From a virus: 29,193 bases of DNA. Shown piece by piece: positions 1 to 29,193 of the stretch; within the stretch, counting starts at the first letter, position 1; each line of letters begins with the position of its first letter. A program made the position numbers and the translations under genes. The stretch spans positions 1 through 29,193 of IMG/VR virus record IMGVR_UViG_3300037119_002282. One strand, given 5' to 3'. The notes below the pieces were generated by a model. The model was not told the DNA's origin. It saw only the letters and a list, made by a program, of their open reading frames with translations, and searched no databases.

Positions 1-783
1 ATGAGCCGGGCCGGGACTCGTCATCCCCTGGGTGCCCATGCCGGGGTAGTAGGTGCCCTTGGTGAAGCTGGTCCGCACGTGCATCGTGCCCTCGTTGAGG
101 ATCGTGGGGTCTTGCGGGACGCCGGCGCCCTCGGCCTTCATCATGAAGGCGGCGTGTTGGGCCGCGTACTCCTCGGCGTTCATCGACTCCAGGTACTGGT
201 CGTAGAACACCTTCGGCCCGGAGTACGGCACCCGCCGGTAGAAGCGCACCTTGAGCCCGTTGACGATGACCTCCTTGGAACTCTCCGGGACCACGTTGAA
301 CACCCACTGGGTGTGCCCCGGCGGAAGGGGGTCCACTCCGTTCCAATCCTGAGGGGGGCTCTTCAGGTCGCGCAGCGTCCAGGGGATCGCGTTCTCGGCG
401 ATCGTGCCCTTGTTGATGACTTCTCCAGGCCGGCGCCCGTGGGTGGCCGACTGGGCGGCGTGGTAGCCCTCCAGGAATTTCGCAATCGCGGGGTGCTCGG
501 CGATCTGCGGGAAGTCTTTCACCTGAAGGCCCGCCAGCGCGTCCACGACCGCCTGCTGCCGACTCGTGTCGGCCCGGTCCTTGCGCGCCTCGGCGATCAG
601 GGCGCCCAGGCCGGCCAGGATGTCGTCCTCGGCCGGGATCGCCTCGGCGGGATCGGGGAGCGGTGGCGTCGGGGTGGCCTGAACGCTGGCTCCCTCGATC
701 GGGCGCGGGGATTCCGGGGCCGGCGCGATCGGGACGCGCACGCTCGTCAGGGTCGAGGGATCGACGGGTTCCAGTTTGGCCAC
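1..783 (-). CDS. phage structural-region protein, C-terminus cut by window edge
   Basis: The reading frame is open from a GTG at 783 to the left edge of the window, so the C-terminus is missing (261 codons seen). A TAGGAG ribosome-binding site lies 6 bases before this GTG. A second in-frame GTG at 786 is only 3 bases from it, and a TAG at 793-795 closes the frame upstream. The N-terminal third is Pro/Ala-rich and low in complexity. The middle is helical with charged residues, and the last part is a mixed domain containing WTLRDLK, RFYRRVPYSG and GTYYPGMGTQG. I do not recognise the family. It lies downstream of the capsid gene on the same strand, separated from it by a homing endonuclease gene, so a virion or head-completion role is an inference from position only. 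Confidence 0.75.
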   Translation of the reverse strand, partial: MAKLEPVDPSTLTSVRVPIAPAPESPRPIEGASVQATPTPPLPDPAEAIPAEDDILAGLGALIAEARKDRADTSRQQAVVDALAGLQVKDFPQIAEHPAIAKFLEGYHAAQSATHGRRPGEVINKGTIAENAIPWTLRDLKSPPQDWNGVDPLPPGHTQWVFNVVPESSKEVIVNGLKVRFYRRVPYSGPKVFYDQYLESMNAEEYAAQHAAFMMKAEGAGVPQDPTILNEGTMHVRTSFTKGTYYPGMGTQGMTSPGPAH

Positions 784-812
784 CACACGCTCCTAGATCG
801 CGGGATATCGGT

Positions 813-843
813 GCCCGGCGGCGGTGTTCAGCCACCACCGGGC
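813..843 (-). terminator. GC-rich hairpin after homing endonuclease gene
   Basis: Arms of 12 bases (813-824 and 832-843) pair around a 7-base loop on the minus-strand transcript, with two G-U wobble pairs. It lies between the stop of the LAGLIDADG gene and the next gene. There is no U-run after it, so it is a candidate attenuator or RNA-stabilising hairpin rather than a proven intrinsic terminator. Confidence 0.4.
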
Positions 844-851
844 GAGGATCG

Positions 852-1682
852 CTAGGCGATGTACACGCCGGACTCGACCGGCTGTCCGAGTTTGTAGATA
901 CGCCGACGCTCGGGAGGACCATCCGGTGCAGCCGGTGACTCGCGGCCAGCGGCAGCCATCGCGGCGTGACGCCGCTCCTTCTCCTTCTGATGCCCGCGAT
1001 CAGTTGCGTGCTTCTGCGCTACACCTGAGCGCCGACAGGCGCGGCAATAGTGGACACGCTCGGTCAGTTCGGTTGCCGTGAAGTAGGTTTCGCTCTCGAA
1101 CTCGATCCCACACGCCCCGCAAATCAGCATCGCTCCGTGAATTCCAGCGTTGACAGCGTTCGGGTTTCGCACGCCGACCACAACAGATCCACGGCCATTA
1201 AGTGTCTGCACCTCGATGCACAGCGCGCGGCACTCTTCCATGATGTATTCGGGTGTCGGCACTCTCCCGCGAACACCGGGCATCGTGCGCTGCGTCCACG
1301 ACGCCTTGAGCGCGTGCAGCCGCAAGGCGAGATCGGCCTGGCGATGCTTGATCCGCAGATACGGGCGCAGCGCCGTGATGATGCGGTTGGCGTTGGCGTA
1401 GGTACATGCCCAGTGGTGCATCACCGGCGTCTGGGAACGGAATCGATCGTGAGTCTCCTTGAACCGATGCTGGACAACCGAACCGCAAGCGAACACCTCC
1501 TTGATCCAATCAAGGATGGCCCGATCTTTTTGGGCGACAGAAATGAACGAGGAATACTCCTCACTTCGGACGCCTTTGCCTCGATTACCGCGACGGATCG
1601 TGATGGTCCCTTCTCCATCGGTCAGGCCAGCGATGTACGCGAGGGTCACCGGGGGTACGTCGGCGTAGCGTTCATCATCCAT
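852..1682 (-). CDS. LAGLIDADG homing endonuclease with C-terminal zinc ribbon
   Basis: The 276-residue product carries the motif YIAGLTDGEG at residues 16-25. This is the LAGLIDADG signature with Glu24 in the catalytic acidic position. Only one motif is seen, as expected for single-motif enzymes that act as dimers. A following segment, ALRPYLRIKHRQADLALRL (about 104-122), resembles the family's helix after the motif. A CxxC pair at 188/191 and another at 213/216 form a likely zinc ribbon, and the tail is rich in Lys, Arg and Glu. Such enzymes cut a specific DNA site and spread their own gene. It sits free-standing between capsid and the next structural gene with its own promoter. I chose ATG 1682 because a promoter -10 box ends 6 bases before it. 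An upstream in-frame GTG at 1721 would add 13 residues. Confidence 0.88.
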   Translation of the reverse strand: MDDERYADVPPVTLAYIAGLTDGEGTITIRRGNRGKGVRSEEYSSFISVAQKDRAILDWIKEVFACGSVVQHRFKETHDRFRSQTPVMHHWACTYANANRIITALRPYLRIKHRQADLALRLHALKASWTQRTMPGVRGRVPTPEYIMEECRALCIEVQTLNGRGSVVVGVRNPNAVNAGIHGAMLICGACGIEFESETYFTATELTERVHYCRACRRSGVAQKHATDRGHQKEKERRHAAMAAAGRESPAAPDGPPERRRIYKLGQPVESGVYIA

Positions 1683-1688
1683 ACCCCC

Positions 1689-1717
1689 AGTGTACCGAGA
1701 ATGATAGGTGCAGTCAA
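1689..1717 (-). promoter_or_regulatory. sigma70-like promoter of the homing endonuclease gene, possibly leaderless
   Basis: On the minus strand TTGACT (1717-1712) is followed by exactly 17 bases and then TACACT (1694-1689). The ATG at 1682 begins 6 bases after the -10 box, so transcription would start at or next to the start codon. No canonical AGGAG-type ribosome-binding site is present. The -35 hexamer lies in the loop of an inverted repeat (1704-1725). Confidence 0.55.
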
Positions 1718-1725
1718 GCACCTAT
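1704..1725. repeat. perfect inverted repeat between capsid and homing endonuclease genes
   Basis: ATAGGTGC and GCACCTAT (8 bases each) flank a 6-base centre. The repeat starts 13 bases after the capsid stop codon. As RNA it would be a hairpin ending the capsid transcript. As DNA it brackets the -35 element of the downstream promoter and could be an operator. There is no U-run. Confidence 0.5.
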
Positions 1726-1737
1726 CCTATATTATAC

Positions 1738-2748
1738 CTAGCTGGCGTTCTTCGACGAGCTTGCGTGCTCGATGCGGACGCCCATGTTCTGGTTGAGCAC
1801 GGCGGCGGCGTGAGCCGCTTTCCAACCAATCGACATAAGCTGGTTCAGTGGGTCAGCGGTCCCGGCCGAGCCGCGCTCCTTGACGATGACCTTGGCCGGC
1901 ATCTTCTCCAGGTTGATCGTCCCGTACCACTGATCTCCGAAGAGAACCGTGCCGTAGACATCGGCCCCGGAGAGGCCGAGCGAGGCGAAGATCCGGCAGA
2001 GGCTGGTGGTGTAGACGCGAACGCCGAACGGCAGATCCTTGATCTCGGTGTCGAATAGCTGGTTGGTGTCGAGCCCACGTCCACCGGCGTACTGCCAGAT
2101 GTTCGTGATGTTCGAGTCGCCCTCCAGGTCGTAGAGCGCGTGTGGATGCGTAATGCAAACGAACTTGCCTTCCTTCGCAACCACCTTGGCGTTGAAGGAG
2201 AGGAGCGTCCGCTTGGCCCGGCGTAGTTCGGTGAGCGACAGGTACTGGCCGCTGCCGACCGCACCGCGCGAGAGCGACGTGGAACTGTACTGGACGTTCG
2301 ATCCGGCGGTAACCACGTCACGAGTGACGAGGTCCAAGCCCTCCTTCATCGCCTCGCCGAAGTTCTCGGTGCTCTCGGCGACGATGGGGTCGATGGACTG
2401 GTCCTCGGCCAGATCGGAGTACAGGATGTAGCCGCCATACTGGCTGACTGTGGCGAGGATCTGGACCCATGTGGCATCCATCGCCGCCCCTGGCGTGCCC
2501 TCGGTCAGGACCAACGGTCCCGACGCATACGCTCCACCGGAGTTGTACGCCGCTGCGTAGGAGGCTCCCAGGACGGCTTCCATGCGCCGGAACGAGATCG
2601 ACTTGCCGCCGTGGACCGGGATGCCGGCCTGCATGCCGAACTTGTTGTAGACCGTCATGCCCCGGAATCGATTGAGGAGACGACGCTCGAAGGTCACGAG
2701 CTGACCCTCGGTCAGCAGTCCCCCGACGCCGTAGGTTTGAGTAGCGAT
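1738..2748 (-). CDS. major capsid protein, N4-gp56 family
   Basis: The protein matches the N4-gp56 family of major capsid proteins in order and spacing. It has an N-terminal arm, GIPVHGGKSISFRRM near the N-terminus, then QYGGYILYSDLAEDQ, then AESTENFGEAMKEGLDLVTRD, then a central beta-rich domain with FVCITHPHALYDL and a GDQWYGTINLE strand. This family forms the icosahedral shell with an HK97-like fold. The first standard start is GTG 2697, but coding-like sequence continues upstream to an in-frame TAA at 2755. Reading from ATC 2748 gives MATQTYGVGGLLTEGQLV, which looks like the natural family arm. An AAGGA lies 9 bases before that ATC, so I extend the gene to 2748 and give 2697 as the conservative start. 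CTG 2718 and 2715 are other options. The scaffold gene is directly upstream in the same frame. Confidence 0.9.
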   Translation of the reverse strand: MATQTYGVGGLLTEGQLVTFERRLLNRFRGMTVYNKFGMQAGIPVHGGKSISFRRMEAVLGASYAAAYNSGGAYASGPLVLTEGTPGAAMDATWVQILATVSQYGGYILYSDLAEDQSIDPIVAESTENFGEAMKEGLDLVTRDVVTAGSNVQYSSTSLSRGAVGSGQYLSLTELRRAKRTLLSFNAKVVAKEGKFVCITHPHALYDLEGDSNITNIWQYAGGRGLDTNQLFDTEIKDLPFGVRVYTTSLCRIFASLGLSGADVYGTVLFGDQWYGTINLEKMPAKVIVKERGSAGTADPLNQLMSIGWKAAHAAAVLNQNMGVRIEHASSSKNAS

Positions 2749-2754
2749 TGCGGT

Positions 2755-3561
2755 TTATCCTTGCTGTCGCGCGGGCGCGAGCCCGAGGTCTTTGCCCGGC
2801 CCCTCGGTGACGTACCAGGTATCGAACTGCGCGTCCGACATCCGGGCGAAATCGGGGTGGGCCGGTGCGCGGCTGGATCGGGTCATGTCCGGTCGAGGAT
2901 CTTTCTTGAGCATCTCGGCCGCGACCTGTTCCCGGATCGCCGCGCGTTCCTTGACAAGCTCGCTCTTCTTCCAGCCCTCGAAGCGTTCCGAGGCGGCGTC
3001 GGCGACGCGGTGTTTCGCGAGGAGGTCCAGCGCCTTGGCGTTGTAGACCGCGATCACGTCGTCGTCGGGCAATCCCTGGATGCTTTTCGCTAGCTCGGCG
3101 TGGTCGTCCACCGTCAGCCGGTCCCATCCGGTCACCGAGGAGTACGCGCGGCCGACGCGCTGCGCCATGGCCGCCGCTTCCTGGGTTCGCATCTGGGTGA
3201 TCTGCGCGAGCGCGACCTCCCGCTGGTCGTCCGAGAGAAACCGCTCGGAAAACGCCTCGGGATCTCGTCGGGCTAACTCCCGCAGTTCGTCGCGGGCGGT
3301 GTCCTGAGCACGCCGCGACACGTCCTCGTTCTGGGACGCCTGCCAACGTCGCATGGCCTGATCGACCATCTGGCCGACCACGCCGGCAACCCTGGGGTGG
3401 CGCCGCAAATCCTCGGGATCGACCCCGTCCACGAGGGTCCGCCAGTCCGGGGCCTCTAGAACGGCGGGGGCAATCTCTGCGGGAGCGTCGGCCCCGGTTT
3501 CCACCGGGGTCGAGGCAGCAGGAGCCTCCGTCGCGGGCTGGACTGCGGTTGTGTCGTCCAT
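2755..3561 (-). CDS. putative capsid scaffolding protein
   Basis: The 268-residue product is acidic and Pro/Ala-rich at the N-terminus (to about residue 38). It is then strongly helical and charged, with long runs of Glu, Arg, Asp and Gln, and ends in QQG. This composition and the position directly before the capsid gene are typical of phage scaffold proteins, which assemble inside the procapsid and then leave. I see no protease motif. Its TAA is the only stop between it and the capsid frame, so both genes are in the same frame. The ATG at 3561 has no visible ribosome-binding site. A strong promoter (3577-3606) places the transcript start only about 8-9 bases upstream. The function is inferred from position and composition, not from a recognised domain. 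Confidence 0.75.
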   Translation of the reverse strand: MDDTTAVQPATEAPAASTPVETGADAPAEIAPAVLEAPDWRTLVDGVDPEDLRRHPRVAGVVGQMVDQAMRRWQASQNEDVSRRAQDTARDELRELARRDPEAFSERFLSDDQREVALAQITQMRTQEAAAMAQRVGRAYSSVTGWDRLTVDDHAELAKSIQGLPDDDVIAVYNAKALDLLAKHRVADAASERFEGWKKSELVKERAAIREQVAAEMLKKDPRPDMTRSSRAPAHPDFARMSDAQFDTWYVTEGPGKDLGLAPARQQG

Positions 3562-3576
3562 ATGTATGGCTAGACG

Positions 3577-3606
3577 ATCATACGGTTGTTAGGACAGGAC
3601 TGTCAA
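3577..3606 (-). promoter_or_regulatory. strong sigma70-like promoter for scaffold-capsid operon
   Basis: TTGACA (3606-3601, perfect -35) is followed by 18 bases and then TATGAT (3582-3577, five of six matches to the -10 consensus) on the minus strand. The predicted start is near 3570, about 8-9 bases before the scaffold ATG. It lies in the 66-base gap after the preceding structural gene, so capsid genes can be boosted independently of the upstream operon. Confidence 0.7.
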
Positions 3607-3616
3607 CGTGGGGGGT

Positions 3617-3624
3617 CTATAACG
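3617..3624 (-). promoter_or_regulatory. CGTTATAG motif upstream of scaffold promoter
   Basis: The minus strand reads GGGGCGTTATAGACCCC here, about 11 bases upstream of the scaffold -35 box. The same 8-base core, CGTTATAG, occurs on the minus strand at 20230-20237 in front of the portal gene. This may be a shared control site; only two copies were noticed. Confidence 0.3.
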
Positions 3625-3627
3625 CCC

Positions 3628-4602
3628 CTAGAAAAAGTTGCCCCAGCCGGTTCTTGGGTTCGTGGCGCGCTGCACCTGGCCGCCGCCGAGCGAACTCCCC
3701 TGCGGGAAAGACCGCTTCATCAGTTCCACGTAGTCGTCCGCGTTGTGCCCGGCCTCCCCGAAGGCGCCCTTGGCGAGTCCCTGTCCCCCGGCCGTGAGGC
3801 TGTTCCACCAGATCGGCGATTGCTTCCAGGGAAGCGGCACCTCGGGCTTCGCGGGGATCGCCGCCGGCACTGGAGGCATCACCGCCGGGGTGGTCGGCGG
3901 CAGCGGGCGCGTCCCGACCGGGGGCACGGGGATCGGCGTCACGCCGGCTGGCGGGGCCGGGGGCTTGCCGGTGGACCGAATCGAGCCGACCAGTTCGTTG
4001 ATCTGCTGCTCGGTCAGGGGGCCGTGCGACGCCTGCCAGCCGCGCGCGTAGAGGTGCGCCACGGCCGCGCCGTTGGGGTCGAGCCCGGCACGCCGCCACA
4101 GGCCCTCGGAGAAGGCGGTGTCGAAGGGGAGGCCCTGGGCCGCGTGCGCCGCGACGGCGGCCAGGATCTGCGCGCCGATGCTCTTTCCTGGGCTGTCCAC
4201 GAACGGCGCATCGGGGTTCACCTGGCCGGGCACGAGCGGGTCCGGGAGCGGGTTGCCGGCGCCAGTCGGGGTGATCGGCGAGGAGTACGGCGCCGTCCAT
4301 CCCCAGGTCGCCCCGCCAGCGGCCGGATTCGGCGCCGGCGCGACGACTGGTGGCAGTCCGGGGGCACCGGCGTCGGGGCCGATGAGTCCGCCCTGGATGT
4401 ACTGGCGATCCGGGTTCGGCATCATCTCCCCACCACCGGCGAGCGCGGTCACGGGCGGGTATCCGGGCTGAGCCGGCCACATGGCCCCACTGCCTGGGAT
4501 CTCGCTACTGGGCCTGGGTCCGCCGCGCATCATCGCCCACGACTGGGCACGCGCCCCCTGAGGCGCCATCTGGGGGTATCCGGGCATCTGTGGGTACGCC
4601 AT
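3628..4602 (-). CDS. Pro/Gly-rich phage structural-region protein
   Basis: The 324-residue product starts at ATG 4602, 8 bases after AGGAGG. The first 120 residues are rich in Pro, Gly, Met and Tyr and look disordered. Residues about 125-195 form a compact helical region (SIGAQILAAVAAHAAQ, then GLWRRAGLDP, then LTEQQINELVGSI). A second Pro-rich linker is followed by a short C-terminal helix and the end RTGWGNFF. I do not recognise a family. It lies 12 bases after the 547-residue gene, in a run of virion genes leading to scaffold and capsid, so it is probably a minor virion or assembly protein. Confidence 0.75.
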   Translation of the reverse strand: MAYPQMPGYPQMAPQGARAQSWAMMRGGPRPSSEIPGSGAMWPAQPGYPPVTALAGGGEMMPNPDRQYIQGGLIGPDAGAPGLPPVVAPAPNPAAGGATWGWTAPYSSPITPTGAGNPLPDPLVPGQVNPDAPFVDSPGKSIGAQILAAVAAHAAQGLPFDTAFSEGLWRRAGLDPNGAAVAHLYARGWQASHGPLTEQQINELVGSIRSTGKPPAPPAGVTPIPVPPVGTRPLPPTTPAVMPPVPAAIPAKPEVPLPWKQSPIWWNSLTAGGQGLAKGAFGEAGHNADDYVELMKRSFPQGSSLGGGQVQRATNPRTGWGNFF

Positions 4603-4614
4603 GGGGGATTCCTC

Positions 4615-6258
4615 CTAGAACCCGGACGCGCGGGCGAACTGCTTGTTGGGGTCGCGCCAGTCGATCTCGCCCGACTTGATCTGCTGCCTCATCGGTTCGT
4701 TCACCCCCTGCGCCCCCTGGGTCAGGCCCTGGGCCACCGGGGACGGCGTGGGCGCCGGCGCGCTGGCGCGGCGCTGCTTGGCCTCGGCGATGTAGCCGGC
4801 CATCACGTCGTCGGGGACGACGACTTTATTCGCCTGGAAGTAGTCGGCGTTGCGCCTCGCCACCTCGGCGGCGCCGGCGTCGTCGAGTTCACCGGCGGTC
4901 TTGAAGATCGCCAGCAGGCGCGGATCGTTGGCGCTGAAGTAGCCGACGCCGGCGGCCTTGATCGCCTGGGCGTAGCTCGCCTTGATGCGCGCGACCTGAG
5001 CCGATGCATTCACGCGCGGGTCTGGATTCGCCGGCTGAAACGGCAGGTTCGGGGCCGAGTTGATCCCGAGTTGGTTCAGGAGATTCGAGATCGAGCCGGC
5101 CTTGATCTCCCCGGTCGGGGCCCCGCCCTGAGCGGGGGTGCCCTCCATCATCTGCTGGTAGATGTCCCGGCCGCCGGAGAGGTACTTGTTGTACTTGAAG
5201 TAGTCCTCGGGCCGACTTCCGAGTTCGGTCGCGTTGGTGAGCAGGTTCTGCGCGAGGCTACTCCAGCGGTCCAGGTCGCCGGCCCGGTTCTTGTCGTAGC
5301 GGGCGTCGCGCGCCGCCTGGATGTTGAAGTCCTGGAGGATAGCCGCGCGCTCGTCGTCGTTCTGGGCGAGCTTCAGCCGGTCGAGCAGATCCTTGACGCG
5401 CGCGTCGTTGAGTTCCTTCTCCATCAGGTATTTCTGCGTGTTGGAATACCCGATGCCGTCCAGGAGCGCGCCGTAGCCCAGCGCCCGCAGTTGGTCGGCC
5501 GTCATCGTGCGCGGGTCGCTGCCTGGAGGCAGGGACGGGACGCTCGACGACGGCGTCGTGGTCGTTGTCGTCGGCGGCGTGGTCGGACTCGGGGCCGTCG
5601 TGGAGGGTGCCGCTGGCGCGGCCGGCGCCGGGGGAGCGGCGGCGGTGGTGCGGCGGTTGAAGTCCTGCTCCGCTTCTTCCTTGGTGTTGCGCTCGACGGG
5701 GATGCCGTCCACGACCGAGACGAAGCCGGTCCCGCTCGGGTTGGGGGCCACGTAGTTCGACCCGTCGAAACTGCGGGCTTTCGAGAACTGCTGTGCCTGG
5801 CTGCCTTCCTGGGCGCCGCGCGTCAACGCCGTGGCCAGCGCACCCGAGGTCTGGAAGCCGTTCTGTCCGTTCCATTCTGGGTGCTGGGCGTTGACAGCCG
5901 CGTCCCAAGAACCGCCGAACAGCGTCCCGTCGGCGTTGACTTGCTGGAAGCGCTCGATTTGGCTGTCCTCGGCGTTGGCGATCCGGTGCGAAAATCCGGG
6001 GTCGGTCGGGCTCTTACCGGGCGTGACGCCGGGCATGATCGAGGTCCAGTTTCCGTTGTCCTGCCGGCGACGCACGCCGTAGGTCGGATCGACCTTGTTG
6101 CCGAAGGTGTTCAGTTCCTCGATGCTGGTCGGGAAGTGGGCGGTCTTGTTGAAGTAGCCGTAGATGACGGAGCGATCCACGCCGAGCTTCGCCGCCAGGG
6201 CATCGGCCGCAGCGGTGAGCCGTTCGTACGCTCCGGGGATGTCGTTGAGGGTCGTCAT
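4615..6258 (-). CDS. large phage structural-region protein with Pro/Thr linker
   Basis: The 547-residue product starts at ATG 6258 after a GGGAGA site at about 8 bases. An N-terminal globular part (about 1-205) contains GVDRSVIYGYFNKTAHFP and NGQNGFQTSGALATALTRG. A linker of roughly 45 residues made almost only of Ala, Pro, Thr and Ser follows, then a long helical C-terminal part (about 255-500) with SNTQKYLMEKELNDARVKDL and DYFQANKVVVPDDVMAGYI. The tail is Pro/Gln-rich. Two domains joined by such a linker are common in phage internal or tail-associated proteins, but I do not recognise this family. Its neighbours are the LamG-domain protein upstream and a Pro-rich protein downstream. Confidence 0.75.
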   Translation of the reverse strand: MTTLNDIPGAYERLTAAADALAAKLGVDRSVIYGYFNKTAHFPTSIEELNTFGNKVDPTYGVRRRQDNGNWTSIMPGVTPGKSPTDPGFSHRIANAEDSQIERFQQVNADGTLFGGSWDAAVNAQHPEWNGQNGFQTSGALATALTRGAQEGSQAQQFSKARSFDGSNYVAPNPSGTGFVSVVDGIPVERNTKEEAEQDFNRRTTAAAPPAPAAPAAPSTTAPSPTTPPTTTTTTPSSSVPSLPPGSDPRTMTADQLRALGYGALLDGIGYSNTQKYLMEKELNDARVKDLLDRLKLAQNDDERAAILQDFNIQAARDARYDKNRAGDLDRWSSLAQNLLTNATELGSRPEDYFKYNKYLSGGRDIYQQMMEGTPAQGGAPTGEIKAGSISNLLNQLGINSAPNLPFQPANPDPRVNASAQVARIKASYAQAIKAAGVGYFSANDPRLLAIFKTAGELDDAGAAEVARRNADYFQANKVVVPDDVMAGYIAEAKQRRASAPAPTPSPVAQGLTQGAQGVNEPMRQQIKSGEIDWRDPNKQFARASGF

Positions 6259-6271
6259 CTATCCACTCTCC

Positions 6272-7177
6272 CTAGCCGATCGTGATGCCCCACCGCCCGG
6301 CGTAGGCGGCCAGCGTGGCGACCTCGGCGAGGGTGAGCGCGCGGTTGTAGACGGCGATCTCGGCGATGTCGCCGTCGAGTTTCTCGCCGCCGGCGTCGAA
6401 CTGGGTTCCGAGGCGCAGCCCGGTCACGGTCTGGTTGATCATCGTCGTCGCCGTGGCCGTGCCGCCGTTCACGCTGAGGCGCGACGAGGCGTTGTTGAAC
6501 ACCGCGATATACGCGTTCAGGTTCGTGATCGTCGCCGCCATCGTCCCGGCCGCCCCCGACGCCATGCCTATCACGTTCGAGGCCGCGTGGGCGTAGACGA
6601 TGCTTCTCGTGCCCGAGCCGATGCCGTCGCAGAAGTCCTGCCGGGCCGAATCGTTCAGCCGCTTCGACCCCACGACCAGGATCGTGAACAGGCTCGGCGC
6701 GACCGCGTACAGGCCGGTGACCATCGTCTGCGCCGCCGCGAAGCGCAGCACAGGAAGCCCGTTCGCGATGGCGGTCTTGTAGGTCGGCCGCGCGGCGCCG
6801 GCGCCGACGGCGTGGTTGCCGGCCCCCGACTGGTCGGTGAAACTGGTCACCAGATCGCCGTCGTTGAAGCCGGAGAGGCGGTCGGCGGCCAGCCAGAGGA
6901 GCAGGCCCGAGATCGAGGCCGGGGTGATCCCCTCGTCGGGGGTCAGTTCGGTCACGACCCGGAACTCCGGTGGAATCGTCGTCCCCGGTGAAAAGCGCGT
7001 CAGGTTGACGATTCGCTTGTAGGGGCGCGCGGATACCTGCGACTCGGTGATGACCTCCACGCCGACCTGAGCCGTGCCTGGGGTGGTGACCCCGGCGCCG
7101 TACGAGGCGAAGCGGGGCCGGTCGGCCACCGAGGGCGTGCCGGCCGCGAGCAGGACGGCCGCGATCTGGCGCGGCAT
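6272..7177 (-). CDS. virion protein with C-terminal LamG-like lectin domain
   Basis: The 301-residue product has an unassigned N-terminal part (1-85). From about residue 86 it has a concanavalin A/LamG-type jelly-roll domain, recognisable from GLLLWLAADRLSGFNDGDLV, the TDQSGAGNHA turn, and the final AEIAVYNRALTLAEVATLAA followed by GRWGI. LamG domains bind glycans or proteins on surfaces, so this is likely a receptor- or capsule-binding part of the virion. Its ATG directly follows the TAG of the transglycosylase gene with no gap, and no separate ribosome-binding site is visible. It is therefore probably translated by coupling with the upstream gene. Confidence 0.82.
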   Translation of the reverse strand: MPRQIAAVLLAAGTPSVADRPRFASYGAGVTTPGTAQVGVEVITESQVSARPYKRIVNLTRFSPGTTIPPEFRVVTELTPDEGITPASISGLLLWLAADRLSGFNDGDLVTSFTDQSGAGNHAVGAGAARPTYKTAIANGLPVLRFAAAQTMVTGLYAVAPSLFTILVVGSKRLNDSARQDFCDGIGSGTRSIVYAHAASNVIGMASGAAGTMAATITNLNAYIAVFNNASSRLSVNGGTATATTMINQTVTGLRLGTQFDAGGEKLDGDIAEIAVYNRALTLAEVATLAAYAGRWGITIG

Positions 7178-9136
7178 CTAGGGCGCGTTCCGGCCGGCCG
7201 TGCCGGGGGCGTACATCTGCGGCGTCCAGCCGGGTGGAGGCGGGCCGGGGTAGCCCGGCCACGGAGCGACGCCGCCGGGGGGAACCTGCCCCGGCGCCAG
7301 TGGAGCCTCGGGTGCGCCGGGGGCCACCGGCGCGGTTGGCGTGACGGGTGCCTCGGTGGGTGCCACGCCCGGCCCCATCCCAGAATTGTTCTGCCAGGGT
7401 GCGGTGAATAGGGCCGAGGCGTCCGAGTCGATCAGCCCAGGCGGCATCGGGGCGGCGCTCGTGACCAGTTCGCGCGCGAAGTCGCCGGTGGCCTTGCCGC
7501 CGCCCAGCGTGTCGATGAACTGCGGCACCCACGCCTGGGCGATGGCGAGCGGGTCCACGCCGAAGGATGTCTGTCCGGGGCGGAACATCGCCTTCTCGGC
7601 CATCGAGGACGCGGTGGTTATCAGGTTCTGGGCGAGGGCACCGCCCGACGAGACGCGCTGGTTCAGGAGAGAGACGCCCGAGTTGCGGCGGTTGGCCTCG
7701 GCGCGTTCGCGCATCGTGGCGATGGCTTCGGGGGAGGTGCCCTGCATCGCCGCGAGCGTGGTCTGCGAGGTGGCCTTGAAGAAGGCGTCGGCCTGCTCTC
7801 GGGTGATGTCGCCCCGGCGGTACTTGGCCGCCAGGTCGTTCACCAGCGTGTCGTGATCCTTGAGCACGCGCTGGCGCAGCGGGATGAGTTCGTTTTCGAG
7901 TTTCTTGATCTCAAGCGCGGTCTTGGCGTCGTTCAGGGCAGCAGAGGCGGCCGAGCGGCCTTCCCCGGCGACGGCGCGGCCCTCGGCGGCGGCGGCGCGG
8001 GCTTCGGCGGCCGGGTCGATGGTGGTCACGGTGAGCCGACCGTCGGCGCCGGCGGCGACGGCATGGTTACCTATAAAGTGCCACGACGGCGGACCACCGG
8101 TGACCGGGGTGAACTTGTTGTCGGTCCCGACGCGGCCGGCGACGCCGTTGATGGTCGTGATCGTGGGGGTGATGCCGGCGACCGATTTGAGGGCGCCACC
8201 TGGGAGGATCTGGAAGATTTCACCGCCGGGGCCGGTGATGTAGTCCTGCTTGTCGGTGGTGACCTCTTCGTCCAAGTCGAAGAGCGGGGTCACGACGGTC
8301 TTGCCGGCCGCGTCAGTGGTGATCTTCGAGGTCCGCTTGATGGTCCTGGGCGGCAGGATCTGCCCGTTCGCAACCCGCTGACCGGGTTCTTTAACGATGG
8401 TTTCCCGGTAGACCGGCTGGCCGGTCTGAGCGCGGTTGACCTTGTACTCGGCGAGTTTGTCGTCCACGAGGCGCGACCAGATCAGGGCGGCCCGACCGTC
8501 CGGCTCCAGGTCCGGCATCGGCCTCCAGTCGTTGGTCGTCGTCGAGCCGTAGGGCGCCGACCACTCCTGGATGCGGCCGGTTTCCCAGGTGCGCCGCCAG
8601 ACGTAGATGTCCTTGTCGCGCGTGATCGAGTCGGTGTAGCCCGGCTCGGGCGCGATGAACTTCGGCCCGTCGGTGACGGCGACGCGGCCAGGCTTCGGGC
8701 CTGGGACGACGGGCTGCTCCATGGATGCGCCTCCTGCGGGGTTGGACACTGGATCGAGTTCGGCGGCTTCGGCCGTCCGCGCGCCGAGGATGTTCTTGAC
8801 GTAGAGTTTCGACTCCTCGTAGCCGCGTCCCAGGTTCCACTGGTTCACGGCGCCCCCGCCGCCGTTGTAGTGCACCAAGGCGCGGGTCCAGTCGCCCTTG
8901 TACTGCCGGAGCAAGTCGCCCATCCAGTTAGCGGCGTAATGCAGGCTCGCGATCGGGTCGCTCGGGTCCACGCTGGGGTGATACTTCGAAACGATTTGAG
9001 CAATGCCTTGCGCGCCCGCGCCCGAGCGGGAGGTCGGGTTGAAGCCGGACTCCTGGTTGATCTGTCGGACGAATTTCTCCGGGTCAATCCCGGCCTCGCG
9101 CGCGGCGTCGCGGGCGATCTGCCTGTAGTCCGGCAT
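7178..9136 (-). CDS. virion-associated lytic transglycosylase (SLT domain)
   Basis: The 652-residue product begins with a soluble lytic transglycosylase domain. It shows FVRQINQESGFNP with the catalytic Glu at residue 29, then GAGAQGIAQI, and later DWTRALVHYNGGGGAVN with the aromatic signature near residue 95. Such enzymes cleave the MurNAc-GlcNAc bond of peptidoglycan without water. In virions they help DNA pass the cell wall. The middle (about 170-340) is beta-rich, followed by a coiled-coil stretch rich in Ala, Glu, Lys and Arg (about 370-480). The C-terminus is a Pro/Gly-rich tail. Its ATG overlaps the TAA of the 2040-residue gene (TAATG), which suggests coupled expression and joint packaging into the particle. 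Confidence 0.88.
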   Translation of the reverse strand: MPDYRQIARDAAREAGIDPEKFVRQINQESGFNPTSRSGAGAQGIAQIVSKYHPSVDPSDPIASLHYAANWMGDLLRQYKGDWTRALVHYNGGGGAVNQWNLGRGYEESKLYVKNILGARTAEAAELDPVSNPAGGASMEQPVVPGPKPGRVAVTDGPKFIAPEPGYTDSITRDKDIYVWRRTWETGRIQEWSAPYGSTTTNDWRPMPDLEPDGRAALIWSRLVDDKLAEYKVNRAQTGQPVYRETIVKEPGQRVANGQILPPRTIKRTSKITTDAAGKTVVTPLFDLDEEVTTDKQDYITGPGGEIFQILPGGALKSVAGITPTITTINGVAGRVGTDNKFTPVTGGPPSWHFIGNHAVAAGADGRLTVTTIDPAAEARAAAAEGRAVAGEGRSAASAALNDAKTALEIKKLENELIPLRQRVLKDHDTLVNDLAAKYRRGDITREQADAFFKATSQTTLAAMQGTSPEAIATMRERAEANRRNSGVSLLNQRVSSGGALAQNLITTASSMAEKAMFRPGQTSFGVDPLAIAQAWVPQFIDTLGGGKATGDFARELVTSAAPMPPGLIDSDASALFTAPWQNNSGMGPGVAPTEAPVTPTAPVAPGAPEAPLAPGQVPPGGVAPWPGYPGPPPPGWTPQMYAPGTAGRNAP

Positions 9137-12100
9137 TACCGCACCCCCAGCGCGTCGCGGCGCGCGATCTGGTCGCTACGCCGTCGCGCCAACGCACGCT
9201 CGCCGATCCGGGACACGATGCGCTCCCTGGCCTCGGTGTGGGCCGCCGCAATCGCCTCGTTGACCAGCGTCTTGCGCGCCGAAAGCGAACCTTGTCGGAA
9301 CGCACTCGTGCGCGCGACGCTGGAGAGCCGCCGTTCCAAGAGAATGTTCGCGCGCTCCTGGAACGAGGTCTGCTCCTCGCGCGTCAAGGGCGCCCCGTTG
9401 ATGTCGCCCGGAACGGCCGATGCGTCGGGCCGCAGCCCGGCGTCGTAGAGCATCGCGCGGTGCTCGGGGGTCACCGCCGACTCGCGGGCTTGCTGGAGCC
9501 GCTCGCCGCCCTCGCGCCGCACGAACCGGCCGAGCACGCCGCCGGCCAGCGGGATGTCCTGCGGACTGGTGGACGCAGGCCCCTTGCCGGTTCGCAGCGA
9601 CTCCAGGATCTGCGAGCCGCCATGGGCCTGCTTGGCGATCGTGCCGGCTACGTCGCGGGTGGCGAACTCCACCTGGCTGGGACGCACGTCCGGGTAGATG
9701 CCGGCCTGGGCAGCGCCGGCGTTGATGCCCTGCGAGAGCATCCTGGATAACGGGGACGCCGACTCGTCGGCGCGCTGGGTCACGATCGGGCGGTGCGCGA
9801 ACTGGTCCCAGCCGGCCTCGCCGGTCCTGAGTTGCGCGACCGTGGACGCGCCGGGGAATCCGACCTGGCTCGTCTCGGTGATCGGCGACGCCTGTTGGAA
9901 GATCGACTGTCCCAGGCGCGTCCAGGTCTGCGGGTCGCGGCCTTGCGCGCGATCCCCGATCTGGCGCACCAGCGCCAGCACCGGCCCGTAGGTCCGAATC
10001 GGGATCAGGATGCGGTGCTGGTCCGGCTGACCTCGCGCGTTCTCGGTTTCGCCGGGGAGTACGAAGTTGAGTCCCCGCGCCAGGATGCTGGACGAGGTGT
10101 CGTCGGCGATCTCGGAAGTCGCCTCGTCGCGGTGGTTCCAGGCTTGCTCCAGGAGGTAGAGCGGGATCAATGCCGCCATGGTCTTGACGAATCCGGCCGG
10201 ATTCTCGTGGTAGCTGCGCGGAATCGCGGCCAGCGCCTGCACGGCCGGGTTCAGGAACGCGACGAGTTGGGTGGCCTGCTTGGTCCACTCGCCGCCCATG
10301 TGAAAATCGATCGTACCGGTGCGTCCGGCCTGCATCGCCTGCCCCGGCGTCGTCGGCGTCCAGAGGGTCTGCTTCTTGCCGCGCGTCACGGTCGTCGTCG
10401 TCTGATGACCGGTCTGAACCGAGCCCACGGTCGTCGGTCGGAACGTCGAGCGGGTCAGGCCCTGGCCCTTGATGCGGCTGGAGACAGGCCCGGTCCCGAG
10501 CGGCTCACCCGAGGCGAGATGGCTCATTCCCACGCGCGTGCCGAGTTCGAGGCGCTCCCCGATTGGCCGCACGACCCGGCTGGCCTTGGTGGCCGCGAGT
10601 CCGAGCGCGGCCCCTCGGGCGGCGCCGAGCACGCGCTCGCCCGGCGTCGTCTCCTCGTCGCCCTGGAGCGCGCCGAAGGCGGCACCGCCGGCGGTGCCGG
10701 CCGCCTGGATCTTGCCCTGCGGGACCAGCAGCATCGAGAGCACGCGCTTCAGGTCGGCCGAATTATTCACCTCGAACGTGCCGGGCGACTTCAGCCGGTC
10801 GTACTCGGCGCCGACTTTCACCGGGGCGCGCTCGAAGTAGCCGGACATGCCGCCGCCCTGGCGCAGGAACTCGGCGGTACGCCCCTTGAACTCGCCCTGC
10901 ATGATCCCGCGCATGGCGTCGGCGTAGTTCGTGAGCAGGAACGCCCAGACCTTCGGGATGTTCTCGGGTCCGCCTTCGCGGATCGAGCCCCGTAACGTCG
11001 CGTCGAACAGGTCCGCCGAGACGTTGCCGGCCAGGGCGAAGCCCGGATCGTGGGTCGTAACCATGTCCTTGAACCACTGGATCGAGGAGGCCATCCAGCC
11101 GAGGACGCCGGTCAGGCGGTTCGATCCGGCGATGCCGATCGCGTCGGCCGCTTCCTTGGAGGGCGCGGTGTAGTAGGTCTTAACGCCGTCCACGTAGCCC
11201 GAGAACACGGTGCCGGCTTTGTTGGCTTTGGTCAGGGCACCGGGGGTCTGCGGGTTGACCTCGGGGAAGGCTTGCGCCATCAAGGGCGACTGTTCGCGCA
11301 GGTTGTGGAACGCCAGGAAGCGGCGGTTGACCTGGCGTAGTTCCTCCGACTCGTAGGCGTCGCGGAAACTGGCCACCAGCGGCGTCTCGCGGGCCTGCGC
11401 GGTCCCTTCGACCGAGAGCGCGTGGGTCGGCGAGCCGGGGACGTTCAGATTCTTGCCGGACGCCTGGACAGCCGACCGCTCGGCCCGCCAGCCTTCCAGG
11501 TACGGGGTCACGACCACGCGCGCGTAGTGGGGGTAGATGTCCATCCACTCGGCGGCCTGCGCCTGCGAGGTGAGGCCAGCCTGCACGTCGAGGTTCAGTT
11601 GGCGTTGGTTGAACTTCACCACCTGATCGGCGAAGGCGGTGACCTTCTGGTGCTCGGCCGGGCCGAGGTTCTCCTCAAGGAGCCGCAGCACGAGTGCCGA
11701 GTCGGCCTCGTCCACATCGCCCGAGAAGGCGCGGACGGCGCCGGTGCCGGCCTTCCTGGCCTCGTGCACGGCCGCCACGTCCACGTTGTGCATCGCCGTG
11801 AGATAGGCGTTGACGGGCTCCTCAAGACCGGCGTCGGCAATCGCGCGCACCAGCGGCTTGTACTCGTCGTCCAGGAGGACTTTGGTGGCCATGTACGGGT
11901 TGCGGTAGCCCTGGATGGTGATCCGCTCGTCGTCGCGGAGATCGCGCTTCAGGATGTCGCGAGCGACTTGCTCGAACTGACTCCAGTCGGTGGTCCGGTC
12001 GGTGACGAGGCGCACGAACTTACGCCGCAGCGTCGGCACCAGTCCGAGGTGCTCGTAGATCGGCGCGGTCGGGGCCGGCCCGGTGGCGCGAGCGGACTGC

Positions 12101-15100
12101 GACGCCGTGATCTTCCGAAGGGCGGTTTCGCCCTGGGCGCGTTCGGCCGGGGTGAGTGGGCTGCCGCCACCCGCGACCGCGTTCAGGCGCGTGGACGCGG
12201 CGGCGTTGCGAAGCGCCGCTCGTGCGGCCGGGTTCGTGGCCTGGTGCGCCAGGAGGGCGCCCGCCCCGGCCCCGGTGGCGAGCCGACCGGCGCGACGAAG
12301 CGCGTAGTCCGAGTCCGACTCGTCGGGGCGCTGGGGTTCGGTGGTCTGGTCAGCGGCGAAGGCGCCGGCGGCACCACCCACGGTGTGTGGGGACGCGAAG
12401 AGTTTGAATCCTTCCTTGCGAGCGGCGCGACTCATCGCCTCGGGGATATCGAAGGAGTGGACGGCGGCGTCGCTCGCGGCGCGGTCGATGCGGTATCCGA
12501 GAATCGTCGCCAGGTGGTCCGAGCCGTAGAGCGAGATCGCCTTCTTAGAGGAGTCACCGTTCGCCATCGCGCCGTTGATGTTCTTGAGTTGGTCGAGGAG
12601 GTACTGCTTGTCGGAGGCGTGCAGGGAAATCTCGCCCCGACTGATCCGGTCGGATACCGTCTGCAACTCCGCGAGCGTCATCTCAGGGCCGGTGTAGTTC
12701 GCGGTGCGCTCACCAGCACGACGCAGGCGTGACGCGCCGGTGTCCGACACGGGCTGGCCTTGCCCCGGCACCATCCGGCCGGTTGGGCGCAGGCCGTCCA
12801 TCTCGGGGAAATCCAGGTCGGCGAACCTTGGGTCGTTGGGTGCTGCACTCGTGCTCGCACCGAACTCCCGTCCGACTTTATCGGCAGTCCTGGGGAGGTT
12901 CAGCCCGCCCTTGTCCTGACCAGCTGGCAACGGGTCGTAGAACGCCGGCATCCCGCGCCTGATGCGCTCGGCTTGCTCAGGGGTGGCGTTGTCGATGTAG
13001 CGGTCAATCTGCTGAGCGCCAGTCGTCCACGTGATCCGGTCGTAGCCGTTGTCACTGGCGTACCGCACCATTCTCTTCCAGGCGAGGTCCACCCAGGTGT
13101 TCTTGAACGGGGCATCAGGAACAGCCTTCTTGAGGTTGGCCTGAAGTCGCTGGTATTCGAGTTGCTTGGCAGCGTCGAACTCGGGTGCCGATTTCAGTTC
13201 CGCGTCGAGTTTCGCCAGTCGCGCCTCGGCTTCGGGCGTGTAACCGAACTTACGGCCAGCCTGGTGCATGTCCGACTGGACTTCCTCGATGTGCAGCACT
13301 CGCCGGCCGTCGGCGTCCACCCGCCCGTTGTAGCGCACGTGGGCGAACGGGTTGACGACATCGGGCCAATGCTGGTGACGGTAGGTGCCCTCCCCCTGCC
13401 CAGCCAGCACGACGCGGCGGTAGCGATTAGCGAACTCCTGATCCGGCCAATCTCGCAACGAGTCCGGGTAGCCACGTTTCGCGGCCTCGGCGCGTAGTTT
13501 GGCTGCCTCACTCCTATCCGGGAGCGTCAGGACGAGTTCGCCGTAGCCGGTTTTTGGGCCAGAAAGTTGATACGTGTCGTACTGCGTCGTCGGGCGGCCC
13601 ATCCTCGCATGGACGACAGCGCCTTCGGCCATCGCCGCCTCACGGGTTGGGTAGAACTGCCCACCCTCCCAGGTGTTGGGATTGCGGTGAAACGAGCCGT
13701 CAACTTCGAGCATCCAGCCGTTGACCTGTTGGCGGACGTTCATGCGCGGCGCACCCGTATCGCGCGAGCCGTTGGTGAAAAACTCGCCGTGGCGCTCCTG
13801 CCACGGAACTGGCGGTACGTGGCTCGAATCGAGTTCGGTGACGGTGATCTCGTTGTCGTCTAGGTGCGCCAGGATTTCGTCCCTGGTGACCTTCTGCCCC
13901 AACCTCGGTCGCAGGAACTCGTCGATCCCGGTCCACTGGCGCTCTTCGACCTTCACTCCGGCATCGGCCAGGAGTTTCTGGACGCTCTTGCCGGTCGCGG
14001 TCGCAGGCATCTTCTCGTCGAGGGTCCGGCGAAGCAGGGAATAGAACACCGGAGCGTCCGGTGTCTCGTCCACCCCCATGCCGGGTCCGGTTTCGTCGCC
14101 GAACTTCACACCATCGGGTGGCCCAGGAACGTCGATACGCGGCGTTTCCGGCGTACTCCCCGTGGGCATATCGTTCGCAGGTGTGTGCAGAACAGGTGGC
14201 TCAGGAAGCGCAGGAGAAGTGGGCATATCCGGGGTCGTCGCGGGTAGATCAGCGGCGATTTCACCGGGCCGTGTGGTGGTAATACTCGGGATCGCCTCCC
14301 GGACCTGAGCCAGGTCGCCCTCGGTGAGTGCCGCCGCCTCGGGGCCTGCGATCTGCTTGAACGCCTCCACGCTGGAGACAGCCTGACGGACCTCGGCTGG
14401 CGTCAGGTGGGCGAGGACGCGCCGCGCGAGGCCCACGAGCGCCGGCGATGCAATCGTGGCGACCGAGCCGATCGTGGCCCCGGTTCCGATGTTCTCGGCG
14501 GTGTCGCGCGCGTTCGCTCCGGTCGCGGCCGAGTAGCCCGCGCCCGCGCCCGCGCCCGCGCCGATCAGTCCGAGCCCGACCTTGCCGCCCATCCCGGCCA
14601 GGCCCCCGACGAGGTTGAGCGGGTCCATTCCGAGACGCACGGCCGAGTTGACCGCGCCACTCACAAGACCGCCTGTGGGGTCCGTGGCGACGTTTTGCTC
14701 CAGGCTGCGGTCGAAGCCCTCGTTGGACCCAGCCAGGCCCTGGCGGGCAATCTTGGCCCCAGGAGACTCACCAGAGTCCTGTCCGGGCACGGGGATGCCG
14801 GCGCCCAGCGCCTGAGCCGGCGCTTGCAGCCCCGACAGGACCGAGGCGCCGACGCCGAGCGCAGATTCACCCAACCCGCGCTCGGGTGGCAGGCCCTGCA
14901 CAACCCCCGGCTCGGCGATCTGCCGCTGGGAGGGATCGAATCCTCCCTGAAATCCCCCACCCGGATCGGACTGCTGCGGTGTCACGAACGACTCGCGACC
15001 GGTGATCTCGACGCCTGGCGGCTCGATGCTGCGCGGCGGGGCCGGGACGGCTGGCGGATCGCGCGGGATCGGGGTGCCATCGGCGGTGTAGCCGGCCTTG

Positions 15101-15258
15101 AGGAGCGCGAGCGTGAACTCCTTGCGCGCCAGGTCCGCCCATTGATCCGCGATCACGCCGCGCTTCTGGGTCGCCCAGTCGTCGGCGTCGCTCTGGAGTT
15201 TCTGGGCATCGATCGCCCAGCGCGGGACGAACTGAAAAAAGTCCCGTCGCTCAGGCAC
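9136..15258 (-). CDS. giant virion protein (large polyvalent protein type), 2040 aa
   Basis: The start is a GTG at 15258, 14 bases after the preceding gene. Residues 1-400 are low-complexity with a Gly/Ala-rich, membrane-active-looking segment (about 215-245). Residues about 404-735 match a module known from phage and mobile-element large polyvalent proteins: FYSLLRRTLDEKMP, WTGIDEFL, HIEEVQSDMHQAGRKFGY, DAPFKNTWVDLAWKRMVRYA and ITWTTGAQQ. A central helical part follows. A C-terminal module then has FLNPAVQALAAIPRSYHENP, ALIPLYLLEQAWNHRDE and ILIPIRTYGPVLALVRQIGD, which resembles large-polyvalent-protein-associated domains of ejected virion proteins. The end is helical and basic. Size and place next to the transglycosylase point to an internal protein injected with DNA. 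I see no RNA polymerase motifs, so it is not an obvious N4-type virion polymerase. Confidence 0.85.
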   Translation of the reverse strand: MPERRDFFQFVPRWAIDAQKLQSDADDWATQKRGVIADQWADLARKEFTLALLKAGYTADGTPIPRDPPAVPAPPRSIEPPGVEITGRESFVTPQQSDPGGGFQGGFDPSQRQIAEPGVVQGLPPERGLGESALGVGASVLSGLQAPAQALGAGIPVPGQDSGESPGAKIARQGLAGSNEGFDRSLEQNVATDPTGGLVSGAVNSAVRLGMDPLNLVGGLAGMGGKVGLGLIGAGAGAGAGYSAATGANARDTAENIGTGATIGSVATIASPALVGLARRVLAHLTPAEVRQAVSSVEAFKQIAGPEAAALTEGDLAQVREAIPSITTTRPGEIAADLPATTPDMPTSPALPEPPVLHTPANDMPTGSTPETPRIDVPGPPDGVKFGDETGPGMGVDETPDAPVFYSLLRRTLDEKMPATATGKSVQKLLADAGVKVEERQWTGIDEFLRPRLGQKVTRDEILAHLDDNEITVTELDSSHVPPVPWQERHGEFFTNGSRDTGAPRMNVRQQVNGWMLEVDGSFHRNPNTWEGGQFYPTREAAMAEGAVVHARMGRPTTQYDTYQLSGPKTGYGELVLTLPDRSEAAKLRAEAAKRGYPDSLRDWPDQEFANRYRRVVLAGQGEGTYRHQHWPDVVNPFAHVRYNGRVDADGRRVLHIEEVQSDMHQAGRKFGYTPEAEARLAKLDAELKSAPEFDAAKQLEYQRLQANLKKAVPDAPFKNTWVDLAWKRMVRYASDNGYDRITWTTGAQQIDRYIDNATPEQAERIRRGMPAFYDPLPAGQDKGGLNLPRTADKVGREFGASTSAAPNDPRFADLDFPEMDGLRPTGRMVPGQGQPVSDTGASRLRRAGERTANYTGPEMTLAELQTVSDRISRGEISLHASDKQYLLDQLKNINGAMANGDSSKKAISLYGSDHLATILGYRIDRAASDAAVHSFDIPEAMSRAARKEGFKLFASPHTVGGAAGAFAADQTTEPQRPDESDSDYALRRAGRLATGAGAGALLAHQATNPAARAALRNAAASTRLNAVAGGGSPLTPAERAQGETALRKITASQSARATGPAPTAPIYEHLGLVPTLRRKFVRLVTDRTTDWSQFEQVARDILKRDLRDDERITIQGYRNPYMATKVLLDDEYKPLVRAIADAGLEEPVNAYLTAMHNVDVAAVHEARKAGTGAVRAFSGDVDEADSALVLRLLEENLGPAEHQKVTAFADQVVKFNQRQLNLDVQAGLTSQAQAAEWMDIYPHYARVVVTPYLEGWRAERSAVQASGKNLNVPGSPTHALSVEGTAQARETPLVASFRDAYESEELRQVNRRFLAFHNLREQSPLMAQAFPEVNPQTPGALTKANKAGTVFSGYVDGVKTYYTAPSKEAADAIGIAGSNRLTGVLGWMASSIQWFKDMVTTHDPGFALAGNVSADLFDATLRGSIREGGPENIPKVWAFLLTNYADAMRGIMQGEFKGRTAEFLRQGGGMSGYFERAPVKVGAEYDRLKSPGTFEVNNSADLKRVLSMLLVPQGKIQAAGTAGGAAFGALQGDEETTPGERVLGAARGAALGLAATKASRVVRPIGERLELGTRVGMSHLASGEPLGTGPVSSRIKGQGLTRSTFRPTTVGSVQTGHQTTTTVTRGKKQTLWTPTTPGQAMQAGRTGTIDFHMGGEWTKQATQLVAFLNPAVQALAAIPRSYHENPAGFVKTMAALIPLYLLEQAWNHRDEATSEIADDTSSSILARGLNFVLPGETENARGQPDQHRILIPIRTYGPVLALVRQIGDRAQGRDPQTWTRLGQSIFQQASPITETSQVGFPGASTVAQLRTGEAGWDQFAHRPIVTQRADESASPLSRMLSQGINAGAAQAGIYPDVRPSQVEFATRDVAGTIAKQAHGGSQILESLRTGKGPASTSPQDIPLAGGVLGRFVRREGGERLQQARESAVTPEHRAMLYDAGLRPDASAVPGDINGAPLTREEQTSFQERANILLERRLSSVARTSAFRQGSLSARKTLVNEAIAAAHTEARERIVSRIGERALARRRSDQIARRDALGVR

Positions 15259-15272
15259 CGGGGATCATCTCG

Positions 15273-16307
15273 TTACGGATTCGCGACGAGCGTGATGCGG
15301 CTCGCAGCCGACGAGGCGGCACGCAGGAGGAGCGCGTTCCCGGCCACCAGGCCGCTCGCCACTCCGATGACCAAACGCATCTCCTTGCGGGTGATGATCG
15401 AGGCGGAAAGCGCCGTGCACGCGGTCGCGGCACCGGCGGCCGTGCCGACCTCCCAATCAGCGGCGGCCGACACGGTCACGGTCGGGGCGACGGCCATCTC
15501 GACCGGGAAACGCACGATCACGATGCCGGCGGTGGTCGAGGTCGCCTGGCCGACGCCGGCGTACTGGTTGTTGTCGAGCCCACCGAGTTCCTGGCAGTAC
15601 CGCTGGCAACGCAGGAGTTCGCCGGCCGGGTGCAACGGCACGAAACGGCCAGCGGTGCTGCCGACGATCAGCGTGGCGTTGTCGAGCTTCCCGGCGGCGG
15701 TCGCCACGTCGAACATCGCGCTGACGACCAGCGTCGTGGCGCCGACCGGAAGCGTCGTCGTGACCGAGAGGACTTCGAGGCCAGCCGCGACGTTGTAGGC
15801 CGAGTGCGCGCTGGTCGAGCCGTCGAAGATCCGCAGGCGCACCGTGCCGGCGACGTTGGACTGCACCAGCATCGAGAACGTGATCACGCTCCCCCGCAGC
15901 GCCTCGAAGCCCTCGATCTTCTGGTTGAACGAGGCCCCGGTCCCGAGCCCGGCGTGGACGTACACGAAGGCGGCGCAGTAGAGCGAGCCCAGGCCACTGT
16001 CGGCGGTGTCTCGACTGATCGCCAGGGTGGAGGTGGTCAGCGACTGGTACCACCGATCCGGGCCGTAGGCGAGGTGGGCCGTGAACGGCCCGGTCCCGCG
16101 CTGCCACTGCTCCATCCCACCGTTGGTCAAGAGGTCGCCCCGGATGTCGCCTTGCAGGGTCGAGAGATCGCCGGTCCCGATCAGGCGCTTGAAGTTCACG
16201 CCGTCGTGCAGGTAGAGGACGTTTTCGACCGCGAGCAGATCGGCCTGCTCTTGCTCGCCGGGCGGCGTCTCGCCCTGCCAGAAGCGCCCCGGTCGGGAGT
16301 TCGCCAT
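15273..16307 (-). CDS. tail-fibre-like protein with carbohydrate-binding beta-sandwich
   Basis: The 344-residue product has an N-terminal stretch ending in LYLHDGVNFKRLIGTGDLS. It then shows LLTNGGMEQWQRGTGPFT followed by DRWYQ, the usual opening of the beta-sandwich, carbohydrate-binding-like domain found in phage tail fibres and neck appendages. A long Thr/Val/Ala-rich beta region follows (about 90-200), then LHPAGELLRCQRYCQELGG, a signature common in fibre proteins just before the C-terminal beta domain. A role in host-surface binding is likely. The ATG at 16307 comes one base after the TAG of the preceding gene, so translation is probably coupled. Confidence 0.82.
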   Translation of the reverse strand: MANSRPGRFWQGETPPGEQEQADLLAVENVLYLHDGVNFKRLIGTGDLSTLQGDIRGDLLTNGGMEQWQRGTGPFTAHLAYGPDRWYQSLTTSTLAISRDTADSGLGSLYCAAFVYVHAGLGTGASFNQKIEGFEALRGSVITFSMLVQSNVAGTVRLRIFDGSTSAHSAYNVAAGLEVLSVTTTLPVGATTLVVSAMFDVATAAGKLDNATLIVGSTAGRFVPLHPAGELLRCQRYCQELGGLDNNQYAGVGQATSTTAGIVIVRFPVEMAVAPTVTVSAAADWEVGTAAGAATACTALSASIITRKEMRLVIGVASGLVAGNALLLRAASSAASRITLVANP

Positions 16308-16308
16308 C

Positions 16309-16686
16309 CTAGACCACGCCTGTCGTCGGCGGCATCTCGGGGATACCGGCGGGCACGCTGGGAGCCGGCGGCGGCGCGAGCGTCGGGATGCCCATCGAGG
16401 GCGGCTCGGCGGGCTGGGCGTAGACCGGGCCGGCGGCGTGGTAGTTCCCCAGCGCGGCTTCGAGCGCGGCCTTCTGCTCCTCGGTGTACGTGCCGAGGAT
16501 CATCTTCCCCAGAGGAGTGGTCCACTCCTTCGCCCAGAACTCCAGCGCCTCGTTGCGCGTTTTGGCGACCGTGAACGGCGGGCGCTCGCCGGGCGGCGTG
16601 ATCGCGTCACGGAGCGCGTTTTTGCGTTGAATCATGCGCGTGGCCAACAACGCCGACCGCTGTTCCATTCTGTGTTGCGCAGGCAC
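16309..16686 (-). CDS. small phage structural-region protein, 125 aa
   Basis: A GTG start at 16686 lies 7 bases after AAGGGG. The product has a basic N-terminus (VPAQHRMEQRSALLATRMIQ), then a helical part with ALEFWAKEWTTPLGKMILG and EEQKAALEAALGNYH. The tail is Pro/Ala-rich (from about residue 85). I do not recognise the family. An uninterrupted frame runs upstream to 17151, but there it lies antiphase to three better-supported small genes, so I do not extend it. Its neighbours are tail-fibre-like genes, so a role in tail or fibre assembly is possible. Confidence 0.7.
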   Translation of the reverse strand: MPAQHRMEQRSALLATRMIQRKNALRDAITPPGERPPFTVAKTRNEALEFWAKEWTTPLGKMILGTYTEEQKAALEAALGNYHAAGPVYAQPAEPPSMGIPTLAPPPAPSVPAGIPEMPPTTGVV

Positions 16687-16690
16687 GGGC

Positions 16691-16798
16691 TTACCCCTTC
16701 TTTTTGGGCGGCGTGGGGCTACCGGCCCGGAAGCGCGGCAGGAGTTTTTTCGCGATGGTTGTTCTCTGGAGCGTTTTCTCGGTCGTCTGCGTCGCCAC
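16691..16798 (-). CDS. small basic protein, 35 aa, overlapping the gene upstream
   Basis: GTG 16798 is preceded by AGGAG at a 7-base distance. The product begins VATQTTEKTLQRTTIAKKLL and ends in PTPPKKKG. It overlaps the end of the 89-codon gene in a different frame. Third codon positions in the overlap are far more GC-rich in this frame than in the upstream gene's frame, which indicates that this frame is the one under coding pressure. Its stop lies 4 bases before the next GTG, and its last codons supply that gene's ribosome-binding site. It could instead be the C-terminal extension of the upstream protein made by a frameshift. Confidence 0.6.
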   Translation of the reverse strand: MATQTTEKTLQRTTIAKKLLPRFRAGSPTPPKKKG

Positions 16799-16988
16799 CG
16801 GGCATCTCCTGGCGGGTGAAGGTCTGGGCGTCGATGTCGATGCGGAGGTTTTGCTCGCCTTTCCCCGTGAAGTACCCCAGCACCTTGGCCTGGACGATCT
16901 GGGTGAACAGGACAAGCTGCGCGCGGTCGGCGGCGATGAGGTTCGCCAGGTCCGGGGGAAAGGGCTCGGGCCGCTGATCGGGGATCAC
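16719..16988 (-). CDS. small phage protein, 89 aa
   Basis: GTG 16988 overlaps the TAG of the gene before it (TAGTG), so translation is likely coupled. The product reads as a helix (PPDLANLIAADRAQLVLFTQ) followed by a beta-strand region with VLGYFTGKGEQNLRIDID and TFTRQEMP. The final 20 or so residues lose the strong GC preference at third positions, exactly where the 35-residue gene overlaps. The true C-terminus may therefore differ if a frameshift joins the two. The family is not recognised. It sits in a cluster of small genes between two fibre-like genes. Confidence 0.65.
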   Translation of the reverse strand: MIPDQRPEPFPPDLANLIAADRAQLVLFTQIVQAKVLGYFTGKGEQNLRIDIDAQTFTRQEMPGGDADDRENAPENNHREKTPAALPGR

Positions 16989-17254
16989 TAAGGGAGTCCG
17001 AGCGCTGCGCGGGCGGCGTTACGCTGAGCCGGCGTGGCGGCGGTGTAGCCGAGGTGGACCGTGGTGGCGTCCTCGTCGTCGGACTGAGCCGTCCAGGAAT
17101 CGAAGGCGGCCCGCACGGTGGCCAGGACGTACTGGTCGGCGGTGAGGGCACCGAGCGGAGGGCGCTGGGCGGCGCGTTCGGCGTTGACGCGCGCCAGGGT
17201 GCGCGCGATTCCCGCGTCCTGCCGCGCGTTACTCGTGACCGTGAAGCTAGCCAT
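16988..17254 (-). CDS. small phage protein, 88 aa
   Basis: ATG 17254 lies 5 bases after AAGGAG. The product has an N-terminal strand (ASFTVTSNARQDAGIARTL), a helix with ARVNAERAAQRPPLGALTAD, then TVRAAFDSWTAQSDDEDAT, and ends in AQRNAARAALGLP. The central helix-plus-acidic pattern resembles small tail-region proteins of many phages, but I cannot assign a function. It is the first of four tightly packed small genes (16309-17254). The 44-base gap before it is AT-rich and may hold a promoter, though no clear -35/-10 pair was found. Confidence 0.75.
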   Translation of the reverse strand: MASFTVTSNARQDAGIARTLARVNAERAAQRPPLGALTADQYVLATVRAAFDSWTAQSDDEDATTVHLGYTAATPAQRNAARAALGLP

Positions 17255-17298
17255 TGGTTCTCCTTAACACAGAAGATAGCAGGTATATGCTAACGTCA

Positions 17299-18129
17299 TT
17301 ACCATGCAGGGATGAATCGCGCGACCCCGGCGTCATCGATCGGAATCCACTTCGTCGGGTTCCCGGCAGCCGGAGCGTTGAGGAGGGTGCCGCCGCCGAC
17401 ACCGGCGCCGGTGGTGATCGTGGTGGTGGTGGTGAGCAGCGGCACGGCGGCGCCGGGCAGGGTGAGGAGGCCGGCGATGTAGAGGTTGCGAGGCCGGAGC
17501 GCGCCGGCGGAGCCGATGTCGTAGGTGTTGTCGGTTCCAGTTAGGAAGTGTCCGGCCGCGCCAATCGTCCACTTCTGGACGCCGCCCGTGTAGAAGTACA
17601 TCTGGGTGACATCGATGACCAGCGGGCGCGCAACCCCGGTGCCGAGTACGCCGATCGTGATGTAGGCGGTGTTCCCCGACCAGGTGATCGCCAGGCGCTC
17701 GTAGTTCGCCAGCCCCGCGTCGGTGGTGTTGTAGACGCGGAACGCCTGCGGGTTGGCCAGGCGCCGCAGCGCCAGCGCGTCGGCGGCGTCGCGGTAGATC
17801 GTCACGTCCTGGGCGGCCCCGAGATTGATCTGGGCAGCGTCGCTGTTGTTCCAGTACAAGCCGCCGTTCCAGTAGTGCCGAATCGTGCCGCCAATCGAAA
17901 GTGCAACGGCGGCGGCACTGGGGCGGTAGAACCCCGTCGTCGGCTCGCTCGCGAACGAGATCGACGGCGCCCCGACGAGCCCGTCGGCAGCCAGCATCTG
18001 TCCACCAGCCGCCGGTGCCCGCCAGGCGCCGCCGGCGTAGGTCTTGGACTCGCCGGTCGTCTGGTTGACCCAAACGTCCCCATTTTGGGCCCCGTTGGGG
18101 CTCGTCGGAGCGTACGTCATCATAGGCAT
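17299..18129 (-). CDS. tail fibre / appendage protein
   Basis: ATG 18129 lies 8 bases after GGAGG. The 276-residue product starts with a fibre-type adaptor region (SPNGAQNGDVWVNQTTGESK, TYAGGAWR). A beta-rich shaft follows with repeated short strands, and then the motif NTYDIGSAGALRPRNLYIAG, characteristic of phage fibre and baseplate appendage proteins just before the trimerisation region. A Thr-rich strand and a short tail ending in RFIPAW close it. It likely contributes to host recognition together with the fibre-like protein at 15273-16307. It is 15 bases downstream of the portal gene. Confidence 0.82.
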   Translation of the reverse strand: MPMMTYAPTSPNGAQNGDVWVNQTTGESKTYAGGAWRAPAAGGQMLAADGLVGAPSISFASEPTTGFYRPSAAAVALSIGGTIRHYWNGGLYWNNSDAAQINLGAAQDVTIYRDAADALALRRLANPQAFRVYNTTDAGLANYERLAITWSGNTAYITIGVLGTGVARPLVIDVTQMYFYTGGVQKWTIGAAGHFLTGTDNTYDIGSAGALRPRNLYIAGLLTLPGAAVPLLTTTTTITTGAGVGGGTLLNAPAAGNPTKWIPIDDAGVARFIPAW

Positions 18130-18144
18130 TAGGTTGTCCTCCTG

Positions 18145-20193
18145 TTATCCACCCAGCGGTGGACCTTGACCGGCGGGTAGCCCAGGGAACGCGATCCCGC
18201 CGCCGGTCGGCGGGCCCTGTGGAACGGGCGGCGCCAGCGGCATCCCCTGTCCCGGCGCGGTCGGCATCCCGGCGCCGAGTTGACCGGGCGCCTCCGTGCT
18301 CATCAGTGGAGGAGCGCCGGGCGGCCCACCGACACCAGGAGGGAGCATCGACGGGTCCGACATCACGGGAGGAGGTCCGCCTGCCTCCGGGGGCGGCGGC
18401 AATGGTGGAGGCGCGAGGCCGGCCTCTTGCATCGCAGCCTGGACGATCGCGCGCTTGATCTCGGGGTTGGTCGCCATCTCGTCCTCGACCGCGATCTCGT
18501 CGGCCATGCCCTCGGGATCTTCGATGTTGGCCCACTGCTCCCGTGCGTAGCGGCTGGACACGAGCGGCTTGGGGGCGTTCGTGGCCTGGATGCCGAGCAT
18601 GACCCTGGCGGTTTCGTCGGTGGGGAGGACCGGCTTGTAGGTCCAGGTCAGCGGCCCGATATCCTCGACATCGACCTGATTGGTGTTCGAGGTGATGCCG
18701 GAGCCCATGCCGAGCCAGCGGTGCCCCTCGCCTTTACCGGACCCGGTGTCGAGCACGTAGACGGTCGATTTGATGCGGTGCTCGACCACCCACCAGATGA
18801 ACTCGCAGGCTTGCTCAAGCTGGCGCGAGGAGGCCAGCGCGATGCGGCGGTACATCGAAAGAGCGGCGGCGTACATCTGGTTGGCGAGGTAGCCCGAGTC
18901 GCCCGACATCGAGGAGCCGCGCAAAATACTCGGGATGCCGGCCACGTCGATCATGGCCCGGATAAGCTGGATCATGTCGTTGAGGTCTTTGCCGGTCGCG
19001 GGCGGCTCCAGGAACCGGATCGTCTTGCCGACCGGAAGCTCGATGGCTTTGCCCGGCTGCCACTTGAGCGAACTGGCCTGGTTGTCCTGGCCGAGCGGGT
19101 CGTCGAGCGTCCCGGCCGGGTTGGCGACGCTCTCGATGATCGGGTTCGGGTAGGCGCTCAAAAACGCCCAGTTCTCCTTCATCGTGATGAGCCGATCCAG
19201 CGCCGGGACCAGGAAGGCCAGCGAGTAGAGGATCGACTCCGAGTCGGAGTCGGCCTTGGCGCGGAAGTACGGTAATCTCGGGGCGAACGGGTTCGGCTTC
19301 GGGAACCCCGGCGCGAGTTCGCCGTCGATCACGACCGCCCAGCAGTCGGAATCCCAGTACTCCAGCTTGACGCTCATCCCCGAGCCCGATTGCCCGTAGC
19401 CCTGGGGCCTGGGGGTGCCGCCGAGCACCCGTTCGGGGTTGACGAGCTTGCCGTCCATGACCGGCATTTGGTACCGGGTCGAAAGATAGGGGCGTGGATA
19501 TTCCCCGTACTCCAACGCCCACGAATCGCCGTACTCACCGTCCCCGAACAGCATCTGGAGCCGATCGACGACTTTCCAGGAGAACGGGAGCGGGTTTTTC
19601 TTCTTGTACTTCTCGGCTCGGTCGGAGTAGTCCTCGGCGCCTTCGTCGGGGTAGCGGTCGGGGAACGTGGCCCAGGCGTCGGGCCGATGGACGACCTTGA
19701 TGACCGACTCGCCGTCGCGGATCAGGGCGCGCGGGGCCTCGTAGACCACGTCGTAGCCGAGTTCGCGCGTCAGCATCTCGCGCGCGGCGCTCGTCCACTT
19801 TTCGGCGGTGTTGGCGGCGTCCCTGGACTGAATCGTGTTGTCGAGCGGCTGGATGTGCGGAATCGGATCTTCGTGGGTGAGGGCGGCGGTGACGCGGTGC
19901 CAGGCGTCGCGCACGAAGGGGGTGCGGGTGACGTGCGAGATCGCTCGGTACTGGCGTGGGATCGAGACGCCGTGCTCCATCCGGGTGAGGGCGCGAAACG
20001 TCAGCGCCGTCGAACGGAGCTTGCGTTCGGAGAGTTCCGAGAGGCGGGCGTCGTAGAGCCCCTGGATCTCCGAGGCGGTGATCGGATAGGCGACCCCGGA
20101 ATCGGTCAGCCCACTGGACGGCAGCGGCGCGGCCTTAGATCGCCCGTTAGGGGGCGGTGACCCCCGTCCCGCCCCAGCCGCCCGAGTCGCCAA
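18145..20193 (-). CDS. portal protein
   Basis: The 682-residue product has the layout of a podovirus-like portal. It has an N-terminal helical domain with ITASEIQGLYDARLSELSER, then MEHGVSIPRQYRAISHVTRT, FVRDAWHRVTAAL, and a central wing/crown region with RALIRDGESVIKVVHRPDAW. A stem region follows with PALDRLITMKENWAFLSAYP and MIQLIRAMIDVAGIPSILRG. A long Pro/Gly/Met-rich C-terminal tail is present. The portal forms the dodecameric DNA channel at one capsid vertex and docks the terminase. The only standard upstream start is TTG 20193, with a GAGGTGGGG run at a rather long distance. The first 15 codons overlap a mini-ORF in another frame that looks more coding-like, so the start is uncertain. 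Terminase lies upstream, as is usual. Confidence 0.88.
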   Translation of the reverse strand: MATRAAGAGRGSPPPNGRSKAAPLPSSGLTDSGVAYPITASEIQGLYDARLSELSERKLRSTALTFRALTRMEHGVSIPRQYRAISHVTRTPFVRDAWHRVTAALTHEDPIPHIQPLDNTIQSRDAANTAEKWTSAAREMLTRELGYDVVYEAPRALIRDGESVIKVVHRPDAWATFPDRYPDEGAEDYSDRAEKYKKKNPLPFSWKVVDRLQMLFGDGEYGDSWALEYGEYPRPYLSTRYQMPVMDGKLVNPERVLGGTPRPQGYGQSGSGMSVKLEYWDSDCWAVVIDGELAPGFPKPNPFAPRLPYFRAKADSDSESILYSLAFLVPALDRLITMKENWAFLSAYPNPIIESVANPAGTLDDPLGQDNQASSLKWQPGKAIELPVGKTIRFLEPPATGKDLNDMIQLIRAMIDVAGIPSILRGSSMSGDSGYLANQMYAAALSMYRRIALASSRQLEQACEFIWWVVEHRIKSTVYVLDTGSGKGEGHRWLGMGSGITSNTNQVDVEDIGPLTWTYKPVLPTDETARVMLGIQATNAPKPLVSSRYAREQWANIEDPEGMADEIAVEDEMATNPEIKRAIVQAAMQEAGLAPPPLPPPPEAGGPPPVMSDPSMLPPGVGGPPGAPPLMSTEAPGQLGAGMPTAPGQGMPLAPPVPQGPPTGGGIAFPGLPAGQGPPLGG

Positions 20194-20203
20194 TCGAGTA
20201 CAC
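20147..20203 (-). other. possible 18-codon leader ORF overlapping the portal start
   Basis: A frame from GTG 20203 to TAA 20147 encodes VYSIGDSGGWGGTGVTAP. Seventeen of its 18 codons end in G or C. The portal frame over the same bases shows a weaker preference (about 10 of 15). GAGGTGG stands 5 bases before the GTG. It may be a short leader peptide translated ahead of, or instead of, the first portal codons. Confidence 0.35.
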
Positions 20204-20220
20204 CCGCCCCACCTCGGCGG

Positions 20221-20237
20221 ATTATAGACCTATAACG
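20221..20237 (-). promoter_or_regulatory. candidate -10 box and palindrome upstream of portal
   Basis: The minus strand carries TATAAT at 20226-20221, about 18 bases before the leader GTG at 20203. A perfect palindrome TTATAG-AC-CTATAA spans 20222-20235 and overlaps it. No TTGACA-like -35 box was found at 16-18 bases. The adjoining core CGTTATAG (20237-20230) is shared with the scaffold promoter region. Confidence 0.4.
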
Positions 20238-20242
20238 GGGCG

Positions 20243-20638
20243 TTACACCTGACGAGAGTCGCGGCGAGGCCAGCGCGACCAGAAACGGCGTGCCCGCGTG
20301 GCCAGGCGCACGGCGTATTCATGGCCTTTTTGCGCCGAATCCCAGTCGGCGTAGCGTCGTTGCCACTCGTGCAGGCGGCTCGGGTCGCGGTCGGTTGTGC
20401 CGAAAATCATCGTCTCGAACAGGATCGGTGTGTGGTTACCGGTGAACATCCGGGTGAAGTTATGATCCAGTCCTAGGAACGCGGTCGAGACGCGCAGGGG
20501 ATCGTCGCCGTCGTCCAGGATCGTGTAGCCGACCCGGCGGCGGGTGTCGCGCATCGAGTCCTCGTACCAGGCCCCCCACACCAGCACGTCCGGGCAGGGC
20601 ACCGGGGTGTGGCCGTCCAGGATGTATTTATCGGTCAC
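20243..20638 (-). CDS. conserved phage protein of unknown function, 131 aa
   Basis: GTG 20638 overlaps the TGA of the preceding gene (GTGA). The product begins VTDKYILDGHTPVPCPDVLV and contains RRVGYTILDDGD, then RVSTAFLGLDHNF, then PILFETMIFG, and ends with a segment of the type RYADWDSAQKGHEYAVRLA. I recognise this order of motifs from a widespread family of small phage proteins of unknown function, often found near packaging or structural genes. The C-terminus is very basic (FWSRWPRRDSRQV). No catalytic motif is evident. Confidence 0.8.
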   Translation of the reverse strand: MTDKYILDGHTPVPCPDVLVWGAWYEDSMRDTRRRVGYTILDDGDDPLRVSTAFLGLDHNFTRMFTGNHTPILFETMIFGTTDRDPSRLHEWQRRYADWDSAQKGHEYAVRLATRARRFWSRWPRRDSRQV

Positions 20639-20934
20639 GGCGCAGACCGGGCCGCGTACCAGGCGCGTCGCTCGGCGCGATTCAGTCCGATCGGCGGGTG
20701 ATTGCGGCGGGACCAGTTGTCGCGCGCGCGCGTCGTCCAGACCCACTCGGCCATGAACGGGCTCGCCGTATCGGTGCGGCGCCCGAGAAACCAGTCGTCG
20801 CGCACGAACGCGACCGCGAGGTGCCCGAGCGGGGTGGTGACGTGGATACGCCCGAGCGGGGCACCGACAGCGCGATCGGTCGCGTCCAGGGCGCAGACGT
20901 GCAGCCCCCAGCGCCAGAACAGCCGGCGCCTCAC
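20635..20934 (-). CDS. small Trp/Arg-rich phage protein, 99 aa
   Basis: GTG 20934 overlaps the TGA of the membrane-protein gene (GTGA), and its own TGA overlaps the next GTG. All three genes are thus translationally chained. The product begins VRRRLFWRWGLHVCALDATD and has a central strand region with LGRIHVTTPLGHLAVAFVRD. It then has MAEWVWTTRARDNWSRRNHP and a final helix LNRAERRAWYAARSAP. It is basic and aromatic-rich, with no signal peptide. The family is not recognised. Longer readings of the frame upstream run antisense-like through the preceding gene and were not used. Confidence 0.7.
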   Translation of the reverse strand: MRRRLFWRWGLHVCALDATDRAVGAPLGRIHVTTPLGHLAVAFVRDDWFLGRRTDTASPFMAEWVWTTRARDNWSRRNHPPIGLNRAERRAWYAARSAP

Positions 20935-21323
20935 GGACGTGTCGGCGGCCGGGAGAGCGGGCCGATTCGCTCCATCCAGCGCATGACCGCCTCGATCATG
21001 CGCCCGTCGAACCCGGTCTGCCGCATCGGTATCCAATTCACCGGGGGCGCGGGCTCGACGGTGTTCCAGAGACTGCGGATCAGGGGGCGCGAGACGCCGT
21101 TCAGGCCCGCCTTGATCGAGCGGATCTCGACGAGCGCCGCCTCAAGCTGCGCCGGGGTGCTGGATTCCAGCCGCTGGATCGTCGCCGTGAGCGCCTCCTG
21201 CAACTCCCGCTGCTGGTCGCCGATCTGCTGCTGACGGCGGGTCAGGCCGTGCAGATGCCAGGCGATGTACAGCAGCGCGAGGCCCACCCCGAGGTTGATC
21301 CCGGCGATGACCATCGGGTCCAT
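20931..21323 (-). CDS. small membrane protein with coiled coil
   Basis: ATG 21323 lies 9 bases after GGAGG. Residues about 4-23 (MVIAGINLGVGLALLYIAWH) form one transmembrane helix. A coiled coil rich in Gln, Arg, Glu and Leu follows (about 27-70, with RRQQQIGDQQRELQEAL), then a Pro-rich linker and a C-terminal helix. One membrane anchor followed by a coiled coil is seen in spanin-like lysis proteins and in some holins or ejection-related proteins. No second spanin partner or lipobox is visible, so the function remains open. It lies directly downstream of terminase, 35 bases away. Confidence 0.75.
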   Translation of the reverse strand: MDPMVIAGINLGVGLALLYIAWHLHGLTRRQQQIGDQQRELQEALTATIQRLESSTPAQLEAALVEIRSIKAGLNGVSRPLIRSLWNTVEPAPPVNWIPMRQTGFDGRMIEAVMRWMERIGPLSRPPTRP

Positions 21324-21358
21324 AGAGGTATGCCTCCCCGGTCAATGTGCGGGGGAGT

Positions 21359-22771
21359 TTACCCTGCCGTGACCTCGAAGTCGATGACCCGAACGCCCCT
21401 GCTCCTGATCGAGCCGCCCATGACGCCGTACCTAAGGGTGTCGGCGGGGTGATCCTCGCCGTGGGTGTCCAGATCCTCGGTGACGTACTTGGAAAACTGT
21501 TGGACCGGCATCGTGCGAATCAGGTTCTTGCACGTCGAGAACACTTTCAGGCGCGGCTCGTTGTCCTCGTCCCAATGCAGATACCCCCGCAGGCGCTGCC
21601 AGCCGGACTTTCTATCGTTGTTGGCCGGAATGGTTCTCAGTCCCGCATCGAGGTACGCCTGCCCGATGGACTTGCCGTTGGGCTGTTTCGAGTAGATGCT
21701 CGGGTCGGCGGCGGTGAAGCGAATCGGCGGGTCGTTCTTGGATAACTCCAGGACGAGCCGGGCCTGATCGCGGTCGATGATTTTTTTCTCGTAGAGTTCG
21801 CGGTACACGTAGATCACGCCATCGTTGGAGCGCGCGAACCAGAGGCAACAGAACGGGGCCGCGAACCCGTAGTCCAAGGCTCGCCACCTCGGCCATGACC
21901 GGGGCAGATCGAACGGCCGGATCACGTGCTTCTCGGCGAACCACTCGTCGAAGAAGCCGCCGAGTTGTATGTCCCAACTTCCGAATAGCCAGGCGCGGCG
22001 TAAATACTCCGGCATGGCCATGATGCGCTTTCTGTAATCCGGGTCGTTGAGATCGAGCGCAGGGTTATCTTCGAGCCGGAACGGCACGAATATCGCCGGA
22101 AAGTCGCTTTCACCAATCCTAGCCTGAAACGGCGTTTCCGGGTCGGCGGTATCAACGAACGTGGTCTTGATCTCGTTGTGGCTCTCGCCGCCGGGGTTCG
22201 TGAGCAATAGGATGAACTTCGGGGTCGTCGGGTCGGGGCTCCGCACGCGCGCGTTGAGGAAGCAAATCTGTTCCCAGGTGAACTGCGTGGCCTCGTCGAA
22301 GATCAGGGCGCCGTACTCGGCCGACTGGTAGCCGATCAGGTCGGCGTTGCGCTCGACGGAACCTAGTTCCAGGATGCTCCCGTTGAGGAATCTGTACTCG
22401 TGTGGATCGAAATAGTATTTCCCGAAACTCGTGGGCAACTGGCTAATCGGTAACTCGTGCGTGCGGTGAAGCTCGGGATAGGTTCGCCGGAAGATCCCGA
22501 CCCGCATTCCTGGGTGCTTGAGACAGAGCGCGATGGCGAGATTTCGCCCGAGGGCCGACTTCCCTCCGCCGGCCGCACCGCCCGCCAGGATCGCGTAGTG
22601 CCCGGCGAGTACAGCGTCGATGACCGCCTGCTGCCTCGGAAACGGGCGCCACCCGATCCGCGCCCAGGTGTCCTCGAACTCGGGCGGCCTCCCCGAGGCT
22701 AAACTTGCCTGCTCCAGGCTCAGCGCCGCATGAATCAAATCCGCGTCGTAGCTCTGCAACCCGGATGGCAT
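21359..22771 (-). CDS. terL: terminase large subunit
   Basis: The 470-residue product has all parts of a phage packaging motor. The ATPase Walker A motif is GGAAGGGKS (64-72, Lys71) and Walker B is ALIFDE (155-160, Asp159 and catalytic Glu160). The coupling motif is LLLTNPGG (188-195). The RNase H-like nuclease domain has Asp300 in ALDYG, Asp356 in TAADPS and Asp444 in HPADTLRYG. It pumps DNA through the portal and cuts the concatemer. The length is normal for the family. It is the last gene of the operon that starts at 24163-24191, after the mini-gene array. No small terminase subunit was recognised next to it. Confidence 0.95.
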   Translation of the reverse strand: MPSGLQSYDADLIHAALSLEQASLASGRPPEFEDTWARIGWRPFPRQQAVIDAVLAGHYAILAGGAAGGGKSALGRNLAIALCLKHPGMRVGIFRRTYPELHRTHELPISQLPTSFGKYYFDPHEYRFLNGSILELGSVERNADLIGYQSAEYGALIFDEATQFTWEQICFLNARVRSPDPTTPKFILLLTNPGGESHNEIKTTFVDTADPETPFQARIGESDFPAIFVPFRLEDNPALDLNDPDYRKRIMAMPEYLRRAWLFGSWDIQLGGFFDEWFAEKHVIRPFDLPRSWPRWRALDYGFAAPFCCLWFARSNDGVIYVYRELYEKKIIDRDQARLVLELSKNDPPIRFTAADPSIYSKQPNGKSIGQAYLDAGLRTIPANNDRKSGWQRLRGYLHWDEDNEPRLKVFSTCKNLIRTMPVQQFSKYVTEDLDTHGEDHPADTLRYGVMGGSIRSRGVRVIDFEVTAG

Positions 22772-22809
22772 GTGCCCTGGACTCTACACCACGTGCGTGG
22801 GGAACAGTC

Positions 22810-22974
22810 CTAGCGGTGGATCATCCTGAAAAACGCCTCGGGTACGCGTGCGAAGAACATCCAGGCCGGTATGCGATCCGCCCCGAGCGCCGCAGCCGCA
22901 CGCCAGAAACCCCACATCCGGGCGTCGTCCCAGCCCGGGGCCAGCCGAGCGATAGGCAGGAGCGTGAGTTTCAC
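22810..22974 (-). CDS. array mini-protein K (VKLT family), 54 aa
   Basis: GTG 22974 overlaps the TGA of the gene before it (GTGA). The product starts VKLTLLPIARLAPGWDDARM, continues with WGFWRAAAALGADRIPAW and ends in FFRMIHR. It has four Trp and the [WY]xxW core WGFW at residues 21-24. It is the last small gene before terminase, with a 38-base gap. It belongs by start sequence, size and aromatic core to the tandem mini-gene family seen at 22810-24954. There is no signal peptide. A short strand followed by an amphipathic helix is likely. The function is unknown. Confidence 0.65.
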   Translation of the reverse strand: MKLTLLPIARLAPGWDDARMWGFWRAAAALGADRIPAWMFFARVPEAFFRMIHR

Positions 22975-23138
22975 CGGCGCAGCCTGGCGTGGGCTGCGGC
23001 GCGCGGCCCACGGCTGAGGCGCCAGTGTTTCCAGATCAAGCGCCACGCATGCGATGCCGTCACGAACGCCCCCCAGCCGCGATTGGTATCCTCGAACACG
23101 AGCGACAGCCGGTTCACGCGCATCGGCGTCAGTTCCAC
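22971..23138 (-). CDS. array mini-protein J (VELTPM start), 55 aa
   Basis: The chosen start is GTG 23138, inside the end of the preceding gene (10-base overlap), giving VELTPMRVNRLSLVFEDTNR. The ATG at residue 6 is an alternative. The start resembles that of gene B (MRLTPMHAHR), which shares LTPM and Arg10-Leu11. The middle has WRLIWKHW, including the [WY]xxW core WKHW (36-39). The C-terminus is Arg/Ala-rich. It has four Trp in 55 residues. I see no known domain. The overlap with both neighbours points to translational coupling in the array operon. Confidence 0.6.
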   Translation of the reverse strand: MELTPMRVNRLSLVFEDTNRGWGAFVTASHAWRLIWKHWRLSRGPRAAAHARLRR

Positions 23139-23296
23139 GGCGTCGGCTCGCGCTCTTTCAAGAGCGCCTCGATCAGACTCCACTGAGCCCAGGACTGGCC
23201 GCAGTCGCCGAACGCGACCGCCCGGTACAGACTCCAGCCGCTTTTCTTGGACGGCGGGATCGCCTCGACGCCAACCCTAGCCGGGGTCAGTTTCAC
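23129..23296 (-). CDS. array mini-protein I (VKLT family), 55 aa
   Basis: GTG 23296 overlaps the preceding TGA (GTGA). The product starts VKLTPARVGVEAIPPSKKSG and contains AFGDCGQSWAQWSLIEALLK. The segment DCGxx[YW]xxW (31-39) aligns without gaps with the same pattern in mini-protein F (20-28), which is direct evidence that these small genes are paralogues. It has four Trp. The last helix, SLIEALLKERE, is amphipathic. No known family is recognised. It lies in the middle of the operon between promoter 24163-24191 and terminase. Confidence 0.68.
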   Translation of the reverse strand: MKLTPARVGVEAIPPSKKSGWSLYRAVAFGDCGQSWAQWSLIEALLKEREPTPWN

Positions 23297-23433
23297 CGGC
23301 CGAGCCGCGTGAGGATCGCGTCCCGAAACTCCCGCTGCCGTGGAAACGACCGCCACGGCCAGCGGAACCAAAGCACGATCGCCGGCGACGGCACCACCAG
23401 CGGCAGGTGCCGGATCGCGCGGGTGAGTTTCAC
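23293..23433 (-). CDS. array mini-protein H (VKLT family), 46 aa
   Basis: GTG 23433 overlaps the preceding TGA (GTGA). The product starts VKLTRAIRHLPLVVPSPAIV and continues with LWFRWPWRSFPRQREFRDAI. The [WY]xxW core is WFRW (22-25), followed by a third Trp. It is strongly basic. A hydrophobic stretch at about 10-22 is too short and interrupted by Pro to be a sure membrane helix. It has the same length as its neighbour G and ends with a similar amphipathic helix. The function is unknown. Confidence 0.62.
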   Translation of the reverse strand: MKLTRAIRHLPLVVPSPAIVLWFRWPWRSFPRQREFRDAILTRLGR

Positions 23434-23570
23434 CGCGCAAGCCAGTCGTCGAACGCGCGGGTGAGCCCCCCCGGCCGGTGGAACCAGGGGGACCCCCCAA
23501 ACGACCAGAGCCACCAGAGATACACCGGTGGGTGCGGCGTGCTCGCGACGCGCAGCCGCACGAGTTTCAC
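23430..23570 (-). CDS. array mini-protein G (VKLV), 46 aa
   Basis: GTG 23570 overlaps the preceding TGA (GTGA). The product starts VKLVRLRVASTPHPPVYLWW and continues LWSFGGSPWFHRPGGLTRAF to its end DDWLAR. It has five Trp in 46 residues, including the [WY]xxW core at 19-22. The fourth residue is Val instead of Thr, but the nucleotide start GTGAAACTC is unchanged. It belongs to the tandem family by start, length and aromatic core. No known domain was found. Confidence 0.62.
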   Translation of the reverse strand: MKLVRLRVASTPHPPVYLWWLWSFGGSPWFHRPGGLTRAFDDWLAR

Positions 23571-23731
23571 CGGGGTCGCTCGACCAGATGCCGCTGGAGA
23601 ATATCGTCGATCTGGTGCGGCAGGAGCGCGAGCGGCCAGCGGCGGCGCCACGTCTGGTATTGCGCCCCGCAATCCCGAAACTGGAGCGACACCGGCTGCA
23701 CGAGCAGTGTCAATTGGAGCGTGAGTTTCAC
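23567..23731 (-). CDS. array mini-protein F (VKLT family), 54 aa
   Basis: GTG 23731 overlaps the TGA of gene E (GTGA). The product starts VKLTLQLTLLVQPVSLQFRD and continues CGAQYQTWRRRWPLALLPHQ. It has the pattern Y25-xx-W28-x-R30-x-W32, found at identical positions in mini-protein C, and the DCG segment shared with I. It therefore links the upstream and downstream halves of the array. The N-terminal part looks like two beta strands; the rest is a basic amphipathic helix. The function is unknown. Confidence 0.68.
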   Translation of the reverse strand: MKLTLQLTLLVQPVSLQFRDCGAQYQTWRRRWPLALLPHQIDDILQRHLVERPR

Positions 23732-24015
23732 GCGATCTTCCCCACGACCCGCACGATCGACTTGTTCTTGAAGCTCGGCCCCCAGCGCAAGAACTGGATC
23801 GCGAGGTCCACGTCCTTGGCGGCGGCCCGCAGGATCGCGCGCCGACCCGAGGCCGACTTCGGATCGGTCTTGCCGCCCCACTCGATGATCGCGTAGTGGT
23901 TCTTGACCGCCGCCCCGGTGAGCGCCTCGCGGAGCGGGGCACGCTCCTCGTAGCGCCGGTTGCGCTGCGGGGTCGTGATGATCGGTCGGGCCGGCACGAA
24001 CTTCCACTCGGGCAC
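23728..24015 (-). CDS. small phage protein, first gene of second array operon, 95 aa
   Basis: GTG 24015 is preceded by AAGGAG at 8 bases, so I start here although the frame is open further upstream to a GTG at 24147. The product starts VPEWKFVPARPIITTPQRNR and has NHYAIIEWGGKTDPKSASGR, then AAAKDVDLAIQFLRWGPSFK, then KSIVRVVGKIA. It reads as an alpha/beta domain ending in a strand. It lacks the VKLT start and the WxxW core, so it is probably not a member of the mini-gene family. Its TGA overlaps the GTG of mini-gene F. The leader from promoter 24163-24191 to this start is about 140 bases. Confidence 0.68.
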   Translation of the reverse strand: MPEWKFVPARPIITTPQRNRRYEERAPLREALTGAAVKNHYAIIEWGGKTDPKSASGRRAILRAAAKDVDLAIQFLRWGPSFKNKSIVRVVGKIA

Positions 24016-24162
24016 GAATCTGGCTCCTTGCCTAACCAGAAAGCCCGCTCCCGACCAGGACACGCCGAGGCGAGCACGGATATGCGCTGCGCGATTCGCA
24101 CGCCTCCGGCGCTGTGCGCTCGGGAACAGAGCACTCATCCTCGGCACGGGGTATGCACGCGA

Positions 24163-24191
24163 AGTCTACGGCTCGCGCGCGCGCGTGTCAA
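24163..24191 (-). promoter_or_regulatory. sigma70-like promoter of the second mini-gene/terminase operon
   Basis: TTGACA (24191-24186, perfect) is followed by 17 bases and then TAGACT (24168-24163) on the minus strand. The spacer contains an alternating C-G run of 12 bases, which can favour left-handed DNA or unusual melting. The predicted start is near 24156. It would drive genes E to K and terminase. Confidence 0.65.
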
Positions 24192-24250
24192 TCATCTCGG
24201 CGCCGATTGCATGAGTTTTTCCTCACGAGAACACCCCAAAAGAGCGCGGT

Positions 24251-24268
24251 GATGAAGAAATCTTCATC
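24251..24268. promoter_or_regulatory. candidate operator palindrome
   Basis: GATGAAGA and TCTTCATC (8-base arms) flank a 2-base centre. The size fits a dimeric XRE-type repressor site. It lies about 60 bases upstream of the promoter at 24163-24191 and in the non-coding gap between the two halves of the array. The surrounding 24016-24368 stretch holds this site, the promoter, a hairpin and the 5' leader of gene E; no further gene could be supported in it. Confidence 0.4.
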
Positions 24269-24307
24269 CTTGAGGATCGTCGGTCGGGTATTCTCGGGGC
24301 GTCGCGC

Positions 24308-24351
24308 GGGAACGCCGACTCGCGGTTGGACCCCCCACTGTCGGCGTTCCC
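24308..24351 (-). terminator. 12-bp hairpin after mini-gene D
   Basis: GGGAACGCCGAC (24308-24319) and GTCGGCGTTCCC (24340-24351) are perfect complements around a 20-base loop. It starts 18 bases after the stop of mini-gene D on the minus strand and could end the regulator operon. No U-run follows, so factor-dependent termination or an RNA-processing role is also possible. Confidence 0.4.
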
Positions 24352-24368
24352 CGCCGCGCGGCGCGGTG

Positions 24369-24617
24369 TTACCGGTCGAGGGCGTCCATGTACAGGACGC
24401 GATTGCCCCCTGGCAGATCGGGTGTGTCGATCAGCAGGTCCAGCCACGCGGTCGAGGTGGCTTTGCGCCAGTCCACGCGCGAGTCGTCCAGGTCCACGCT
24501 GGCGAAATACCCGACCGACACACGCCCCGTCCGGCTCAACCGCGTCCACAGGCGCTGCGAGATCGGCGTCGCGGCGCGGGCGTCCTGGCAGAGCCGGCCG
24601 AGGGAGGTCAGTTTCAC
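24369..24617 (-). CDS. array mini-protein D (VKLT family), 82 aa
   Basis: GTG 24617 overlaps the TGA of mini-gene C (GTGA). It is the longest array member. It starts VKLTSLGRLCQDARAATPIS, has RLWTRLSRTGRVSVGYFASV and DLDDSRVDWRKATSTAWLDL, and ends in GGNRVLYMDALDR. It has three Trp but no clean [WY]xxW core. The middle reads as beta strands, so it may be a family member with an added domain or an unrelated protein that shares the start. It is the last gene of the regulator operon before the hairpin at 24308-24351. Confidence 0.65.
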   Translation of the reverse strand: MKLTSLGRLCQDARAATPISQRLWTRLSRTGRVSVGYFASVDLDDSRVDWRKATSTAWLDLLIDTPDLPGGNRVLYMDALDR

Positions 24618-24808
24618 TCGGTGTCCCGTCGCAGCAGCTTGTGGACCATGATCGGGTCGGTGATCTGGTAGGCCCCGAGCACCTCGTGCAGGACCGATAG
24701 CGCGGTCTGGTTCCAGGACCGAACCCAGGCCGAGTAGTTCGCCTGGAGCATCGGAATCCGCCCGGTCGAGGGCGTGTGGCCGGCCGGCAGAATCACGGTG
24801 AGTTTCAC
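24614..24808 (-). CDS. array mini-protein C (VKLT family), 64 aa
   Basis: GTG 24808 overlaps the TGA of mini-gene B (GTGA). The product starts VKLTVILPAGHTPSTGRIPM and continues LQANYSAWVRSWNQTALSVL. The pattern Y25-xx-W28-x-R30-x-W32 is identical in position to mini-protein F. After it comes an amphipathic helix (ALSVLHEVLGAY) and a basic end. The LPAG segment near residue 8 resembles LPGG in the VRLT protein at 28185. No known domain was found; the function is unknown. Confidence 0.68.
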   Translation of the reverse strand: MKLTVILPAGHTPSTGRIPMLQANYSAWVRSWNQTALSVLHEVLGAYQITDPIMVHKLLRRDTE

Positions 24809-24954
24809 CGCCAGATGCCGCGCGACACGCCGTCCCACACGTCCCAGACGAAATGGACCCCCCAACTGATCCACCAGACGTGGGGCACATGCTCCGGTGT
24901 CTCACGGTTCAGGTGCCAGCCGAGTCGGTGCGCGTGCATCGGCGTCAGCCGCAT
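24805..24954 (-). CDS. array mini-protein B (MRLTPM start), 49 aa, very Trp-rich
   Basis: ATG 24954 lies 4 bases after the TGA of the regulator gene. The product starts MRLTPMHAHRLGWHLNRETP and continues EHVPHVWWISWGVHFVWDVW to its end DGVSRGIWR. Seven of 49 residues are Trp, including WDVW (37-40). Its opening codons share a 13-base block with gene J (CTGACGCCGATGC), which supports a common origin. The high Trp and His content is unusual for a cytosolic protein of this size. The family is not known. Confidence 0.62.
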   Translation of the reverse strand: MRLTPMHAHRLGWHLNRETPEHVPHVWWISWGVHFVWDVWDGVSRGIWR

Positions 24955-24958
24955 GCGC

Positions 24959-25222
24959 TCAGGGCGCCTCGGGGTCGCCGTCGCGGAAACACGCCAGCCA
25001 GGCCGGATCGACTTCCAGCGCCTCGGCCAGCACCCGCACGGTCGTGACCTTGGCGTTGAAGTCCTGGCGCTCCAGCCGCAAGAGCGACACGCGCTCGAAG
25101 TAGTGCCCGCGCGCGATCACGCGCCGCGCCAACTCGGCTTGGGTGAGCCCGCGCTTCAACCGCATCTCGCGGACGCGCACGCCGGGGTGCAGGAAGGTCC
25201 GAGGAGCGGGAGTCGTCACCAC
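24959..25222 (-). CDS. XRE/Cro-type helix-turn-helix regulator
   Basis: The product has a helix-turn-helix of the Cro/C1 type: VRVREMRLKRGLTQAELARR, then VSLLRLERQDFNAKVTTVRV, then LAEALEVDPAWLACF. This is the five-helix fold that binds DNA as a dimer. The frame is open to TTG 25276, but that codon lies upstream of the likely transcript start. I therefore use GTG 25222 (87 residues), which follows GGAGG at 11 bases; a GTG at 25219 is also possible. It stands at the divergent switch between the leftward and rightward arms and heads the operon with mini-genes B to D. A role in controlling the arms or the second array promoter is an inference. Confidence 0.85.
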   Translation of the reverse strand: MVTTPAPRTFLHPGVRVREMRLKRGLTQAELARRVIARGHYFERVSLLRLERQDFNAKVTTVRVLAEALEVDPAWLACFRDGDPEAP

Positions 25223-25264
25223 GGTCGCCTGATCCTCCGCTTGCGGTTTGGTTGCTGGTGGACT

Positions 25265-25293
25265 ATTGTACGTCAATCAGCCGGCGGCTGCAA
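25265..25293 (-). promoter_or_regulatory. promoter of the regulator operon
   Basis: TACAAT (25270-25265, five of six matches) is preceded by 17 bases and then TTGCAG (25293-25288, weak -35) on the minus strand. The predicted start near 25258 gives a leader of about 36 bases to GTG 25222. A weak -35 is typical of a regulated phage promoter. Confidence 0.45.
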
Positions 25294-25330
25294 GCAGCGG
25301 GGTGCCGGACGAAATCTCCAGAAAGAAGGC

Positions 25331-25366
25331 GAGCCGGCGACCCCCTACCACAAGGGTCGCCGGCTC
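25331..25366. terminator. 13-bp perfect hairpin in divergent intergenic region
   Basis: GAGCCGGCGACCC (25331-25343) and GGGTCGCCGGCTC (25354-25366) pair around a 10-base loop. Read on the minus strand it is followed by CGCCTTCTTTC, a weak pyrimidine tract. It may insulate the two arms, or be a structured leader or operator. The rest of 25294-25438 holds no supported gene, and no clear rightward promoter was found. Confidence 0.5.
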
Positions 25367-25438
25367 TGTTGACCCGCCACCGCGAAATTAGTGGACCCCC
25401 CGGTGACGGGTTCGTACCCCGGATAAGGAGGCAGGACC

Positions 25439-25519
25439 ATCTTACACACCATTAGCACCATTCGTCAAGGTGCAGTCCGCGCCGTATCGGCGTTTCATAA
25501 GAACGCGACATCATCGTGA
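25439..25519 (+). CDS. possible 26-codon leader ORF with ATC start
   Basis: A very good ribosome-binding site AAGGAGG (25425-25431) stands 7 bases before ATC 25439. Read as initiator Met, the ORF gives MLHTISTIRQGAVRAVSAFH and ends at TGA 25519. That TGA overlaps the GTG start of the DnaB N-terminal-domain gene (GTGA), which itself lacks a ribosome-binding site. The layout suggests a leader that couples translation to the next gene. Against it, third positions are not GC-rich and ATC is a very poor start codon. Confidence 0.35.
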   Translation: MLHTISTIRQGAVRAVSAFHKNATSS

Positions 25520-25887
25520 GCCATCCGTCCGTTGAAATCGAACGCGCCCTGATCGGCAGCGTCATCATCGACGGCGAACTCATCAAGCAGGTTCGGGGTG
25601 TCGTGACCCCGGAGGATTTCGTTTCTCCGGTCTGTCGGACGGTGTTCCAGGCGATGCTGAGCCTGGACCGACGAGATTTCGTCGTGGACTGGGCGACCGT
25701 GGTCCACGAGATGGGGACGCTCGGCGTCCTGGAGGATGTCGGCGGCAAGGCGACGCTGACGGGGCTGATTAACTGCGCTCCATCGAGCCTGTACGGGGTC
25801 CATTACGCCGAGCTTGTCGCCCAAGCGGCCCTCGAACGGCGCGGCCCTCGCGAGCAGTCGCTCACAGAAATCCTGGATCTCGGCTAA
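25516..25887 (+). CDS. stand-alone DnaB N-terminal-domain protein
   Basis: The 123-residue product corresponds to the N-terminal (primase-interacting) domain of the replicative helicase DnaB alone. It shows VEIERALIGSVIIDGELIKQ, then PEDFVSPVCRTVFQAMLSLD, then DWATVVHEMGTLGVLEDVGG, then LINCAPSSLYGVHYAELVAQ. The RecA-like motor domain with Walker motifs is missing. It may bind host primase or loader, or act with the ATPase encoded next to it. GTG 25516 has no ribosome-binding site and overlaps the stop of a micro-ORF. The stop codon overlaps the ATG of the next gene by one base (TAATG), so the two are probably made together. Confidence 0.82.
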   Translation: MSHPSVEIERALIGSVIIDGELIKQVRGVVTPEDFVSPVCRTVFQAMLSLDRRDFVVDWATVVHEMGTLGVLEDVGGKATLTGLINCAPSSLYGVHYAELVAQAALERRGPREQSLTEILDLG

Positions 25888-27107
25888 TGGCGTCTGGATT
25901 CGTCGAGGAGTTCGTGGCCTATTTGCGGAGTCGAACGGATTGTCCGCCCGACTTCCACGTTCACGCCGCGCTGGTGACGCTCGCCACGGCTATGGGCAAC
26001 AAAGTCTGGTGCGACGGTTGGACACGGCCGATCTTCCCGAACCTGTGGGTGGTCGTGATCGCGCCGAGCGGCTACGGCAAATCGGCGCCGCTGGACATGT
26101 CGGAAACGATCCTGCGAAAGGCGCAGTTCGAGCAGCGCATTCTGCCGGGCAGTTTCAGTTACGAGGCGCTCCAGATGGCGCTCAAGGCCCAGCCAGTCGG
26201 CACGTTCGTCACCCAGGAGTTCGCCAACTTCGTGGCCATGATGAGCCGGGACTACAACGCCGGCTGTCGGGAGTTGCTCTCGGAGATTTACGACTGCCCA
26301 CCGACAGTGCGGCGGACGACGATGAAATCCGGCGAGGTCGTGATCGAGAAGCCCTGCGTCTCGATCCTGGGGGCGTCGAGCCCAACGTGGTTCGCGGAGT
26401 CGCTGAAGGGACGATCAGCCGAGGGTGGCTTTCTCGAACGCATCATCTTCTCGCCATCGACCGACGTGGGCGACGCGGTCGATCACCCAGGTCCACCCGA
26501 CGACGCGATCGAGACGGTGCTGGCCGACCACCTCAGGCGCGTGGCCAGCCTGTCGGGAAAAGCCGATTTCACCGGGGTGCTCTCGGCGTTCTCGGCCTGG
26601 AATAAGGATCAGCGCACCAAGTTACGCGCCCGTGGGGTGGTGGAATTCGCCGGGATGGTGTCGCGGGCACCGCTGATGGTGCTCAAGGCCGCGATGCTGT
26701 TCCACGTCTCGCGCAACCCGACCAGCCTGAGGATCACGTCGTCCGATCTGGACCGCGCGATCAAGTACGTCGAGACGAGCCACAAGCGTGCGCTCGACTG
26801 GCTAGCGAACGAGGTCGCGCGGGATGCCGACGAAGCCGACCGATTGAAGATCATCGCCCGGCTGCGCGAGCAGATCGATGGGATGGCCTGGTCGGAACTG
26901 CTGCGGCTGTCGCACATGCGTGCCGACAAATTCAGCCATGCCGTGGACACGCTCCGGCAGGGGCTCAGGGTTGAGGTCACCGACCGTCAATCGAGCGGGA
27001 ATCGGCGGATCAAGTGGGTCATCCTGACGCGCGTCGCAACGCCGGCGCTCAACGGCCACGCGAACGGCCACATCGCCCTGCCAGCCGGCAATCAGGTGGG
27101 GCCGTGA
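25887..27107 (+). CDS. DUF3987-type replication ATPase (primase/helicase-like)
   Basis: The 406-residue product shows the arrangement of DUF3987 proteins of phages and plasmids. It has an N-terminal HVHAALVTLATAMGNKVWCD and PIFPNLWVVVIAPSGYGKSA with Walker A APSGYGKS (59-66, Lys65). Then come GTFVTQEFANFVAMMSRDYN, CVSILGASSPTWFAESLKGR, and GGFLERIIFSP in the typical sensor region. The C-terminal part looks like a winged-helix domain (LKIIARLREQIDGMAWSELL) with a short tail. This family is thought to act in replication initiation or as a helicase. Next to a lone DnaB N-terminal domain it probably forms the phage replication module. The 3' end overlaps the convergent HNH gene by 16 bases. Confidence 0.85.
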   Translation: MASGFVEEFVAYLRSRTDCPPDFHVHAALVTLATAMGNKVWCDGWTRPIFPNLWVVVIAPSGYGKSAPLDMSETILRKAQFEQRILPGSFSYEALQMALKAQPVGTFVTQEFANFVAMMSRDYNAGCRELLSEIYDCPPTVRRTTMKSGEVVIEKPCVSILGASSPTWFAESLKGRSAEGGFLERIIFSPSTDVGDAVDHPGPPDDAIETVLADHLRRVASLSGKADFTGVLSAFSAWNKDQRTKLRARGVVEFAGMVSRAPLMVLKAAMLFHVSRNPTSLRITSSDLDRAIKYVETSHKRALDWLANEVARDADEADRLKIIARLREQIDGMAWSELLRLSHMRADKFSHAVDTLRQGLRVEVTDRQSSGNRRIKWVILTRVATPALNGHANGHIALPAGNQVGP

Positions 27108-27532
27108 GGGCAGGCTCCGTAATTGTGACGCGCCTGGTGGCAATTCCAGCAAAGCAAGTGGATGTCCGGCTGGATCTCCTGGCGCTTCAACCACGTCACG
27201 AACCTAGATCCGGCAGATCCCTCGGTTTTGCGACGTTCGCCGCCGTCGTCGTTGGCGTGGTCGAACGTCAGGAACTCGAACGTTGTCTCGCCGCAGCAGG
27301 CGCAAGCGCCACCGTATCGCTGGATAGCGAGGCGTCGCTCGGACAGGTTGCGCGCGCGCGATCGTTCCGCGCCACCGGAGCGGTAGCTGGCGGCGGCAGA
27401 GGCGTTGGCCACCTCCGCGCATCGCCGGCAGGCGGTTCGGTCAGGTCGGTCAGAAGGGGACCCGCAGAAGATGCACAGGCCGGCCTCCCGACGCCGGCGG
27501 CGCAAGGCACGGACCCGCTCGACAGCGTTCAT
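27092..27532 (-). CDS. HNH endonuclease with zinc-binding cysteines
   Basis: The 146-residue product carries CIFC (20-23) and CRRC (35-38), then GGACACCGE (74-82). The HNH core follows: FEFLTFDHAND (85-95, Asp91-His92), LLCWNCHQARH (126-136) and CPH near the end. This arrangement of cysteine pairs around FDH and CWNCH is typical of phage HNH homing or group I-like endonucleases, which cut DNA at or near their insertion site. It is on the strand opposite to the replication genes and starts 51 bases from the iteron-like array. The ATG at 27532 has no clear ribosome-binding site. Confidence 0.85.
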   Translation of the reverse strand: MNAVERVRALRRRRREAGLCIFCGSPSDRPDRTACRRCAEVANASAAASYRSGGAERSRARNLSERRLAIQRYGGACACCGETTFEFLTFDHANDDGGERRKTEGSAGSRFVTWLKRQEIQPDIHLLCWNCHQARHNYGACPHGPT

Positions 27533-27583
27533 CGTGCCCGTAGGGTATCACAGAAACGGCACAGCAATGAGAATTCCGAGCCG

Positions 27584-27763
27584 TGTGAACTCCTGTGAAC
27601 TCCTGTGAACTCCTGCGAGATCAAAAACGGGCCGGCGTGTGAACTCCTGTGAACTCCTGTGTGAATTTCTGGGCGGCCACTCTCAGGGGGTGTTGTGAAC
27701 TCCTGTGAACTCCTGTGAACTACTGAGGGCCTAGCCAATCTCAAAAGGGGGCAGAAATTCACA
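27584..27763 (+). repeat. iteron-like array, 10-bp period, TGTGAACTCC
   Basis: Seven exact copies of TGTGAACTCC lie at 27584-27613 (three), 27638-27657 (two) and 27694-27713 (two). Variants TGTGAATTTC (27660-27669) and TGTGAACTAC (27714-27723) also occur. An inverted TGTGAATTTC lies at 27754-27763, followed by a partial one. The clusters start 54 and 56 bases apart, and the unit length equals about one helix turn. The 27533-27840 gap holds no supported gene other than this array. It may be a replication origin or a regulator-binding region; it lies just downstream of the replication genes. Confidence 0.75.
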
Positions 27764-27840
27764 AATTCACCTGTAGTACTTGTTTCACACACTAGCCCCC
27801 CACAGGCGCAGGCATGCGCGCGCGCAGAAAAGGAGGCGTC

Positions 27841-28188
27841 GTGAAAATTCGACAGATCATGCCGACGCGGGGTGAGCGCGCGTTGGTGGCCGGGGTGGAT
27901 TTGGATTGGGTGTTCTGGCATGAGGTGTTGCCGCTCGTCGGGTGGGCGCTCTTGGAGGCGGACGAGTCGGGCGACACCGAGGTCGTTGGGTTGATCCTTT
28001 GGGAAGATGGGTGCTACGTCATGAACGCGCAAGACCTACCGGTCGAGTTCGATCGGTATCTCCAACCCGAGGAACAGGTATCCGACGCCGAATTGTCTCG
28101 TCTAGAAGTTTCGACCCGCTCAAGGGCCGAGTTGCGGAGACGGGCTCAGGAAGCACGGGCGCAAAAGAGGCGCGAGCAGGGGTCGTGA
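27841..28188 (+). CDS. small phage protein, 115 aa
   Basis: GTG 27841 follows AAGGAGG at 4 bases. The product starts VKIRQIMPTRGERALVAGVD, then LDWVFWHEVLPLVGWALLEA with WVFW at 23-26. It continues with GDTEVVGLILWEDGCYVMNA and a charged helical tail with many Arg and Glu. The start and the WxxW element recall the mini-gene array, but the rest is longer and reads as a separate beta-rich domain. No known family is recognised. It is the first gene of the operon after the iteron-like array, and its TGA overlaps the next start. Confidence 0.75.
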   Translation: MKIRQIMPTRGERALVAGVDLDWVFWHEVLPLVGWALLEADESGDTEVVGLILWEDGCYVMNAQDLPVEFDRYLQPEEQVSDAELSRLEVSTRSRAELRRRAQEARAQKRREQGS

Positions 28189-28355
28189 GGCTCACCTGGC
28201 TCCCCGGCGGCGAGGTGCCGAGTCCGATCATGCGCAGCGGTCGCTGGGAGCGAGTGGACGAGATACGGGTGTTCGCGTTTCGGCAGGAGGAATTTCAAGA
28301 GATGTGGGCGGTATCCGACGCACTGGCCTCGTCCCTGCGGCGGCTGAGGCGATGA
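28185..28355 (+). CDS. VRLT mini-protein on rightward arm, 56 aa
   Basis: GTG 28185 overlaps the TGA of the preceding gene (GTGA), as in the leftward array. The product starts VRLTWLPGGEVPSPIMRSGR, continues WERVDEIRVFAFRQEEFQEM and ends in LASSLRRLRR. The opening V-R-L-T, the GTGAGGCTCAC start sequence, the LPxG segment (also in mini-protein C) and the size match the array. It lacks a clean [WY]xxW. Its TGA overlaps the ATG of the transglycosylase gene (ATGA). It may be a dispersed member of the same family. The function is unknown. Confidence 0.65.
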   Translation: MRLTWLPGGEVPSPIMRSGRWERVDEIRVFAFRQEEFQEMWAVSDALASSLRRLRR

Positions 28356-28873
28356 CGCACCTGCGCCAGCGCCACGGCGGGCCGGCCCCGACCGCGCTCG
28401 GCTGGATACTCGTGGGCTGCGTGGTGACGCTCGTGGTGTGGGCGTTGATCGTGGGGTACGTCCTGTCGAGGGTGCGCTCGGCCGAGGCGGAGGAACTCGA
28501 TCCCACGGTCACCCCGGCGCCCACCTGGACGGCCGAGGCCGAGCGATACGAGCCGGTGAGCCGAGGGGGCCGCGACCTGGACCCGGTCGAGCGGTGGCGG
28601 GGCCTGGTGGAGCAGTACGACTGGGACGTGGAGACGGCGCTGCGGGTGATCCGGTGCGAGTCGCGGGGTGATCCCGGCGTCTACAACGCTCAGGGCTCGG
28701 GTGCCGTTGGGTTATTCCAGACGCTCGGGTGGCAGACGCTGGCCTGGCGGTTAGTCGGGACGGGGGACTTGACGATCCCGGAGGTGAACGTCGCGGTGGC
28801 GCACTTTCTCTGGAGGGACTCGGGGGGAACGTTCCGGTTTCACTGGTACGCGAGCCGGAGATGCTGGAGTTGA
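28352..28873 (+). CDS. membrane-anchored lytic transglycosylase-like protein
   Basis: The 173-residue product has a membrane helix at about residues 15-39 (WILVGCVVTLVVWALIVGYV) and a Pro/Glu-rich linker. It then has a transglycosylase-like domain: ETALRVIRCESRGDPGVYNA with Glu103 as the likely catalytic acid, GSGAVGLFQTLGW, and a final NVAVAHFLWRDSG and FRFHWYASRRCW. Such a protein can act on peptidoglycan from the membrane and may be the lysis enzyme or a signal-anchor-release endolysin. It is distinct from the virion transglycosylase at 7178-9136. It starts by ATGA overlap with the preceding mini-gene. Confidence 0.8.
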   Translation: MTHLRQRHGGPAPTALGWILVGCVVTLVVWALIVGYVLSRVRSAEAEELDPTVTPAPTWTAEAERYEPVSRGGRDLDPVERWRGLVEQYDWDVETALRVIRCESRGDPGVYNAQGSGAVGLFQTLGWQTLAWRLVGTGDLTIPEVNVAVAHFLWRDSGGTFRFHWYASRRCWS

Positions 28874-29088
28874 GGCGCCACGGACCCAGTCCGAGGATGG
28901 TGGTGATGCTGCGGCGGCTGGGGGAACGCGGGAGTCTGACGATCGGGGCGGACCCGGAGCTAACGGTTCCCTGGGGCTTCGCCTCGGTGCGGGGTCTGGA
29001 TAACCGGGGCCTGGCAGCCCGCAGCGCCGACGGCTGGACCTATCAGATCACGAGCCTGGGGCGCTCGTGGCTACGGCAACACCCGTGA
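28861..29088 (+). CDS. small winged-helix-like protein, 75 aa
   Basis: ATG 28861 lies inside the end of the transglycosylase gene (13-base overlap); TTG 28870 is another possible start. The product has RMVVMLRRLGERGSLTIGAD, then SVRGLDNRGLAARSADGWTY, then QITSLGRSWLRQHP. The sequence reads helix, helix with GLDNRGLA, then a two-strand wing with DGWTYQIT and a closing helix, as in MarR-like winged-helix proteins. DNA binding is plausible but not proven. It is the last complete gene of the window. Confidence 0.65.
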   Translation: MLELRRHGPSPRMVVMLRRLGERGSLTIGADPELTVPWGFASVRGLDNRGLAARSADGWTYQITSLGRSWLRQHP

Positions 29089-29138
29089 AAAGGTCGGTTG
29101 TGCAACCAAGACCGGCGGATAACCGGCAGGACGGTGTC

Positions 29139-29193
29139 ATGCACTCGGTGAACGGCGACTCTCGTCGACCCATAATCGGTATTAAGAAAACCG
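29139..29193 (+). CDS. start of a further gene, cut by window edge
   Basis: ATG 29139 follows AGGA at 7 bases and opens a frame that runs to the window end (18 codons, MHSVNGDSRRPIIGIKKT). The 50 bases before it hold short inverted repeats (GGTTG-TG-CAACC, and CCGG elements) that may end the preceding operon. Too little is visible to judge the product. Confidence 0.4.
   Translation, partial: MHSVNGDSRRPIIGIKKT

Follow-up and report, generated by a model that had tools for sequence, protein, structure and literature searches.

We present here a run of nine Trp-rich mini-genes from the genome of an uncultured virus of bacteria, analyzed as a 29,193-nt stretch (the window). All nine open reading frames are present on the minus strand at 22810-24954, where the original prediction had placed them, and they encode proteins of 46 to 82 amino acids (aa). 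The region contains the following features, listed in the direction of transcription.

24959-25276, minus strand: HTH_3 regulator gene, directly upstream of B (Pfam HTH_3, E 5e-7; PHROG regulators)
24805-24954, minus strand: mini-gene B, 49 aa with 7 Trp, ATG start (MRLTPM...), GC3 0.86
24614-24808, minus strand: mini-gene C, 64 aa, begins GTGAAACTCAC; called from its ORF and codon-position GC
24369-24617, minus strand: mini-gene D, 82 aa, begins GTGAAACTGAC; the sole member without [WY]xxW
24308-24351, no strand: perfect 12-bp inverted repeat with a 20-nt loop, in the D-E gap (control region)
24163-24191, minus strand: sigma-70-like promoter TTGACA-17-TAGACT, directly upstream of E (consensus scan, 10/12)
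23728-24147, minus strand: gene E, about 139 aa, basic, without the shared start
23567-23731, minus strand: mini-gene F, 54 aa, begins GTGAAACTCAC
23430-23570, minus strand: mini-gene G, 46 aa, begins GTGAAACTCGT (VKLV); resembles H
23293-23433, minus strand: mini-gene H, 46 aa, begins GTGAAACTCAC
23129-23296, minus strand: mini-gene I, 55 aa, begins GTGAAACTGAC; has a DCGxxWxxW block in common with F
22971-23138, minus strand: mini-gene J, 55 aa, begins GTGGAACTGAC; overlaps I by 10 nt
22810-22974, minus strand: mini-gene K, 54 aa, begins GTGAAACTCAC
21359-22771, minus strand: terminase large subunit gene, downstream of the array (tblastn, 38% to Arthrobacter phage terminases)

Gene E may start at GTG 24147 or ATG 24138 and has no match in Pfam or PHROG, and the regulator upstream of B matches generic HTH families only (Pfam, PHROG). 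Seven junctions (B/C, C/D, E/F, F/G, G/H, H/I, and J/K) are 4-nt NTGA stop-start overlaps; I/J is the only junction within a block that lacks one, with its overlap of 10 nt. The locus has the arrangement expected for termination-reinitiation coupling, co-directed genes with stop-start overlaps (seven of 4 nt and one of 10 nt). A consensus scan found two sigma-70-like sites in the region against 0.3 expected and no promoter-like site between E and the terminase gene. Given the promoter directly upstream of E, transcription of E-F-G-H-I-J-K may run into the terminase gene. The inverted repeat was not called as a terminator. Predicted anti-Shine-Dalgarno pairing upstream of the nine starts is random-like (mean, −3.07 versus −3.06 kcal/mol), and most of these starts have no Shine-Dalgarno signal; several other genes of the same phage reach −8 to −11 kcal/mol.

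All nine proteins begin [V/M][K/E/R]L[T/V], as had been noticed, and the common element is a sharply bounded 12-nt block, GTGAAACTSAC(S), that covers codons 1 to 4. It spans ORF positions 0 to +11; positions upstream are near background, and conservation among the mini-genes ends abruptly past codon 4. GTGAAACTSAC occurs in six exact copies, all in the array, on the minus strand, and at start codons, with no exact copy elsewhere in the window; the block is found with two or fewer mismatches in 8/9 mini-genes and is absent from the starts of all neighboring genes. Most of its variation is wobble-position change in codons 3 and 4 (C5/G4 and G5/C4), which, with Leu in 9/9 and Thr in 8/9 members, points to amino-acid constraint. 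Constraint at the nucleotide level is indicated by the lysine codon, which is AAA in 7/7 cases versus 44/191 (23%) in the structural genes. Four ORFs in the window share AAACTCAC alone at an NTGA overlap, the CTGAC variants being additional, and no other locus with more than three ORFs sharing an identical start at such an overlap was found in 3.29 Mb (385 sequences), a set made up of the window and loci from phages and genomes, of which some had been retrieved because of this motif. The start block is common to the array far beyond chance, so the mini-genes are not random filler, in line with the original prediction. A start hairpin, GUGA-AAC-UCAC, was rejected as a conserved property, being formable in the CTCAC copies only and not in the CTGAC copies. 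An Rfam search gave no match.

Past the start, the residues that had been singled out are all in place: F and C have Y25, W28, R30, and W32; F and I have DCGxx[YW]xxW; J and B have LTPM and R10; and every member except D has [WY]xxW. The frequency of [WY]xxW (8/9 versus 2.26 expected) gives P=0.0002 when tested alone, and among spacings 0 to 8 enrichment appears at spacing 2 only; P rises to 0.155 once any residue-class pair and any gap may count, as a correction for motif hunting. The bodies of C/F, G/H, and F/I are nominally similar, C/F being the best match for C (0/400 shuffles as high), and B/J is borderline (P=0.055; 43% aligned identity in a two-sequence alignment). All-against-all global similarity without the start has a z of 3.3 versus full shuffles and of 1.6 to 2.0 (P 0.03-0.06) under position-preserving shuffles; the total is equaled by 2/40 control sets of small proteins from an unrelated phage, and by local alignment the total fails to reach significance (P 0.18). 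Homology downstream of the start block is only suggestive. Repeated duplication, as originally proposed, finds nominal backing in the three pairs and appears partly supported, but it is not established as the origin of all nine genes, which the sharp end of conservation past codon 4 and the marginal body totals make less well supported.

Eight of the nine mini-proteins carry a net charge of +2 to +8, and B carries +1. In low- to moderate-confidence single-sequence models of two folded members, J is predicted to form a single long helix over most of its length (residues 5-43; mean pLDDT, 79) and K to consist of three helices (mean pLDDT, 66), so both are helical with different layouts. Membrane-active amphipathic peptides were considered and not upheld as a positive claim; the hydrophobic moment is not clearly greater than in shuffles (mean z, 0.58), and no stretch resembles a membrane helix.

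The mini-proteins have no Pfam or PHROG match at E<0.01, and searches of Pfam, PHROGs, and 50,697 phage records, along with IMG/VR scans, turned up no homologue. IMG/VR searches with the terminase or mini-protein J as single queries, paired start-block patterns run against IMG/VR and 84,980 genomes, and a terminase search in genomes each returned no relative carrying the array. The best terminase relatives by profile have about 40% identity and lack the array. Alignment searches with B+J and G+H, tblastn in phages with J alone and with all ten proteins together, and tblastn of J in plasmids found no homologue. Pattern matches proved to be coincidental or of another kind, among them a VKLT-like iteron stretch (L026), VKLT repeats (L325 and L387), and a pair with a common MKLTAEARAKAR (L024). 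Judged by these comparisons, the virus is without close known relatives.

Several explanations of the array were weighed. It is scarcely credible that the mini-gene ORFs are an annotation artefact, chance frames in GC-rich DNA; long open frames abound in all six frames of such DNA, but GC3 is 0.80 to 0.89 in all nine frames, as in the real genes of the phage, and it is precisely at the starts of these frames that the start block recurs. The codon-position GC supports real coding. A strong rival, quite possible though short of probable, is that the 12 nt are a DNA or RNA signal at starts, one that acts in translation initiation or is bound by a factor of the phage or host. Most of the bodies would then be unrelated, and the Trp core would reflect composition and post hoc motif choice. 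Such a signal would fit the sharp boundary at codon 4 and the marginal strength of the family signal without the start, both against small proteins of another phage and against the motif hunt. It also has a precedent in cluster K mycobacteriophages, whose start-associated sequences, the 13-bp GGGATAGGAGCCC with a Shine-Dalgarno core, lie 3 to 7 bp upstream of the starts of genes from different families (PMC3203893). Like these elements, the block is a short asymmetric repeat in one orientation (six exact copies, all on the minus strand) at start codons of nonstructural genes, confined to one part of the genome. It differs in beginning at the start codon, inside the coding frame, with mainly wobble variation; the published elements stand upstream with AGGAG, and no repeat with an AGGAG core lies directly upstream of the starts here. 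A start signal also fails to account for the similarity within C/F, G/H, and F/I or for the spacing of [WY]xxW.

The block could also be a repeated binding site for the adjoining HTH regulator that falls at starts by chance, like the stoperators of cluster A mycobacteriophages, which are repeated asymmetric sites, mostly in one orientation relative to transcription, bound by a phage-encoded regulator (PMC6550527, PMC9283540). The single orientation, confinement to one region, and neighboring HTH gene agree with this; we nevertheless regard it as very improbable because every copy is in exact reading-frame register at a start, with variation at wobble positions, and the two intergenic control regions (24148-24368 and 25277-25515), where operators would be expected, hold no copy even at two mismatches. 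That the mini-proteins are fixed-ratio subunits of one complex, possibly tied to DNA packaging, is quite improbable. The array lies directly before the terminase gene, where the small subunit is often found, and Pfam and PHROG recognized no small terminase gene nearby; however, no packaging protein shows homology, E or the three genes after the terminase gene are equally eligible as the small subunit, and 3/9 mini-genes belong to the regulator block, upstream of the control region. A modular cassette system is likewise unlikely, if somewhat less so. Here GTG-AAA-CTS-ACS would restart ribosomes without a Shine-Dalgarno site, place an N-terminal KLT tag on nearly every product, and provide short homology through which new mini-genes would enter, drop out, and diversify at the start of the late operon.

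The best explanation, which we favor tentatively and hold at just under an even chance, is a family of accessory mini-genes, old, strongly diverged, and specific to this lineage, that owes its origin at least in part to duplication, is translated by stop-start coupling, and probably yields host-interaction products. It draws on the start block, the stop-start overlaps, the random-level Shine-Dalgarno pairing, the body similarity, [WY]xxW, and the positive charge; it is weakened by the P of 0.03-0.06, the 2/40 controls, the sharp end at codon 4, which is unlike plain descent, the missing core in D, and the lack of homologues. We infer translational coupling and common descent of all nine. In such a family, a ribosome would stop at TGA and restart at the overlapping GTG without a Shine-Dalgarno site; GTG-AAA-CTS-ACS may be kept because GTGAAA serves the restart and Leu-Thr forms a constrained N terminus. 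Overlapping genes are documented to be coupled in Escherichia coli and Haloferax, the need for Shine-Dalgarno sequences differing from gene to gene (PMC6728339, PMC10666635). Those coupled pairs share with the array 4-nt stop-start overlaps between co-directed genes, whereas the array has several consecutive overlapping mini-genes, a near-identical four-codon start, and a weak or absent Shine-Dalgarno signal.

The most likely targets of the products, which are small and Trp-rich, mostly basic, and probably helical, would be host proteins or membranes, bound during infection in counter-defense or takeover, a step that taken alone is on the doubtful side. The roles first suggested (anti-defense or host-interaction peptides, or a packaging-linked complex) have no homology behind any of them. 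Anti-CRISPR and anti-defense loci likewise have short orphan proteins adjoining an HTH gene (PMC6739104, PMC11065993); the array differs in that no known anti-defense family is matched in Pfam or PHROG and part of it is apparently cotranscribed with the terminase gene. This apparent cotranscription of F-K fits late expression better than immediate-early expression, which weakens the case for counter-defense.

Phages commonly carry runs of small orphan genes; an array that keeps a near-exact coding start block while its bodies have diverged had no counterpart in the literature or sequences searched. If the block drives restart without a Shine-Dalgarno site, the array would be a compact test case for stop-start coupling in a gene chain, and if the bodies are paralogues, it would represent in-place diversification of a host-interaction gene set.

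The nine minus-strand open reading frames of the array (mini-genes B, C, D, F, G, H, I, J, and K) are all present in the window with the lengths, starts, and shared residues claimed for them. They are very probably genes, since their codon-position GC (GC3, 0.80 to 0.89) agrees with that of this phage's real genes. The record is a linear viral sequence of 29,193 bases, in which the leftward order is an HTH_3 regulator; B, C, and D; a gap; the larger gene E, which lacks the shared start; F to K; and the large terminase. The features referred to here are as follows.

Features of the array and its surroundings
24959-25276, read leftwards: HTH_3 regulator, head of the leftward gene series, before B
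24308-24351: perfect 12-bp inverted repeat in the gap between D and E
24191-24163, leftward: sigma-70-like promoter in the gap before gene E
23490-23498, 24328-24336, 24855-24863, and 25393-25401, minus strand: all four window copies of the motif GGGGGGTCC
18145-20193, minus strand: large gene (682 aa) at the usual portal position

Downstream of the terminase lie three small genes, the large gene at the portal position, and then virion genes, among them a gene for a major head protein and one with an internal-virion-protein/transglycosylase match; the replication genes are on the opposite strand, beyond the regulator. The 682-aa gene matched nothing in the phage collection, Pfam, or PHROGs, so the phage looks like a member of a distant lineage. 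For a 167-aa gene after the terminase (20243-20746, minus strand), a 40% identical relative lies at the end of another contig locus, L026 (103-366); the presence of a VKLT-like iteron stretch, GTGAAACTGACCCAC, on that contig is probably a coincidence. A strong terminator-like hairpin (25331-25366, minus strand; 15 pairs and a T-rich tail) separates the start of the HTH gene from a promoter-like site at 25468-25439; it may act as an attenuator or mark where a short RNA ends. The GGGGGGTCC copies all share a strand and are confined to the 1.9 kb of the array region; the number expected for the entire window is about one. Two are in intergenic control regions, one of them in the D-E hairpin loop, and two are inside genes in different frames; the motif is possibly a binding site.

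The sequence GTGAAACTSAC occurs in six exact copies, each at an array start, with no exact copy elsewhere in the window. J has one mismatch and G two, and the B start, ATGCGGCTGAC, is an outlier. Across the start-aligned genes, conservation spans positions 0 to 11, with background levels on either side. Codons 3 and 4 take either C or G freely at their third positions, the pattern that a GC-rich genome would give for Leu and Thr, whereas the Lys codon is AAA in 7/7 cases, against 44/191 in structural genes (binomial, about 3e-5, our own calculation). We read this as two constraints, one related to initiation on GTGAAA and one on the amino acids Leu-Thr. Among 385 sequences (3.29 Mb), a nonrandom sample with some loci fetched for the start motif itself, nothing comparable to this run of overlapping mini-genes sharing a start was found outside the window. 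A small-scale parallel to the start conservation is a pair of adjacent overlapping paralogues in another phage (L024, 12452-12807), which are identical over MKLTAEARAKAR and then diverge.

The original prediction read the array as repeated duplication of one mini-gene; the observation stands, and this interpretation is supported in part. With the first four residues removed (36 pairs), local alignments showed no excess over all pairs together (P = 0.18), but three single pairs did (F/I, P = 0.002; G/H, 0.012; C/F, 0.018; before correction for 36 pairs). Ungapped start-anchored comparison gave P = 0.016 by BLOSUM score and 0.087 by identity. Global alignment of the bodies was matched by 0/400 shuffles, and a second run scored z = 3.3 relative to full shuffles, falling to 2.0 and 1.6 with shuffling confined to thirds and to blocks of ten residues, respectively. 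Of 40 control sets, each made up of nine small Arthrobacter phage Zartrosa proteins (mean z, 0.89), two reached the array's z of 2.85. The Trp/Tyr motif [WY]xxW, named as the array core, is present in eight of the nine mini-proteins (2.26 expected) and is enriched at that spacing only, with a global P of 0.155 once every residue-class pair and spacing is allowed. Common descent is therefore likely for some pairs and plausible for all nine.

No relatives of the mini-genes were found in Pfam, PHROGs, phage and plasmid records, IMG/VR, or terminase-related loci (nearest terminases, about 40% identical), or with start-block patterns in IMG/VR and 84,980 genomes; this does not prove absence, because the search sets may omit records very close to the window and proteins this short are difficult to verify with tblastn. 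The products are small and Trp-rich, with net charges of +1 to +8, and J and K are predicted to be helical (single-sequence models; mean pLDDT, 79 and 66). For orphan phage mini-proteins adjoining a regulator, host interaction is the usual expectation. F to K, however, seem to be on the terminase transcript, which favors later expression, and we consider a host-interaction role less likely than not here.

Of published phenomena, the start-associated sequence of Cluster K mycobacteriophages comes closest; it contains AGGAG, is located upstream of start codons, and is used by genes of unrelated families (PMC3203893). The array start block matches it in neither position nor sequence but could work similarly. 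Compared with stoperators (PMC6550527), the block is alike in orientation and unlike in location. Within blocks, neighboring genes overlap by 4 nt at seven junctions and by 10 nt at one. Upstream of the nine starts, predicted pairing to the anti-Shine-Dalgarno sequence has the same mean strength as at random positions; strong Shine-Dalgarno sites are predicted at several other genes of the phage. In reporter work, overlapping genes are usually coupled, and their need for a Shine-Dalgarno motif ranges from none to essential (PMC6728339); overlaps are also enriched among subunits of complexes (PMC10666635). We propose that the mini-genes would be translated as a chain by stop-start coupling, for which the start block may serve as the restart site.
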